Assembly: GCA_002696735.1 (NCBI GenBank) | Contig: NZSL01000007.1 | Location: forward strand, 345,347 to 409,346 | Source of the DNA: Methylophaga sp. | Lineage (GTDB): Bacteria; Pseudomonadota; Gammaproteobacteria; Nitrosococcales; Methylophagaceae | Direction of reading: 5' to 3' | Length of the DNA stretch: 64,000 bases | In this document: in pieces, positions 1 through 64,000 of the stretch | How the letters are laid out: each line of letters begins with the position of its first letter | How positions within the stretch are numbered: the first letter of the stretch is position 1 | The notes under the pieces: model-generated | Seen by the model: only the letters and a program-made list of their open reading frames with translations | The model's database searches: none | Told to the model about the DNA's origin: nothing | Position numbers and translations under genes: made by a program

Positions 1-3
1 TTC

Positions 4-903
4 ATGGTTGAAGATAAAGACGTGCTGATAACGGATCAATACAAAGCTGATGAAGACATGGTGACGCATAATCCATGGCGTCAGTTGAGACAGTTCACTG
101 CGGCACGTATTGGTCTTGGTCGTGCCGGGGTCAGTACGCCAACCCGGGAATCTCTGGAATTTCAACTGGCTCATGCCCAGGCTCGTGATGCGGTGCATAC
201 CGAGCTGGATGTTGAAACCTTGCAACAGCAGCTGCTCCAATTGCAGCAGGATTTTCCACAAATCACTACTCAACCGCCACTGATATTACATAGTCGAGCC
301 ATCGATCGTGTGACCTATCTGCAACGTCCTGATTATGGACGACAGTTGGATGAGGAAAGTTTTACCAGCCTGAAACCATATTACACAAAAACGCCTTATG
401 ACCTTGCGCTGGTCATTGCTGACGGCTTATCTGCCACTGCGATTCATCAAAATGTCGTGCCTTTTATTAGCGCTTTGCTGCCGATATTAATCGACGGCAT
501 TGAGGACTTCACACTGGCACCGATCACCTTGGTTCAACAGGGCCGCGTGGCCATTGGTGATGATATCGGAGAAGCACTTAATGCCAAGGCGGTATTGATG
601 CTGATTGGCGAACGTCCCGGTCTCAGTTCACCGGACAGTCTTGGCTTGTATATGACCTGGTCACCCAAACGTGGTCTGACCGATGACAAACGAAATTGTA
701 TCTCCAACGTGCGGCAAGCAGGGCTTTCCTATGCTACTGCAGCACACAAATGCCTTTATCTGCTGAGTGAAGCTCGCAGGCTCCAGTGTTCTGGTGTTGC
801 TATCAAGGATCGATCGACTGAAAAAGTCCTTGATAGCAGCGCCGTTCAAACCAGCTTTTTGCTGGACAACAAAGTTGACCGAAAAGGGGTAAACGGGAAA
901 TGA
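4..903 (+). CDS. eutC: Ethanolamine ammonia-lyase small (light) subunit
   Basis: EutC forms the B12-dependent ethanolamine ammonia-lyase with EutB, splitting ethanolamine into acetaldehyde and ammonia. The N-terminal segment WRQLRQFTAARIGLGRAG and the following FQLAHAQARDAVH are hallmark EutC motifs, and the 299-residue length equals that of family members. The frame is still open at the window edge (one codon upstream), so the true start may lie just outside; eutB is expected immediately upstream. It is followed after 25 bp by an ammonium transporter, which fits use of ethanolamine as a nitrogen source. No microcompartment shell genes are visible here. Confidence 0.92.
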   Translation: MVEDKDVLITDQYKADEDMVTHNPWRQLRQFTAARIGLGRAGVSTPTRESLEFQLAHAQARDAVHTELDVETLQQQLLQLQQDFPQITTQPPLILHSRAIDRVTYLQRPDYGRQLDEESFTSLKPYYTKTPYDLALVIADGLSATAIHQNVVPFISALLPILIDGIEDFTLAPITLVQQGRVAIGDDIGEALNAKAVLMLIGERPGLSSPDSLGLYMTWSPKRGLTDDKRNCISNVRQAGLSYATAAHKCLYLLSEARRLQCSGVAIKDRSTEKVLDSSAVQTSFLLDNKVDRKGVNGK

Positions 904-928
904 CTTTAACTAAAATGAGGATAGTAAG

Positions 929-2296
929 ATGGAAAACTCGCCAACACTAGAATCCTTGCAGGCAGCGTTAGATGCCCAGCAAGCTGTATTCGAAATGCAT
1001 CAGGCCATGAATGTAGAAGTTTTTTATTGGTGGTGTACTGCCATCATGTTAATGATACATGCAGGCTTTCTGGCCTATGAAATGGGCGCTTCACGAAGTA
1101 AAAACGCACTTGCAGCCGGTATCAAGAATATTCTTGCTATCGCACTGATTATTCCGGCATTTTATCTGTTTGGCTGGTGGATTTATAACGCATTTCCTAA
1201 TGGTTTTGTCCCTATTGAAGCAGCAGCTGCATTACCATGGGCTGCCAGTATGGGTCCTGATGTTCAGGATATGGGAACCGGGATTTTCTGGGCAGCATTT
1301 GCCTTATTCGGGGCCACAACCGGGTCAATACTATCCGGGGCGGTTATTGAAAGGATACGGGTCAGTGCGTTTCTGATACTGACTATTTTCCTGGGTGGTG
1401 TGGTCTGGATTATGGCAGGGGCATGGGGCTGGCATCCAGATGGCTGGTTGTTAACCGAATTTGGTTATCACGATGTCGGTGCTTCTGGCGTTGTACATGC
1501 TGTAGCGGGTTTCTTTACTCTGGGTGTTTTGATGAACCTGGGTGCTCGTAAAGGCAAGTTCATTGACGGTGTGCCACAAATCATTTCTCCTCACAGCCTG
1601 CCAATGACATTGATTGGCCTGATGATGATTATCTTTGGTTTCTTCGGGTTCCTCGGTGGTTGCATCATCTTTAATGGTGGTGAGACAGGTTGGACCACAA
1701 TTTATGGAACACCTACTAACCTTTCAGCATTTGCTTTTAATACGCTGATGGGATTTGCCGGAGGTATTATTGGTTGCTACATCGCTACACGTGACCCATT
1801 CTGGACCATGTCTGGTGGTCTGGTCGGTATTATCTCTGTAGCAGCTGGTCTGGATATCTACTCTCCTTCACTTGCGTTCATCATTGCCGTGACTACCGGT
1901 ATCGTGGCAGTTCAATTTGCCAAGTTCCTGGAAAAACGTGGTATTGATGACGCGGTCGGCGCTGTCAGTGTTCATGGTTTCACAGGTGTTGTTGCGGTTG
2001 TTCTGGTCGGTGTATTTGCCGGTGGAACACCTAATGCAGAAGGTTTACCGGAAATTAGCTTTGTTGGCCAGCTCATCGGGGCTGCAGTAATGGGGCTGAT
2101 GGGCTTTGTACCAGGGTATGGCTTGTCATTCTTACTGAAAAAAGCCAACAGCCTGCGTGTACCTGAAGCTTGCGAAGATATCGGTATTGATGAGGTTGAA
2201 CTCCTGGCTAAACCTTATCCGGAAGGCGGCGTGCCCGCTATGACGGATCTGACCACCAGTGAAGTGCCTAACAAATTAGCCAATTCTGAAACCTAA
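929..2296 (+). CDS. amt: Ammonium transporter, Amt/MEP/Rh family
   Basis: This is an inner-membrane ammonium channel of 455 residues with about eleven hydrophobic segments. Visible family motifs include the twin-histidine pair, one in HDVGASGVVHAVAGFF and the other in SVHGFTGVVAVVLVG. A good ribosome site (gagg) precedes the ATG by eight to ten bases. The gene lies directly downstream of eutC, so it probably recaptures or moves the ammonia released from ethanolamine rather than serving as the general GlnK-coupled AmtB; no glnK neighbour is present. The N-terminus has an extra helix-forming stretch (SLQAALDAQQAVFEMHQAMN) before the first membrane span. Confidence 0.93.
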   Translation: MENSPTLESLQAALDAQQAVFEMHQAMNVEVFYWWCTAIMLMIHAGFLAYEMGASRSKNALAAGIKNILAIALIIPAFYLFGWWIYNAFPNGFVPIEAAAALPWAASMGPDVQDMGTGIFWAAFALFGATTGSILSGAVIERIRVSAFLILTIFLGGVVWIMAGAWGWHPDGWLLTEFGYHDVGASGVVHAVAGFFTLGVLMNLGARKGKFIDGVPQIISPHSLPMTLIGLMMIIFGFFGFLGGCIIFNGGETGWTTIYGTPTNLSAFAFNTLMGFAGGIIGCYIATRDPFWTMSGGLVGIISVAAGLDIYSPSLAFIIAVTTGIVAVQFAKFLEKRGIDDAVGAVSVHGFTGVVAVVLVGVFAGGTPNAEGLPEISFVGQLIGAAVMGLMGFVPGYGLSFLLKKANSLRVPEACEDIGIDEVELLAKPYPEGGVPAMTDLTTSEVPNKLANSET

Positions 2297-2307
2297 GGAG
2301 CATTATT

Positions 2308-2472
2308 ATGGGAAGTTCAATTACAACCTGGGAAAACGTCAGTGCCTATTTTACCTTTGCAGATAACCCTTTTGCTTTGGTGCTATTTGCAATCGGCACA
2401 GCCGCCATTATTGCCGGATTGATTATTTCAATTATCCGTCATGAAAATGCGGCGTTTGAAAAAATTAAGTAG
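2308..2472 (+). CDS. 54-residue single-span membrane protein downstream of amt
   Basis: The reading frame starts at an ATG 11 bases after the amt stop, preceded by a clear ribosome site (aaggag, 2294-2299), and ends at TAG just before a terminator. The product has one hydrophobic span, about residues 23-43 (FALVLFAIGTAAIIAGLIIS), followed by a charged tail IIRHENAAFEKIK. I do not recognise a named family. Its position makes it the last gene of the eutC-amt transcript, and it may be a small partner or stabiliser of the Amt channel. The function is inference; the ribosome site, spacing and membrane span are seen. Confidence 0.7.
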   Translation: MGSSITTWENVSAYFTFADNPFALVLFAIGTAAIIAGLIISIIRHENAAFEKIK

Positions 2473-2517
2473 GGTTTATTCCTGCTTTATGCAGGGTTAA
2501 AAATTACTTTAATTCAT

Positions 2518-2547
2518 AAAAAACCCCGGCTTAAAGCCGGGGTTTTT
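2518..2547. terminator. Rho-independent terminator after the eutC-amt group
   Basis: A 7-bp GC stem (ccccggc at 2524-2530, gccgggg at 2536-2542) with a 5-base loop is flanked by an A-run on the left and a T-run on the right. It can end transcription from both sides, serving the amt group and the convergent gene at 2577-3107. Confidence 0.88.
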
Positions 2548-2576
2548 GTTGGTAAAGCAGATAAACAGACCCTAAA

Positions 2577-3107
2577 TTAATCTCTATTCCAGTCCTTTAA
2601 ATCGCGCATGGCATATTTAATTGCACGTTCCCAGGCCTGATCAGTGTTGCCACGAAAATCATAGGATTTACGCTTGATCAGCTTTCCTGACTCTACTTCT
2701 TTAAACTCGACATGTAATGTTGAAATCAGATGACTCATACGAAATACATTTGGCACAATCACCAACTCTGCACCCAGCTCTTTCGCTAAGGTAAGTTCAC
2801 AACCATTGCAATAATGCAGATTGTGCTTTTCATCAAACGCTTTAACTTTCGCCAGAGAATCGGCATCGTTGATGATATTAAACTGCGTCTTATCGTCTAA
2901 TTCATTTCGCAGATGTTCACTGAACTTGGCAATCTTTTCTGCGTTCTCGGCTTTATCGCCGGTTACTGAGCTATCTCCAGTAATCAGAATATCCAGCACC
3001 AGAGTCTTATAGTCATGCTTCTGATAGTCATCGGCCATGACAGAGGCAGCACTGACAAACAATATCAACGCCAGGAAGTATCTGGTTGCACGGGTCATTA
3101 ACGGCAT
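2577..3107 (-). CDS. Secreted DUF2380-like protein
   Basis: The 176-residue product begins with a signal peptide (about residues 1-25, ending near SAASVMA). The mature part has an alternating alpha/beta look (TLVLDILITGD, AELVIVPNVFRMSHLI, LHVEFKEVESGKLIKRKSYDFRGNTDQAW) that resembles the periplasmic DUF2380 family. A CNGC pair near residue 97 could form a disulfide. Its role is unknown. It converges on the amt group and is transcribed separately from the lipase gene. Family assignment is from memory and moderately certain. Confidence 0.75.
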   Translation of the reverse strand: MPLMTRATRYFLALILFVSAASVMADDYQKHDYKTLVLDILITGDSSVTGDKAENAEKIAKFSEHLRNELDDKTQFNIINDADSLAKVKAFDEKHNLHYCNGCELTLAKELGAELVIVPNVFRMSHLISTLHVEFKEVESGKLIKRKSYDFRGNTDQAWERAIKYAMRDLKDWNRD

Positions 3108-3218
3108 ACGGTTCTCCTAAAATACGATTACTCACCCTAACAGTGACTGCAGAAAACCCAAACAGTTTTTTGACTGCAAACAGCGGGATATTTGCCCGTT
3201 CAATAAAGTAATGATGAA

Positions 3219-3965
3219 TTAATGCTGGAAAGTCCCGTTTTGCAGAAAATGCAGGGTCTGCGATTGCACCGTATCGTTCGCCATAATAAACGGATGTGTT
3301 TGCTCAACCACCAGAAAATCCTGCATGCCATCCAATCGTGCATTTTTGATGGAAACCTTGCCATCATCGGGTCCGGGAATCAGCGTAGATAAGATCAGAT
3401 TGATCGAGCGGTTTCCAGTAATAATACCCAGTTCAAAAGTGGCTGGTCCCAACTGGTTGGGTATAGCGTCTTCTGTTGTCCCCAGTTGCTTGCCGGCAGG
3501 CCCGTTTATCCATTCAAATAAGCCCCAGGTGCCCAGTTTGTCGACCACTTCGCTGCCTTGATTAGGCGGCGATAACATTACTACCCTGCCAATTTTGATT
3601 TGCTGATGTTCCACCGCGAGTTGCCTGACAATAATACCTCCCAGTGAATGGGTGACAAAATGCAAAGGTGTTAAAACATCACCGAAACATTGTTGGATTT
3701 CCGGTACAACAAATTCGCTGGTCAGATTCTCGATACGGTGTTTGCGGGAAGGATAATCAATATTGCATACCTTATACCCTGCTTTGCTCAGATGTTTTTC
3801 CATCGAATCCATTGAGCCTGCTGTGCGAGCCAAACCATGTAACAGCACAACATTACCGGCTGACTCCTGCTCCTTGCTGTGAGCTAACGGTGAGCTTATG
3901 CTCAGCATTAGCCAGCCAAAAGCCATTAACCATCCACAATTTGGCAAACGGTTATAATTTTTCAT
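3219..3965 (-). CDS. Exported alpha/beta-hydrolase (triacylglycerol lipase/PGAP1-like)
   Basis: The product (248 residues) has an N-terminal signal peptide and then the lipase-like strand VVLLHGLARTAGSMDSM with an oxyanion HG motif. The nucleophile elbow is THSLGGIIVRQLA (Ser near residue 107), and a late HPFIM supplies the likely catalytic His. Family members hydrolyse lipid or ester bonds. It lies 5 bp downstream of the symporter gene stop and may share its transcript. The substrate cannot be inferred. Confidence 0.85.
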   Translation of the reverse strand: MKNYNRLPNCGWLMAFGWLMLSISSPLAHSKEQESAGNVVLLHGLARTAGSMDSMEKHLSKAGYKVCNIDYPSRKHRIENLTSEFVVPEIQQCFGDVLTPLHFVTHSLGGIIVRQLAVEHQQIKIGRVVMLSPPNQGSEVVDKLGTWGLFEWINGPAGKQLGTTEDAIPNQLGPATFELGIITGNRSINLILSTLIPGPDDGKVSIKNARLDGMQDFLVVEQTHPFIMANDTVQSQTLHFLQNGTFQH

Positions 3966-3970
3966 CGCAA

Positions 3971-5461
3971 CTAAATTGATTTTGCAGTAGCTAATTTTCC
4001 TGTGGGCTTGGTGCTTTTTGCTATGGCAATATCCTGCCAGAGTTTTTCCACATGTGACTCTACCGGTCGACAGTATCCAGCAATCAGCATAATACTCAAT
4101 GTGGTTAAAAAGCCATACACGCCGGGTGTCCAGCCATAAGTGATGATAAATGCTGGCTCAAAGATTGTTAAGCCAAATGATACTGCCATCCCCGCCAAAA
4201 ACCCATTCACTGCACCGATTTTATTGGCACGCTTCCAATACAACCCAAGTAACACCACCGGAGATAAAACAATCATGCCCTGGTAAGTCATCAACGCCAG
4301 AAACACTAATTGCCCTTCTCGTATATAAGCCCCAATCAATGCACCGATACTCATAAAAACTACTGACCAACGGGCAATTTGCAAGGCAGTTTTCTCACTG
4401 ATATCACGTTTAATGACCTGTGCCAGATCACCTGAAATTGCGGTAGACATAGCATTAAGGATACTGCTCACCGTCCCCAGACTTGCCGCCATTACCAGCA
4501 CCGCAAAAAAACCCAACGGCCATGCACCTGCCTGACTATGGATCCAGAACATTGCTTCCTGAGGATTTTGTTGAGCAAATGGGAGTGGATGTAATGCCAT
4601 TGCCAGCAGAAACAGTAAACCGAATGACAGAATACCCAGCGTCGGCGCAAATAACACCGATTGTTTGATGGTACGAATACTGTCTGCAGCAAATAACTTG
4701 TTATAGACCCATGGCCACATAAAGCCGCCCAGACCACTGGTAATGACGATTGCCATCCAGTAATTTGGCGACATATCCCAGCCGGGACCGGGAAAGGTTA
4801 ATGCTTCGGGGCTTTGTTCCAATATGCGTTGCATAGCGCCTTCAATACCGCCAAGCTGGGTATAAATAACCCATAACAGAATGGCTGATCCCGCAATCAG
4901 CATATACAGACCCTGAATAATATTGGCAGTGATAACTGAACGCATGCCACCGAGTGCGACATAAAACACCACCACAAATATGCCGATGATCATGCCCAGT
5001 AACGGGCTTATAAATCCATCAGTCGCATAATTAAACACGTAACCAATGGTGTACCACTCCATTAATAACCACGGTACTGATAACGCTACACCGGCAAAAC
5101 CTGTTAATACCCTGATTGCATCGCTTCGATAACGTAGCCCCAGCAGTTCTGACTGGGTACGGATGTTATATTTCTTGCCCCAGATAAAGGATTTTTCAGC
5201 GACCAGATACATCACCAGCATGGTGATAATGCCATAAGGAATAACGTACATACCGATCATGCCAAAACTGACGGCAAACCCTGAAAACACGGTATACCCG
5301 GCACCGACATACCAGGTAGCAAGAAAGCCTAAGGTAATACCCAACACCCCAATACTATGACTTGCTGTTGCATAATCATTCAGGGTTTTCACGCCCATCT
5401 GACGACGGTTTATCCATAGGATAAGTCCCAGAAAACCCGCCAGCATCAACATTGGAATCAT
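3971..5461 (-). CDS. Sodium:solute symporter (SSS family)
   Basis: This inner-membrane transporter has 496 residues and about thirteen hydrophobic segments. The architecture and motifs such as ATWYVGAGYTVFSGFAVSFG and GGMRSVITANIIQGLYM are typical of the SSS family (PutP/PanF/ActP relatives). It overlaps the upstream DUF3311 gene by four bases (ATGA), a common pairing for this subfamily. The substrate is not evident; the nearby eutC gene makes ethanolamine or another small amine or organic acid possible, but that is inference. Confidence 0.9.
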   Translation of the reverse strand: MIPMLMLAGFLGLILWINRRQMGVKTLNDYATASHSIGVLGITLGFLATWYVGAGYTVFSGFAVSFGMIGMYVIPYGIITMLVMYLVAEKSFIWGKKYNIRTQSELLGLRYRSDAIRVLTGFAGVALSVPWLLMEWYTIGYVFNYATDGFISPLLGMIIGIFVVVFYVALGGMRSVITANIIQGLYMLIAGSAILLWVIYTQLGGIEGAMQRILEQSPEALTFPGPGWDMSPNYWMAIVITSGLGGFMWPWVYNKLFAADSIRTIKQSVLFAPTLGILSFGLLFLLAMALHPLPFAQQNPQEAMFWIHSQAGAWPLGFFAVLVMAASLGTVSSILNAMSTAISGDLAQVIKRDISEKTALQIARWSVVFMSIGALIGAYIREGQLVFLALMTYQGMIVLSPVVLLGLYWKRANKIGAVNGFLAGMAVSFGLTIFEPAFIITYGWTPGVYGFLTTLSIMLIAGYCRPVESHVEKLWQDIAIAKSTKPTGKLATAKSI

Positions 5462-5691
5462 TTTGATGCCTCCGACTCAACTTCAATATCCAGATCACCA
5501 CTACGACTCTCAACCAGATACCAGCAAGCCAGAAAAAAGGCGCCTAATAACGCCATGGCAATCTGCCAGAGAAAGGCAAACGGTAAACCGATAAAACTGG
5601 GTTCAACACGATTAGCCCAGGTAAAGAAAATGGGAAATGTGGCCAGTACAATAGTGGATAAAATTAATAGTAGAAAAATGGCTGAACGCAT
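5458..5691 (-). CDS. DUF3311 two-helix membrane protein
   Basis: The 77-residue product has two hydrophobic segments (residues about 3-24 and 36-60) followed by an acidic tail (SGDLDIEVESEASK). Small DUF3311 proteins are regularly encoded just before SSS symporters, and this one overlaps the symporter start by four bases, implying coupled translation. Its probable role is as an accessory subunit of the symporter. Confidence 0.82.
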   Translation of the reverse strand: MRSAIFLLLILSTIVLATFPIFFTWANRVEPSFIGLPFAFLWQIAMALLGAFFLACWYLVESRSGDLDIEVESEASK

Positions 5692-5785
5692 AAAAGTCCA
5701 AATCTATTTTATTAAAATGGGTGCGATGAGCATGTCAACAAATTCATCGCAATTCAATATCAATGATTAACGGAGTATTCATAAC

Positions 5786-5831
5786 TCAGGGCCGGCACAA
5801 CTGAAATATCTTTCAGTTATACCGGCCCTGA
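5786..5831. repeat. Long inverted repeat between two minus-strand genes
   Basis: The outer arms tcagggccgg (5786-5795) and ccggccctga (5822-5831) are perfect complements, and inside them aactgaaa (5799-5806) pairs with tttcagtt (5811-5818). There is no T-run after it. It sits between the DUF1097 terminator and the DUF3311 gene, so it could be an RNA hairpin in the leader of the symporter transcript or a second, insulating terminator. Confidence 0.6.
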
Positions 5832-5840
5832 AATGGTTAT

Positions 5841-5864
5841 AAAAAAACCGCTTAAATGCGGTTC
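5841..5864 (-). terminator. Terminator after the DUF1097 gene
   Basis: On the minus strand gaaccgc pairs with gcggttt around a 6-base loop and is followed by a run of seven T. It lies 5 bases past the stop codon of the DUF1097 gene. Confidence 0.82.
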
Positions 5865-5868
5865 AATA

Positions 5869-6378
5869 TTAAGATTTCTTTTCGATTGCAGCAGCCAGTT
5901 TGGCAGATAACAAACCAAAAACCGCACCAAGAATCGTGGAAAGAATGATGATCAATACAGGATTAGTCATATCCATAGTTATGGCACTTCCAGCATTTGC
6001 TGTTTGTAAACCAAATGCGGCAGTTGCGGCATAACCATAAACATTGGCTGGTACCACCGATAACAAATCAAATCTGGCCACAATAACCAGGAAAAATACG
6101 GTTACACCGACATAAATCGCGGTTCCTAAAACACCTGGTAAACCCAGCGGGTTGGTAGTCGCTAACAATAAAGCAATGCCAGCAATCACCGCACCATAGC
6201 TCATGCCCACAATGGTTTTTTGTAAGGCCGGCATATCAGCACCGGTATGGAAAAAACATGCCCAGGCAATAAAACCTGCCCAGACTAAAACAAAACCAGC
6301 TAATGGACCTAAAGCCAGGTACGCCCAAATAGCTCCTAATACAGCAATACTTATAGATAATGCAGTTAACTTTGACAT
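5869..6378 (-). CDS. DUF1097 inner-membrane protein (YcdZ-like)
   Basis: The 169-residue product consists of five to six hydrophobic segments with little between them, as in the DUF1097 family (E. coli YcdZ type). The segment WAGFIAWACFFHTGAD is characteristic. A ribosome site ggagaga precedes the ATG. It has its own terminator, so it is probably monocistronic. The function is unknown; its position beside amine-uptake genes is only suggestive. Confidence 0.82.
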   Translation of the reverse strand: MSKLTALSISIAVLGAIWAYLALGPLAGFVLVWAGFIAWACFFHTGADMPALQKTIVGMSYGAVIAGIALLLATTNPLGLPGVLGTAIYVGVTVFFLVIVARFDLLSVVPANVYGYAATAAFGLQTANAGSAITMDMTNPVLIIILSTILGAVFGLLSAKLAAAIEKKS

Positions 6379-6887
6379 ACGTTCTCTCCGTTGATTTTTA
6401 TTAAATTAACAACCCGTTCCTCGACAAATTTTATTTATAACTTTTTTAACTATAGGGTTGCCGGAGTGATAGTAATCCTATATATGATCAACTGTAAACC
6501 AGTTCGCACCACAATTGTGCGCAAAGTGAACAAAAATGGGGCATCAGATAATTTTATCGTTTAATCAGTAGCTTAATGTGACGCAACATTTGATTAAAAC
6601 CGTCATGGTTATAGCTAATATCGTTAGCAACCGTAGTTGACTATAGAGTTTGATGATAAAGATTGGATTTAAATCATTCTTTTGACCCTTGATCTTTCAA
6701 GCCCACTAATGCTGAAGGATATTTTTTTCCAACAAGGCAGAAATGAAAGATTTACAGGCCCCAAGACTATGCTTTTCTATTGGTATTCGCTATCGTTCAC
6801 ATACTGCTCGTAATGCCGCGATTCGCAGTTTACTTTTTTCAGATAGCTCTTCCTGCTATCTGTTTTAATCAGATTTTGGAGTTGCGA
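6379..6887. other. Intergenic region between divergent genes
   Basis: This stretch holds the promoters of the DUF1097 gene and the amidotransferase gene. I can point to one perfect 10-bp palindrome cacaattgtg at 6510-6519 inside a wider imperfect repeat (ttcgcac to gcgcaa), about 130 bp upstream of the DUF1097 start, which could be an operator. I see no convincing small gene. Confidence 0.4.
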
Positions 6888-7583
6888 ATGCAGAAAGTCG
6901 CTATCTTTCAGCATGCTGATGGCGAATGGATAGGTTCCATGCGGCATTGGTTTGCAGATAAACCGTTTCAATTGACTACTTATCGGTTGGATCAGCATGT
7001 TCAATTGCCTGCAGTCACCGAGTTTGACTGGTTAATCATTATGGGTGGGCCTATGAGCACTTATGATGAAACCAACTATCCCTGGCTGATTGGTGAAAAA
7101 CAACTTATCCGTGAAGCGGTTGACGCAGAAAAGACTGTGCTGGGGATTTGTCTCGGCTGTCAGTTAATTGCATCAGCCATGGGGGCCAAAGTATATCCAA
7201 ATGCTCAACAGGAGATCGGTTGGTTTTCCGTCAATAAAATCGATCCCGAAATAACATGGATGCCTGATGATTTAACCCCACTTAGCTGGCATGGGGATTG
7301 TGTGGAGTTACCTGAAAATACCCGTTGTTTTGCCGATAGCAGGATTACTCCCTGTCAGGGTTTCTATTTTGGCAAGCGAATTTGGGCGTTACAGTTTCAT
7401 CTGGAAGTTGAGCCTGGCACGATTGAAGCCTTTCTGGCACTGGAAAAGCATTCCTTGCCCGAGACCGAGTTTGTACAAAAGGAAGTGGAATTAATGGATA
7501 ACATCGATCAGCTTAAACGAAGCAGACAAGCAATGTTTGCTTTATTGGATGTTTTACATCGGGAATCTGATACCAATAGATAA
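6888..7583 (+). CDS. Class I glutamine amidotransferase (GMP synthase-like)
   Basis: The 231-residue protein carries the GATase nucleophile motif GICLGCQLIASAMGA and the later QFHLEVEP His/Glu pair, so the Cys-His-Glu triad is intact. The family includes stand-alone GuaA-like amidotransferases that use glutamine or related gamma-glutamyl amides. I chose the ATG at 6888 because ggag lies seven bases upstream and the family fold begins at MQKVAIFQHADGEW; a longer frame from 6780 lacks this support. No synthetase partner is adjacent. The physiological substrate is unknown. Confidence 0.87.
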   Translation: MQKVAIFQHADGEWIGSMRHWFADKPFQLTTYRLDQHVQLPAVTEFDWLIIMGGPMSTYDETNYPWLIGEKQLIREAVDAEKTVLGICLGCQLIASAMGAKVYPNAQQEIGWFSVNKIDPEITWMPDDLTPLSWHGDCVELPENTRCFADSRITPCQGFYFGKRIWALQFHLEVEPGTIEAFLALEKHSLPETEFVQKEVELMDNIDQLKRSRQAMFALLDVLHRESDTNR

Positions 7584-7594
7584 AGCTTTCTGTG

Positions 7595-7627
7595 GTGGAG
7601 TAGCTTGGATAAAACTGGCTACTTCAC
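7595..7627. terminator. Possible shared hairpin between convergent genes
   Basis: The arms gtggagtagc (7595-7604) and gctacttcac (7618-7627) pair with one mismatch around a 13-base loop. The right arm overlaps the MOSC stop codon. There is no clear T-run, so it may be a weak or Rho-assisted terminator. Confidence 0.4.
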
Positions 7628-8077
7628 GACAGGTTCAATCTGCATCCCCACTCTGATTTGACCATCTGACAGAACATCGGCACGCAGTCCGGCTTTATGC
7701 GTAAATGCTTTGACGATAGCTTTTTTGCTTATGCTATCGTTTTCCAGTAATGCGCCCAAGGTAGAGCAGGGTTCACAAAGTTCTACGCCCTTGAAACTGA
7801 CATCGCCAATCCAAAAAACCTGTCCAACTAAATCGTTAAGACGGACGCCTTCGGTAATTACATTACGCCGGGTATCAGACAGACTAATCTGCTGCGAAAA
7901 ACGCTGATTAAACTCACTGATTTCTTCCTGTTCGATAAAGGTAATGTTCTGCCCCGGCCATTGGCTTCTGTCAAAATTACGGTCTCCTTTAATACCTTTA
8001 CCCGCAACCAGATTAATTTCCGGGACTTGTCGTTGCCCACCCAGATTTTCGCTTGCTGTAAAAATTGCTTTTATCAT
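7619..8077 (-). CDS. MOSC-domain protein
   Basis: The 152-residue protein contains the MOSC core (VAGKGIKGDRNFDR, QNITFIEQEE, RRNVITEGVRLNDLVGQVFWIGDVSFKGVELCEPC). MOSC domains are the sulfur-carrier C-terminal domains related to molybdenum cofactor sulfurases, and the Cys residues in LCEPC are the likely sulfur-binding site. It stands alone without a partner oxidoreductase. The substrate is unknown. Confidence 0.88.
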   Translation of the reverse strand: MIKAIFTASENLGGQRQVPEINLVAGKGIKGDRNFDRSQWPGQNITFIEQEEISEFNQRFSQQISLSDTRRNVITEGVRLNDLVGQVFWIGDVSFKGVELCEPCSTLGALLENDSISKKAIVKAFTHKAGLRADVLSDGQIRVGMQIEPVVK

Positions 8078-8111
8078 TTCGAAATTGCTTTACCTCCATT
8101 ATTAGCGAATC

Positions 8112-8143
8112 AAAAAAGGAGCATGCTTTCAGGCACACTCCTT
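8112..8143 (-). terminator. Terminator ending the chaperone/retron operon
   Basis: On the minus strand aaggag pairs with ctcctt, and inside it tgc pairs with gca, closing on a 6-base loop; a run of T follows the stem. It lies 250 bases beyond the Gln/Glu-rich gene and is the first terminator downstream of the sigma-54 promoter at 11.6 kb. Confidence 0.72.
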
Positions 8144-8390
8144 ATTTCAGGACGGGTCAATGAAACATTACTTCAACTGGGTAGCAAAGTGTTTATAAAA
8201 CTCCCTTTGAATCAAGTAAACTCTGCTAAAAACTTATACAGCATAAACGCCTTCTCGCAATAGACCCAAAGTCTTCCAGCAACATTTTTTTGTTCACCTT
8301 AAATACCATAATACATTTATCAAAATACAACTAAATCGATCAATCAGCGCTGTTAATTATCACGATCAATCTTTATCAGTTAGTTCTTAG
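8144..8390. other. Untranslated tail between the Gln/Glu-rich gene and its terminator
   Basis: No convincing gene is visible. Two direct copies of gattgatcg (minus strand, around 8335-8370) stand 17 bases apart. The only frame is about 27 codons long and lacks a ribosome site. Confidence 0.35.
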
Positions 8391-8765
8391 TCATCTCCAG
8401 AACTGCCACCATTTCTTGTTATTTTCACGTGACTGTTGTCCTTGCTGTGCTCCCTGACCCAACTCATTCTGTGTCTGTTGGTTTTTCATTTCACGCTGTT
8501 GATTCATACCCTGGTTTTCGTCCTGATGTTCGCGAAGTCTTTCACGATCCTGTTCTTTCATTTGCTCCTGTTGTTTGTTCCCCTGCTGTCCGCCCTCTTG
8601 TGTTTCATTGCGCATTTGTTCTTGTTGTCTTTCTTGCTCTCTAATTTGCTCAGACTGCTCATTCCTTTGCTGGTCTTTACTCGCTCCTTTTCCGGTTTCG
8701 CTCATACCTTGCAAAGGCCAAATAATCAAACTTGTCACTAAAATGCTGATATATAGTTTTTCCAT
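8391..8765 (-). CDS. Secreted Gln/Glu/Arg-rich low-complexity protein
   Basis: The 124-residue product begins with a signal peptide (about residues 1-22, LYISILVTSLIIWPLQGMS) and continues as nearly uninterrupted polar sequence dominated by Q, E, R, N and G, ending in the aromatic tail KKWWQFWR. The body is predicted to be disordered or a single charged helix. A good ribosome site (ataggag) precedes the ATG. The gene starts 26 bases after the reverse transcriptase stop, so it belongs to the same operon. I do not recognise a family and assign no function; an envelope role is suggested by the signal peptide. Confidence 0.75.
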   Translation of the reverse strand: MEKLYISILVTSLIIWPLQGMSETGKGASKDQQRNEQSEQIREQERQQEQMRNETQEGGQQGNKQQEQMKEQDRERLREHQDENQGMNQQREMKNQQTQNELGQGAQQGQQSRENNKKWWQFWR

Positions 8766-8791
8766 TTTGCTTCTCCTATGGGTTATCGGGT

Positions 8792-9886
8792 TTACACCAG
8801 CCTGTAAACATCCGCTAATTGATGTCGGTAGTTTTGTGCAAGTGACGGATCAATATCATGGACATAGGACAATACCCCGTCTAAATGCGCTTTGAATCCA
8901 TCAGTGGATAGAAAACCACGCTTTTGTGCGTGTTTCTGAAGACCAACATCAGAGTGGTTTAGATAGAAAATATGTTGACGAATATGGTTTCTAACCGATT
9001 TTTGTAGTCGAGGCTCTTCACCGTCGACTAATAGTCCGAGAACAATTTTTCTGGCGCCTGGCGTAATGATCTTGGTTTTAGTCATATTCGGTGACTGACC
9101 ATATGTTCGCATCAAGCGAAAAACTCGGTGAATAAAGGCCTTGGCCAGTTCTCGTGAAAAGCTCGTGAGTGGCGTTGAAAAACTGAGATCATCAGCGTAT
9201 CGACTGTAAGTTAATTGTTCTTCCGCGGCGAGATTCATGATCTTCCGGTCAAACGCCACCATGGCGAGATTAGATAATGCCGGACTAGTTGGTGCGCCTT
9301 GAGGCAAGTGGCCCATTCGCTGACCTTGATATTGACTGATAATAGTGGAGTTTCCCTCAATCTCCCATCTATGCCGATGCCGAAAAGCGGTCAGACTACC
9401 CAGCCGGGTACACAATCTTGCAAGTTCAAATGCTATCAACGGCTGGTAACCCAGACTGTAGAAAACCCGATAAACATCAATCTCGGAAATAGCACCAAAA
9501 AAATTATATAAATCGAGCTTTATTAACCAGCGGCAGCCACAGTGAACGCTAGCAGCATCGCGAATAGACTTTCCCTTCTGAAAAGCATAACTTACCGGAC
9601 TTGGCTGGGCCTGAGAAAGGATATGCCGATATATCCATTGTTGCACTTTGAGCAAACTTTCATCAGGTATGGCAATGATACGAAAGCCGCCTGATTTTTT
9701 CCTTATCCGGAATACTTTGTATGGTTCTGGTGACTGCCGGGTAATAATTTTCCTGAGATCGCGATAGCTGGTCTCAGTGAGGTCTGCAAGATGCTTTAGA
9801 CTCTTAATAGGCGGCAAACAATTACTCGAAGCAGATATTTCCTGCGAATCGTGAGTGAAAAATAACTGAGAGTGCTTTCGACCCAT
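8792..9886 (-). CDS. Retron-type reverse transcriptase
   Basis: The 364-residue protein has an RT core: the first catalytic Asp in LIKLDLYNFF (D125), LPQGAPTSP (194-202), the YADD box (230-233), and VLGLLVDG (282-289) at the place of the retron VTG motif. AASVH (111-115) corresponds to the retron NAxxH motif with N changed to A. There is no maturase, endonuclease or fused effector domain, so it is not a group II intron RT; the QGAPTSP box also excludes a diversity-generating RT. The gene follows a structured 225-bp gap, as expected of a retron with its msr-msd RNA. No strong ribosome site precedes the ATG. The retron subtype cannot be decided by eye. Confidence 0.88.
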   Translation of the reverse strand: MGRKHSQLFFTHDSQEISASSNCLPPIKSLKHLADLTETSYRDLRKIITRQSPEPYKVFRIRKKSGGFRIIAIPDESLLKVQQWIYRHILSQAQPSPVSYAFQKGKSIRDAASVHCGCRWLIKLDLYNFFGAISEIDVYRVFYSLGYQPLIAFELARLCTRLGSLTAFRHRHRWEIEGNSTIISQYQGQRMGHLPQGAPTSPALSNLAMVAFDRKIMNLAAEEQLTYSRYADDLSFSTPLTSFSRELAKAFIHRVFRLMRTYGQSPNMTKTKIITPGARKIVLGLLVDGEEPRLQKSVRNHIRQHIFYLNHSDVGLQKHAQKRGFLSTDGFKAHLDGVLSYVHDIDPSLAQNYRHQLADVYRLV

Positions 9887-9889
9887 CTA

Positions 9890-10048
9890 CTCAGACCCGA
9901 AAGGGGTAGGTGTCGTGACAAGCCAAGGAGGTAACGCCGCAGGTGCAGGCGCGACACGCTTAGCCACAAGCAAAGGCTTGCCCGAGAAGCTGAAGTAATC
10001 TCCGCCCCCACTTTTTTCAACAGAAAAAAGCGTAGTTAGTAAACTAAC
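9890..10048 (-). ncRNA. Candidate retron msr-msd RNA upstream of the reverse transcriptase
   Basis: The gap before the RT gene is packed with inverted repeats: gttag/ctaac (10035-10048), an 8-bp stem cttttttc/gaaaaaag with a 4-base loop (10011-10030), caagc/gcttg with a 4-base loop (9967-9980), and a long hairpin with arms gtgtcg/cgacac (9910-9957) holding an inner cgcc/ggcg stem. This order of short hairpins followed by one long stem is what an msr-msd looks like. I could not find a clean a1/a2 pairing of the two ends, the decisive retron feature; the best candidate is an imperfect pairing of the G-run near 10005 with acccc near 9905. The limits given are approximate. Confidence 0.45.
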
Positions 10049-10111
10049 ATGCACTAGATAAGTCATCCGGCACTCCCAGTTAATCCGTGAGAAGCCATGT
10101 GAATAATGTGT

Positions 10112-10567
10112 TTATCCATTAAGGAACTCGCTCTGGAAATACCCATGAAGATGTGCTTGGATTTCTTGTTTTTCCATCGCAACGAGATCTCTGGGTTTTT
10201 CCAGGATGATGTGTTTTTTTATGTTGGCTGGCATTAATTTGCGTAATTCACCTAAAAAATCAGGCGCGGCAAGAATCACAAGATTACCGAGACTCTGTGT
10301 CTCATATAGATCGCGCAAGAATCGGATAACGAGTGATGCAAATGCTACCTCATCATGATGTTTATGCGTTTCTGCTGTCTGATAATTGTGACTACCCCCT
10401 CCGCGAGACATAATTCTGCCTGGTGTATCAGAAGTCAGTTCCTGCTCTAACAAATGTCCGGTAGGATTTTTTATGTGTTTGATTTCAGACAGTGTCGCAT
10501 GTCGATTTTCAGCGCTGAACACTTTAGCTTCTGAAGCGTCCGCCACTAATACAGTCATCATTTTCAT
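10112..10567 (-). CDS. Host-attachment family protein (bacterial eRF1-like fold)
   Basis: The 151-residue product matches the family annotated as protein required for attachment to host cells, a bacterial relative of the eRF1 central domain: VLVADASEAKVF at the start, a Gly-rich SRGGGSH segment, and LVILAAPDFLGELRKLM near residue 115. Start at 10567 is chosen because aggaga lies eight bases upstream; a longer frame from a TTG would overlap the cbpM-like gene. The true role of this family is unclear, possibly ribosome or RNA related. It is the fourth gene of the chaperone operon and the last before the candidate retron RNA. Confidence 0.85.
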   Translation of the reverse strand: MKMMTVLVADASEAKVFSAENRHATLSEIKHIKNPTGHLLEQELTSDTPGRIMSRGGGSHNYQTAETHKHHDEVAFASLVIRFLRDLYETQSLGNLVILAAPDFLGELRKLMPANIKKHIILEKPRDLVAMEKQEIQAHLHGYFQSEFLNG

Positions 10568-10593
10568 ATTTCTCCTATAAAAATGCTCTTCTA

Positions 10594-10893
10594 TCAATCG
10601 ATCTGCAATCGCTCACGCAAACTATTTATTTCATCCAGTAACTCTATAGCTAGAGCAGCACCAGCCATATTCAATTCCAGATCACGACATAAGCGCATTG
10701 CAATATGGACTTTCCTAACACAATCAGTCTCATATAAAGCCTCATGATCGAGTATGGTCATAGCTGATGGTGTAATCACCCCATAATCGAGCATTTCTGT
10801 CAGTTTTTTTTGTGGCAGTCCACAACGGTTGCATATCTGTTTGAACGACAGCAAATGACTAATAGACTGATACACATCGATATCTGACTGCAA
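10594..10893 (-). CDS. CbpM-like chaperone modulator
   Basis: The 99-residue helical protein resembles CbpM, the MerR-like protein that inhibits the DnaJ homologue CbpA. It shows the usual pattern of an N-terminal helix-turn-helix-like part (SFKQICNRCGLPQKKLTEMLDYGVITP) and a C-terminal helix (NMAGAALAIELLDEINSLRERL). No cbpA gene is nearby. Here it follows hsp20 by 31 bases, so its partner may be the small heat-shock protein or a DnaJ encoded elsewhere. Confidence 0.8.
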   Translation of the reverse strand: MQSDIDVYQSISHLLSFKQICNRCGLPQKKLTEMLDYGVITPSAMTILDHEALYETDCVRKVHIAMRLCRDLELNMAGAALAIELLDEINSLRERLQID

Positions 10894-10924
10894 TTAACGC
10901 TAGCCTCTTAATGTCACTTCTCTG

Positions 10925-11356
10925 CTACTTTTCAACCTTGATCTCCAAAGGTTTTGCTTGAGCCTTTGCTTTTTTAGGTACAGTCAGTTCAAGAACACCA
11001 TCTGTTGTTTTGGCTTTTATCTTTTCCAGATTGGCAGCTTCAGGCAATGTAAAGCGACGCATAAAACTGCCACTAAACCGTTCAATGCGTTTGTAATTAT
11101 TCGACTGCTCACGTTTCTCAGATTCTCTTTCACCTTTGATAGTCAGAACATCATTTTCAACCGTGACTTTGATGTCTTCAGACTTTACGCCGGGTAAATC
11201 TGCTTTGATGACGAACTTGTCCTCTTCATCTGTAATATCTACAGCCGGAGACCATTCTTCGCTATCAAAGTTGGCTATCGCTGAACTGGGAAAGAAATTA
11301 CTCAGTTCACGCTGTAAATCATTGATTAAACTTAAGGGTTTGTATTGGCCAATCAT
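10925..11356 (-). CDS. Small heat-shock protein, Hsp20/alpha-crystallin family
   Basis: The 143-residue cytoplasmic holdase has the alpha-crystallin domain: WSPAVDITDEEDKFVIKADLPGVKSEDIKVTVENDVL then GERESEKREQSNNYKRIERFSGSFMRRFTLPE, and the C-terminal K-A-x-x-K-P region replacing the usual IxI motif. Such proteins bind unfolding proteins until DnaK or ClpB act. It is the second gene of a five- to seven-gene operon whose promoter looks sigma-54 dependent rather than sigma-32 dependent. Confidence 0.93.
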   Translation of the reverse strand: MIGQYKPLSLINDLQRELSNFFPSSAIANFDSEEWSPAVDITDEEDKFVIKADLPGVKSEDIKVTVENDVLTIKGERESEKREQSNNYKRIERFSGSFMRRFTLPEAANLEKIKAKTTDGVLELTVPKKAKAQAKPLEIKVEK

Positions 11357-11384
11357 CTCAGTATCCTCTGCTTGTTAAAGTTTA

Positions 11385-11579
11385 TTACTCAATTGACTGG
11401 TTGATAGTTCGCTCGGCTTCTAGCCAGTCGTCCAGCTCACGCTCACCATCAAAATTACGTTTCTCAGCAATGTAATAGGCTGCTTCTTCAATCATTTTAT
11501 GATGCGTTGTAGTAAATGCTTGGTTGCTGTCTGGTAATTGAGCCGAGGCATTTTTACTTTTTGTTTGTGTCTTTGCCAT
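11385..11579 (-). CDS. DUF2934 family small protein
   Basis: The 64-residue product contains the DUF2934 signature IEEAAYYIAEKRNFDGERELDDWLEAE, found in small stress-associated proteins of many Proteobacteria. The start at 11579 has ggag nine bases upstream; the longer frame to 11606 would run into the leader. It is the first gene after the sigma-54 promoter. The N-terminal 25 residues are polar and low in complexity. The function of the family is unknown. Confidence 0.82.
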   Translation of the reverse strand: MAKTQTKSKNASAQLPDSNQAFTTTHHKMIEEAAYYIAEKRNFDGERELDDWLEAERTINQSIE

Positions 11580-11620
11580 AGACTTTCTCCAGCATTGTGA
11601 AAACAACTTTTCTTAGAATA

Positions 11621-11638
11621 AGGCAAACAACATGCCTG
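11621..11638 (-). promoter_or_regulatory. Sigma-54 (-24/-12) promoter of the chaperone/retron operon
   Basis: On the minus strand the sequence aggcatgttgtttgcc keeps the invariant GG and GC exactly 10 bases apart (GG at 11636-11635, GC at 11624-11623), with GGCATG and TTGC matching the consensus TGGCACG-N4-TTGC at nearly every place. Transcription would start near 11611, about 32 bases before the DUF2934 start codon. A sigma-54 activator gene lies directly upstream. Confidence 0.78.
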
Positions 11639-11745
11639 TTTTTTATGTTATTGATAAGTATTATTTTTTTTCGAGCAAGCAGGAGAGTTAAGATAATGTC
11701 TGTCGAATAAATGAGTCATTTTGATGATGGAATATCTGAAGAAAT

Positions 11746-11761
11746 AAGGTAAATGTACCTT
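11746..11761. promoter_or_regulatory. Palindrome upstream of the sigma-54 promoter (second site)
   Basis: aaggta-aatg-tacctt is a perfect 6+4+6 palindrome about 110 bp upstream of the -24 element and 26 bp (centre to centre) from a second palindrome. Both share the core aaatgta, so it may be a weaker activator site. Confidence 0.4.
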
Positions 11762-11770
11762 CAAGCAAAG

Positions 11771-11788
11771 TGTCTACAAATGTAGACA
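11771..11788. promoter_or_regulatory. Palindromic candidate enhancer (UAS) for the sigma-54 activator
   Basis: tgtctaca-aa-tgtagaca is a perfect 8+2+8 palindrome 135-152 bp upstream of the -24 element, the usual distance for enhancer-binding proteins. It lies 28 bp past the activator stop codon and has no T-run on either side, so it is not a simple terminator. Confidence 0.6.
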
Positions 11789-11815
11789 GCTGATGAATTT
11801 TTTATACATCCTCAA

Positions 11816-13150
11816 TTAATGACCAAGGCCATGTTTGTTCATAAGCCGATATAGCATTGCTCTGGAAATACCGAGATGATTAGAGGCTTTACTCACATTG
11901 CCTTCATCCCTTTCCAAAGCGTCAATAATCGCCCGTCTTTCGGTTTCTTCTTTTATAGCCTTAAGTCTTTGTGTTCGTGGTTTGGTGTCGGTTAATTCAA
12001 TGCCTAAATCATCGCTTTGAAGTTCTTCACCATCGCACATAATGACGGCTCTTTGTATTCGATTCATCATTTCACGGATATTGCCATGCCAAGCATAGCT
12101 TTTCATCATCGCAAGGCAATCTGATGAGAAACCACTGAACTGCTTATGATGTTCTGCTGAGAATTTATTCAGAAAATAATAAGCCAATAATTCGATGTCC
12201 TGCTGGCGATCTCTAAGGGGGGGTATTTTGATTTCAAGCACATTCAGCCGATAAAAAAGATCCGCACGAAATCGTTCTCGATACATCGCTCTCTCCAGAT
12301 CAACATTTGTAGCGGCAATTACCCGAACGCGGACTTTTACTGTATCAACACTGCCCACCCGTTGAATGGTTCCCTCTTGCAGAAAACGCAGGAGGTTTGC
12401 TTGTTGTTCAAAAGCCAGCTCCCCGATTTCATCAAGCAGTAACGTGCCGTTGTCAGCGGCTTCAATGAAACCTTTTTTTTGCTGATTAGCACCGGTGAAG
12501 GCTCCCTTCTCATAACCAAATAACTCTGCCTGAATCAGGCTATTGGCGATACCACCGCAATTTACTGCGATAAAAGGTCCTGATAAATCTGACATTTCAT
12601 GCAGAGCTCTGGCAACGAGCTCTTTGCCTGTTCCGGTTTCACCCGTAATCAATACGGTGCAGTCTACGCTTGAGGCTTTTTTAATAGCTTGTTTTAAATC
12701 ATTGATTAGCCGGCTATGGCCCAGAAGAACTCTGTCAAAAATAAGATTGTCTGGGTGATCACAGGCCGAAGACATTATTTTGGCCTGCTCCAGCATGTTT
12801 GATAGCTGCATCTGTGTCAGGGGAAACAGATGATAATCATCAAAATAATTGCGCAGAAGCGATTTTATGGAAAGCTGTTCCAATAACGCCGAGGGTACCA
12901 AAGCCAACCACTTGATTTTTGATGCGGTAATAAAAGCTTTTAATCGGTCTAGGTTATCCAGCTGAGGATCATACTCACTGAAATCGACCAAGCCGATGGA
13001 GCCAGTGTGAAAAGATACTGGAGAATCCGCATGACTATTAAGGTCAAAAGTTACCACATGCCATTTAAGGTGTTTTAAATACGTGATGATAGGTTCAGAC
13101 TCCTTTCTAAACCTAATAAAAATTAATGGCTTAAAAAATTTGTTTTTCAT
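11816..13150 (-). CDS. Sigma-54-dependent activator with VpsR-like N-terminal domain
   Basis: The 444-residue regulator has an N-terminal receiver-like domain without a clear phospho-acceptor pocket (VpsR-like, residues about 1-125), a complete AAA+ domain with Walker A GETGTGKE, the sigma-54 contact loop GAFTGA, and Walker B LLLDEIGEL, and a Fis-type helix-turn-helix (GNVSKASNHLGISRAMLYRLM) at the end. The start at 13150 has a very strong ribosome site (ggggggagga) four bases upstream. Vibrio VpsR is c-di-GMP responsive; two diguanylate cyclases are encoded in this window. It most likely drives the operon starting at 11579. Confidence 0.88.
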   Translation of the reverse strand: MKNKFFKPLIFIRFRKESEPIITYLKHLKWHVVTFDLNSHADSPVSFHTGSIGLVDFSEYDPQLDNLDRLKAFITASKIKWLALVPSALLEQLSIKSLLRNYFDDYHLFPLTQMQLSNMLEQAKIMSSACDHPDNLIFDRVLLGHSRLINDLKQAIKKASSVDCTVLITGETGTGKELVARALHEMSDLSGPFIAVNCGGIANSLIQAELFGYEKGAFTGANQQKKGFIEAADNGTLLLDEIGELAFEQQANLLRFLQEGTIQRVGSVDTVKVRVRVIAATNVDLERAMYRERFRADLFYRLNVLEIKIPPLRDRQQDIELLAYYFLNKFSAEHHKQFSGFSSDCLAMMKSYAWHGNIREMMNRIQRAVIMCDGEELQSDDLGIELTDTKPRTQRLKAIKEETERRAIIDALERDEGNVSKASNHLGISRAMLYRLMNKHGLGH

Positions 13151-13432
13151 TCCTCCCCCCCTACTACTCGATAACACAGAGCAAGAAGCAGCGTGTTTCA
13201 AATGAAAGGACGAAACAGACTCAAATTAATTATAAGAGCAAATTTATTATTTGCTAATGATCTACTTGCATTAATACAGCAACGATCTGAAGTTCACGAT
13301 GAACTTAGCTGCAGTTTTATTATTTCACTGGGAATACAGACTTATATTGATATAGATCAAAAGAAATGTAATAGCTGAAACAATTTATAATTCAGTCAAT
13401 TATCAATAATATTTAATACGCATTTTTGATAT

Positions 13433-13555
13433 TCACTTGGCATATGCACGATAAGCATAAAATCGTTTAACTAAAACGATTAATGAATCGAAGAAGATAA
13501 ATAATAAAAACACCAAGCTTATTGATAAAAGCACCCGTATCTCAGGAAGAATCAT
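13433..13555 (-). CDS. Possible 40-residue single-span membrane protein
   Basis: The frame from ATG 13555 encodes one strongly hydrophobic segment (VLLSISLVFLLFIFFDSLIV) and a basic-aromatic tail (KRFYAYRAYAK), a composition typical of real small membrane proteins. However, no Shine-Dalgarno sequence is evident and the region is AT-rich, which favours chance hydrophobic frames. It lies downstream of the tmm terminator. Confidence 0.3.
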   Translation of the reverse strand: MILPEIRVLLSISLVFLLFIFFDSLIVLVKRFYAYRAYAK

Positions 13556-13689
13556 TTCTAATTCAACGAGTAGATAGATAATCGATTGTACTGCAGAAAA
13601 CCTTGAAGGGCTGGAACTAGTTTCCGCCCTTCTGCCATGAAAATGACTCGTATAGAACAACTAAACTGCCCGATTTTTTTGCCTTTATG

Positions 13690-13717
13690 GACAAAAAACA
13701 GCCCCCAGCAGGGGGCG
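13690..13717 (-). terminator. Terminator downstream of tmm
   Basis: A 6-bp GC stem gccccc/gggggc (13701-13716) with a 4-base loop is followed on the minus strand by tgtttttt. It lies about 170 bases past the tmm stop. Confidence 0.8.
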
Positions 13718-13884
13718 AGGAAAAAACAACAGGTATTAATATTCCATCCAGTTTTTATGATTGGATTATCTTAGAGCTTAGTCCAACCATCAAATCGATC
13801 ACAAATAGCTCACCATTTTATCGATCATATTAGTTAACAAACTTATCCTATCCAATTGAATTAAAATAAAAAAGTTTATTAGGC

Positions 13885-15255
13885 TTAGGCTTCTTTAGCT
13901 ATTCGTATTTCACTTTTATCAGACAAATAGGCTTCTAGCGAGTCATCCAAAGCCTCCAACCAAGGGGTGTGATGAGGTGGCGACATAGTGCCGGTCATTA
14001 GCGACCGATACGAGTGATCACGGAAGGTCATAATGTTTTTCTTCTTATGATATTTCCATTCCAGGAAAGTCTGATTGACGGCTGGAATATCAAATGAAGG
14101 ATAGTCCGTGGCATCAATTAATTCCTGGATGTAATCGCCCTGATAGGTATACATTTCTTCAGCCGTTTCCAGCGTCAGCTCTTTCTCCCGCCACATCATA
14201 CTGTGCGCCTTCATGTCAGCTTTTGACGGTAATGCAATACGCCCCATGATAATGTCTCGAACATACCAGGCCTGCGCATCAAACATATTGAATGAGTACC
14301 ATTGATCCTGCATGCCAAGATAGAAAAACTTCGGATTATCCTCCCAGACCACGCCTTTATAGAGATTCAGCGGCCACAAACGATTGTTGGTCTTTAAGCG
14401 TAAATCATCGGAGAGGAATGGGAAGTAATGTAAATAGCCGGTACATAAAATAATCGCATCAATTTTTTTCGAACTGCCATCGATAAAATAGGCCGTATCG
14501 GTATCAACTCTGACCAGATTAGGCTTTTCATCCCAGTTTTCCGGCCATTTATAGCCCATGGGTGCCGTTCTATAACAGCTAATCAGACTGCGGGCACCGT
14601 ATTTGTAACATTGCGAACCGATATCCTCCGCAGAATAACTGCTGCCCACCAGCAAAATATCTTTGTCTTTAAATTCCAACGCATCACGGAAGTCATGGGC
14701 GTGCAGAATACGTCCACCAAATTTATCAAAGCCTTCAAAGGTGGGGACTTTTGGCGTAGAGAAATGGCCAGTAGCACAGACCACGTAATCAAATTCTTCA
14801 GCGTAAACCGTATCTGTGCTGTGATCCTGAACTGTGACGGTGAATTTTTGACTGGCATCATCGTAGGTTACATTGCGAACAGCGGTGTTAAAACGGATAT
14901 ATTTACGTACACCGGCCTTTTCTACCCGGCCTTTAATGTAATCAAACAACACTTCGCGCGGTGGATAAGAGGCAATCGGTTTACCGAAATGTTCTTCAAA
15001 AGTGTAATCGGCAAATTCCAGACATTCCTTGGGACCATTAGACCAAAGGTAACGGTACATACTGCCATGTACCGGTTCACCATTTTCATCCAGGCCGGTG
15101 CGCCATGTGTAATTCCACAAACCGCCCCAATCACTTTGTTTTTCAAAGCAGACTATTTCTGGAATTTCAGCCCCTTTTGACTGGGCGGATTGAAAGGCTC
15201 TAAGTTGTGCAAGGCCACTGGGTCCAGCGCCAAGTACCGCTACTCGAGTTGACAT
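13885..15255 (-). CDS. tmm: Trimethylamine monooxygenase (flavin-containing)
   Basis: Tmm oxidises trimethylamine to its N-oxide with NADPH and O2; the same enzymes also oxidise other methylamines and can make indigo from indole. The 456-residue protein has the FAD motif GAGPSG (residues 9-14), the FMO fingerprint [11 protein letters not shown] near 180, and the NADPH motif GSSYSAED near 204. Length and sequence, including C-terminal [12 protein letters not shown], agree closely with the Methylophaga enzyme as I remember it. It is the last gene of a leftward group with a kinase, regulator and PAS protein, and tdm is divergent from that group. Confidence 0.96.
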
Positions 15256-15405
15256 AGGTTCACTCCATCAAAGTTATTTATAAACATGAGGCTGCGTTTA
15301 ATGCAGCTGTCAGCGTAAAAGTAACCTGCTATGGCGTGATGAAAAATCCTCTTCTATGGGTATCCCAAACAGGGTAAGTGGTTAATTAAGTGGAAAAATA
15401 CCTAT

Positions 15406-16185
15406 TTATTCAGCTATCTGAAAAATAATTCCCTCAACACCAAGTACCATTCCACTCTCGGAATACAACCCCCTGCCCTTATCAAGAACTACAATTTCAT
15501 TTCCATTTGCCTGGGTGAGACGGTATTGAATGGTAAACGTGTTTTGGTTTTCCAGAGCGATCTGCACCTGCTCCCAGACATAGCCAGCATCTGCTGCATG
15601 AATCATCGCCCCCAGTGACACCTGTGGTTGATTCAACATAGTCTGGGCACTGTAACCGGTTACATTCTCACAGCCTTCACTGACATATTCCATCGACCAG
15701 CTGATATTGTTTCGCGCTCGATACAACATGGCCGGTAAACGATCCACCAGACTTTGCAAACTACGATAACTGGCATGACGCACCTGCTCGTTACGCACCT
15801 GGGGGGTAATATCACAAAGTGTGGCCGACAATGGATAGAGTTTATTTTTTTCCACTGACTGTAAGCGCATTTCACACCAGCGCAATTCGCCACTGGCACT
15901 TATCAGGCGAAACCAGATAACTTCTTTTGCTTCACAACGCATGTTCTGCAACAACTGTATCCAGTTAGAAATATCCTCTGGATGGAGAAAGTCAGTAAAC
16001 ACCTTGCCTTGGGTTTGCTCTATGCTGATACCGGTAATATCCTGCCAACACTGATTAATCATTATTATCTGATGCTGTTCATCGAGCATCATGACGACAT
16101 CACTGAGACTATTTAGCAGCTGGGTCAATTGTGATGCTGTGGGGGCGGAGTTAACGATTTTATTTGGCCATTTAAGTAGGGTCAT
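15406..16185 (-). CDS. Tandem-PAS sensory protein without output domain
   Basis: The 259-residue protein has two PAS domains (about residues 18-130 and 140-255) separated by the PAC-like segment LSATLCDITPQVRNEQ, and no membrane span, kinase, GGDEF or methyl-accepting part. It starts one base after the response-regulator stop and precedes tmm by 150 bp. It probably senses a ligand or redox state and acts on the adjacent kinase. The exact role is inference. Confidence 0.82.
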   Translation of the reverse strand: MTLLKWPNKIVNSAPTASQLTQLLNSLSDVVMMLDEQHQIIMINQCWQDITGISIEQTQGKVFTDFLHPEDISNWIQLLQNMRCEAKEVIWFRLISASGELRWCEMRLQSVEKNKLYPLSATLCDITPQVRNEQVRHASYRSLQSLVDRLPAMLYRARNNISWSMEYVSEGCENVTGYSAQTMLNQPQVSLGAMIHAADAGYVWEQVQIALENQNTFTIQYRLTQANGNEIVVLDKGRGLYSESGMVLGVEGIIFQIAE

Positions 16186-16186
16186 T

Positions 16187-16861
16187 TCAGCCTTCCCGGT
16201 CCGGCAAATCAGCCGAGTGATTATTGTGAGCCCATGCCGCCAATTCCAGTCGCGAGTGCAGATTCAATTTACGCAACAGGTTTTTGACATACACTTTGAC
16301 CGTGCCATCGCTAATCCCTAACTCGCGGGCAATCAATTTATTGTTCAACCCCCTGGATATATGAAATAGCGTTTCACGTTCCCGTTCTGTCATCTGGGTA
16401 AACGCCGCATTCGATTGGTTGCCGGTTTCCGTTTTATGTTCGCGAAGATGTGATGCAAGAGATGTGACGGCTCCGGCGTTGATCACCACATTGCCTTTTA
16501 CCGCTGATATCAGTTGGGAGAGGATTTCATCCGGCGGTGTATCTTTTTGCAGAAAACCGTTAGCCCCGGAACGCAACGCCTCAAGTAAAACTTCCTGATC
16601 ATTGCAGGCGGTGATAATAATGATTTTGAGTTGCTCATCATGGTTGCGAAGCTGTTTGAGCACGTCTAGTCCCGACTGCTCTGGCATCTGTAAGTCGAGT
16701 AACAGAATATCCGGATAGGTATTGCTTAAATTGTTTAATAACGACCTGGCAGAATCATATTCAGCAATCACTGTCAGTTCATCACTGTCATTTAGCAGCT
16801 CCACTACCCCACGACGAAACAGTGGATGATCATCTACCACGACCACGGATATAGGCTTCAT
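16187..16861 (-). CDS. NarL/FixJ-family response regulator
   Basis: The 224-residue protein has an N-terminal receiver (VVVDDHPLFRRG at residues 6-17, phospho-acceptor Asp in DILLLDLQMPEQ near residue 56, Lys in LQKDTPP) and a C-terminal LuxR-type helix-turn-helix (TERERETLFHISRGLNNKLIARELGI, then GTVKVYVKNLLRKL). It overlaps the kinase gene by four bases, so the two are translationally coupled. Its position between tmm and tdm makes these genes its likely targets. Confidence 0.93.
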   Translation of the reverse strand: MKPISVVVVDDHPLFRRGVVELLNDSDELTVIAEYDSARSLLNNLSNTYPDILLLDLQMPEQSGLDVLKQLRNHDEQLKIIIITACNDQEVLLEALRSGANGFLQKDTPPDEILSQLISAVKGNVVINAGAVTSLASHLREHKTETGNQSNAAFTQMTERERETLFHISRGLNNKLIARELGISDGTVKVYVKNLLRKLNLHSRLELAAWAHNNHSADLPDREG

Positions 16862-18039
16862 ACTTTATCTCCAATATCCATATCCAGTTGCACCAATGTG
16901 CCACCATCATGCCGTTGCGATATTTGCAGTTTTGCGCCCACCCGCTCGGCACGCTCATGCATTATTTGCAAACCAAAACTGTCACTACGCGCTGCTGCGA
17001 AATCAATGCCTGTGCCGTTATCTTCGACCTGGATATGCAGTTTCCTGGGGTCTTTCAATATCAGTCTGACCCGGGCATGGCTTGCATGAGAATGCCGTAC
17101 GATATTGCTGAGACTTTCACGAATAATGTAAAGGATCTGAATAGACTGTTTCGGTGGCAACAGATTCGCTGGCAACCGGTTATCCAATTCAAATACAATT
17201 GCTGACTGCTGTTCAAATTCTCTTACCGAATTGGTCACGCCCTGGGACAGACTCTCACTTTGCATGGTCAGTCGCGAGGCAGTGATCAGTTCACGAGTCT
17301 GATGATAGGCACATTGGGTATAGGCAGTCAAATCCTCAGTAATCGGCTTCAGCTCGGCAAACTCTGTTTTGAGACATAACTTATCAAGCTTGGCACTTTT
17401 AAGTTTCAGGTAACCCAGCACCTGGGCCAGTGAATCATGCAGCTCTGCAGCATAAATCGCCCGTTCTGCAGCCAACGCCTGTTTAACCTTGCTCTCACGT
17501 TGAAACCAGGCTTGTAAGCCCTTGGCAATAATCTGCTCCATTAACACCATTTCCCATTTGAGTTTTTTTTCATTCGGCAATGCCTGACTGAAAACCATCA
17601 AAAGCCAAATGGTCTGATTATCATGCTCAAAAAGACGGCTTGGAACACATGTAACTGAAGTTCCGTTTATCTGCAGATGAATATAACCATTTTCTTCTGG
17701 CCTTCTGATAGTGAAATGCTGATGCAGACTCTGAATCAATTTTTGTGATGGCGCTTGTTCCATCGAATGATGCAAAAATGATTCTGACGTTAATGGGTTG
17801 CTGAATAACACCAGTAGATCGCCCTGCTCAGCAGGAATGAATTGCTCATCTATCAATCCCTGTAACGAAGAGAGTACCTTGGGCAGAATTTCATTAATAT
17901 CGTTGGCGGTTGCCAGTTTAAAAGCCAGATCATTCAAGTCCAGAGGAGGTTTGGGTTTATTTTTATGTTTTACAAACTGTAATTGCTGACTCAACCATTC
18001 TTGTATCGTTGGCCAGTTTTTCCGTTTGATATTGAGCAT
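16858..18039 (-). CDS. Soluble NarX-type sensor histidine kinase
   Basis: The 393-residue kinase has a HisKA_3 phospho-acceptor motif (AAELHDSLAQVLGYLKLKSA, His near residue 216) and a HATPase_c domain (VEDNGTGIDF and HDGGTLVQLDMD). Unlike NarX it has no transmembrane segment; the N-terminal 190 residues look like a GAF-type sensory region. This suggests an internal signal such as a methylated amine or a redox metabolite. It heads the leftward kinase-regulator-PAS-tmm group. Confidence 0.9.
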   Translation of the reverse strand: MLNIKRKNWPTIQEWLSQQLQFVKHKNKPKPPLDLNDLAFKLATANDINEILPKVLSSLQGLIDEQFIPAEQGDLLVLFSNPLTSESFLHHSMEQAPSQKLIQSLHQHFTIRRPEENGYIHLQINGTSVTCVPSRLFEHDNQTIWLLMVFSQALPNEKKLKWEMVLMEQIIAKGLQAWFQRESKVKQALAAERAIYAAELHDSLAQVLGYLKLKSAKLDKLCLKTEFAELKPITEDLTAYTQCAYHQTRELITASRLTMQSESLSQGVTNSVREFEQQSAIVFELDNRLPANLLPPKQSIQILYIIRESLSNIVRHSHASHARVRLILKDPRKLHIQVEDNGTGIDFAAARSDSFGLQIMHERAERVGAKLQISQRHDGGTLVQLDMDIGDKV

Positions 18040-18399
18040 GACTCCATTGTCCTTCGGCTGAGGTCTTTTTTATCTCTACCGGCAGCTTTGGGCCAGTAAA
18101 AGACAAATAGCCACGAATACCATTTATCAGTGTAAAGCGTCATCACGCGAGGTTTTCCTTGCTGGAGACAGCAGTTTTTATGCCATCTAAAGTCAATTCA
18201 AGCCGGGGTAACCCCAATGAGGTATGCCATCAGGAGAATTGCTGCAATCTTGTTGAAGATAAATAGTGTGTCAGTAACAAGCAGCCATTTTTTTGGGAAA
18301 AGCAACTTCCTTTTATGCACTTTAATGTTGCGAAAAACTGAAAAAATGCACCAGATAAGCTCATATTTATCGCAGATTTTTCGTAATTGGGAATAACAG
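18040..18399. promoter_or_regulatory. Divergent control region between the kinase gene and tdm
   Basis: The 360-bp gap holds both divergent promoters. Visible elements are a perfect palindrome ggggt-a-acccc (18205-18215) and a short gctg-gaga-cagc hairpin followed by five T near 18166-18182 that could be a leader terminator. No exact -35/-10 or sigma-54 match stands out, and I see no gene in it. Confidence 0.45.
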
Positions 18400-20724
18400 A
18401 TGTTAGAACTGCAACAACAACAATGGGGGAAAGATTATTTTTTCACTTCCCCCTCAGAGAAGGTTATCAAACACTATCGATTAGCGGGGCATCAAGCGAT
18501 AAAACTCTCGCTGTTGGCTGGCGATAAACTGGCAATATCCAGTCAGGATAAAGCGCAGAACAGTGAACTTATCGTATTGAATTCCAATGGCAAATCGGCG
18601 CCAGAGCTCCTGGATAACCGCCCCCCTGTTCCAGCAGTGACTATCAAACAACAGCTTGAACAGACAGGGGCAGCTGCAGAACAATTACGTGGTCAATTGG
18701 CAAACTGGCAAATTGATTCGAGCCATCTTGAGCAGGTTCTATCTATCTCAGGGTCAGAGACGGCAAATTTAACAGCGCTCAACGAGCTTAACGTCATCAT
18801 CGTCGCGGCGGGTGCAAAAATGACGGTGGATCAACAGTCACCGGTGACAGAGATTGATATAAAAGTCACCTACGTCGAACCCAACAACGATTCATTGCCG
18901 GAGCCTTTAGGCCCGATTAAATCCGAGTTGCGAATCCCTCTCGCCTCAGCAAAAACCTATGAAGTCCAGAAAGGCGAATGGATCCAGATTATCGATGTTC
19001 ATGGTAAGCAATGCTCCGACTTTGTCGCCTTTGATAAACAAGCCTTGGAACAGGGCATAGAAGTTGGTCTTGATGCGACCGCAACCCGGACGGTGATGGG
19101 CTTGAGTAATCCGGTTCCCGGTCTAAACTCACGTTTTCTGGGAACCGATCTGTTATCGATGGTGGAAGTGGTACAGGATACCGTCGGTCGTCATGACAGT
19201 TTCCTGTTGGCCTGCACACCAAAATACTACGACGACAACGGTTATTTTGGACATATCAGCTGCACCGAGAATTTTAACCGGGTACTGGCACCGTTTGGCA
19301 TCGCTCCACGTGCCGGCTGGCCAGCGATCAACTTATTCTTTAACACGGCGATTGATGATTCAGGTGCTGTCTTTATGGATGAACCCTGGTCGCGTGCTGG
19401 CGATTATGTATTGTTTCGCGCCGATCGGGATCTTATCTGTGCCTCATCGGCCTGTCCGGATGATATTGATCCGGCCAATGGCTGGCAGCCCACCGATATT
19501 CATGTGCGTATTTATGGCGCCGAACAGAATTTTCCCCGCGCCATTGCCCATCGAACCACTTCTGAGGAGTTACCTCGCATGACCAAAGCATCCGGTTTTC
19601 ATAACCGAACTTCTGAACTGACCAAAAAATTTATCGACTATGCCGGCTATTGGGTCGCCAATGAATACGATGGTTGGGGAGCCAATGCAGAATACCTGGC
19701 CTGTCGTGAACGAGTAGCGGTGCTGGATTTATCAGCATTACGTAAATTCGAAGTGGTCGGCCCGGACGCCGTGGCCTTTTTACAATATGTATTAACCCAG
19801 AATGTCAGCCGCATGGCGATTGGCGAAATTGCTCACTCAGCAATATGTCTGGAAACCGGCGGCATGATTGATGACGGTACTATTTTCCGGATGGGTGAAC
19901 AAGCCTATCGCTGGATATGCGGCGCGGAATATACCGGTGTCTGGATGCGGGAAAAAGCTGAGCAAAAAGGTTTTAAAGTCAGTATTCGCAATGCAACTGA
20001 ACAACTGGATAATCTGGCAGTACAAGGGCCGAAAAGCCGCGAATTACTAAGCGAAATAGTCTGGACTTCGGACAGCCAACCCAGTGTGGAAAAACTCAAA
20101 TGGTTTCACTTCACCATTGGTCGTCTTAGTGGACCGTCTGGCATTCCGGTGATGATTTCACGAACCGGTTATACCGGTGAGCTAGGGTATGAAGTCTGGT
20201 GCCATCCGGATGATTCACCGGCCGTATGGGATGCTGTCTGGCAAGCCGGTCAGGCTTATGATATTGCGCCTATGGGTTTTGATGCGCTGGATATATTGCG
20301 TATAGAAGCTGGTTTAAGTATGGCTGATCATGAATTTACCCATGAAATCACACCATTTGAAGCCGGCACCGGATTCAGTGTGCCACTCGATAGTAAACAA
20401 GAAGACTTTATTGGCCGTGACGCACTGGCCCGTCAAGCTCCTGCAAGTCGTCATAAACTAATGGGCATGCTGCTTGAAGGAGGCGATCCTGCGGCACATG
20501 GAGATCACGTATATAGCGGCCGATTCCCGGTAGGCATTGTGACCAGTGCGACGTATTCGCCGTTAATGGGTAAGCAGCTTGCCATGGTTAGAGTCGCTCC
20601 CGACTTTGCACATATTGGTAAGCGACTTGAAGTCGGAAAACTGGATGGCCAGCAGAAGCGACTTGCTGGTGAACTGGTTAAGTTACCGTTTTATGATCCC
20701 AAGCGTGGGAAGCTGCTTTCCTGA
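18400..20724 (+). CDS. tdm: Trimethylamine N-oxide demethylase (Tdm), DUF1989-GcvT fusion
   Basis: Tdm splits TMAO into dimethylamine and formaldehyde, the step after Tmm. The 774-residue protein has an N-terminal extension, a DUF1989 domain (about 170-380) and a GcvT-like tetrahydrofolate-binding domain (about 400-770, with GYTGELGYEVW and the GcvT_C segment FPVGIVTSATYSP). D207, C272, C288 and C352 lie at a spacing that matches, from memory, the metal ligands reported for the Methylocella enzyme (each shifted by nine). The tmm neighbour supports the call. The formaldehyde formed can be passed to tetrahydrofolate by the C-terminal domain. Confidence 0.93.
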   Translation: MLELQQQQWGKDYFFTSPSEKVIKHYRLAGHQAIKLSLLAGDKLAISSQDKAQNSELIVLNSNGKSAPELLDNRPPVPAVTIKQQLEQTGAAAEQLRGQLANWQIDSSHLEQVLSISGSETANLTALNELNVIIVAAGAKMTVDQQSPVTEIDIKVTYVEPNNDSLPEPLGPIKSELRIPLASAKTYEVQKGEWIQIIDVHGKQCSDFVAFDKQALEQGIEVGLDATATRTVMGLSNPVPGLNSRFLGTDLLSMVEVVQDTVGRHDSFLLACTPKYYDDNGYFGHISCTENFNRVLAPFGIAPRAGWPAINLFFNTAIDDSGAVFMDEPWSRAGDYVLFRADRDLICASSACPDDIDPANGWQPTDIHVRIYGAEQNFPRAIAHRTTSEELPRMTKASGFHNRTSELTKKFIDYAGYWVANEYDGWGANAEYLACRERVAVLDLSALRKFEVVGPDAVAFLQYVLTQNVSRMAIGEIAHSAICLETGGMIDDGTIFRMGEQAYRWICGAEYTGVWMREKAEQKGFKVSIRNATEQLDNLAVQGPKSRELLSEIVWTSDSQPSVEKLKWFHFTIGRLSGPSGIPVMISRTGYTGELGYEVWCHPDDSPAVWDAVWQAGQAYDIAPMGFDALDILRIEAGLSMADHEFTHEITPFEAGTGFSVPLDSKQEDFIGRDALARQAPASRHKLMGMLLEGGDPAAHGDHVYSGRFPVGIVTSATYSPLMGKQLAMVRVAPDFAHIGKRLEVGKLDGQQKRLAGELVKLPFYDPKRGKLLS

Positions 20725-20737
20725 GAAGGTTGCTCCT

Positions 20738-20760
20738 GGAGGCAGCAGTATGCTGTCTCC
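20738..20760 (+). terminator. Hairpin after tdm
   Basis: ggaggcagca (20738-20747) pairs with tgctgtctcc (20751-20760) over ten bases including one G-U, with a 3-base loop. There is no T-run, so it may be an mRNA 3' end stabiliser or a weak terminator between tdm and the transporter gene. Confidence 0.5.
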
Positions 20761-20971
20761 ATTCACCTTTGGGTCTGTTCTTGTAAATTAGCGGCATGAA
20801 GATTTGAATTTGAACAATAACTAAACTCCCCTGCCTCAACTTAAACCCACTGTAATAATCCCTATTCGCGCCATCTAACTATTTGCTTAGTTTCCCCTTG
20901 CCCGCCAAAATGACGTGTGGCTGATTTGCAGCAACTCTTTCTTTTCAATAAAAACCAAATAAAGGAATGGC

Positions 20972-22171
20972 ATGTCCGCCAGAGAACACGACGCTTCAGC
21001 TCTACAGAAAATTATTTTTGCTGTTGTAATTGTGCTGGTGGCACTAAATCTGCGCCCTATCCTGGCTTCAGTGGGCCCGCTACTTCCTGCGATTCAACAG
21101 GATATAACCCTCAGTTTCAAGCTCGCATCATTACTGACAACCCTGCCTGTATTTGCAATGGGACTGTTTTGTCTGGCCGGTTACCAACTCGCCCACCGCT
21201 TTGGTGTAAATCAAATCATTGTCTTTTCAATTGTGCTGATTGTTTTGTCTGCTGCATTACGTTTATGGGCTTTCGATGCCAGTAACCTGATCATCACCGC
21301 CCTATTGGCTGGACTGGGGATCGCCTTGATTCAGGCGTTGATGCCAATGGTGATCAAAAATATTTACGGTTCACAACATCCCAGAATGATGGGACTGTAT
21401 ATCACCGGCATTATGTTGGGAGCAGCAATCTCCGCGTCAATTTCCCCGTTTATTGAAGCTGAATATGGTTGGCGTATGGGGCTGGGCAGCTGGAGTCTGC
21501 TGGCATTAATAGCCCTGATAGCCTGGTGGTTTTACAAGCCCGATGCCAGACGTTTTCAGGATGATGACGCACAAATTGTGGCTACTCCGGGCCTATGGCG
21601 TAATAGGCGCAGCTGGTATCTGGCAATCTTTTTTTCATTGGGTTCCAGCTGTTATGTCTGTGTTCTGGCCTGGTTATCACCCTATGCCATAGAACAAGGA
21701 TACACTGCAAAGCAGGCCGGTCTGATGCTTGGTCTTCTCACTGCGATGGAAGTCGTGGCCGGTTTATTATTCCCCGCTCTTTCGGCTAAAAATATCGACA
21801 GGCGCCGAATTCTTTATGTGCTATGTACACTGCAAATTATTGGATTTGGTGGTATGGCATTTAGACCGGATATAAGTTTATGGTTGTGGTCAGCAATTGC
21901 CGGGTTAGGTATTGGCGGGATATTCCCCATGGCATTAATAGTGACCATGGATCATCAAACAAACTCTCTGCTGGCTGGCAAACTGGCTGGGTTTGTTCAG
22001 GGTATAGGCTCAATGATTGCAGCTATCGCACCATGGATCGCGGGCTGGATGCGTGATTCATTGCAAAGTTTCACTATGGCCTGGGTTGTTCTCACTGGAC
22101 TTGGAATACTTGCCTTAGTAATGGCCCGCGCCTTTAACCCAAGCCGATATGTTGCCGTTTATCCACACTAA
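20972..22171 (+). CDS. MFS transporter, CynX/NimT family
   Basis: The 399-residue protein has about twelve hydrophobic segments. The opening ALNLRPILASVGPLLPAIQQD is characteristic of CynX (cyanate) and NimT (2-nitroimidazole) transporters. A good ribosome site (aaagga) precedes the ATG. It lies 250 bp downstream of tdm. It could move a methylated amine or TMAO, or export a by-product; the family gives no clear substrate. Confidence 0.88.
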   Translation: MSAREHDASALQKIIFAVVIVLVALNLRPILASVGPLLPAIQQDITLSFKLASLLTTLPVFAMGLFCLAGYQLAHRFGVNQIIVFSIVLIVLSAALRLWAFDASNLIITALLAGLGIALIQALMPMVIKNIYGSQHPRMMGLYITGIMLGAAISASISPFIEAEYGWRMGLGSWSLLALIALIAWWFYKPDARRFQDDDAQIVATPGLWRNRRSWYLAIFFSLGSSCYVCVLAWLSPYAIEQGYTAKQAGLMLGLLTAMEVVAGLLFPALSAKNIDRRRILYVLCTLQIIGFGGMAFRPDISLWLWSAIAGLGIGGIFPMALIVTMDHQTNSLLAGKLAGFVQGIGSMIAAIAPWIAGWMRDSLQSFTMAWVVLTGLGILALVMARAFNPSRYVAVYPH

Positions 22172-22312
22172 GAAGCTAATTTAGCCTTGTTAAATTCCCG
22201 CAGATGAAACCAATTTAGCCTTAATCAGTCCCCTTTAGTGTCTCATTATATCTCGCATGGGCATTGGCCCCCTGCATGACGATGGCGTCCTTCAATGACC
22301 TTTAAACAGTTC

Positions 22313-22333
22313 CGGTGATTATCAATATCACCG
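22313..22333. promoter_or_regulatory. Inverted repeat upstream of the ATP-grasp gene
   Basis: cggtgat (22313-22319) and atcaccg (22327-22333) are perfect complements seven bases apart, ending about 50 bp before the start codon. Two direct copies of aatttagcctt (22178-22188 and 22212-22222), 34 bp apart, lie further upstream. Both look like regulator sites but no regulator is known. Confidence 0.35.
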
Positions 22334-22384
22334 TGAAATCTGTAAGGTATTGTTTTATTTATTAAATTTCAAAGGTGGTAATTT

Positions 22385-23626
22385 ATGGCAGAATCAGCGA
22401 AACACAGCTTCAATCCAGATAAAGGTTATATCGCATTACTGGGATGGAGTCTGAACGCTGTTGAAGCTGCCGAATCATTCGATCGACAATATGTTGTCGT
22501 CGCGCCTGATTGGGCAGAAGAATATTGCACTGAGCACAACATTCCCTATATCAAATGGAATTTTGAACGACTCAATGATCGTTCGCTTGAAATCGCCCAA
22601 ACACTGCAGGAAGCCGGTGTTGATGTGGCGATTCCGTTATTTGAAGAAACGGTTGAATGGGCCGGAGCAATCAACTCAGTGTTAATGAATAACCCCAGAC
22701 TATTTGGTCAGTCACTGTTATTACGTGATAAAGCCTTGATGAAGCGTCGTGCTCAGCTGGGTGGCATTCGGGTTGGTATTTTTGAAGAAGCACATGATAA
22801 AGATGATGTAGTCCGTTTTCTGAAACGCGTTAATCAGACTCTACTCAAATTGGATGGCGATCCCAATGACCCTATTCATCTGAAGGCATTTGATAAAGCA
22901 GGTTGTCTTGGACACCGGGTGATTCGTACGCCTGATGAAGTGGACATGATTCCGGATGAAGAATTTCCGGTATTAATGGAGTCGCATTTGGATGGCTGGG
23001 AATTTGCTGTCGAGGCCTGGATCCATAACGGTAAAATTCGTTTTCTGAATATTTCGGAATATGTCACGTTAGGTTATTCAGTGTTTGTTCCGGCAACACC
23101 TGAACTTGAACAATATCGTCCAGAAATAACCAGACAGATCGAAAAACTGATTAAAACGTTTGATATTGAATTCGGTTTTGTACATCCGGAATACTTTGTT
23201 ACCAGTGATGGTGAAATGTACTTCGGTGAAGTCGCCTATCGTCCACCCGGTTTTAAAGTATTTGAATTACTACAGCGGGCATATGGCTTTAATGCTTACC
23301 ATGCGTTGATTCTTTCTTTCGATCCGAAAACGACTGAAGAAGAAATCAGCAGCTTCTTCCCGAAAGAAGTAGTGGATGCCAAAGGCGTCGCTGGATGCTT
23401 TGGGGTTTATCCCCGTCGTCGCGTGGTCAGTCGTTTGGAAATTCCACAGGAAACCGAAGATAATCCCTATTTCGATTATCATGAATTGACTGCACCACTG
23501 GAAGAAACCGTCACTAAACGCACCGCCTTTGGTACACATTGGGGTTTGCTATACTTCTTCGGCAAAGATCCCGTCGTGATGCGTGATTTACTAAAAGAAC
23601 AGGAATCATTGGATTTCTATATTTAG
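22385..23626 (+). CDS. ATP-grasp family ligase
   Basis: The 413-residue protein has the layout of biotin carboxylase-like ATP-grasp enzymes: a pre-ATP-grasp Rossmann part (YIALLGWSLNAVEAAESF), the ATP-binding core (LLRDKALMKRRAQLGGI, FPVLMESHLDGWEFAVEAWI) and metal ligands in FGEVAYRPPG. Such enzymes join a carboxylate to an amine through an acyl phosphate. It precedes a large papain-like protein by 50 bp with no terminator between, so the two form an operon. The substrates are unknown. Confidence 0.85.
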   Translation: MAESAKHSFNPDKGYIALLGWSLNAVEAAESFDRQYVVVAPDWAEEYCTEHNIPYIKWNFERLNDRSLEIAQTLQEAGVDVAIPLFEETVEWAGAINSVLMNNPRLFGQSLLLRDKALMKRRAQLGGIRVGIFEEAHDKDDVVRFLKRVNQTLLKLDGDPNDPIHLKAFDKAGCLGHRVIRTPDEVDMIPDEEFPVLMESHLDGWEFAVEAWIHNGKIRFLNISEYVTLGYSVFVPATPELEQYRPEITRQIEKLIKTFDIEFGFVHPEYFVTSDGEMYFGEVAYRPPGFKVFELLQRAYGFNAYHALILSFDPKTTEEEISSFFPKEVVDAKGVAGCFGVYPRRRVVSRLEIPQETEDNPYFDYHELTAPLEETVTKRTAFGTHWGLLYFFGKDPVVMRDLLKEQESLDFYI

Positions 23627-23676
23627 TCGATTACCCTAAGCACACATGCAGTAAAAGCAGAAAGCAGGTAAACAGT

Positions 23677-25677
23677 TTGATTGAATCCAATGTCATTGAA
23701 TATCCAGATCCGAATCAGTCCTTGTTGATTGAACGCCTGGATGAAGCCATTAAGCAATTGGAACAGGCGCCAAGTTTTAGCAAGCCTACCAAGGCTGGGC
23801 GCTTGTTTGATACCGTCAAGCGGGTTTTGCATGCCAACGGTGGCTTCAAGATTATTTCACAGCATATTGAGCGTATCGAAAAAGCTGGTGCGTTTGATAA
23901 TTCAGATTATGCCAAACCGCAGATCCTGATACCGGCGCTGAGTGCGCCGGCACTGCTCAGTAATGATGTCTATACGGTGATTATTGAAACCTTAAGCGAA
24001 TTAAGGTTTTTGGCAGTGACCAAACAGGAATATGTGCATCCGGAAATCTCGTCAGAACAGGCTCATCATTTTCTGACACAGGTACTGGCCGTTAATCTGA
24101 AACGCTTATTTTCGGCAGCCGATGAGGCAGAACGCGAATTGCAGGGTCGTTTGGCTGAGATCAGTCGGGGCTTGTTGCACCATCTGGCAGAAAGCATTGG
24201 CTATGAGCACGTTATTGATCAATTAATTGATGAAATCTGGCGAATTCTGCAGCAACGGCCTATTCAAGTCGATCATGTCAAACAGATGGTGACGCAAATT
24301 GCTATCTGCCGCCAAAATCCCGATATTGATATGGGCAATAGTGGTCAGGGCGCCGATCGATTGATTAGCAGTCTGTTCGGGCCAACACAGGCCTGTAGAG
24401 AAGATCCGGGCGTCGAAATTTATAAGCAACGACTGCAGAGCATGGACAATGCTGCACTTCAATATGAAGCCAGCGGTTTTGCCCGTGCGATGCATGATAC
24501 CGGTCTGGTGTCGCCCTATCACTCTGTATTACTCAGACATTTATCGGAAGAAACTGATTATCTGTTAAGTGAGGCATTGGGCTTATCCTCTACCGGTCGA
24601 GATTGTCTGCTGAGTTTCAGTGATCTGGTACGGGCACTTATTGCTAAAGCTATTCATCCTGAAACCGCTCAAGCAGTTTACGGTCTTTCCTTAATGCTGG
24701 AGCGTGGCATTCTTTATCAACCTGCAATGGCGCCCTCTTTGTGGCGGCAGCTATCGCTCCCTCTCTCTCCAGCGGCAGAAGAACGTTTGAATTCGTTATT
24801 TGGCGATTCTCCAGGTGCAAGCAGCCGATTACTGGAAGGCGTGTTATGTGTGCTTGGACAGCCTTTAGGCATTGGCCAGGGTAATAACCCGACCTGTCAG
24901 TCGGCCAGAGCGATGTCGATGTGGGCCTATAACGATCCGGATTATCTTTTACAGATGGTGGTTTGGGCGGCACGTGATGATGAAATCATTATGCATTTCG
25001 AAGGTAAGGCAATTTCATCACAAGACAGTCTTTCAGGACTCGCCAGTCATTTACCCATGGATCTGGATCCGGTTTCACTTATCCTGGTACCGCATCTGGA
25101 TCGGATTTATGCCGAAATGGGCCGTTGCTGTATTGATCGTGAGGGTGATCCTCATCGCTGGGTTAATCCGGAGTTTCATGGCTGGTGGTGTGGTCGCGGA
25201 TTCAGTATTAATGTTGATGTAGCCTCAGGCAAACTAATGCAGCTGGAGGTGTTTCTCAGACATTTCTATGCCAGTTATCACCCCTATTACAATGACAATC
25301 AGCCATTGATTCATCCTCAACCGGCAGGTATTGCGGTTACTGATAGTGCCCTGCGGTTTGTTGGCTGGCATGCGATTACTATCTTAAGGGTTACACTGGA
25401 TCCAAATAGTGTCATGCGAGTCTATTTCTACAATCCCAACAATGACAGCGGTCAGAACTGGGGCGATGATATTCAGGTCAGTACGTCGGGAAATTCTGAA
25501 CGGTTTGGCGAAGCATCCTTGCCTTTTGAGGAGTTTGCCTCGCGGTTGTACATATTTCATTATGATCCGTTAGAGCCTGGCCAATTTGCATTGGTCAAAT
25601 CTGAAGAATTACAACGTGTAATAGATCGTATTCATCGTAGCTGGGGAGCCAGTCGCTTACCTGAACTGAACGATTGA
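23677..25677 (+). CDS. Large uncharacterised protein with papain-like catalytic signature
   Basis: I do not recognise a named family for this 666-residue protein. Residues 1-380 are mostly helical. The C-terminal half carries a papain-type arrangement: Q401 and C407 in GQGNNPTCQSARAM (Q-x5-C, as in papain), H565 in FVGWHAITILRV, and an Asn-rich loop ending in QNWG (N586-N594). This suggests a cysteine peptidase, amidase or acyl-transferase. It begins at a TTG with agg ten bases upstream and follows an ATP-grasp ligase, hinting at a make-and-trim pair for an amide or peptide product. No signal peptide or membrane span is seen. Confidence 0.75.
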   Translation: MIESNVIEYPDPNQSLLIERLDEAIKQLEQAPSFSKPTKAGRLFDTVKRVLHANGGFKIISQHIERIEKAGAFDNSDYAKPQILIPALSAPALLSNDVYTVIIETLSELRFLAVTKQEYVHPEISSEQAHHFLTQVLAVNLKRLFSAADEAERELQGRLAEISRGLLHHLAESIGYEHVIDQLIDEIWRILQQRPIQVDHVKQMVTQIAICRQNPDIDMGNSGQGADRLISSLFGPTQACREDPGVEIYKQRLQSMDNAALQYEASGFARAMHDTGLVSPYHSVLLRHLSEETDYLLSEALGLSSTGRDCLLSFSDLVRALIAKAIHPETAQAVYGLSLMLERGILYQPAMAPSLWRQLSLPLSPAAEERLNSLFGDSPGASSRLLEGVLCVLGQPLGIGQGNNPTCQSARAMSMWAYNDPDYLLQMVVWAARDDEIIMHFEGKAISSQDSLSGLASHLPMDLDPVSLILVPHLDRIYAEMGRCCIDREGDPHRWVNPEFHGWWCGRGFSINVDVASGKLMQLEVFLRHFYASYHPYYNDNQPLIHPQPAGIAVTDSALRFVGWHAITILRVTLDPNSVMRVYFYNPNNDSGQNWGDDIQVSTSGNSERFGEASLPFEEFASRLYIFHYDPLEPGQFALVKSEELQRVIDRIHRSWGASRLPELND

Positions 25678-25735
25678 ATAAAGCTTGGTTATCTCTAAAG
25701 ATGACAACAGCATCGGAGATAAAAGATAAAAAAGC

Positions 25736-27346
25736 CTAAGGCAGCTCAAAATGATTTTCGTGTGATGGTCTGTCGTTTGAGTCGGAGTCTGACTGGGTTA
25801 AACTAGCCACCTGGTTTCTTCCCCTGTTTTTCGCTTGATATAGTGCTTTATCAGCCTGATGAAACAATTCATCCAGATGACTGCGTCCATCCCATTGCGC
25901 CACGCCGAGACTAGCTGTAACGTTGATTTTCTGATTTCGGTAAAGAACTTCAAGTGATTCAATTTCCGCTCGAATACGTTCAGCCACCGTATTAGCCAAT
26001 TCATGATCAGCGCCGGATAAAAAAACCAGAAACTCTTCCCCCCCCATACGTCCAAATAAATCTCTGGGCCTGATAGCACTACTGATCGGCTCTACAATAT
26101 TACACAACACTAAATCGCCGGCTTCATGCCCCAGGTTATCATTGACCTGTTTGAAGTGATCCAGGTCGATCATTATGGCGCTGGCAGTTTGTCCATCCAA
26201 CCTTAAACGCTGTAACTCACGCTGTACTTCACCGAGAAAATATCGCCGGTTGGGAATACCCGTCAGCTCATCAGTTGCGGCACTTTTAGCCAATCGTTCA
26301 TTGGCTTTTTGCAATGCTTGATTGACCTCTTTCAATGCCAAAGTGCGTTCGTTCACCCGCTCCTCTAAAAACTGGTTTTGTGCTTTTAATGCATTTTCAT
26401 GTTGTTTAAGCACATCACGTTGATCAGAAATCTCTTGAATCAGCATCGCCAGGCCAATCGAGACTACAGCAATAATGGCAAGATATTCCTGCGTCAGCCA
26501 AACGGCATTCTGTGGTGTATTGACGATTATCGGATGGGTACCACGCATTAAGTGTTCGACAGCAAAAACGGTAATCAAAGCAACCGTTGCTGCTGCACCG
26601 ACGACGCCCAAGCGAATTGCAGCCAAAATACCAAGCAATACTAACCAGATAGGCGTGAAAAACAAAAAAGCTTTTTCATAGACTTCAACGGTAAAGCTTT
26701 GATAACCAATCACAATCACAGCCGTCCAGAGAATTAATGCTTCCAATAAATAATGTAATTTAAATTGTGGCTGCCCTGCCTGAAGCCAGCGCCATAAAAC
26801 CACAATCAACGGGGTTAATACCAGCATCGCCAACGCATCACCAAACCACCACAACTGCCATAAATTAATATAGCTAGTGTCGGTTCGCCCCATTAATACA
26901 TAGACGATAGCTCCAGAAAGCCCGGCGAATGAAGCCGATAAAAATGGCGCAAAAAATAAAAAACATGCACCATTTTTAAGGTTTTTGAAATTAAAATTCT
27001 GACCACTTTTGCGTCGGATAAAAAAAGCTGCCAGTGAAACCGAAGCAATGTTGATTATTGCAAAACAGCTTGCTGCCCAGACCGGAAATGCCGGTATAGA
27101 CGCTACCAGCTCTGCAATGATGCCGGCTATTGCAACAAAGGGTAGATAATGTTTTGGATAAATCAGAAATGCTGCCAGTAATATCGCATTGGGAGGCCAG
27201 AGGATGGCGATACCTTCGGGGGTGATGGTCTGATGAATGGCCACCAGGGCACCAAAATAATAGGCCAGCCCAACCAGCACCATCGCTTTAACAATCTGTA
27301 AGTTCAGATATCGGCTGAACAGAAAAACTGGTTTAGAGCCAATCAT
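25736..27346 (-). CDS. MASE1-GGDEF diguanylate cyclase
   Basis: The 536-residue protein has an N-terminal MASE1 sensor with about eight membrane spans (residues 10-310; TPEGIAILWPPNAILLAAF is typical), a coiled coil (about 315-355) and a GGDEF domain with active site GGEEF and the product-inhibition I-site RPRD five residues before it. It should make cyclic di-GMP and be subject to feedback inhibition. It converges on the papain-like gene. Confidence 0.93.
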   Translation of the reverse strand: MIGSKPVFLFSRYLNLQIVKAMVLVGLAYYFGALVAIHQTITPEGIAILWPPNAILLAAFLIYPKHYLPFVAIAGIIAELVASIPAFPVWAASCFAIINIASVSLAAFFIRRKSGQNFNFKNLKNGACFLFFAPFLSASFAGLSGAIVYVLMGRTDTSYINLWQLWWFGDALAMLVLTPLIVVLWRWLQAGQPQFKLHYLLEALILWTAVIVIGYQSFTVEVYEKAFLFFTPIWLVLLGILAAIRLGVVGAAATVALITVFAVEHLMRGTHPIIVNTPQNAVWLTQEYLAIIAVVSIGLAMLIQEISDQRDVLKQHENALKAQNQFLEERVNERTLALKEVNQALQKANERLAKSAATDELTGIPNRRYFLGEVQRELQRLRLDGQTASAIMIDLDHFKQVNDNLGHEAGDLVLCNIVEPISSAIRPRDLFGRMGGEEFLVFLSGADHELANTVAERIRAEIESLEVLYRNQKINVTASLGVAQWDGRSHLDELFHQADKALYQAKNRGRNQVASLTQSDSDSNDRPSHENHFELP

Positions 27347-27600
27347 TAGCAGATCGCATGTATAACGTGATTAACAAACACCTAAAACCATCCGCTGACC
27401 ATTAACCTGGCTAAAAATATTTTATCAATCATCTTCCCCCCAAGAACCGGATGAATTATTCATCTGTTTCAGTTTATTTTCTGTCGTAAGTTATAACAAA
27501 TGACAGAAAAATAATGCTACTGCCAGCATTTTCTTCATTAAAGTCCTTTAATGAGCGTTTGATATACCTCTTATAGCTGTAAAGCCATACATTTATATGT

Positions 27601-28233
27601 TTATTTCCATAATGATAAAACTATCATTGCTCCGACACCGACTAACAATATTGCGGCCAGTTTATTCAAGTATTGATGTCCTTGTTTGAAGTACGACTGA
27701 CCGACAGTTGATGCCAGAAAGGCATAAACACACTTTACCCCTCCTACCGCTATAAACGTCACTAGAAAAATAACACCGGTGTCGGTAAGGGTTAACTCAC
27801 TTAACGTGACCCAGGCAGGGAAAAATCCCATGTAAAACAGAATCGCTTTATGATCTGCCAATGTCACAATAAACCCCATTAAAAAACTGCTTTTTAATGA
27901 GATCCGAGGATCAACTTGTAAAGCGGGTTGTTTCAAGGCTTTTTGACGCCAAAGCAGTATTGCCAGCCAGAATAGATAAGCCGCTGCCAGCATCCGGATA
28001 AGCAATTCCCAGTGACCTATTAATGGCAGTAACAAGCCCATACCATATAGTGCAATACTGATAAACAGAATGTCGGCCATCACAATGCCCAAAGCTACGG
28101 CAGCACCATGGCTGAAGCCGTATACAGCGGCTCTGGAGGAGACTAATAGCACGCTTATACTTGGTATGGCGGCCAGTATTGCCAGGCTGATAAATAACCC
28201 CAGAGACGTATGTATATCTATAGTTAATTCCAT
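27601..28233 (-). CDS. LysE/RhtB-family amino-acid exporter
   Basis: The 210-residue inner-membrane protein has six hydrophobic segments. SFLMGFIVTLADHKAILFYMGFFPAWV replaces the usual family segment FLxGxLxNLxNPKAxLFF, with D and H in place of N and P. The gene stands alone. The exported amino acid is unknown. Confidence 0.87.
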   Translation of the reverse strand: MELTIDIHTSLGLFISLAILAAIPSISVLLVSSRAAVYGFSHGAAVALGIVMADILFISIALYGMGLLLPLIGHWELLIRMLAAAYLFWLAILLWRQKALKQPALQVDPRISLKSSFLMGFIVTLADHKAILFYMGFFPAWVTLSELTLTDTGVIFLVTFIAVGGVKCVYAFLASTVGQSYFKQGHQYLNKLAAILLVGVGAMIVLSLWK

Positions 28234-28322
28234 TTATAAAAGACTCGCTGTAATGCATAATTCTGAAAGTGGCTCTGCTATTCTGACATGTAATGCTTTT
28301 ACCAAACTAATTTGGCAATATC

Positions 28323-29015
28323 ATGATGACAGCTCGTCCAGCAAAAGCTTTATTGATGCATGAACTTTTTATTAAGTTGTCGATTGTAAGCATGTTATTG
28401 CTATTCGTTTTAATAACGACCAGCTGCTCCGATACCACAGTTAACCTGCCTGACAATCAACAGAATCTATGTGAGTTGTTTCGTGAACAACCCCGTTGGT
28501 ATGACTACGCAAAAGTATCAGAAATAAAATGGGGAACCCCTGTTTCCTCACAAATGGCTTTTATACAATCGGAATCGAGTTTTCAAAGCCTTGTTCGCCC
28601 ACTTAGAAGCAAATTACTGGACTTAATTCCTTGGCCACGAACATCATCTGCTTATGGCTATGCCCAGGCGCAAAATCAGGTTTGGCAGGAATATCTGGCA
28701 GATAACGCCAGTCCCTTGGCCCGTCGGACACATATGAAATATGCCACAGACTTTATCGGTTGGTACAACCAACGCAGTCAACGCATGTTAGATATCTCTA
28801 TGGATAACCCTAAACATCTATACCTGGCATATCATGAAGGTCAAACCGGCTATCGGCGTGGTAGTTATAAGGCTAAACCACAGGTACAGCTTAAAGCCAG
28901 GCAGGTAAGTGAACGAGCCAAAAAATACTCAAACCAACTCGCTGAGTGTGAAGATGAGTTTAAATGTCGTCATTTTTGGCAGATTGGTCCATTCTGCCCA
29001 AAGAAACAGTCCTGA
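28323..29015 (+). CDS. Lytic transglycosylase-like lipoprotein
   Basis: The product resembles SLT-type lytic transglycosylases: the likely catalytic Glu is in MAFIQSESSFQ, followed by SAYGYAQAQNQVW and LYLAYHEGQTGYRRG. An N-terminal hydrophobic segment ends in LITTSC, a plausible lipobox, so it is probably an outer-membrane lipoprotein that cleaves peptidoglycan. The start is uncertain; ATG 28356 (MHELFIKLS) would give a more typical signal peptide than ATG 28323. Neither has a good ribosome site. Confidence 0.8.
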   Translation: MMTARPAKALLMHELFIKLSIVSMLLLFVLITTSCSDTTVNLPDNQQNLCELFREQPRWYDYAKVSEIKWGTPVSSQMAFIQSESSFQSLVRPLRSKLLDLIPWPRTSSAYGYAQAQNQVWQEYLADNASPLARRTHMKYATDFIGWYNQRSQRMLDISMDNPKHLYLAYHEGQTGYRRGSYKAKPQVQLKARQVSERAKKYSNQLAECEDEFKCRHFWQIGPFCPKKQS

Positions 29016-29031
29016 AATTTATTTCAGCCAT

Positions 29032-29059
29032 AAAAAAACCGGCTGACGCCGGTTTTTTT
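29032..29059. terminator. Bidirectional terminator
   Basis: accggc (29038-29043) and gccggt (29048-29053) form a stem with a 4-base loop, flanked by seven A and seven T. It serves the two convergent lipoprotein genes. Confidence 0.87.
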
Positions 29060-29076
29060 ATCAGGTTTATTGTGGG

Positions 29077-29526
29077 TTACTGATTTACCCATTCCCCATT
29101 GGCGTTACGGCAAGCAGTGCCTTTAACGACTTCACGTTGCCCGTCAATATAGGCGTCCATCTCGTATTCGCGACATGGGCGGTCATTCGTTTCATAGGTA
29201 CGGGTAGGAGTAACACTGTATTGTGCTCCGGTATCAGGATTATTCCAGGAATTAGTACGTCCTGTAGGGGTATTTTCAAATGTTTCATATGTGCGGCGTC
29301 TGTCCAGCTCATCCATTTCACTACCAATATGACCACCCACCATTGCCCCTAAAATAGTACCGCCTATGATGGCTGCGGTTCGTCCAGTTCCACCACCAAC
29401 ATTAGAACCAAGTACACCACCTGCAACACCGCCTAAACCAGCCCCCACGTTTTGTTTACTCATCTGACAACCTGCCAGACTGACGGTAAAAATTGCTGCG
29501 ATCATTATCGTGAATAGGGTTTTCAT
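29077..29526 (-). CDS. Glycine-zipper outer-membrane lipoprotein
   Basis: The 149-residue product has a lipoprotein signal (FTVSLAGC), then a glycine-zipper region (GAGLGGVAGGVLGSNVGGGTG to GAMVGGHIGSEMDELDR) as in the Rickettsia 17-kDa antigen and SlyB-like families, and a C-terminal domain with two Cys (RPCREY and GTACRN) that probably form a disulfide. It likely supports envelope integrity. Confidence 0.87.
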   Translation of the reverse strand: MKTLFTIMIAAIFTVSLAGCQMSKQNVGAGLGGVAGGVLGSNVGGGTGRTAAIIGGTILGAMVGGHIGSEMDELDRRRTYETFENTPTGRTNSWNNPDTGAQYSVTPTRTYETNDRPCREYEMDAYIDGQREVVKGTACRNANGEWVNQ

Positions 29527-29659
29527 ACACTGTCCTTATTATTTTTTTCAATTTATAAACTTCTGACTATATTCTAACGGATTAAATTCATTACTCTTGG
29601 GCGTGAAGCACACCTTTACATAAATTTTCACTTTGCAAAATAATTACCCTTTATATGAT

Positions 29660-31816
29660 CTAAGGAGAGGCAACCTCTACACAGTTTCGACCAGACTGTT
29701 TTGCCCGATACAGGGCCTTGTCAGCATTCTGTAGCAGCTGGTGTGGTATATCTCCTCGTCCATCCCAACTACTAATACCCACCGAGATAGTCAAAGTGCC
29801 CAACTCTTTGTCCTGATAAACAATCTTTTTAGCAGCAATTTTTTCCAATAAAGTATTGGCTCGATCCAACGCGTCCTGAAGATGGGCGGCCGGCATCAAT
29901 ACAACAAACTCCTCGCCACCGTAGCGACAGGGTATATCTGTTTCACGAAAATGATCCAACATCAATGAAGCAACTATACGCAATGCCATGTCACCCGCGT
30001 CATGACCAAAACGATCATTAAACTGTTTGAAATTATCGATATCACAAATCAGCAGAGATAATGATTGTTGATAACGCTCAGCAAGTTGGAGTTCACGTTG
30101 CAGGGCATCATCAAAATACCGGCGATTTTTCAAGCCAGTCAAAGCATCTTCAAATGACATGATATGCAGGTCTTCTCTATGCTTGATACCACTCAACGTC
30201 ACGCTTAATCTATCAATTGCCCTGAATATAAATTGTTCAATCACTTGCCGCATTTCTGATGTTTCAGTGGAAAGATCCAGCAGTTCAAAGGTAATGAACG
30301 TTTGTTTACCCAGCCGCAAATCATCAATCTCAATTCGATACTTATCATTCAAAACAGAATTTGGTGATAAATCCGCAAATTCATTGAAGGTCGATACACG
30401 CAGCTGTAGTGGTGCAAAAACCTTATGTAATTCCTGACAAATCATATTACCGGCCTGCTGCAGGCTCTGGCTAGGTTGTAGTCGACTTATCAGGGTTTCC
30501 AGTCGAAGGCTGAAGTCATTGATCAAAGCCAGTTGATTTGCCCGTTGCTGTTCAAGTAACACGTAATTCTGTAAAGCAGCAGTTCGTTCGCTCACCCTCT
30601 GTTCCAGCAACACATTTAATTCTTTTAAAGCCAGTTGGATCTGCCGATAATGTCTTAACGAAACAACCACCAGAATTAACGCAAAGATTAACCCGCCAAA
30701 GGCCAATGGAAAGTTCACCCAGGGCACAAAACCATGAGCAATAATCATATCAATCAGAAAAAATATGGCATAAAGTCCAAACGCCCCCATGACCAACCTT
30801 TGTTCGGTATTCATCACCGTGAAATGACGAATACAAAACCAAAGCATGATCACCAGTGTGATAACAAATAACATATCGAAAATCGGGTAGAAATGGGCCA
30901 GGTGCCAGGCTCCAAACAATGTTAATACCAGACACAGCACTACATAAAGCATATGCATTTGGGCGATACGCAGCATCAATTTACCGCTTTGTACGGCGAG
31001 CCAGTAATTGAGGATCAATGCGATAAAAATCGGAATCGAAAAATACGATATAGCCGCCAAATAGGTTTTTGCTAACGGCGCATATATCAGTAGTTGTAAT
31101 GCCTGGCTTTCTCCCAGCAGATTTCCTGCACTGGCAAGTGAAAATAATCCAAGATAAATAAACTCACGGTTATCACCGCGCATTGCAGAAAACGCAAATG
31201 CAATCAGTGCGATAAAGAAAAAGAATGCCGAAATCACTAAATCGCTATGCGAATTATTGAGTATATTCAGTAATGCTGCAGAGCGTTCAAGCAGCTTCTT
31301 TTCTCCCCACAAACCAATATCGGTGTAGTCAGAATAGACTCGGAAGTATAGCGTACGGCCAGCAAAATCATCTGGCAGACCAATGATATGCCATGGCCAC
31401 CCCGCATACTCCCCCTTTCCCTCCGCATCAAATTCACCAAAGCGATAAATAAGCTGCTGATCGAGATAAACCTCGGCAATTAAATCAATACTGGAAATAA
31501 ACACCACTGGATCGATCAGATTTATATCTGGCAACGTGGTGCGATACCAGATATTTTCTTGGCCCTGCCGATCAGGAGGATAGGTAGGCTTGGGAATGGA
31601 CTGCCAGTCGGCATGACTTTCCTGATCCGGCATGGTCCATACCGGTTTTCCATCAACAAACGGTGAATCTCCCCAACGATATTGCCAATTTTCGAGATCT
31701 TTTTGTTCAGAGGTGGCTGCAGACAGTATTCCGTGAGACACCAATAGCATTATTAGTATCAGCAGACGCATCAAACGTCCTGCCAAGTAACACTGGTTGT
31801 TGGTTGAGTCAGTCAT
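29660..31816 (-). CDS. 7TMR-DISM diguanylate cyclase
   Basis: The 718-residue protein has a signal segment, a periplasmic jelly-roll sensor of the 7TMR-DISM extracellular type (about 45-185), seven membrane spans (about 195-400), a coiled coil, a GAF-like stretch and a C-terminal GGDEF domain. The active site is GGEEF and the I-site RETD precedes it. The periplasmic domain type often binds carbohydrates or carboxylates. It is the second cyclic di-GMP synthase in the window. Confidence 0.92.
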   Translation of the reverse strand: MTDSTNNQCYLAGRLMRLLILIMLLVSHGILSAATSEQKDLENWQYRWGDSPFVDGKPVWTMPDQESHADWQSIPKPTYPPDRQGQENIWYRTTLPDINLIDPVVFISSIDLIAEVYLDQQLIYRFGEFDAEGKGEYAGWPWHIIGLPDDFAGRTLYFRVYSDYTDIGLWGEKKLLERSAALLNILNNSHSDLVISAFFFFIALIAFAFSAMRGDNREFIYLGLFSLASAGNLLGESQALQLLIYAPLAKTYLAAISYFSIPIFIALILNYWLAVQSGKLMLRIAQMHMLYVVLCLVLTLFGAWHLAHFYPIFDMLFVITLVIMLWFCIRHFTVMNTEQRLVMGAFGLYAIFFLIDMIIAHGFVPWVNFPLAFGGLIFALILVVVSLRHYRQIQLALKELNVLLEQRVSERTAALQNYVLLEQQRANQLALINDFSLRLETLISRLQPSQSLQQAGNMICQELHKVFAPLQLRVSTFNEFADLSPNSVLNDKYRIEIDDLRLGKQTFITFELLDLSTETSEMRQVIEQFIFRAIDRLSVTLSGIKHREDLHIMSFEDALTGLKNRRYFDDALQRELQLAERYQQSLSLLICDIDNFKQFNDRFGHDAGDMALRIVASLMLDHFRETDIPCRYGGEEFVVLMPAAHLQDALDRANTLLEKIAAKKIVYQDKELGTLTISVGISSWDGRGDIPHQLLQNADKALYRAKQSGRNCVEVASP

Positions 31817-31889
31817 AGGCGTTAAGCGTAATGCTTTTATCCTCAGATAAAAAAATACCCCTTGATGGACTCAAGAGGTATTCAATTTT

Positions 31890-34800
31890 TTAGCCGACCC
31901 AACGTCTTGCATTATGGAACACCCTTAACCATGGTGCATCTTTGCCCCAGTCATCTGGATACCATGAATGCTGAACACTACGGATGACCCGTTCTGGATG
32001 AGGCATCAGAATAGTGACACGGCCATCTGTGGTGGTAAAACCGTTATGTCCATTTGCAGAACCATTAGGATTAAAAGGATAACGCTCAGTGGGCTGACCA
32101 TAATGATCTACATAACGCATCGCCACTAACGCGTCCGACATACTGCCACCTTCGCTGAAGTCAATCCGTCCTTCTCCATGTGCAACGGCAATAGGCATGA
32201 TCGAACCCGCCATATCCTGCAACAGAATGGATGGTGATTCGGTGATTTCAACCAATGAGAAACGTGCCTCAAACTGTTCAGACAAATTACGACTGAACCG
32301 CGGCCAATGCTCACTGCCAGGAATCAATGATTTCAATTGTGACAGCATTTGACAGCCATTACATACGCCAAGCGAGAAGGTATCTTCACGGGCAAAAAAC
32401 GCCGCAAACTCATCGCGTGCACGCGCATTGTGTAAAACGGTACTGGCCCAGCCACGCCCGGCTCCCAGAACGTCACCATATGAGAAACCACCACAGGCCA
32501 CCAGACCTTTGAAATCAGCCAGAGAAACGCGACCTTCAACAATGTCGCTCATATGTACATCCACTGAAGTAAAGCCGGCATGATCAAATGCTGCGGCCAT
32601 TTCCAGCTGACCATTGACACCCTGCTCACGCAGAATCGCCATTTTAGGTCGCTGTCCACTGATAATAAATGGCGCGGCGACTTGTTCTTTGAGATCAAAA
32701 CTCAGCTTAGCGTGCAAACCGGGATCTTGCTCATCATCCAATGCAGCAAATTCCTGCTCGGCACAATCAGGGTTATCACGCAATGCCTGCATCCGGTAGC
32801 TGGTTTCAGCCCAGAATTTTTGTAATACCTGACGACGCTGGTTTAATACTTGTTCATTATTAACGCTTATTTGAATCGTTTGATCTGTTGAGACTTCACC
32901 AATAAGATGACTGTGTTTGCTTAAATCAAACTGCTGCAGAACTTCCAGTACAGCATCTTGATATTCAGCCTTGATCTGGATCACGGCACCCAGTTCTTCA
33001 TTAAACAACACTGGTAAGGCTTCACCCAGTCCATTCAAATTGATATTCAGACCACAATGCCCGGCAAAAGCCATTTCACATAAAGTGGTGATAAGACCAC
33101 CATCACTGCGATCGTGATATGCCAGAACCAGTTGGTCCTGCTTCAATTGCTGCATGGCCGCAAAGAAGTTTTTCAGAGTACGTGCATCGTCTACATCCGG
33201 ACCACGATGCCCAACCTGATTATAAACCTGGGCCAGAGCTGAGGCTGCCAGACGGTTATGACCGTGACCGAGATCCAGATAAATTAAACGGGTTTCACCC
33301 AGATCGGTCCGTAATTGTGGCGTAAGCGTTTTACTGGTATCGGTAACCGGCGAAAATGCGCTGATAATAAGTGATAACGGAGAAGTAACCGCTTTGGTTT
33401 CGCCCTTTTCATCCCAGACTGTTTTCATCGACAGCGAATCTTTACCCACCGGAATGGCAATGCCCAGTTGCGGGCATAATTCCATGCCAACGGCTTTGAC
33501 AGTGTCATATAACAAAGCATCTTCGCCGCTATGACCACATGCGGCCATCCAGTTGGCTGACAGTTTGATATCACTTATTTTCTCAATATCCGCCGCAGCA
33601 ATATTGGTTAATGCTTCACCAATCGCCATCCGACCCGATGCCGGAGCATCAATAACAGCTAATGGTGTGCGTTCGCCCATCGACATGGCTTCACCCAGTA
33701 AGCCGTGATGATCAGCCAGAGTTACCGCACAATCAGCCACCGGCACCTGCCAAGGGCCTACCATCTGATCCCTAGCCACCAGGCCAGTTATACTGCGATC
33801 ACCGATGGTAATCAGAAAGTTTTTGCTGGCGACCGTTGGTAGTTTTAATACCCTCTCCAATGCCTCACTTACAGTAATACCACTCAGTTCCAACTCGGGT
33901 TTAGGTATGCTGTGATGTTTGACATCGCGCAGCATTTTTGGCGGCTTACCCAATAGCAGCGATAACGGCATATCGATTGGATTATTTTCAAATTGGGCAT
34001 CTCCCAGCAATAGATGCTGATCTTCGGTGGTTTCTCCTACAATCGCCCAGGGGCAGCGTTCTCTTTCACAAATGGCCTGGAACAACTCAATATCTTCAGG
34101 GTTTACGCCTAATACATAGCGTTCCTGAGATTCATTACACCAGATTTCCATCGGTGACATGCCCGGTTCATCATTTGGGATGACCCGAAGTTCAAATCGC
34201 CCGCCACGACCACTGTCATCCACTAACTCCGGAAACGCGTTGGATAAACCACCGGCACCAACGTCATGAATCGAAACAATTGGATTTTTATCATTAAGTG
34301 CCACACAGCGATCAATAACTTCCTGACAACGGCGCTCCATTTCCGGATTACCGCGTTGCACCGAAGCGAAATCCAGTCCCTCTTCACTGGTACCGGAAGC
34401 CACCGAGGAAGCTGCACCGCCCCCCAGACCTATCAACATTGCCGGGCCACCAAGCGCAATCAGCTGCGTGCCTGGTTGCATGATATGTTTTTCAACATGC
34501 TGAGGTCGAATACTACCCAGCCCACCAGCTACCATGATGGGTTTGTGATAACCCCGCATTTCAAAGCCATCATCAGATGGCACTTTAGCTTCATAGGTGC
34601 GGAAATAACCGCATAAATTGGGGCGGCCAAATTCATTGTTAAATGCCGCGCCACCTAATGGGCCATCAATCATGATTTGCAAAGCAGAAGCGATACGGGC
34701 CGGTTTGCCGTAATTGGTTTCCCATGGTTGTTCAAAGCCGGGAATCTGCAAGTTTGAAACCGAAAAACCGGTTAAACCTGCTTTAGGTTTAGAGCCACGT

Positions 34801-35774
34801 CCGGTGGCACCTTCATCACGAATTTCACCGCCGGCACCAGTCGCCGCACCAGGAAAAGGTGAAATAGCCGTTGGGTGATTATGGGTTTCAACCTTCATCA
34901 GAATATGCTGCTGCTCGCCTTCGTAGCAGTAGTGATTATCACTCATATCTACCTGAAAACGATGGCTGCGTGGGCCTTCGATAACGGAAGAGTTATCGTT
35001 ATAAGCTTTAACGACACCTTCAGGATGTTGTTCGTGGGTATAACGAATCATATCGAACAGGCTGCGATCCTGGGTTTTGCCATCAATAATCCAGTCAGCC
35101 TTGAATATTTTGTGACGGCAATGCTCAGAGTTCGCTTGAGCAAACATCATTAATTCTATGTCATTCGGATTACGATTAAGTGCTGTGAAATTATCAAACA
35201 GGTAATCAATTTCATCATCAGCCAGAGCAAGGCCCAGATCTTGATTGGCTGCAACCAATGCCTGACGTCCACCGTTAAGAATATCTACAGATAATAATGG
35301 TCTTGGTGCTGTATGCATGAACAATTGTTCAGCGTCTTCTTCATTATTAAAAACACTTTCAATCATGCGATCATGCAATTTTGCTGCAATCGTAGCGCGT
35401 TGTTCACTGCTGAGAGTAGATTGGCTGGTGACATAAAAAGCGATACCGCGTTCAATCCGAACAATGTCTGTTAAACCGCTGTTATGTACAATATCGGTCG
35501 CTTTACTGGACCAAGGCGAAATAGTCCCGGGACGCGGAGTAATTAGAAACAGGTTTTCCTGAGCTTGCGCGCTGCTACTGCCTTTACTGGCTTCGAGCAT
35601 CTCCCCCAGGGTAACAAGATCCGTTTGATTAAGTTGACCATCACTTTCCAGTTCAGCGAAATAGTGATATTCACTTCTTAACGCACTGACTGCAGCGACT
35701 TCAGCGCGGATAGCGCGCAGCAATTTTTCAATTCGGAAAGCAGAGAAAGCCGGACGGCCAACCAATTGCAGCAT
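31890..35774 (-). CDS. purL: Phosphoribosylformylglycinamidine synthase
   Basis: PurL converts FGAR to FGAM with glutamine and ATP in purine synthesis. The 1294-residue length is that of the large gammaproteobacterial form. The N-terminal and two AIRS-like domains are present ([35 protein letters not shown]), and the C-terminal glutaminase domain has the nucleophile [12 protein letters not shown] and HPERVIRS. It is transcribed alone, divergent from the RDD gene. Confidence 0.97.
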
Positions 35775-35852
35775 TTGAAACCCAATTCAGAGAAAATTAA
35801 AGCGATAATGATACTTTATACGCCCGAATTCGCCCAATAAAATTGAGCTTTA

Positions 35853-36293
35853 ATGATGACTGAAAATAGTTCCACTCCCCGTAAACCCAGCCCTTTCAGA
35901 CTACTTGCCGTGATGATGTATGACAGCATGTTATTGGTCTCGGTACTGTTAGTCGCCGCTGCCGTTGCGGTAGCCCTGAATGGCGGTGAAGCAATCGGTG
36001 CCAATAATCCATTCTTTTTTGTCTATCTGCTGGGCGTGGCATTTATTTTTTATGGCTGGTTCTGGACCCATGGCGGACAAACACTTGGCATGCGTGCCTG
36101 GCGGGTTTATCTCATCAGCGGCCAAAATACCGGGATCAACTGGCAGCAGGCATTTCTGCGCTTTATGGTTGGCCTCTTTTCCTGGCTGCCATTAGGTTTG
36201 GGATATTGGTGGTTGTGGCTGAGCCCCGATAAACTCAGCTGGCATGATATTGCTTCAGGTAGTTACCTGGTGTATTCACCTAAAGAGAAATAG
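35853..36293 (+). CDS. RDD-family membrane protein
   Basis: The 146-residue protein has three hydrophobic segments and the family features R-P-F near the start (PSPFRLLAVMMYDSMLL, where the Asp follows) and WTHGGQTLGMRAWRVYL, then LSWHDIASGSYLVY. RDD proteins are small inner-membrane proteins of mostly unknown function, some of them linked to ion transport. It is divergent from purL. Confidence 0.88.
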   Translation: MMTENSSTPRKPSPFRLLAVMMYDSMLLVSVLLVAAAVAVALNGGEAIGANNPFFFVYLLGVAFIFYGWFWTHGGQTLGMRAWRVYLISGQNTGINWQQAFLRFMVGLFSWLPLGLGYWWLWLSPDKLSWHDIASGSYLVYSPKEK

Positions 36294-36305
36294 CGGACTA
36301 AGCCT

Positions 36306-36533
36306 TTAATCTGAGATACGTTCCAGATTGATCATTTTATGATTGTCATCAAAGCGGATTTTGAAGCGACCATGAATACCGGTTTGTGTAATAAAACGCC
36401 GAACATGCAATGCAGGAAACTGAAGAGATTGTCCCGAATCGGTTATCGCAACAACAGCAGAAGCTTCGCCTCGATAGTAGCGCATCGCCTCTTCCCTATC
36501 GACATGAAGTCTAAACGTTAAGACTTTGACCAC
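36306..36533 (-). CDS. DUF2835 family protein
   Basis: The 75-residue protein matches DUF2835: MRYYRGEASAVVAITDSG, LQFPALHVRRFITQTGIHGRF. It starts with GTG and overlaps the HIT gene by 23 bases, so it is coupled to it. The function is unknown; Pseudomonas and Vibrio relatives have the same length. Confidence 0.85.
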   Translation of the reverse strand: MVKVLTFRLHVDREEAMRYYRGEASAVVAITDSGQSLQFPALHVRRFITQTGIHGRFKIRFDDNHKMINLERISD

Positions 36534-36948
36534 TAACGAGAAAACCTCTAAACATATCGCTTAAATTACGCAGCATTTGTTGTTTGTCTGAATCACTATA
36601 CGGCACAGCTACGCCCTGGCCCCAGATCGGTTTTGGCCAGACGGCATCAGTTTTAAAGCGAGCCACATGATGCACATGTAACTGCGGAACCACATTTCCC
36701 AATGCCGCAATATTCATTTTATCGGCCTCGGTGAGTTTCATCAGTTTTTCGGCGACTAATGCTGACTCCTGCCAGAGTAATTGCTGATCCTGCATCGAAA
36801 GATCATAAATTTCACTGATATCTTTGCGACGTGGCACCAGAATCACCCACGGGAAACGGGCGTCATTCATCAGTAACACTCGGCACAGTGGTAAATCACC
36901 GATCAGAAATGTGTCCGCAGCTAACTGAGGATGTAATTCAAATTTCAT
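36511..36948 (-). CDS. HIT-family nucleotide hydrolase/transferase
   Basis: The 145-residue protein has the histidine-triad segment PQLHVHHVARFKTDAVWPKPIWG near residue 95, in the variant form of the diadenosine polyphosphate hydrolase-like subgroup. The first 50 residues include the conserved FPWVILVPRR. It begins one base before the pepN stop codon, so it follows pepN in one operon. Confidence 0.9.
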   Translation of the reverse strand: MKFELHPQLAADTFLIGDLPLCRVLLMNDARFPWVILVPRRKDISEIYDLSMQDQQLLWQESALVAEKLMKLTEADKMNIAALGNVVPQLHVHHVARFKTDAVWPKPIWGQGVAVPYSDSDKQQMLRNLSDMFRGFLVSGQSLNV

Positions 36949-39599
36949 TAATCCGCCAGATATTTGTTAACGATCTCATAGACATCAGATGAGAGATCCT
37001 GCTGCTGAGCAATATTTTGCAATGCATCGCGCATCATTTGCTGGCGTTTTGCATCATATCGGCGCCAGGAATTGAATGCACCCAATTGCCGCGAAGCCAC
37101 CTGCGGATTAATTTTATCCAGCACCAAAATCTGTTCAGCCAGGAAACGATAGCCACTGCCATCTTTTGCGTGAAATAACGCTGGATTGTTACGACAAAAC
37201 TGACCGATTAACGCCCGAACATTATTTGGATTTTTAATGCTGAACGCAGGATGTTTCATCAACCCTTTAATCCGAATCAATGTATCCGGGAGGCTGGATA
37301 GAGCCTGCACAGTAAGCCATTTATCCACCACCTGCCGGTCATGCTGCCATTGCTCATAAAATGCGCGCAAGGCATGTTCACGTTCGGTACCTGGCTGATC
37401 CACCATCAGACGCAGACCAGACAGAGTGTCTGTCATATTATCTGCCTGTTTCATCTGTTTCAGGCAGCGCTGAGTTTGCATCGGATCGCCGGTTGCCATC
37501 AGATAGCCCAGACAGACGTTTTTCAGGCTGCGTCTTCCCATATGCTCTGAGTTAAACTGATACGGCACATTTGGCAAATTATGCTGCTGATACAAAGCAT
37601 CAAACTGGGCTTTCAACTGCGTTGCCAGGGTATCTTTTACAAATTTACGCACACTATGGATGGCATCCACGTCAGCTACTTTCATCTGTGCTGCCAGATA
37701 ATTCTCTGAGGGCAATGTCAGCATGCGCGCTACCAATGCGGGATCAGCCGTTTTATCCTCTAATACAGCAGCACATTGTTTTGACAAAATTTCCGGCAAT
37801 TGCAGCGTTTTATCTTGCTGATAATCGTTGATTAAAGACAGCATGACTTGGATGAAGAGACTTTGTCCGGCATCCCAACGATTAAAACTGTCTTTTTCAT
37901 TGGCCATCAAAAACGCAAGTTCTTCATTATCACGCTCAATCAGTAATTTAACTGGCGCGGAAAAGCCACGAAGTAAAGAGACAATCGGCTTGTTATCTAC
38001 CCCGATAAAACGGAATACTTGCTCTGCTTCGCTTAGTTCAAGTACGCGGGTGTCGTTATCATAGGGTTGAGCTTCATCAATCAATTGTAAAGGCAAACTA
38101 TTACCTGCAGCATCCAGTAACCCCATTGCAACTGGAATTAAAAATGGTTGTTTTTCGGTCTGTCCCGGTGTGGCTGGGCAAGATTGCTGCAAGGTTAAGG
38201 TCAATATTTTCTTTGTTGCATCATATTGATGAGTGGCTGTAATAACCGGTGTTCCGGCCTGGGAATACCAACGTTTGAACTGGGTTAAATCAATACGGTT
38301 GGCATCTTCAATAGCTTTAACAAAATCGTCCGTGGTCACTGCCTGACCATCATGGCGGTCAAAATATAAATCAGTGCCTTTACGGAACCCCTCTTCGCCA
38401 ACCAGGGTTTTGATCATGCGTACAACTTCCGCACCTTTCTCGTAAATGGTCACGGTATAAAAGTTACTGATTTCGATATAGCTATCGGGTCTGATAGGAT
38501 GCGCCATCGGACCGGCATCTTCAGCAAATTGCAAACTGCGTAACTGATCAACATCATCAATTCGTTGCACCGCGGCAGAATTCAAATCCGCACTGAAAGA
38601 TTGATCCCGCATCACGGTAAAGCCTTCTTTAAGGCTTAACTGGAACCAGTCACGACAAGTCACCCGATTACCGGACCAGTTATGGAAGTACTCGTGGCCG
38701 ACAATGCTTTGTATGGTGTAAAAGTCGTTATCCGTAGCCGTTTTAGGACTGGCCAAAACGCAGGCAGCATTAAAGATGTTCAGCCCTTTGTTTTCCATCG
38801 CCCCCATATTGAAATCATTAACCGCAACAATCATGAAGACATCTAAATCGTACTCACGGCCATAAGTCTCCTCATCCCAGCGCATGGATTGCTTTAAAGA
38901 CACCAGTGCATGATCACATTTATCGTGATTTTCTTTATCGACATAGATCTGCAAGGTCACGTCACGTCCGCTTAAGGTCGTAAAGCTGTCCTGTTGCATA
39001 TAGAGATCACCGGCAACTAAAGCAAACAAATAACAGGGTTTAGGATGTGGATCATGCCAGCGAACCCAATGCCGTCCATCCGCTAATTCACCCTGCTCTT
39101 GCAAGTTACCGTTTGATAAGAGAATTGGCCATTTCTGTTTCTCAGCCGTGATGGTCACGCTAAATACGGCCATCACATCAGGGCGATCCGGATAATAGGT
39201 GATGCGTCGAAAGCCCTCTGCCTCACATTGAGTGCAAACCAACGCGCCTGAATGATATAAGCCTTCGAGCGCGGTATTTTGATCTGGATAAATCTCGGTG
39301 ACGATTTCCAGCTGAAACTTTTCCGGTAATGTCGGCAACACCAGCTGAGTATTGGAGCGTTGAAATTCTGCGGCAGTTAATGTCCGTCCATCAAGTTTGA
39401 TACTTATTAACTCTAAATGCTCGCCATTTAATACACAGGCTTCACCTGGCCCTTTTGGATTACGCCGCATGTTCAGAATACTGGTCACACGAGTCGTTGA
39501 AGCGTCCAGATCAAAATGCAAATCAACGTTGTCGACCAGATAAGACGGGACGGTGTAATCCGCGAGACGAATCGTTTTAGGGGACGCAGGTGCGTTCAT
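36948..39599 (-). CDS. pepN: Aminopeptidase N (M1 family)
   Basis: PepN removes N-terminal residues from peptides in the cytoplasm. It has the substrate motif GAMENKGLNIFN and the zinc motif HEYFHNWSGNRV with the distal Glu in LKEGFTV. The start at 39599 (MNAPASPKT) is preceded by gagg and gives 883 residues, near the usual 870; a longer frame would overlap the NIF3-like gene. It is cotranscribed with that gene, HIT and DUF2835. Confidence 0.96.
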   Translation of the reverse strand: MNAPASPKTIRLADYTVPSYLVDNVDLHFDLDASTTRVTSILNMRRNPKGPGEACVLNGEHLELISIKLDGRTLTAAEFQRSNTQLVLPTLPEKFQLEIVTEIYPDQNTALEGLYHSGALVCTQCEAEGFRRITYYPDRPDVMAVFSVTITAEKQKWPILLSNGNLQEQGELADGRHWVRWHDPHPKPCYLFALVAGDLYMQQDSFTTLSGRDVTLQIYVDKENHDKCDHALVSLKQSMRWDEETYGREYDLDVFMIVAVNDFNMGAMENKGLNIFNAACVLASPKTATDNDFYTIQSIVGHEYFHNWSGNRVTCRDWFQLSLKEGFTVMRDQSFSADLNSAAVQRIDDVDQLRSLQFAEDAGPMAHPIRPDSYIEISNFYTVTIYEKGAEVVRMIKTLVGEEGFRKGTDLYFDRHDGQAVTTDDFVKAIEDANRIDLTQFKRWYSQAGTPVITATHQYDATKKILTLTLQQSCPATPGQTEKQPFLIPVAMGLLDAAGNSLPLQLIDEAQPYDNDTRVLELSEAEQVFRFIGVDNKPIVSLLRGFSAPVKLLIERDNEELAFLMANEKDSFNRWDAGQSLFIQVMLSLINDYQQDKTLQLPEILSKQCAAVLEDKTADPALVARMLTLPSENYLAAQMKVADVDAIHSVRKFVKDTLATQLKAQFDALYQQHNLPNVPYQFNSEHMGRRSLKNVCLGYLMATGDPMQTQRCLKQMKQADNMTDTLSGLRLMVDQPGTEREHALRAFYEQWQHDRQVVDKWLTVQALSSLPDTLIRIKGLMKHPAFSIKNPNNVRALIGQFCRNNPALFHAKDGSGYRFLAEQILVLDKINPQVASRQLGAFNSWRRYDAKRQQMMRDALQNIAQQQDLSSDVYEIVNKYLAD

Positions 39600-39603
39600 T
39601 AAA

Positions 39604-39921
39604 TTAAAAATCCTCTTGATTAACTGGCCAGTACTGATAAGCAGGCTCTTCATATGGATGTGCGAGTTTCAACGCTGAGACAACAGCTTTGATAGTCTCG
39701 TTCGAGCAAATCGTTTCAACTCGATATTCGTTTACTTGTTCCAGTTTTCCGTTTTCACCAATAAATGGCTGGCTGTCTTCTAAAGGTCGGAACTGGCCCA
39801 TACCTTGTGTTTCCCAACTGCAGCAGTCATAACCATCAAAATGTCCTGCTCCGGCATTAAAAATGGCTTCTTTAACCAATTCTTTATGGGTTTCAGGAAC
39901 AAAAAACACAAGTTTGTACAT
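39604..39921 (-). CDS. NIF3/YqfO-like small protein
   Basis: The 105-residue protein corresponds to the inserted (third) domain of YqfO/NIF3 proteins: MYKLVFFVPETHKELVKEAIF, GAGHFDGYDCCSWETQGMGQF, and HPYEEPAYQYWPV. It is a cytoplasmic PII-like fold protein of unknown role. The start at 39921 is preceded by ggaggt. It ends five bases before the pepN start. Confidence 0.88.
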   Translation of the reverse strand: MYKLVFFVPETHKELVKEAIFNAGAGHFDGYDCCSWETQGMGQFRPLEDSQPFIGENGKLEQVNEYRVETICSNETIKAVVSALKLAHPYEEPAYQYWPVNQEDF

Positions 39922-39926
39922 GAGGT

Positions 39927-40964
39927 TTACCTCCACTGCCATTGCTGGGCTTCACCGGTCCCAGCAATACTCAATACAGCGCTTGCATTGGCATTAAACG
40001 CTACAGCCTGTATGACCATTCCAGGATTAAGTGGATTCTGTCTGGTCACTTTCCAGCAACGTAATTTGTCACCTTGGGGTAATTGCCAGACGCAAATTCG
40101 TTCTGCCGCGTGCCCGGTTACCAGTAACATGCCATCTTCTGAAAAATTAACGGCCGTTGTGGTCGTATTAAAAACCGGGAATTCTGGAACTGGCAACGAT
40201 TTTGGCCAGGCGGAACTGCGTAGCTGAGATTGCAGACTGCCATCCGCCAATGACCAAAGATAAGCATGGTCATTATCCGCTGCGGTAAATGCAAAACGAT
40301 TTTGTGGATCAAATTTCACCAGAGTCACAGTATTACCATGCACCCAGTTCTGTAACTGCTCCCCACTCTGCAGATCCCATAACCGAGCAGTCCGATCATC
40401 ACCGCCAGTTAAAGCCATTTTACCATCCGGTGAAATAGCCACGGTATTAATAGGATGCTTCACCGGCGAATCGACTGCAGTACCATCGTGTTCAAATACA
40501 TGAAGAACCCGGTTGGCGTTAATATCAAAATAAACTGCTGTGCTATCTGCCAGTGCTAATAGCAAAAACTGGCCATCAGGCGAAATATCTAGTGCTTTCA
40601 CGCGCAATGGAAATGTCAGTCTGTTTTCTGGCATTCCGTTATCCGTGTTCCATAACATCACCGTATCAAGTTCTACGGTAGCGGCAATCGGACTGGATTT
40701 AGCTAATGCCACGGTAGTGCTGCGAACCGTTTCCTTCTGCTCACTTTGCCAGCTGTATTTCACCTGATTGTTTTGCAGGTCCCATAGTCTGGCGGCGGCA
40801 TCGACATCGGCTGATAGCAAAAATTTTCCATCTGCTGAAAAGGTAGCGGCATAGCTACCCTCACTATGCTGCCACTGATAAATTTGTTGCGGACGATCTT
40901 CACAACCAACCAGCAATAACAGCAACCCTGGTAAAACGAATCTGCTGATATTGCGCACAGTCAT
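39927..40964 (-). CDS. WD40-repeat lipoprotein
   Basis: The 345-residue protein has a lipoprotein signal (LLLLLVGC) and about seven WD-type repeats, for instance AARLWDLQNNQ, DRTARLWDLQSGEQ and ERICVWQLPQGD, which should form a beta propeller. It probably serves as a periplasmic or membrane-anchored interaction scaffold. It ends five bases before the NIF3-like start and follows dcd by eight bases, so it is part of the operon. Confidence 0.87.
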   Translation of the reverse strand: MTVRNISRFVLPGLLLLLVGCEDRPQQIYQWQHSEGSYAATFSADGKFLLSADVDAAARLWDLQNNQVKYSWQSEQKETVRSTTVALAKSSPIAATVELDTVMLWNTDNGMPENRLTFPLRVKALDISPDGQFLLLALADSTAVYFDINANRVLHVFEHDGTAVDSPVKHPINTVAISPDGKMALTGGDDRTARLWDLQSGEQLQNWVHGNTVTLVKFDPQNRFAFTAADNDHAYLWSLADGSLQSQLRSSAWPKSLPVPEFPVFNTTTTAVNFSEDGMLLVTGHAAERICVWQLPQGDKLRCWKVTRQNPLNPGMVIQAVAFNANASAVLSIAGTGEAQQWQWR

Positions 40965-40972
40965 AATCTCAA

Positions 40973-41539
40973 TCAGGATTTTGGTAAAGTCACGCCCTGC
41001 TGACCCTGGTATTTACCAGCCCTATCAGCATAAGAGGTCTCACAGACTTCATCAGATTCAAAAAACAACATTTGTGCTACACCTTCGTGAGCATAAATTT
41101 TGGCAGGTAATGGCGTGGTATTGGAGAACTCCAGGGTGACCTGGCCTTCCCATTCTGGTTCCAATGGTGTGACATTAACAATAATGCCGCATCTCGCATA
41201 GGTAGATTTTCCCAGACAAATAGTCAAAACATTGCGTGGAATTTTAAATGACTCAATAGTACGAGCCAAAGCAAACGAATTTGGCGGAATGATGCAGACA
41301 TCAGAATTGATATCAACAAAACTACTGGCATCAAAGTTTTTTGGATCAACAATCGCCGAATTGATATTGGTAAAAATTTTAAACTCAGTTGAACAACGTA
41401 CATCGTAACCGTAACTGGACGTGCCGTAGGAAATAATACGTTGTCCTTCTTGTTCACGAACCTGTCCTGGTTCAAAAGGCGAAATCATACCTTGCTGTTC
41501 GGCCATACGCCGGATCCATTTATCTGATTTTATGCTCAT
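40973..41539 (-). CDS. dcd: dCTP deaminase
   Basis: Dcd deaminates dCTP to dUTP for thymidylate synthesis. The 188-residue length is standard, and the motifs [47 protein letters not shown] and the C-terminal AGKYQGQ are present. It is the first gene after apbC on the same strand. Confidence 0.96.
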
Positions 41540-41579
41540 AATCCGTCAATTTGCTCAAAAGATGTTGATGATAGCTTGA

Positions 41580-42662
41580 TTAGTCGTTCTTGATAACTAT
41601 ATTCGGGAATGCTGCGGAATAATTTTTGCCCTGCATTGCCAGGTTGGCGGCGATTCGGCGAGCTATCACACGATAGGCTAAAGCGATATCTCCATCTGGA
41701 TCTTTGACTACCGTCGGCTGACCATTATCAGCATCTTCGCGGATATGAATATCCAGTGGCAAACTGCCAAGCATATTCACACCATATTGATCAGCCATTG
41801 ATTGTCCACCGCCGGCACCAAAAATATGCTCTTCATGACCACACTGGCTGCAGATATGGGTACTCATATTTTCCACTACGCCGAGTACTGGTACTTTTAC
41901 TTTTTCAAACATTTTCAATGCTTTGCGAGCATCCAGTAAGGAAATATCCTGTGGCGTAGTGACGATGACTGCACCGCTGACCGGTACTTTCTGTGACAGG
42001 GTCAGCTGAATATCGCCGGTACCCGGTGGTAAATCAATCACCAGATAATCCAGCTCTTTCCAATTGGTATCGCCCAACATTTGCTGTAAAGCCTGCGTCA
42101 CCATCGGGCCACGCCAGATCATTGGTTCTTCTTCATCGATTAAAAAACCAATCGACATGCTTTGGATACCATAGCTTTCAATTGGTTCGATTGATTTGCC
42201 ATCAACTGATTCAGGACGTTGAGTGGTGCCGAGCATACGCGGTTGACTTGGACCATAAATATCAGCATCCAGAATACCCACGGTGGCGCCTTCCGCTGCC
42301 AGAGCCAATGCCAGATTAACTGACGTGGTAGATTTACCTACCCCACCTTTACCTGAGGCCACGGCAATAATATTTTTTACATTTTCCAGCGCTGGCACAC
42401 CCTGCTGTACTTTATGTTTTACAATTTTAGTTGTGATATTGACGCTTACATTCGCTGCGCCTTCCGCTTCAATCAATTGTTTTAGGTTTTGTGCCAGTTC
42501 TGCAGCATAGCCTTTGACCGGATACCCCAAAGTCACATCGACCTGTGTCTGATTATCGTCCTGCGATACTTTGACCGTGGCGCGGGTGTCGCCCAGTGTT
42601 ATCAGTGTTGATGGATCCTGATAATTTTTGACGATTTCCTCAATTTGCGCGGGGCTAGTCAT
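41580..42662 (-). CDS. apbC: Iron-sulfur cluster carrier ATPase (Mrp/ApbC)
   Basis: The 360-residue protein has an N-terminal DUF59/MIP18-like domain (residues 1-85), the deviant Walker A motif GKGGVGKSTTSVNLALAL, and the cluster-binding pair CSQC near residue 270. It delivers Fe-S clusters to target enzymes. It is followed by dcd after 40 bp. Confidence 0.95.
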   Translation of the reverse strand: MTSPAQIEEIVKNYQDPSTLITLGDTRATVKVSQDDNQTQVDVTLGYPVKGYAAELAQNLKQLIEAEGAANVSVNITTKIVKHKVQQGVPALENVKNIIAVASGKGGVGKSTTSVNLALALAAEGATVGILDADIYGPSQPRMLGTTQRPESVDGKSIEPIESYGIQSMSIGFLIDEEEPMIWRGPMVTQALQQMLGDTNWKELDYLVIDLPPGTGDIQLTLSQKVPVSGAVIVTTPQDISLLDARKALKMFEKVKVPVLGVVENMSTHICSQCGHEEHIFGAGGGQSMADQYGVNMLGSLPLDIHIREDADNGQPTVVKDPDGDIALAYRVIARRIAANLAMQGKNYSAAFPNIVIKND

Positions 42663-42769
42663 GCACGACTCCTGTAAATTTCAAAGCTAAATTAAACTCA
42701 ATATTTTATACCCTGCTAAAACTGGCTGCATCCACACTGCTTGCAGGGCTATTGGCGGATACAAAGAAA

Positions 42770-42792
42770 AACACCGCTATAACAGCGGTGTT
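42770..42792 (-). terminator. Terminator ending the polyamine/nitrilase group
   Basis: aacaccgct (42770-42778) and agcggtgtt (42784-42792) form a perfect 9-bp stem with a 5-base loop. On the minus strand it is followed by tttctttg and lies eight bases past the nitrilase stop. Confidence 0.82.
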
Positions 42793-42800
42793 TAAAGTGT

Positions 42801-43685
42801 TTAGCGAGTTTGCTCAGGTCCAGTTAATGTGTGTTGTAAAGGCCAATCTCGGTAATTAAAGACCTGACCTTCCTCCCGAACGCGGGCAATTTCAGTCAAA
42901 TCCAGATCAGCACAGACCCAACCAGGCTTGTCAGCTACGCCTTCAATCAAGATACCGTTATCGGTAAATCCATAATCCACCGGGGTATAAATGCTGGCAC
43001 GCCCGGTATTCACATCAACAGCTTCTGACCAGCGAGCTTCACCAAATGTAGGAGATTGCACAACATAACATTGATTTTCCAAAGCCCGTGCCTGACAGCC
43101 AATCCGCACCCGATGGAAACCAGCCTGCGTATCGGTACAACTTGGGGCCAATATCAAATCGGCGCCAGCCTTAACCTGCTGATAGGTAATCAATGGAAAT
43201 TCAATGTCATAGCAAATACTGACCCCAATACGCCCGACATCGGTATCCAGCACTTTAATCTGTTGGCCTGGATGAATTAACCATTGCTCATTTTCGAATC
43301 GGGTCATGATCAATTTATCCTGGAAACCAATCAGCCCATCCGGTCCATAGAGATTGGCACGATTACGGAATGTGCCGTCTTCCTGCAGAACCGGAAATGT
43401 GCTGGCCAGCATCATCACATCGTATTGTTTACAAAGTTGATGATGCAAATCCTGCCAGTCCGCATAGACATCCTGCATTGAATGTAATTGCTTACCAAGA
43501 TCGGTATAGATGGCTTCACCAAAGAGTGAGGCCAGTTCCATACTGCCATATTCGGGAAACACCAGTAGTTTGGCTTTCTCTTCAACGGCTTCGGCTACCC
43601 ACTGCGTCAATTTATCAGTGAATTGCGACCAGTCTTTGAAAAAACCAATATCGTACTGTGCTGCAGCGACTTTTACTTTGCTCAT
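42801..43685 (-). CDS. Carbon-nitrogen hydrolase (nitrilase superfamily)
   Basis: The 294-residue enzyme has the Glu-Lys-Cys triad: E in LLVFPEYGSMEL, K in GFQDKLIMTRFE and C in VSICYDIEFPLI. It hydrolyses an amide or nitrile. The nearby polyamine genes raise the idea of an N-carbamoyl or acyl polyamine amidase, but the window already has a complete agmatinase route, so the substrate is open. It is the last gene before the terminator. Confidence 0.88.
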   Translation of the reverse strand: MSKVKVAAAQYDIGFFKDWSQFTDKLTQWVAEAVEEKAKLLVFPEYGSMELASLFGEAIYTDLGKQLHSMQDVYADWQDLHHQLCKQYDVMMLASTFPVLQEDGTFRNRANLYGPDGLIGFQDKLIMTRFENEQWLIHPGQQIKVLDTDVGRIGVSICYDIEFPLITYQQVKAGADLILAPSCTDTQAGFHRVRIGCQARALENQCYVVQSPTFGEARWSEAVDVNTGRASIYTPVDYGFTDNGILIEGVADKPGWVCADLDLTEIARVREEGQVFNYRDWPLQHTLTGPEQTR

Positions 43686-43867
43686 TTACATCAAACTCGG
43701 GAAATCGTTAGCGAGACATATAAGATTGGGCTTTTTAGCCTTACTTCAATGCCAGATAATATATTTTTAACGGCTTATTAATGTCTTTAATAACAAGCTG
43801 TTGATATACAAACAAAATTACTAGAGTCTATCGTTCTTTCAGAAGCATTATTAATGTTCAACAGACT

Positions 43868-44455
43868 CTAAAGTTTTTTCATCCAGAAAGTCATCGGCTT
43901 AGGTGACTCATGCTCTTCATCCAGTTCTTTCCAGCTGAATGTCGTGTTGAGTTCAGGATGCTTTTCATAGCCGCGTTTACGCCAGAAGTTGTCAAGAGGC
44001 TTATAACCTGAGGGTCGGCGTGGATGGTCTTCTGGGCGCTGTACTCCACAAAAACAGCTGAATTCATATCCGCCCAGTTCTTGTGCATGTTGCTCACGAT
44101 GTTCAAAAAACGCTACGCCGGCACCTTTGCCACGGTATTGTGACAACAAGACCGATTCACCACAATAAAATACGCTATCAACATCAATACCCGCTTTGAT
44201 AAACGGCGCTTTAACTTCATCAGTTTCATATCTCAGCGGAATACCCGTCGATGCACCAACGACCTTATCGCCATCAAAAGCTAAAACAATCACGCTGTCA
44301 GGCGCTTCGATATAGGTTTGCAGATAGCGAGCTTCGTAATCCGGATCACCATCATAGAGATAGGGAAAGTCACGGAAAACCTCAATGCGTAATCTGGCAA
44401 GTTCCGGGATAAATTGATTCAGTGCTTCGCCTGATAAGCGTTTCAATTCCAGCAT
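43868..44455 (-). CDS. GNAT-family N-acetyltransferase
   Basis: The 195-residue protein has GNAT strand-and-loop features: VIVLAFDGDKVVGASTGIPL and the acetyl-CoA loop LSQYRGKGAGVAFFEHREQHA. The start at 44455 (MLELKRLSGEAL) fits the fold. The nitrilase-GNAT pair beside polyamine genes could reflect acetylation and deacetylation of amines, which is inference. Confidence 0.85.
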   Translation of the reverse strand: MLELKRLSGEALNQFIPELARLRIEVFRDFPYLYDGDPDYEARYLQTYIEAPDSVIVLAFDGDKVVGASTGIPLRYETDEVKAPFIKAGIDVDSVFYCGESVLLSQYRGKGAGVAFFEHREQHAQELGGYEFSCFCGVQRPEDHPRRPSGYKPLDNFWRKRGYEKHPELNTTFSWKELDEEHESPKPMTFWMKKL

Positions 44456-44541
44456 AGTTATCTCACTTAGTGCAATGGAAAGGCAACCATAAAAAAGCCA
44501 AGCTGGATAGAACATCCCAGCCTGGCTGATTGGCCTGCAGT

Positions 44542-44949
44542 TTAACCGACGACTTGTTTAACCCAGTCTTCCAGGTTGTAGTAGTTAGTGATGCGAGCCA
44601 CTTTGCCATCACGAATCACAAAAAACGCACCAGCAGGCAGATTGTATTTCTGGCCGTTAGCTTCTGGCAAACCTTCATCGGTGCTCAGATATTCGCCTAG
44701 TACGGTGAATTCAACAGCAGCACGATCGCCCGCTTCATTAGTGGTGATGGAAATATCCACGATTTGTTCTTTGTAATGGGCATTCATGCGATCCATAAAT
44801 GCAGAGAATTTTTCTTTACCAATTTCGCGTCCGGCCTGGTTAACATCATGAATAACGTCATCAGTCAGCATATTCAAAAATGCATCCATATCCTGACGGT
44901 TGAATGCATCGTAGTAGTTTTGCAGCAATGTGATTGTAGCTTGGCTCAT
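44542..44949 (-). CDS. SnoaL-like/ketosteroid isomerase-fold protein
   Basis: The 135-residue protein has the NTF2-like pattern LLQNYYDAFNRQDMDAFLNML, DDVIHDVNQAGREIGKEKF and the C-terminal AGAFFVIRDGKVARITNYYNLEDW. This fold binds small hydrophobic ligands; the enzymatic role is unknown. It lies between a repeat element and the GNAT gene. Confidence 0.87.
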   Translation of the reverse strand: MSQATITLLQNYYDAFNRQDMDAFLNMLTDDVIHDVNQAGREIGKEKFSAFMDRMNAHYKEQIVDISITTNEAGDRAAVEFTVLGEYLSTDEGLPEANGQKYNLPAGAFFVIRDGKVARITNYYNLEDWVKQVVG

Positions 44950-45024
44950 GTCGCAGACCCCAGAGAGTAAAAAAACCGCGAATTTTAACGTGTAAACGCT
45001 TCAAAGAAAAGCAAAAACTGCTAA

Positions 45025-45316
45025 TTAACCACAGAGACACGGAGGGCACGGAGATTTTAAAGTTATCCGCAGATTACGCAGATTTTCGCAGATTATTTTT
45101 GTCGGGTTACGCTGCGCTAACTCGACCTAAGTTTTTTAACAATATTTAGGTCGGGTTGAATTTATGAAACCCGACAAAGCACAAATGCTTAGATGATGTT
45201 GGGTTTCGCACAATCAACACAACCTAGAGTCCTGTTAAAAATTATAAATCTGCGTCCATCTGCGTAATCTGCGGATCTATTTTTTGTCTCTGTGCCCTCC
45301 GTGTCTCTGTGGTTAA
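45025..45316. repeat. Nested inverted-repeat element, copy A
   Basis: The 292-bp element has terminal arms beginning ttaaccacagagacac (45025-45053) that match the right end (45288-45316) with one mismatch in 29. Inside, a perfect 19-bp pair (atccgcagattacgcagat at 45065-45083 with 45258-45276) forms a second layer, and cgacctaa/ttaggtcg forms an inner stem. There is no open frame. It ends 20 bp from the speB stop codon. Confidence 0.85.
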
Positions 45317-45335
45317 TTTTTTTAACCGCAAAAAA

Positions 45336-46217
45336 TCATTGACGACTACGAGCAGTGATCCCCATTAACTTGTAGGTTAGCATTGATGCAGCAAAGTCAT
45401 ATGCATGAAACCCTTCAATTGGTGCAAACTCCATGACATCAAAACCAATAATTTCACGTTGTTTGGCAACCGATTCAAACAGATTCAATGTCTGGTACCA
45501 GCTAAGGCCACCCGGTACTGGTGTGCCTGTTGAAGGAAACACACTCGGATCCATACCATCAATATCCACCGTAAAAAACACTTTTTTCGGGAAATCATCG
45601 GGCAAGGTAATGCTGTTGATATTATTCGGCACCAATTCATCGGCATCCTGGTAATACACACCAAACTCCTCTCGCACCAGCATCTCTTCTTCACAAAATG
45701 CACGAATTCCCAGTTGGTATAACGGGATACCCATATCCACAGCACGTTTCATTACTGAGGCATGGCTCAAAATATCGCCTTCATAGGCATGACGCAGATC
45801 AGCGTGGGCATCAATCTGCACAATACCAAAATCTTCGATGCCGGCATCTTTTAACCCTTTAATGACGCCATATGTCACAGTATGTTCACCACCTAACACT
45901 ACAGGAATTCCGCCATTTCGGATGATTTCAGCGGTGGCATTAGCAATGTTATCAATCACCTGTTGCGAGCTAACGCTGCAATCGACTGGCGGGCAAGTAT
46001 AGATGCCCAAATCACATGGATTACTTTTGCCGTCCCATTTTTCCAGCTGCCAGGATGCATTCAAAATCGTTGAAGGCCCTTTATTGGTGCCGCCACCATA
46101 AGAGACCGTTTTTTCATACGGAACAGGCAAAACATGGAACATCGCCTGTTTTGGATCGGCCTGGTCAATCTCGGAGCCCAGGAAAATCGGAAATTCTTCG
46201 TTCAATTCGGTGTTCAT
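45336..46217 (-). CDS. speB: Agmatinase
   Basis: SpeB hydrolyses agmatine to putrescine and urea. The 293-residue protein has the manganese motifs of the ureohydrolase family: GGEHTVTYG, DAHADLRHAYEGDILSHASV and FTVDIDGMDPSVFPSTGTP. It overlaps the decarboxylase gene by four bases (ATGA). Together with speA it supplies putrescine for the carboxyspermidine pathway. Confidence 0.93.
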   Translation of the reverse strand: MNTELNEEFPIFLGSEIDQADPKQAMFHVLPVPYEKTVSYGGGTNKGPSTILNASWQLEKWDGKSNPCDLGIYTCPPVDCSVSSQQVIDNIANATAEIIRNGGIPVVLGGEHTVTYGVIKGLKDAGIEDFGIVQIDAHADLRHAYEGDILSHASVMKRAVDMGIPLYQLGIRAFCEEEMLVREEFGVYYQDADELVPNNINSITLPDDFPKKVFFTVDIDGMDPSVFPSTGTPVPGGLSWYQTLNLFESVAKQREIIGFDVMEFAPIEGFHAYDFAASMLTYKLMGITARSRQ

Positions 46218-47380
46218 GACAGTCGCTCTTTAAAATCGCTGTAGCCAAAGCTTTTGACTACACGTAAATCATCGGTTTCGGAATTCCAAATAGCCAATGC
46301 CGGTAATTTGGTGCCATTAAATGTCGTGGTTTTAACCATGGTGTAATGGCTCATATCTTCAAATACTAGACGTTGACCAATTTCCAGTGGCTTATCAAAG
46401 CTGTAATCACCGATCACATCACCCGCCAGACAAGTTAATCCTCCCAATCGATAGGTATGTGAATTTTCATCAGGCAAACCTGCACCGGTGATATCCGGAC
46501 GATACGGCATTTCCAACGTGTCGGGCATATGACAGGTAGCAGAGGTATCGAGAATCGCCTGATCAAGGTGATTCCAGCTGATATCGAGCACCTCGCAACT
46601 CAAAATACCAGTACCAATTGCCACCGCCTCACCCGGTTCCAGATATACTTCGACTTGATGCCGTTGTTTAAAATCCTGAACCAGTTGAATTAAACCATCG
46701 ATGTTATAGCCATCAGCCGTAATATGATGGCCACCACCAAAATTCACCCACTGCATCTGTGGCAGCAAATGGCCAAACTTCGCTTCCATAGCCGCCACAG
46801 TTCGCTGCAATGGTTCAAATCCTTGCTCACATAAAGTATGAAAATGCAGCCCAGAAATACCATCCAATGCAGTTTCATCCAGTTGCGATAACGGAATGCC
46901 TAAACGTGAACCGGGAGCACACGGGTCATAAATTGGCACTGCACCTTCAGAATGTTCTGGATTGATTCGTAAACCAAAATGCAAATCTGGACGCTGTTTT
47001 TGCATTGCCAGGCACTGATCACGAAACCGCAGCCATTGGCCACAAGAATTAAACACAATGTGGTGGGCAAAGGTCAGCAGTTCATCAATATCCTGTTGAC
47101 TGAAGGCCGCAGCAAATACATGCACTTCCCCACCGTATTCTTCAAAACCAAGCCGAGCTTCATGCAAACCACTGGCGCAAGTGCCGCTCAGATATTTGGC
47201 GGTCAACGGTGCCAAAGACCACATTGAAAATGCTTTCAAAGCAGCCAGAACTTTTGCACCACTGGCCGTTTGCACATGATTCAGAATGCGTAAATTACGC
47301 TCAACAGCCACCTCGTCCACCACAAAACAAGGCGACGGCAATCGAGATAAATCCAGCTTGGTAAAATCAGTAAATTGCAT
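46214..47380 (-). CDS. nspC: Carboxynorspermidine/carboxyspermidine decarboxylase
   Basis: The 388-residue PLP enzyme of the alanine racemase fold removes CO2 from carboxyspermidine (or carboxynorspermidine) to give spermidine (or norspermidine). The PLP lysine is in VLAALKAFSMWS, and the motifs SGTCASGLHEARLG, GLHFHTLCEQ and NFGGGHHITADGY are present. ATG 47380 is chosen because aggt lies ten bases upstream and the longer frame starts with TTG. It overlaps speB. Confidence 0.92.
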   Translation of the reverse strand: MQFTDFTKLDLSRLPSPCFVVDEVAVERNLRILNHVQTASGAKVLAALKAFSMWSLAPLTAKYLSGTCASGLHEARLGFEEYGGEVHVFAAAFSQQDIDELLTFAHHIVFNSCGQWLRFRDQCLAMQKQRPDLHFGLRINPEHSEGAVPIYDPCAPGSRLGIPLSQLDETALDGISGLHFHTLCEQGFEPLQRTVAAMEAKFGHLLPQMQWVNFGGGHHITADGYNIDGLIQLVQDFKQRHQVEVYLEPGEAVAIGTGILSCEVLDISWNHLDQAILDTSATCHMPDTLEMPYRPDITGAGLPDENSHTYRLGGLTCLAGDVIGDYSFDKPLEIGQRLVFEDMSHYTMVKTTTFNGTKLPALAIWNSETDDLRVVKSFGYSDFKERLS

Positions 47381-47429
47381 TATTTTCAAATACCTGAAAA
47401 TGATAGTTAATTTGTATTATTAACACTTA

Positions 47430-47705
47430 TTAACCACAGAGACACGAAGATCACAGAGTTTTATCCGCAGATTACGCTAATTCTCGCAGATTATTTTTGC
47501 CGGGTTACGCTAAGCTCACCCGACCTATGTTTTTAAAAAAATGTAGGTTGGGTTGAATTTATGAAACCCAATAAGACCCAGCAGAGTATATGATGTTGGG
47601 TTTCGCAAGCTCAACCCAACCTACATTATTAAAATTAAAAATCTGCGTCCATCTGCGTAATCTGCGGATAAAAAAACTCTGTGCCCTATGTGTCTCTGTG
47701 GTTAA
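47430..47705. repeat. Nested inverted-repeat element, copy B
   Basis: The 276-bp element begins ttaaccacagagacac and ends ctctgtggttaa, with the same inner pair (atccgcagattacgct and atctgcgtaatctgcggat) and an internal segment related to copy A (gggttgaatttatgaaaccc). It lies inside the polyamine gene group and ends five bp from the stop codon of the dehydrogenase gene. Confidence 0.85.
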
Positions 47706-47709
47706 TGAA

Positions 47710-48909
47710 TCAATTGTCGAGATTGAAATCATCCAGTTCAATCACTTCCCAAGGCAGTCCATATTTATTCATATCTTCCATAAATGGATCCGGATCAAAC
47801 TGTTCAATGTTCCAGACGCCCGGTTTCTTCCACTTGCCTTCCAGCATCATTTTGGCGCCAATCATGGCCGGTACACCAGTGGTATAAGAAATCGCCTGCG
47901 ACTGAACTTCAGCGTAACAATCCTGATGGTCTTTAATTTGATAGAGATACACAATTTTCTCTTTACCATCCTTAACACCCTTCACTACGCAACCAATACA
48001 GGTTTTACCTTTGGTACGTGGGCCAAGTGTTGAAGGGTCAGGTAATAAAGCTTTAAGGAACTGAATCGGTACAATCTGCTGACCGTTATAGTCAATTGGG
48101 TCAATACTGGTCATACCGACATTACCCAGTACTTCCAGATGTTTAAGATAGCTATCACCAAAGCTCATCCAGAACTGGGCACGTTTCAAAGTCGGGAAGT
48201 TGACTACCAGTGATTCCAGTTCTTCATGGTACATACGGTAAATATTGTAGTTACCAACCTCTTCTGGACAGGTAAAGCTGGCTTTTTTTGACATGGCCGG
48301 GGTGGTAACAAATTCACCATTTTCCCAGTGACGACACTCTGCCGTGACTTCCCGAATATTGATTTCCGGATTGAAGTTGGTGGCAAATGGATAACCATGA
48401 TCGCCGCCATTGACGTCAATAATATCCAGCTCATGAATTTCATCGAAGTAATGTTTGGCAAGATAGGCAGTAAAGACGTTGGTGGCACCGGGATCAAAAC
48501 CGCTGCCGAGTAATGCCATCAAACCGGCATTTTCAAATTTTTCACGATAGGCCCACTGCCAGCTGTATTCAAACTTGGCGGTATCCAAAGGTTCGTAGTT
48601 AGCTGTATCTAGATAGTCAACACCAGCCGCCAGACAGGCGTCCATGATATGCAAATCCTGATAAGGTAACGCTACGTTGATGACCAGATCCGGTTTTTCC
48701 TTTTCCAGTAAAGCTGTCAGTTCTGGCACGTTATCGGCATCGACCTGAGCAGTGCGGATTGGGCGATCCAGCTGCGCTGTTATGGCTTTACATTTGTCTT
48801 CATTACGGCTGGCCAGAATAATCTCTGAAAACACTTCCGGTAATTGGGCACATTTATGCGTAACGACGCCGCCAACACCACCGGCGCCAATAATGATCAC
48901 TTTTGACAT
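47710..48909 (-). CDS. Carboxynorspermidine/carboxyspermidine dehydrogenase (saccharopine dehydrogenase-like)
   Basis: The 399-residue NADPH enzyme condenses putrescine (or diaminopropane) with aspartate semialdehyde to give carboxyspermidine (or carboxynorspermidine). It has a Rossmann start VIIIGAGGVGGVVTHKCAQ, LGSGFDPGATNVFTAYL and PLPYQD-like segments typical of this Lys1-like subgroup. It lies 25 bp downstream of speA, and nspC follows across a repeat element. Confidence 0.9.
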   Translation of the reverse strand: MSKVIIIGAGGVGGVVTHKCAQLPEVFSEIILASRNEDKCKAITAQLDRPIRTAQVDADNVPELTALLEKEKPDLVINVALPYQDLHIMDACLAAGVDYLDTANYEPLDTAKFEYSWQWAYREKFENAGLMALLGSGFDPGATNVFTAYLAKHYFDEIHELDIIDVNGGDHGYPFATNFNPEINIREVTAECRHWENGEFVTTPAMSKKASFTCPEEVGNYNIYRMYHEELESLVVNFPTLKRAQFWMSFGDSYLKHLEVLGNVGMTSIDPIDYNGQQIVPIQFLKALLPDPSTLGPRTKGKTCIGCVVKGVKDGKEKIVYLYQIKDHQDCYAEVQSQAISYTTGVPAMIGAKMMLEGKWKKPGVWNIEQFDPDPFMEDMNKYGLPWEVIELDDFNLDN

Positions 48910-48933
48910 TGTTGAATCCTTATAAATCTGCAG

Positions 48934-50883
48934 TTATCTTTCAAAGAAGGTGTAGCCATTCATGCTGTCGCTGAAGGCACGTAACATTTGTTGACGCATT
49001 GGAACCGAAATCTTGCCATCTCGCACAGCTTGTTCAGCCAATTTCCGGAATTGTTCCTGCATTACTTTCGGATCGTATTCCACGTAGCTGAGTACATCGG
49101 CAATACTATCGCCATGAAACTCACGGACAAAATCAAAGCTGCCATCCTCGTTAATATGCACACTGACCACGTTGGTATCACCAAACAGGTTATGCAAATC
49201 ACCAAGGGTTTCCTGATACGCTCCAACCAGAAATACGCTCAGATAATATTCCTCACCCTCTATAAGTGGGTGTAATGGCAACGTTTTACGAATACCCTCT
49301 TCATAGGAAAACGAATCAATTTTGCCATCACAATCACAGGTCATATCTGCGATGACCGCTGCGCGAGTGGGTTTTTCATTCAAGCGATGAATCGGCATGA
49401 TGGGGAAGATCTGATCAATTGCCCAGATATCCGGCAACGATTGAAACAGACTGAAATTACCGTAATAAATATCGGACAGTAACTCTGGCAGACTTTCCAG
49501 TTCAGCAGAAACCCTGCGTGCCTGGGGCAACAATTCTGAGATTTTTTCCAAAATGGCCAATGAAACATTCTCGGCTAAAGCCCGTTCACGGAGAGTTGCC
49601 TGACCGTGATGGAATAACTCACGTAATTCATCACGATAATATATGGCATCGTTGTAACACTCCTGGAGGTTCTGCAGTTTTACATTATTCAGCACGGCAT
49701 AGAGGTTCACCAGCATATCCGGACTATCATCCGGAACAATCTCCGGAATCGTGCCAGGTTTATGATCACGGACTTCCAATACGTTAAATAACAACATGGA
49801 AGAATAGGCAATCAATGCCCGACCAGATTCAGTAATGACGACTGGGTGTTCGATATCCAGCGGATCCAGACATTCCTGCAAGGTTTCGATAATGTTGTAG
49901 CAATATTCGTCCAGCCCGTAGTTCATACTGTGTGTACTGTTCGAACGGGCACCTTCGTAATCGACTGCCAAACCGCCACCAAGGTCCATATAACCCATCG
50001 GTGCGCCTTCTTCGATTAAGCCGGTGTAAAAACGGCAGGCTTCCATTACGCCACTACGGATGTTACGGATATTGGGAATTTGTGAACCTAAGTGGCTATG
50101 CAGTAACTGCAGGCAATGCAACATATCGGCTTTTTTGAGCTGGTCGATAACTTCAAGCAGTGCATTGGTAGAGAGGCCAAAAATAGAACGGTCTCCACTG
50201 TCACCATTCCAATGACCTTCAACTGTCGAAGCCAGACGAATACGTAAACCTATCAGCGGATCAATCCCTAACGCTTTACTGCGTTCCAGAATAGTGGAGA
50301 GCTCCGTGGCGGTTTCCAATACAAAAAAGCATGGAATCCCCATTTGACGGGCATATAAACCCAGTTCAATAAATTCTTCGTCTTTATATCCATTACAGAT
50401 AATCAAACTGTCATGGTCACGAAGCTGTGAAATAGCAATAATTAATTCGGCTTTACTGCCCGCTTCCAGACCATGATGGTAGCGACGACCATAATCAGCA
50501 ATTTCCTCAATAACGTGGCATTGCTGATTCACCTTGATTGGGAATACACCGCGATAGTGATTTTTATAGCCAGCTGTTTTAATCGCCCGGGCAAAAGCCT
50601 CGTTCAGTTGGGTAATTCGCAAATCCAGCAGGTTTTCAATGCGTAATACAGCGGGCATATCCAGGCCACGCTCTTTCATTCCATTAACAATATCGATCAA
50701 TGGAACATGAATAGTCTTTTCACCAAACTGCAAACTGACGACCGCATTGCCATCGGCGGAAATATCAAAATAATCCGTCCCCCAATCACGCACACCATAA
50801 AGCTTACTGCTATGTTGCGCACTCCACTCTTCAGGGGCAACATCAGGTGAGTGTGTATCAAGATTGGCATGGGTTTGTGTCAT
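48934..50883 (-). CDS. speA: Biosynthetic arginine decarboxylase
   Basis: SpeA decarboxylates arginine to agmatine with PLP. The 649-residue length matches the family. The PLP lysine is in FPIKVNQQCHVIEE, with GLEAGSKAELI, HLGSQI and the C-terminal YCRDVI-like EFHGDSIADVL region present. It is the first gene of the polyamine group; a 110-bp gap upstream should hold the promoter. Confidence 0.95.
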   Translation of the reverse strand: MTQTHANLDTHSPDVAPEEWSAQHSSKLYGVRDWGTDYFDISADGNAVVSLQFGEKTIHVPLIDIVNGMKERGLDMPAVLRIENLLDLRITQLNEAFARAIKTAGYKNHYRGVFPIKVNQQCHVIEEIADYGRRYHHGLEAGSKAELIIAISQLRDHDSLIICNGYKDEEFIELGLYARQMGIPCFFVLETATELSTILERSKALGIDPLIGLRIRLASTVEGHWNGDSGDRSIFGLSTNALLEVIDQLKKADMLHCLQLLHSHLGSQIPNIRNIRSGVMEACRFYTGLIEEGAPMGYMDLGGGLAVDYEGARSNSTHSMNYGLDEYCYNIIETLQECLDPLDIEHPVVITESGRALIAYSSMLLFNVLEVRDHKPGTIPEIVPDDSPDMLVNLYAVLNNVKLQNLQECYNDAIYYRDELRELFHHGQATLRERALAENVSLAILEKISELLPQARRVSAELESLPELLSDIYYGNFSLFQSLPDIWAIDQIFPIMPIHRLNEKPTRAAVIADMTCDCDGKIDSFSYEEGIRKTLPLHPLIEGEEYYLSVFLVGAYQETLGDLHNLFGDTNVVSVHINEDGSFDFVREFHGDSIADVLSYVEYDPKVMQEQFRKLAEQAVRDGKISVPMRQQMLRAFSDSMNGYTFFER

Positions 50884-50992
50884 CAGTATGACCCCCTTTG
50901 GCTTCAGTTAAATCGCGGGATTGTCACTATTTTACGGATAAATTGCAAAAATATTATGACAGCACTACTACGTAACGAGATGAATCGCAGGC

Positions 50993-52048
50993 CTAGATAA
51001 TTGGTTGCTCTTCTGGAACGCTGGTATCTGTTGATGGATCCAGATTGGTATTGAACGCCTCCACACTGTCCGCAACTTCGTCAGGGCGATTAAAACGCGC
51101 AATATGGAACAGCGCCTCACCCTCATTGACCAGAGGAATATTGGTTCTGCCAATGATCACGCCACTACAGATTGCGACCACTTTGGTTTCCGATTTTTCA
51201 TCACCATATGGGGCCGCGACCATTCCCAGAATATCGCCTTTGGTCACGTGGGCTCCCATAGGAACCAGCATTCTGAAAATTCCGCTTTGCGGTGCCCTCA
51301 CCCAACTGCTTGAACGCGCGACAAATGGTTCTACCGGTTTTAAATGTTTCGTGCGTGATTCAGTCAACATGCCCAGCTTACGCATTACCGCCAATACGCC
51401 TCTGACACCAGCACGAATCGCCAGTTCATTAAAACGTAATGCTTCACCGGCTTCATAGACGATAACCGGCACATTGGCCTGTTGACAGGCATAACGCAAA
51501 GAGCCCTCAATCAATCCTGAATTCAAAATAACCGGGGCATTAAATGCTCTCGCCATTTCTTCAACGGCAGGATTATCCAACGCTGCACGAATCTGTGGCA
51601 GGTTATCGCGGTGAATGGCTGCAGTATGTAAATCTACGCCATGGGTACACTTATTCACCACCTCGCTCATAAAAAGATTGGCGAGGCGCGCCGCCAGAGA
51701 ACCCTCTTCAGAACCGGGAAAACAGCGGTTTAAATCCCGGCGGTCTGGCAGATAACGCGTTTGATTGATAAAACCATATACGTTAACCACCGGGATGGTT
51801 ATCAACGTCCCCTTAAGGCTTTTAAGCCGTTTACTTCTAACCAGCCGACGAATTATTTCCACGCCGACAATTTCATCTCCATGTACCGCACCGGACACAA
51901 ATAAAACAGGCCCGTCACGTCGTCCACGCATCACCTGAACAGGCATACTCAAAGAGGTATGCATATACAAATCCGGTAGGGCTACATCAACTACTTTATT
52001 TTGTCCGGGGCCGATTTTTTGCCCGGCAATAATCAACTCGTCAGGCAT
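50993..52048 (-). CDS. Succinylglutamate desuccinylase/aspartoacylase family protein
   Basis: The 351-residue protein is a M14-type zinc hydrolase relative with ligands in GAVHGDEIVGVEI (His and Glu) and GVDLHTAAIHRDNLP (His). Its start overlaps the rimK stop by one base. Members of this family are commonly encoded next to rimK and may remove acyl or glutamyl groups. The substrate is unproven. Confidence 0.87.
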   Translation of the reverse strand: MPDELIIAGQKIGPGQNKVVDVALPDLYMHTSLSMPVQVMRGRRDGPVLFVSGAVHGDEIVGVEIIRRLVRSKRLKSLKGTLITIPVVNVYGFINQTRYLPDRRDLNRCFPGSEEGSLAARLANLFMSEVVNKCTHGVDLHTAAIHRDNLPQIRAALDNPAVEEMARAFNAPVILNSGLIEGSLRYACQQANVPVIVYEAGEALRFNELAIRAGVRGVLAVMRKLGMLTESRTKHLKPVEPFVARSSSWVRAPQSGIFRMLVPMGAHVTKGDILGMVAAPYGDEKSETKVVAICSGVIIGRTNIPLVNEGEALFHIARFNRPDEVADSVEAFNTNLDPSTDTSVPEEQPII

Positions 52049-52953
52049 TAACCACGGCCTTTGGTTTTAGTGGTTCCTGAAACAGAGTTCTTTTCAATAA
52101 AATCAATAATCAAACTGGCAATATCCTTACCGGTTGCTGATTCGATACCTTCAAGCCCTGGCGAAGAATTAACCTCCATCACGACTGGTCCATGGTTCGA
52201 ACGCAATAAATCCACACCGCACACATTCAGACCCATCGTTTTGGCTGCCCTGACAGCGGTAGCCCGCTCTGCCGGTGTAATGCGGATTAAATTGGCACTG
52301 CCCCCACGATGCAGATTGGATCGGAACTCGCCCTCTTTACCCTGGCGTTTCATTGCGGCAACCACTTTCTCACCCACTACAAAACAGCGAATATCCGCAC
52401 CGCCGGCTTCTTTGATAAATTCTTGCACCAAGATATTGGCTTTCATGCCCATAAAGGCTTCGATAACACTCTCAGCTGCCCCAGCAGTCTCTGCCAATAC
52501 CACACCGATGCCCTGGGTACCTTCCAATAATTTAATCACCAGCGGCGCACCACCGACCATCTTGATTAAATCGTCGACATCATCCGGACGATGTGCAAAC
52601 CCCGTTACTGGCAGACCAATTCCGCGGCGTGACAGTAATTGCAGAGCGCGAAGTTTATCGCGTGAACGACTGATCGCCACTGACTCATTCAGTGGATATA
52701 CATTCATCATTTCAAACTGGCGCAGTACAGCAGTTCCGTAAAAGGTCACCGAAGCCCCGATCCGAGGAATCACCGCATCATAACCGGTCAGATTCTCGCC
52801 CTTGTAATGCACCTCCGGTTTCATCGAGGTGATATTCATATAACAACGCAGCACATCCAGCACATCCACTTCGTGACCTCGTGCCTCCGCTGCCTCAACC
52901 AATCGGCGAGTGGAATACAGCTTCGAATTACGGGACAAAATGGCTATTTTCAT
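52048..52953 (-). CDS. rimK: RimK-type ATP-grasp glutamate ligase
   Basis: RimK adds glutamate residues to the C-terminus of ribosomal protein S6. The 301-residue protein has the full ATP-grasp pattern: [34 protein letters not shown] and [14 protein letters not shown]. It overlaps the upstream protease gene by four bases and the downstream aspartoacylase-like gene by one, so the three form a tight operon. Confidence 0.95.
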
Positions 52954-53459
52954 GCAGATTCTCCATCAAGCGCTTCATCTCTAGGCGCTTGGGTAGTGTC
53001 GTGGAATGCGGGGCTTGCTTGATAGGACAATGCCGGATTAACCAATATATTACCAGTCGTCATGGCAGTACGTCCCAGTAACATTCGAAACAACATAGTA
53101 TCGCGATTGGTCAGGGTAATTTCAATCGGCCAGCTATGCCCGCCAACGCTCAGTGGCGTTTCAATTACATAACGTTTTTCTGTGTGACCACCCGAGTCAG
53201 TAACGTTGCGCTCGTCCTTAACTCGCGCTTCGCACCAGATTTCCGTCTCGGTATCATGTTGATTGGGATGCACCCCAAATCTTACCCAAAGCTCACCGTT
53301 CTTATCAATCGGCTCAACCGAAAAGGCATGGATGGCGGAAGTTCGGGCTCCAGTATCCACCTTGGCTTTGATTTGTTGAATACCCAACTCAGGCAAGCTC
53401 AACCACTCTCGCCAGCCAACAGTGATTATTTTTGGATAATTTTCCACGGGATTCCCCAA
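52950..53459 (-). CDS. rimB: RimB-like retropepsin-type protease
   Basis: The 169-residue protein has the aspartic protease motif [14 protein letters not shown] and the conserved [10 protein letters not shown], as in the ATP-dependent zinc protease/RimB family (DUF785). RimB cleaves the glutamate tail added by RimK. It is the first gene of the rim operon, overlapping rimK by four bases (ATGA). Confidence 0.9.
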
Positions 53460-53602
53460 TTAAGAATTTATGGGGCAATTGAAAGCAATTTAGGGACAGC
53501 TGTCAAAAAGGATTTTAGATATTTCGGATTTTAGTGAAACTTATATCTGATTTATAGTTATATCAATTATATTTTAATGTTGAAAATTAACCCGCTCCTT
53601 AC

Positions 53603-53632
53603 AAAAAAAGCCCCGATGAATCGGGGCTTTTA
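53603..53632 (-). terminator. Terminator after pilA
   Basis: agccccga and tcggggct (53609-53616, 53621-53628) form an 8-bp stem with a 4-base loop, followed on the minus strand by seven T. It lies about 20 bp past the pilA stop. Confidence 0.88.
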
Positions 53633-53652
53633 ACAAAATTCAACAATATTTA

Positions 53653-54060
53653 TTAGCAAAGGCCGGCTGCTAAGCAAGAGCCACCAACTGTCCATTGGAT
53701 AGGTGCGGTTATACCATCTGGAGTTAATGTATAATCATCATTAGCAGCATTAATATTTTGACTTGTAGCTGTAATAACACCATCAACCATTGTGACACTA
53801 TTAACAAATCCAGATGCACCTACAGCACCAGGAATACCATTAGAACCAGCATCAGCATCAGCTAAAGCCGTTAGGCGACCAGATTGAGCTGCAACTTCAA
53901 AAGCAATTTTATGAGGAGAAGTTGCTAATACCACCTCAGAAAAACGGGCACGTTCAGTATATTGTTGGTACGCAGGCAAAGCGATTGCCGCCAAAATACC
54001 AATGATCGCGATAACAATCATTAATTCAATTAATGTAAAACCTTGTTGTGTTTTTTTCAT
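53653..54060 (-). CDS. pilA: Type IV major pilin (PilA)
   Basis: The 135-residue prepilin has the short leader MKKTQQG and the class III signal [24 protein letters not shown]; PilD would cut after Gly7. Two Cys near the end ([10 protein letters not shown]) give the D-loop disulfide. A ribosome site (ggag) lies nine bases upstream. The pilin is probably glycosylated, since a PglL/Wzy-type ligase is encoded directly upstream. Confidence 0.95.
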
Positions 54061-54109
54061 ATTTCAATCTCCGTAAATAGACGACAAGCTTTGTGCTCCA
54101 AATTAATAG

Positions 54110-54126
54110 AGCACTCTCCATGCCAA
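54110..54126 (-). promoter_or_regulatory. Sigma-54 (-24/-12) promoter of pilA
   Basis: On the minus strand ttggcatggagagtgct keeps GG (54124-54123) and GC (54112-54111) ten bases apart and matches TGGCACG-N4-TTGCT well. Transcription would begin near 54100, leaving a 40-base leader before pilA. PilR control is expected from other pilin genes; pilR is not in the window. Confidence 0.75.
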
Positions 54127-54198
54127 TGTTTTTTTATTTTTAAAAACAGTTAGTTAAGATTTAAATATTTATTTTCAATATTCGCAAATTACTCAGGC

Positions 54199-54215
54199 AC
54201 GTCAGTTTATGACGT
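54199..54215. terminator. Hairpin just after the ligase stop codon
   Basis: acgtca and tgacgt pair around a 5-base loop seven bases past the ligase stop; the T-run is on the plus-strand side, so on the minus strand it is at best a weak terminator. Confidence 0.35.
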
Positions 54216-54221
54216 TTTTTG

Positions 54222-55931
54222 TCAGTTTCTTGCTAAACAATCTTTTTGTAGTTTAATTAAAACTTTATTTGCCGGGTAATACTCCAAACTTTTACGAATG
54301 GTTTCACAACGCTTTTCAGGCTTTTCCATAGCAAAATAACCATTAATTACGTCTTCAAATAGTTTTAACTCTGGTTTTTTATTCAGTTCGTATTCAAACC
54401 AACTCACAACCTGAATAAGTTTTTCTGCATCCTTTCTTACAATTGCATCATGCAGATGTGTTCGCATGACAATCTTCTCAGCATAGTTTTTGTAATACAT
54501 ATTACTTAACACATGATTAAGTTGGGGAGATTGCTGGGATTGAGTCAAATAGGTATATAGCTGCTGTTGCGCCAGTGCGGTTTGCCATAAAAAGACTAAT
54601 GAAATGCTTAGCAAAAGCAGGATTAAAACCCGAAGTGATTTATTCGCTGCATCACTAAGCAGATTCTGCTTGAATTTTAAATGATGGTTAAGTAATCCAA
54701 ATAATAATGTTAACCAAATAAACCAGTGAAATGAGGATAGGTAAAAGGGATGCTCAACTTGTGTATGAAAAGTTATCGGTAGTAATAATGCAAGATAGGC
54801 AAGTATTCTTTGATGTTTATGTTTGAATACGAACCACAACACACTGAACATCGCTATAAGAATGCCCAGTAAAGCCAATAATCCTCCTTCAATGGCCCAT
54901 TGCAAAAGTTCATTATGTGGATGGGCTATATAACCTGGCATATTTGCAGTAGGATGTTGTTGATAAAACGCAGAAGAAGCCAAGCCAAATTTTTCCAGGA
55001 AACTGCCAATACCATGTCCTCTTATTGGGGCTTCAGAAAAAGCATCAAGAGAAATTCGGTAAATACTCAGACGTTGATCTGAATATTGCGCTGCTACCAT
55101 TTGGTAAGATTTATCAAATGTTCTGTGTAACCCTTCTTTTGCTAACCAGCTGGCCACCACAATTAGCAATAAAGCAGAAACCATCGTTTTCCAGTTTTTA
55201 CTGACTTGACTTCGATAGGCTATGAGCAACATTAGTAATCCTAATACGCCTGATAACAGTCCTATTCTTGAACCTGTTGCAACCATCACATAAGCCGCAA
55301 TACCTATGGTTAGTAGTAAAAAGACTTTTAGATAAAAACGCTTATAAGCAATCGGTCTTAAACAAAGATAAACTGAAACCAATATGCCGGTAGTCAGGAA
55401 ACTGGCCATCACATTGACCTGTTGAAAAACACCGGTAGCAGTCACTATCGAGGTACGTGGGATCCAATTCTGCAAAATTGGTAACTCAAACAATTGAATA
55501 ACACCAACGAAACTATGGATAAGGGTTGCAATAGCAATCAGCAACAAAATCCTGTCGGTGTTTTTCAGCCGAAACTGAAATAATCCAAACAGAAAAATCA
55601 CACCTGCCATTACATACACAATACGAAACAGCCAGGTAATTGGATCCTGAACGCCAGCAAGTGCTGCAGCCAGCAGAATACCAACAGGTAAGGCCAAAAG
55701 ACCTTTGTAATTTGCTGGAAGAATCAGCTTATCCTGCCCACAGAAATACCAGACTGAATAAGCAATAACTAATGTCGCCGCCGCCCAGACAGTAATATTA
55801 AATGGCAGATCAAACCCCGTACCGCCAAGACTGGAGGCCAGGTAAAAGGGAGATACCAGGAAGAGTAATGCCAATAACCATTCAATTGGCTGCTGCGGCA
55901 ATAGTGGGTATTTTGAGAGATAACGCGACAT
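54222..55931 (-). CDS. O-antigen ligase/PglL-type oligosaccharyltransferase
   Basis: The 569-residue inner-membrane protein has about twelve spans and the Wzy_C periplasmic loop with the conserved AHPHNELLQWAIEGG segment. The C-terminal 130 residues form a soluble TPR-like domain (PglL_A/Wzy_C_2 type). The start at 55931 has aggga upstream. It stands before pilA, so it probably transfers glycan to pilin rather than to lipid A. Confidence 0.88.
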   Translation of the reverse strand: MSRYLSKYPLLPQQPIEWLLALLFLVSPFYLASSLGGTGFDLPFNITVWAAATLVIAYSVWYFCGQDKLILPANYKGLLALPVGILLAAALAGVQDPITWLFRIVYVMAGVIFLFGLFQFRLKNTDRILLLIAIATLIHSFVGVIQLFELPILQNWIPRTSIVTATGVFQQVNVMASFLTTGILVSVYLCLRPIAYKRFYLKVFLLLTIGIAAYVMVATGSRIGLLSGVLGLLMLLIAYRSQVSKNWKTMVSALLLIVVASWLAKEGLHRTFDKSYQMVAAQYSDQRLSIYRISLDAFSEAPIRGHGIGSFLEKFGLASSAFYQQHPTANMPGYIAHPHNELLQWAIEGGLLALLGILIAMFSVLWFVFKHKHQRILAYLALLLPITFHTQVEHPFYLSSFHWFIWLTLLFGLLNHHLKFKQNLLSDAANKSLRVLILLLLSISLVFLWQTALAQQQLYTYLTQSQQSPQLNHVLSNMYYKNYAEKIVMRTHLHDAIVRKDAEKLIQVVSWFEYELNKKPELKLFEDVINGYFAMEKPEKRCETIRKSLEYYPANKVLIKLQKDCLARN

Positions 55932-56041
55932 AAGCTTCCCTGTTCTGGCGAATAAACAAAAAAGGATTATGTCGGCTGATTGATCGAGTGGCAAGGCGCG
56001 TTGGATAGAAACAACGACTATTTCATATCAGCTGTATTTTT

Positions 56042-56318
56042 ATCCGCAGATTAGGCAGATTAAAAGAATACAAACCACAGAAACACAGTTTAAAAATAAT
56101 GTAGGTCGGGTTAGCGCAGCGTAACCCGACATAAACAAGGTGTTGGACTTCGCAGGGTCAGCGCCAACCTACGGAGTTTTTTAAATTCATCAATCTAAAG
56201 ATTAATGAAACAAGGTCCGTTGATATTATGACGTGAATATTCTGCGAACATCTGCGTAATCTGCGGATAAATCTTTTAAAACCTCTGTGCCCTCTGTGTC
56301 TCTGTGTCTCTGTGGTTA
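56042..56318. repeat. Nested inverted-repeat element, copy C (rearranged left end)
   Basis: The right end (ctctgtgtctctgtggtta) and the inner atctgcgtaatctgcggat match copies A and B, and the middle again has gtaggtcgggtta-type stems. On the left the order is changed: atccgcagattaggcagat comes first and aaccacagaaacacag after it, so the outer arm was lost or moved. It ends 7 bp from the purC stop codon. Confidence 0.8.
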
Positions 56319-56324
56319 TATCAA

Positions 56325-57035
56325 CTACAAAGGCACACCAATCCGCTGAGCAACTTCTTCATAGGCTTCAATCACACCACCCAGCCCCTGACGAAAACGG
56401 TCTTTATCAAGTTTTTTACGGGTTTCAGCATCCCATAAACGGCATCCATCCGGGCTGAACTCATCACCGAGATAGACTTCGTCTTTGAACACACCGAATT
56501 CCAGTTTGTAATCCACCAGAATCATCCCGGCATCAGCAAACAATTTTTTCAACACCTGATTCACTTCAAAAGTCAGCGCTTTCATCCGTTGGACCTGTTC
56601 ATCGGTGGCCCAGCCAAAAGTGGCGATATGGTATTCATTAACCATTGGGTCATGCAGAGCATCATTTTTCAGGAAAAACTCAAATACCGGCGGATTAAGC
56701 TCCATTCCATCTTCCACGCCAAGCCGGCGGACCAGACTGCCTGAAGCCACATTACGCACCACACATTCCACCGGGATCATTTTCATGTTTTTGACCAGCG
56801 CTTCATTGGCACTGAGCAGTTTTTCAAAATGCGTCGGAATACCCGCGTTGGCCAATTGCTCCATGATAAATGCATTGAACTTATTATTAATCTCACCTTT
56901 ACGGCTTAATTGTTCGATACGTTCACCATCAAATGCCGATGTATCGTCCCGGAAACTGAGCACAACATAATCCTGGTCTTCTGTAGCAAAGACGCTTTTG
57001 GCTTTACCGGCATAGAGTTGCTGTAATTTTTGCAT
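56325..57035 (-). CDS. purC: SAICAR synthase
   Basis: PurC joins aspartate to CAIR in purine synthesis. The 236-residue length is standard. Motifs include [38 protein letters not shown] and the LVDYKLEFG segment. It is the last gene of the dapA-bamC-MBL-purC group. Confidence 0.96.
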
Positions 57036-57046
57036 GGTGTTTTCTC

Positions 57047-57814
57047 TTAGGCTTTTTTAAGTTCGCGCCAGTCAAATCCGGCATCTTGTTCAGCGATGCC
57101 AATCCAGTCTGGTGTGCAGTTCAGTGCATCAGCAAATAAAGGACTCACCAAGGTCGGAGAATTATTTTTTTCGCTGATATGCATTGCAACAATGTGTTGC
57201 AAGCGTGAGGTGTCAATTTTCGCAAGTAATTCGGCAGATTGCACGTTATTTAAATGACCAAAACGTCCACCAACCCGCTGTTTTAAATATTCCGGGTATT
57301 CCCCCTGATCCAGCATTGCCATATCATGATTCGCTTCCAGCATCAGCCCATCACACAACGTCAAAGCTGACTCGATCACCGGTGTGATAAAACCAACATC
57401 AGTTAACAGGCCTAAGCGGAAATCACCGTTGTGGAACACAAACTGACTGGGTTCACGCGCATCGTGTGGCACCGGAAACGGTGAGACTTCAATATCATTA
57501 ACATTGAAACGCTCATGACAGCTAAACTCGTGAATATGCGGCATCACATCAACAGGTAAACCTGCTGCCGTGCCGGGTGTAGCATAAACCGGAATATTGA
57601 ATTTCTGTGATAAAACTCGAACGCCACCGATATGATCGGCATGCTCGTGTGTCACCAGAATAGCGGTGAGGTCCGAAGACGTCAGACCAACACGCCGCAG
57701 ACGTTTTTCAGTTTCACGAGCAGAAAAACCACAATCCACCAGAATTGTGGTTTTTCCCTGTGAAATCAGTGTTGCATTGCCCCGGCTACCGCTGCCAAGT
57801 GATGCAAAGCGCAT
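57047..57814 (-). CDS. Metallo-beta-lactamase fold hydrolase (YycJ/WalJ-like)
   Basis: The 255-residue cytoplasmic protein has the MBL zinc motif [14 protein letters not shown] near residue 55 and further metal ligands in LEANHD and the late HIS. In Pseudomonas-type genomes a similar gene stands between bamC and purC. The reaction is unknown; family members are nucleases or phosphodiesterases. Confidence 0.88.
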
Positions 57815-58848
57815 TATTGAGTCAATTGTTCCTGAATCAGACCCAGTAAACGTTTCGCTGTTTCTGAAGAAGTACGAACCTGTTCAGAATCCAGTACGGT
57901 TATACGGGTATCTGACGCATCTGAAATAAGTTTGATGTAGTAGTACTCTTCAGGCGCCACCTCATCGTCATCTTTCCAGAAAGCCATACGACCAAAGAAG
58001 CCAGGTTCTTCTCTCTCAGCTTCGTTAAATGGATCCAGGTAGCGCACGTAATATGTACCACGTGAACGGTCACGATCTTCAACAGCAAAACCACGGCTAT
58101 CCAATACCCGACCGACACGATCCCAAACGGTAGTGAATTCCTGCTCCACCAATAAAGCCTGTTGACCTTCGGCTTCATCCAACAAAATGACACGCGCTTC
58201 AGTTTGTTGTGCTGCTGAGCTTGGCAAAGAGGCCTCAGCACGTGCTTTATCCTGTTGGTATAAGCCACCAAGATATTCAGCCAACTGACGCAGCATCGCT
58301 TCATCTTTCTGATTGTTGCGATTGGTATCATCTACACCATTCACATAAACTCGAGCCGAACGATTTACATCTCCGCGCTCCATACGAACACGATAGGCAT
58401 AGCCATCAACGTCCGGCTGGGTATCCATCAGACCAATACGCTGATCTTTACGGTGAATATTCATATTGATATCCGCCCAGAAAGCTTCAATACGTTGCCA
58501 GGTTTCATCACGGTCTCCCGGAACGACCAGATGCCGATCATCCCCCTCGCCCGATAAAGCAGGTTTGGATTCTGGAGTGATGTTATAACGCGCTGCTAAT
58601 GGATTGGTGCTGGCTTCTTCATATTCGGAATACGTTGCTGAGCTTTGCTGATTGCCAGCGATTTGATCGTTGATTCGTGATGTGCTCAAGTCAGGTGGAA
58701 TGTCCAACGGTGGCATTGTTTCTGCTTTACGATACTTTTGGGTATTATCAGGAGCAACCTCATCCAGTGATGGCATTAACCCACAACCTGAAACGCTTAC
58801 TGCGACCAGCACTCCACAGGCTTTCAACTTAAAACGATTTGTGTTCAT
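57814..58848 (-). CDS. bamC: Outer membrane protein assembly factor BamC
   Basis: The 344-residue lipoprotein has the lipobox VSGCGLMPSLDE and two helix-grip domains. The N-terminal unstructured stretch binds BamD in E. coli, where the role is to support outer membrane protein insertion. It follows dapA by 18 bp and shares a one-base junction with the MBL gene. Confidence 0.92.
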   Translation of the reverse strand: MNTNRFKLKACGVLVAVSVSGCGLMPSLDEVAPDNTQKYRKAETMPPLDIPPDLSTSRINDQIAGNQQSSATYSEYEEASTNPLAARYNITPESKPALSGEGDDRHLVVPGDRDETWQRIEAFWADINMNIHRKDQRIGLMDTQPDVDGYAYRVRMERGDVNRSARVYVNGVDDTNRNNQKDEAMLRQLAEYLGGLYQQDKARAEASLPSSAAQQTEARVILLDEAEGQQALLVEQEFTTVWDRVGRVLDSRGFAVEDRDRSRGTYYVRYLDPFNEAEREEPGFFGRMAFWKDDDEVAPEEYYYIKLISDASDTRITVLDSEQVRTSSETAKRLLGLIQEQLTQ

Positions 58849-58866
58849 TTAATTACATTCACTCAC

Positions 58867-59748
58867 TTAGGGATTCAGAACACCGGCAGTGACCAGCGCC
58901 TCACGAACCGGTTGATGAAATTGTTCAGACAAAACTGTCATTGGTAAACGTATCCCTTCCGGTATCAGACCCATTTCATGGAGAGCCCATTTAACCGGAA
59001 TAGGATTGGATTCAGAAAATAACCGCTGATGCAGTAAAGATAATTTATCGTTTATTTCACGGGCATTATCAGCATCACCCTTCAAAGCAGATTCACACAT
59101 CTGGCTCATTAAGGCAGGTGCCACATTCGCAGTCACTGAAATGACCCCACGACCACCCGCCAGAATAAAATCAACGGTATTGGCATCTTCGCCGGTATAA
59201 AGTTCGAAATTATCGTCACACAGTTCCTTAATTAACGACACTCTTCGTACATCTCCGGTCGCTTCTTTAATACCGATAATATTGCCGATTTTGGCCAGAC
59301 GACCAACAGTTTCCGGTAATAAGTCACAGGCTGTGCGGCTGGGAACGTTATAGAGGATTTGCGGAATATCCACCGCTTCAGCAATCGCTTTAAAATGCAG
59401 ATACAAACCTTCCTGAGTCGGTCGGTTGTAATAAGGTGTGACCAACAGAACGGCCGCAACACCTAATTGTTTAGCGTAATGGGACAGTTCAATGGCTTCT
59501 TCGGTAGAGTTGGCACCGGTACCGGCAATGACGGGAATGCGACCCGCAGCCTGCTCCACCACCTGACGAATTACATCTGTATGCTCATCAATGCTTAATG
59601 TAGCGGACTCACCAGTAGTACCGACAGCCACAATCGCACTGGTGCCATTTTGAATATGAAAATCAACGAGCTTGCGCAGGCTTTCACCGTCTAACGAGCC
59701 ATCCGCCCGCATGGGTGTTACCAGAGCTACCATACTGCCGCTGAACAT
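58867..59748 (-). CDS. dapA: 4-hydroxy-tetrahydrodipicolinate synthase
   Basis: DapA makes the lysine and diaminopimelate precursor from pyruvate and aspartate semialdehyde. The 293-residue protein begins [13 protein letters not shown], as expected. The active-site Tyr is in [12 protein letters not shown], the Schiff-base Lys in [10 protein letters not shown] reject a 70-residue upstream extension because it is basic and not family-like; ggag lies ten bases before the chosen ATG. Confidence 0.96.
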
Positions 59749-59866
59749 ATTCATCAGACTCCGCGAAAATAAACTGGCATGGTACTTTGCCAGCCAGTAG
59801 ATGACAAGACCGGACTGCTTTGGGTAAGGTACTGCCAGCAAAATAATCACTAATGGAGAACGTTTA

Positions 59867-60334
59867 ATGACGACAGTTAATTTACAGCAAACCGTACCGG
59901 ATTTTGAATTGCCTTCCACTGGCGATAAAAACATCCGGCTTTCCGACTTGCATGGCAAGAATGTGCTTATCTATTTTTACCCCAAAGACAACACCCCAGG
60001 ATGCACATTGGAAGGTCAGAATTTCCGTGATCATATTGAGACGTTTAATGCTCACAACACACTGATATTCGGGATCTCCAGAGACAGCGTGCGTGCTCAT
60101 GAAAACTTCAAGGAAAAACAGCAATTTCCTTTTGACTTACTCTCTGATGCTGATGAAACAGTCTGTAACTTGTTTGGCGTGATGCAGCTGAAGAAAAATT
60201 ATGGACGTGAATACATGGGCATTGTTCGCAGTACATTCCTTATCGATACAGAAGGAAAGCTGATCCATGAATGGCGAAATGTCAAAGTCAAACAACATAT
60301 TGATGAAGTATTGGACGTCGTCAAAAACCTATAA
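59867..60334 (+). CDS. bcp: Thioredoxin-dependent peroxiredoxin (Bcp)
   Basis: The 155-residue peroxiredoxin has the peroxidatic Cys in [15 protein letters not shown] and the fold pattern [25 protein letters not shown]. It reduces hydrogen and organic peroxides. A ribosome site (ggag) lies nine bases upstream. It is divergent from dapA, and the two promoters share a 118-bp gap. Confidence 0.95.
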
Positions 60335-60425
60335 GATCCAACAAGAATCATAGATAATAGACTTGTAAAACAGGTATTTACATTACTCTTTTTAAGTGCA
60401 CTAATAAAACCCGCTGCTCCTCCCC

Positions 60426-60456
60426 TACCGCACCAACCCAGTGCGGTATTTTTTTC
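60426..60456 (+). terminator. Terminator after bcp
   Basis: taccgcac (60426-60433) and gtgcggta (60441-60448) form an 8-bp stem with a 7-base loop, followed by seven T. Confidence 0.88.
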
Positions 60457-60554
60457 TCTTTAACGATTAACCACTTGTTTTTAATCGACTTCACAGACTG
60501 GTTTAGAAATTGCCTACCCCTTTTGGAGTATTCCTAACTAAGGTATCAATTGCT

Positions 60555-62699
60555 ATGTCTTTAAAAAGTCAGTCGATGAATTTGAGTGTTGCTGAACGAC
60601 ACTGGCTCCCCTGGTTTGGTCAAACGGGAAAGTTTGCCATGAGATGGAGCTGTTATCTCAATCGTGATACCTATGCCGAAGTTGAACATACATTCGAAGG
60701 AATTGCGGCAACTCGTGTCAAACTACTACAGCAATGGACGCATTCCCAATGGAATCAGCTCAAGCTACTCGCAGAGCAATTACCCGGTTCTCTCGGTGAT
60801 ATGGATAGCTCTCTGCTTGAACAACGGCTGAACTCTGCTAAACATTTTTCCGAGATATTTATTATTGAAAAGAGCGGTCGAGTGATCCAATCGACTTATT
60901 CAGCACATATCGGCCAGCATGACCTGAATAACAACGCCGTTGAACAAGGTCTGAAACAGCCCTTTTTGCATGGTCCCTATACCGATCCGTTAACGCTCAA
61001 GATTGGGCCCTCAAGTTCAAAGTTTCATGATGAAGTGACTTTGATGTTTTATCTGCCGTTAGTAAACGGCGATCAGGTTGTTGGTGCGTTATGTGGCCGT
61101 GTACCCAATGACGTAGTAAGTGATTTAATTCAACGCGAAGCAGGTCATGTTTATCCAGAGTCTGGGGACAACTATATTTTTATGGTGGAATCACGTTTTG
61201 ACCCGATGATTCAGCAAGGCGTTGCTCTGTCCCGATCACGGTTTGAAGATAACACTTTCTCGCATGGTGAAAATCTTAAGTCCGGCATAAACACTCATTG
61301 GGGAGTGGTTAAAGTTAATCGGCATACCGAGTTCGAAATTCGGTTTACCGATCCGGCGACTGGCCAATTACACCCGGGGGTACGCGAAACTATTCGCAAT
61401 GGCGAAAACCTGTTTGTCACTTATCCTGGTTATTCAGATTACCGGCATATTCCCGTCATTGGTAAAGGTGTGACTTTTCAATTAACAGGCTCTCCTGATC
61501 GTTGGGGAATGATGTGTGAGGGCGACCTGGAAGAGGTTTACCGTCGCCGCTCAGTGAATGTCAGCTTATTGAAAGGCTTTGTCTCAGGCATGATAGCGTT
61601 GGTGGGGGTAAACAGTGCTTTACACTATTTCACCACGCTACCTCAATTTGCTATCGACACGGTATCCGTTTGCATGATGATTATCATTGCATTACTAATC
61701 CGTAAATTCAGTACTAAACGACTTGCAGATCGAATGAATGAAATGACACGAGTTATCCAGGAGATTGCTGAGGGTGAGGGAAATCTCCGGCAACGCCTGA
61801 ATAATGAAAAAATGATGGCCGATGAAACAGGCGACATGGGTCGCTGGATTAACAGTTTTATCGATAATCTGGATGGCATCGTCGGACAGGTGATTTTTTC
61901 CAGTCACGACGTACACCAAACCAATAAATCCATGTTAGATACCAACCGTGAGGCCTATCAGGTATCAGCAGAAGTGACCGACGCAATAACTAAAATGCTC
62001 GATCTGTTGAAAGAGCAAATAGAGGATATCGGCCAGGCTAATCAAACCGCCGAGACCATGAAACTTGAAATGGACCGAGTCGTGGAAGACGCTCGGGTTC
62101 AATTTGAAAGTGCCCGCAAAGGCACTCAAGAGATACGCAACGTCGTTGAAAATACGGCTAATTCAGTCAGATCACTGAATGACCGAACCTCTGAAATCGG
62201 CAAGATAATCAATGTTATCACTGAAATTACTAATCAAACCAATATGCTGGCATTAAATGCTGCTATTGAAGCGGCCCGGGCCGGCGAGCATGGCCGAGGT
62301 TTTTCAGTCGTGGCCGATGAGGTTCGTAATTTGGCCTCACGCACAGCGAATTCTGCCGACGAAATTCAACGCATGATAGAAGGCATGCAACAGGAAACTC
62401 AGGAAGCCATGCGCTTTATGGAAACTGGAGTAGAAAACGTCGACAGAAGTTTGAAAATGACTGAACAAGCTTCAAGCGATAATGGTGAGTTGCATATTCT
62501 GGTCGAGCAGATGTTCTCCACCATCAAACAACTGGCAAACAACAGCCATATACACGGCGATACTGCCCGACAAGTAGGAGTATCTGCTGAACAATTAAAG
62601 TCAGCGGTCAGTGCTTTGCAATCTCGTTCGACAATGGTTCGTAATACAGCCCAAACATTATCCCAATTAGTGGGTGTATTTCAGGTCAGTCCACGTTGA
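60555..62699 (+). CDS. Methyl-accepting chemotaxis protein with unusual topology
   Basis: The 714-residue receptor has the conserved signalling tip (TNQTNMLALNAAIEAARAGE near residue 560) and a Cache-like region (FSEIFIIEKSGRVIQSTYS near residue 95). The only hydrophobic segments are two adjacent spans near residues 340-358 and 363-383; there is no N-terminal span before the sensor. The sensor would therefore lie in the cytoplasm. The ATG at 60555 has aagg upstream; a longer TTG frame adds 15 residues and no span. Confidence 0.9.
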   Translation: MSLKSQSMNLSVAERHWLPWFGQTGKFAMRWSCYLNRDTYAEVEHTFEGIAATRVKLLQQWTHSQWNQLKLLAEQLPGSLGDMDSSLLEQRLNSAKHFSEIFIIEKSGRVIQSTYSAHIGQHDLNNNAVEQGLKQPFLHGPYTDPLTLKIGPSSSKFHDEVTLMFYLPLVNGDQVVGALCGRVPNDVVSDLIQREAGHVYPESGDNYIFMVESRFDPMIQQGVALSRSRFEDNTFSHGENLKSGINTHWGVVKVNRHTEFEIRFTDPATGQLHPGVRETIRNGENLFVTYPGYSDYRHIPVIGKGVTFQLTGSPDRWGMMCEGDLEEVYRRRSVNVSLLKGFVSGMIALVGVNSALHYFTTLPQFAIDTVSVCMMIIIALLIRKFSTKRLADRMNEMTRVIQEIAEGEGNLRQRLNNEKMMADETGDMGRWINSFIDNLDGIVGQVIFSSHDVHQTNKSMLDTNREAYQVSAEVTDAITKMLDLLKEQIEDIGQANQTAETMKLEMDRVVEDARVQFESARKGTQEIRNVVENTANSVRSLNDRTSEIGKIINVITEITNQTNMLALNAAIEAARAGEHGRGFSVVADEVRNLASRTANSADEIQRMIEGMQQETQEAMRFMETGVENVDRSLKMTEQASSDNGELHILVEQMFSTIKQLANNSHIHGDTARQVGVSAEQLKSAVSALQSRSTMVRNTAQTLSQLVGVFQVSPR

Positions 62700-62716
62700 A
62701 CCGGCTCAGGCCGGTT
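62699..62716. terminator. Short hairpin between convergent genes
   Basis: aaccgg (62699-62704) pairs with ccggtt (62711-62716) around a 6-base loop. It overlaps both stop codons and has no long T-run. Confidence 0.4.
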
Positions 62717-64000
62717 TCAGATCAAAGGCAATGCAAATCCGTTCCTCATCCGAGTTGAAGGGAATCGTGCGATGAAATACCGATGAGGGAAACATCACAA
62801 TATCCCCAACCTCAGGTGCGATGGTTTTGCTGGGAAATTTGTCATGTTGCTTGGGATAATCATCCCCATGGGTGCTTAGCTCAATGCTGCCTTCATCGGG
62901 ATGTGTTTTTTGCTTGGGCACTGCCAGGTACAACGCTCCGCTTACCCAACCTTCTTCATGAATATGCGACGTTAAATGCCCGCCGGTTTTCATTCTGACG
63001 TACCAGGAGCTGGCAAACACGGTTTGCTTAGGGAACCCTTTGGCGAAAATACCGCTTTCACCTTTTAGATTTTCGCGATAATCATCTATGGCACGCGCTA
63101 CCAATTTGGCGATTTGCTGAAAGCTGGCCTCTGAGCGTTTAAACAAATTTCCTGCAGACTGCACACCATGATGCAGACGGCCCTGACTTTTTTCTTCAAT
63201 ATCGGCCTGTTCGATATCCGCCAGTAGTTGTTTTAGCAGTTCGCTATCGCCTTTTAATTCCGGCACTTGCACATGACAAACCAGATCCAACGGATTTTTA
63301 CAGAAATTATAGTCATTCACCGTGCCAAAGTTTTCGGCGTAATGTCCTGCGAGTGTCGCCAGAAATGGCGAGCTATGGCGGGCTTTTTTCAGTTGATCCA
63401 AGCCCTGTTTGAATTCATCAAATCGCTCAGTTTTATACAGACAATATAAAGAACGTTCTTGCCAATCCGCGTACTGCGATTGTTGAAAATAGCGTAAAGC
63501 CAGCGGCAAATCGCCACTGTCATAGAAATAGACTGCCAGACTGTAATTTGCCAAAGGTAAACTGGGATCCAGCTCCAATGCGCGTTTGTAGGCAGCAACT
63601 GATTCATCATAACGTCCCTGATCACGCAAAACTTCACCGATATTACTATGCACTTCAGCATAGTCTGGTTTTAATTCCAGCGCCTGATTATAGACAGCAA
63701 TGGCATCGGCCAGTTTTCCCTGATTTTTAAGTGCTGTACCAAGATTAAAATACAGTTGGGCATCCTGTGAAATCGTTAACGCACGCTGATATATCGCTAC
63801 CGATTCTTCCAACCGACCCTGTTCCTGCAGACAAACGCCAAGATTGGCAATGGCTTCCAGGAAATTCGGCTGTTGTTCAATGGCTTTTTGATAATACTGA
63901 CCCGCCTCTTCAAAGCGGTTTTGGGATTGCAATGCATAGCCCAGGTTATAAAGGGCATCTGTCAATTCGGGTTTCAATCTCAGTACTTTTTTATAGCTGT
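62706..64000 (-). CDS. TPR protein with C-terminal 2OG-Fe(II) oxygenase domain (partial, 5' end beyond window)
   Basis: The frame is open to the window edge, where SYKKVLRLKPELTDALYNLG continues a TPR, so the gene begins outside. At least six TPR units (34-residue repeats such as SNIGEVLRDQGRYDESVAAYKRALE) are followed by a 2-oxoglutarate Fe(II) oxygenase domain with iron ligands in SHIHEEGWVSGALYL and FHRTIPF and the co-substrate Arg in ERICIAFDL. Proteins of this layout may hydroxylate a protein or a glycan-linked substrate. Confidence 0.88.
   Translation of the reverse strand, partial: SYKKVLRLKPELTDALYNLGYALQSQNRFEEAGQYYQKAIEQQPNFLEAIANLGVCLQEQGRLEESVAIYQRALTISQDAQLYFNLGTALKNQGKLADAIAVYNQALELKPDYAEVHSNIGEVLRDQGRYDESVAAYKRALELDPSLPLANYSLAVYFYDSGDLPLALRYFQQSQYADWQERSLYCLYKTERFDEFKQGLDQLKKARHSSPFLATLAGHYAENFGTVNDYNFCKNPLDLVCHVQVPELKGDSELLKQLLADIEQADIEEKSQGRLHHGVQSAGNLFKRSEASFQQIAKLVARAIDDYRENLKGESGIFAKGFPKQTVFASSWYVRMKTGGHLTSHIHEEGWVSGALYLAVPKQKTHPDEGSIELSTHGDDYPKQHDKFPSKTIAPEVGDIVMFPSSVFHRTIPFNSDEERICIAFDLKPA

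What the first reader, a model, noticed from the sequence alone, without database searches (positions are those of the whole stretch)
8112..13150. Sigma-54-controlled operon joining protein-quality-control genes to a retron-type reverse transcriptase
From one GG-N10-GC promoter at 11621-11638 runs an uninterrupted minus-strand series: DUF2934, Hsp20, CbpM-like, host-attachment (eRF1-like), candidate structured RNA, retron-type RT, secreted Gln/Glu-rich protein, then a terminator at 8112-8143. No terminator or opposing gene breaks it. Retrons are normally known as stand-alone anti-phage modules with an effector; here the RT appears to be part of a stress or chaperone transcript with no recognisable toxin. 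This could be a stress-induced RT system, or a defence unit placed under an alternative sigma factor. The gene order and promoter are seen; the joint function is inference.
Basis: partly seen in the sequence, partly recalled or inferred. Interest (0 to 1): 0.75.

Follow-up and report, generated by a model that had tools for sequence, protein, structure and literature searches.

The report
Toxin-less retron in a stress operon
A retron, a bacterial DNA-copying immune module, here lacks the effector (toxin) gene found beside its relatives and sits instead behind genes for chaperones and a predicted ribosome-pausing protein that are likely switched on together under stress, which would make it a stress or defence response without cell suicide.

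Summary
The RT (9886-8792, minus strand) scores as a type III-A retron RT (532.7 bits). The 'candidate structured RNA' is a retron ncRNA: a covariance model built from relatives only has one hit in the window, this one (43.8 bits). In 31 of 32 related loci a PRTase effector gene is present, and in the 22 I folded the ncRNA's closing stem uses that gene's last codons. No PRTase was found in the window's genome. Its place is taken by DUF2934, Hsp20, a CbpM-like protein and an eRF1/Balon-like domain, yet the stem is kept. Upstream lie a sigma-54 activator gene, a palindrome found once in the genome, and the GG-N10-GC site (by sequence alone no better than chance). Seven sister genomes show the empty site: the block split a cupin gene whose remnants have decayed while RT and chaperone frames stayed open. 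A second Methylophaga probably carries activator and RT on one contig. Replacement of the PRTase has one precedent in print (Retron-Sda1), where the RT was not needed for defence. Co-transcription, msDNA and any functional tie between RT and chaperone genes are untested. A new variant of a known kind: strong anatomy, open function.

The parts
13739..13846 (-). Decayed 5' remnant of the cupin gene split by the block
   Evidence: 111 of 351 CDS bases of the L258 cupin gene covered, 5 indel events, 85 matches and 22 mismatches (alignments)
13229..13257 (-). Sigma-70-like promoter before the activator gene (consensus match only)
   Evidence: TTAGCA-17-TATAAT, 10 of 12
11816..13150 (-). Sigma-54 activator: VpsR-like N-terminal domain, AAA+ domain, Fis-type HTH
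   Evidence: Pfam Sigma54_activat 216.1 bits, VpsR 48.6, HTH_8 40.4
11771..11788 (.). Perfect palindrome, candidate activator binding site
   Evidence: One exact place in the window and in the whole genome, 0 in the reversed-pattern control
11622..11637 (-). GG-N10-GC site, candidate sigma-54 promoter
   Evidence: Two mismatches to TGGCAYRNNNNTTGCW; such matches are not in excess in the window
11385..11579 (-). DUF2934 protein
   Evidence: PF11154 43.3 bits; start codon read from sequence
10925..11356 (-). Hsp20 small heat-shock protein
   Evidence: PF00011 98 bits
10594..10893 (-). CbpM-like MerR_2 protein
   Evidence: PF13591 66.4 bits; NCBIfam CbpM model below its cut-off, 46.1 against 138
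10112..10567 (-). Host_attach/baeRF_12 protein: predicted eRF1/Balon-like core domain, in the place where relatives have the PRTase effector
   Evidence: PF10116 111.3 bits, PF18856 91.6; fold match to Balon E 1.3e-7 with a modest model, pLDDT 69.2
9863..10083 (-). Retron ncRNA with closing a1/a2 stem (a1 10082-10070 pairs with 9875-9863 inside the RT gene)
   Evidence: MFE -91.1 kcal/mol, z -4.75; covariance model hit 10008-9884, 43.8 bits, E 1.2e-10; coordinates
8792..9886 (-). Type III-A retron reverse transcriptase, YADD motif present
   Evidence: PADLOC RT_III-A 532.7 bits; RT model pLDDT 87.7
8391..8765 (-). Q/E-rich, secreted-looking hydrophilic protein
   Evidence: Residues 24-124: 27.7% Gln, 14.9% Glu, GRAVY -2.5; no family above a curated cut-off
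8168..8250 (-). Decayed 3' remnant of the split cupin gene
   Evidence: 84 of 351 CDS bases covered, 3 indel events
8116..8143 (-). Intrinsic-terminator-like hairpin, inherited from the cupin locus
   Evidence: same hairpin in the L258 and L259 spacers

Best explanation
This is a type III-A-derived retron core (structured ncRNA with its closing stem plus an RT with its catalytic motif) that lacks its family's PRTase effector and forms the 3' part of a likely sigma-54-transcribed operon of DUF2934, Hsp20, a CbpM-like protein and a predicted ribosome-binding, Balon-like domain. Shown by sequence: the gene order, no PRTase match in the genome, the conserved ncRNA, the block sitting inside a split cupin gene, and open frames beside decayed cupin remnants. 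Inferred: the adjacent VpsR-like activator binds the palindrome and drives the GG-N10-GC promoter under some stress; one transcript yields chaperones, the ribosome factor, ncRNA and RT; the RT makes msDNA. Most speculative: the new upstream partner has taken over as the retron's output, so the response would be protection or translational standby, not suicide.
For: RT_III-A 532.7 bits. PRTase present in 31 of 32 related RT loci; four scored, 315-421 bits. PRTase profile: no match in the window's genome, match in 4 of 4 carrier genomes, one of them (L035) not in the profile. ncRNA: z -4.75, CM 43.8 bits, 11 of 11 held-out retron loci and 0 of 12 control loci hit. Unique palindrome, rpoN. Empty site in 7 of 7 sister loci that span the junction. 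8 indels in 195 bases of cupin remnant against an open RT frame.
Against: Sigma-54 site not above chance by sequence. No expression data. The eRF1-like search listed no homologue from the second Methylophaga record, so the cassette may not be a fixed partner of the RT. In 6 of 28 sequences 13 or more of 27 non-cognate a1/a2 pairings were as strong as the cognate one. The eRF1-like model is of modest quality. In the closest precedent, Retron-Sda1, defence did not need RT or ncRNA (PMC12548924 section 10).
Confidence: 0.55

Rival explanations
1. Shared transcript only: the chaperone cassette works alone and the retron core is a maintained passenger that makes msDNA for a role of its own, as beside HipA/DUF3037 in Retron-Sda1.
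For: Sda1 precedent: defence unaffected by loss of ncRNA or RT activity (PMC12548924 section 10). eRF1-like plus Hsp20 neighbours are common without any retron (PMC10901736 passages). No eRF1-like homologue listed for the second Methylophaga record.
Against: RT frame and ncRNA kept open while adjacent remnants decayed, so the core is under selection if it came with the block; activator and RT probably share a contig in a second species.
Confidence: 0.3
2. The RT and its ncRNA are transcribed from their own promoter and are independent of the sigma-54 unit.
For: The ncRNA follows the eRF1-like stop codon by 28 bases, room for overlap with an upstream promoter; promoters of other types were not covered by the scan.
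Against: No sigma-70-like site on the minus strand between the GG-N10-GC site and the RT; same strand, short gaps, and only one strong hairpin terminator at the end.
Confidence: 0.1
3. A decaying retron remnant left without its effector.
For: Effector gene gone; the RT's N-terminal extension is shorter than in PRTase-bearing loci (motif at residue 28; 41-44 in 24 loci rows where the motif was found, 59 in L103 whose start was called upstream).
Against: Full-length frame with the family's invariant residues by construction of the alignment, confident fold, intact ncRNA, relatives at 69-77% identity, two of which share the same short N-terminus.
Confidence: 0.05

Closest known systems
Type III-A retron (RT, ncRNA, PRTase/winged-helix effector)
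   Same: RT family, ncRNA with a1/a2 stem, position of a partner gene just upstream of the ncRNA
   Different: No PRTase in the genome; RT N-terminus shortened; unit headed by a sigma-54 activator and chaperone genes
Retron-Sda1 (PMC12548924; section 10 read)
   Same: Type III-A RT and ncRNA whose PRTase has been replaced by other genes
   Different: There the newcomers are a HipA kinase and DUF3037, a stand-alone defence pair; here they are chaperone and ribosome-factor genes with no known toxin and a likely sigma-54 promoter
Balon / baeRF stress operons (PMC10901736 and PMC6514570; passages)
   Same: eRF1-like gene next to Hsp20; core domain without GGQ; best fold match is Balon
   Different: Only a core domain (151 aa; the Balon chains matched are about 360), so not Balon proper; retron core and sigma-54 control are additions

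Membership tests
Type III-A retron | RT of the III-A clade | tested here: met
   RT_III-A 532.7 bits, next model 256.2; tree places it inside the group of RTs from PRTase-bearing loci, though its nearest rows P0005, P0007, P0010 have unknown context
Type III-A retron | Structured ncRNA with a1/a2 stem directly upstream of the RT | tested here: met
Type III-A retron | PRTase/winged-helix effector | tested here: not met
   No match in the genome at E 10; 4 of 4 carrier genomes match
Type III-A retron | msDNA made in the cell | not testable with these tools
   Needs nucleic-acid extraction from the native host
Sigma-54-dependent operon | -24/-12 element | tested here: inconclusive
   GG-N10-GC present, but 44 such matches in the window against 47.7 expected
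Sigma-54-dependent operon | Adjacent enhancer-binding protein and upstream palindrome; rpoN in the genome | tested here: met
Sigma-54-dependent operon | rpoN- and activator-dependent transcription | not testable with these tools
   No expression data at hand
Balon ribosome hibernation factor | Three-domain aeRF1-like architecture | tested here: not met
   151-161 aa and one matched domain, against chains of about 360 aa
baeRF-1 clade, core-domain families | RNase H-fold eRF1 core domain, catalytic Gln usually absent | tested here: met
   PF18856 91.6 bits; fold match (modest model); no GGQ string in the protein

The most novel reading that the evidence does not exclude
A retron that has exchanged suicide for dormancy: the RT-msDNA complex gates a Balon-like ribosome-pausing protein made from the same sigma-54 stress transcript as the chaperones, so that phage or stress sensing leads to reversible translational standby with protein protection.
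Probability: 0.15. Interest if true: 0.85.

Novelty: new variant of a known kind. Interest (0 to 1): 0.62.

Why it matters
Retrons are understood as suicide systems in which RT, RNA and DNA hold a toxin in check. A retron core that appears selected yet has no recognisable toxin, is wired to a likely stress promoter, and starts just behind the gene that replaced the toxin, would show that the sensing half can be recruited into cellular stress biology. It also offers a testable reason why a replacement at a type III-A locus can keep the old effector's 3' end: in the loci folded here those codons are the a1 strand of the ncRNA.

Tried and rejected
Rfam scan of 8000-13300 gave no retron family; its only hit was a snoRNA model below its cut-off. 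A single-sequence scan of genome contigs found no relative; the alignment did. Window chaperone and activator proteins against the 192 loci then held (L001-L192): at E 1e-5 Hsp20, CbpM, DUF2934 and activator matched only loci of the window's own genome. Four genus relatives have a full-length activator homologue; no Hsp20, CbpM, DUF2934 or eRF1-like match lies in the stretches around them (L218-L221, E 1e-3); two were read for their frames. Repeats at the block borders: none resembling transposon ends (the two borders were searched separately, so repeats shared between them were not tested). PRTase remnants in the window: none convincing (best E 0.012, at 19414, far from the locus). Class-wide RT search: 369 genomes, 10 matches at E 1e-20 including the window's own; the other 9 are 30-37% identical and their short loci show no PRTase match. 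dN/dS was not possible: no DNA of the 69-77% relatives. The 59-aa frame 10066-9887 is taken as ncRNA: no match in Pfam, PADLOC or NCBIfam. Contig listings of the eRF1-like search were not used as proof of absence, since even the window's own protein is listed there with a short contig.
Full report
1. What is there. On the minus strand, from 13150 to 8391, run a sigma-54 activator gene (VpsR-like domain, AAA+, Fis HTH), DUF2934, Hsp20, a CbpM-like MerR_2 protein, a Host_attach/baeRF_12 protein, an RNA-coding stretch, an RT and a Q/E-rich secreted-looking protein. The scan lists no terminator-like or sigma-70-like site on that strand between the GG-N10-GC site and the RT start. The sigma-54 site alone is not above chance (44 matches, 47.7 expected). 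Its support is positional: the activator gene ends 178 bases before it, a perfect 18-base palindrome lies between, that palindrome (spacer 0-4) occurs at one place in the 3.3-Mb genome with none for the reversed control, and rpoN is present.

2. The RT is type III-A. PADLOC's best model is RT_III-A at 532.7 bits, the next 256.2. 2498 homologues passed; among the best 120, which are all that is listed, three besides the window's own share 69-77% identity and the others 56% or less. A tree of 46 sequences puts the window RT and those three in one clade (100/100), inside the group that holds the RTs of PRTase-bearing loci; the rows nearest to the clade, P0005, P0007 and P0010, have unknown context. 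AlphaFold gives a confident RT fold (pLDDT 87.7).

3. The effector is missing. I took the 32 loci with RT at 36-50% identity (L020-L047, L100-L103). 31 of 32 hold a PRTase match, directly upstream of the RT where the layout was drawn; the exception, L040, begins 57 bases before the RT match, and the L042 match is partial (28 of these loci supplied the query proteins themselves). Four PRTases were scored: PRTase_III-A, 315-421 bits. A PRTase profile finds nothing in the window's genome (99.99% complete) and finds its gene in 4 of 4 carrier genomes; three of the four are in the profile, L035 is not (E 2.7e-43). In the window the eRF1-like gene stands in the PRTase's place.

4. The ncRNA is intact. 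With the closing stem the RNA folds at -91.1 kcal/mol, z -4.75, 0 of 200 shuffles as low. A covariance model from 9 relatives, window left out, has one hit in the window, 10008-9884, 43.8 bits, E 1.2e-10. The model hits 11 of 11 held-out retron loci at the RT start (weakest L032, E 0.019) and 0 of 12 non-retron loci. In 22 of 22 folded loci a1 bases lie inside the PRTase gene (6 at the least, L028) and pair mostly with the first codons of the RT (6 of the 28 loci were dropped, L039, L043, L046, L101, L102, L103, because the frame caller misplaced the RT start or made the genes abut; that call has no shuffled control). As a control, cognate a1/a2 duplexes average -36.3 kcal/mol against -27.1 for non-cognate ones, sd 7.0, in 28 sequences. 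The signal is uneven: in 6 of 28 no non-cognate pairing is as strong, in 6 of 28 thirteen or more of 27 are. The window's cognate duplex is -36.0, with 2 of 27 non-cognate ones as strong. The window keeps a1 at 10082-10070, paired with 9875-9863, although no PRTase gene is left to encode it.

5. One block, not recent. Nine other genomes of the genus have the tmm gene. Eight stretches were fetched (G013 was not); one ends inside tmm (L262). In the other 7 tmm is followed by MOSC after 454-476 bases. The spacer of L258 and L259 encodes an intact 116-aa cupin (Cupin_3 in L258). In the window the cupin gene is split: 111 CDS bases at 13846-13739 and 84 at 8250-8168, with 8 indels in 195 bases. At that rate a neutral RT of the same age would carry about 45 indels; its frame is open. 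This assumes that the RT came with the block.

6. A second species. The activator homologue P0130 (73%, without the VpsR-like domain) and the RT homologue P0002 (77%) are both listed with longest contig 33353, sources ncbi, uniref and nr, and the label Methylophaga sp.. Most likely they share a contig; its DNA could not be read. The eRF1-like search gave six proteins, none with that label, so the cassette there may differ. Of 24 genomes of the genus and 57 of the family searched, only the window's own has a close match to this RT; the best other in the family is E 2.9e-19.

7. The eRF1-like protein. Pfam calls Host_attach and baeRF_12. A modest model (pLDDT 69.2; the other four models 46-67) matches Balon first in the PDB (E 1.3e-7, TM 0.60 by query); eRF1s follow. 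The protein has no GGQ. Core-only baeRF proteins are proposed to be non-catalytic ribosome binders (PMC6514570, passages), and Balon genes often adjoin Hsp20 (PMC10901736, passages). So the cassette reads as a proteostasis and translation-standby operon; that is inference.

8. Mechanism and rivals. Likely: stress activates the VpsR-like activator, sigma-54 transcribes the whole unit, and the RT makes msDNA. Whether msDNA acts on the eRF1-like protein is open. Retron-Sda1 is the warning: there the PRTase was replaced by HipA/DUF3037, and defence did not need RT or ncRNA (PMC12548924, section 10). That paper notes that the replacement's C-terminus resembles the old effector; my reading is that the a1 strand may enforce this.

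9. In print. Ten searches of the paper library, of which I saw listings and abstract beginnings, showed no retron in a chaperone or sigma-54 operon. I saw no statement that the III-A a1 strand lies in effector codons, but beyond those listings I looked for it only in PMC12548924 (passages). The library lacks most subscription papers.

Noticed in passing
L020-L047, L100 (coordinates): In type III-A retrons of this family the 5' strand of the ncRNA closing stem lies in the last codons of the PRTase gene and the 3' strand in the first codons of the RT, which may account for the conserved W-x-PQ start of the RT.
   Followed up: partly
P0129, P0130, P0132: Close homologues of the activator (60-73%) lack the VpsR-like N-terminal domain, leaving a PspF-like AAA+ plus HTH protein.
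   Followed up: no
L042:7494-7889: A partial PRTase match (140 aa, 42%) beside an RT with open frame: possibly a second type III-A locus with a damaged effector gene.
   Followed up: no
L025:3400-5984 and L030:3408-6210: Both loci share two further neighbour genes that look, by eye and recall, like an OLD-type ATPase and a UvrD-like helicase, as in Gabija.
   Followed up: no
G000:C9:140529-140954: The window's genome holds a second Hsp20, 58% identical to the block's.
   Followed up: no
window 13701-13716: A GC-rich terminator-like hairpin lies just inside the activator-side border of the block.
   Followed up: no
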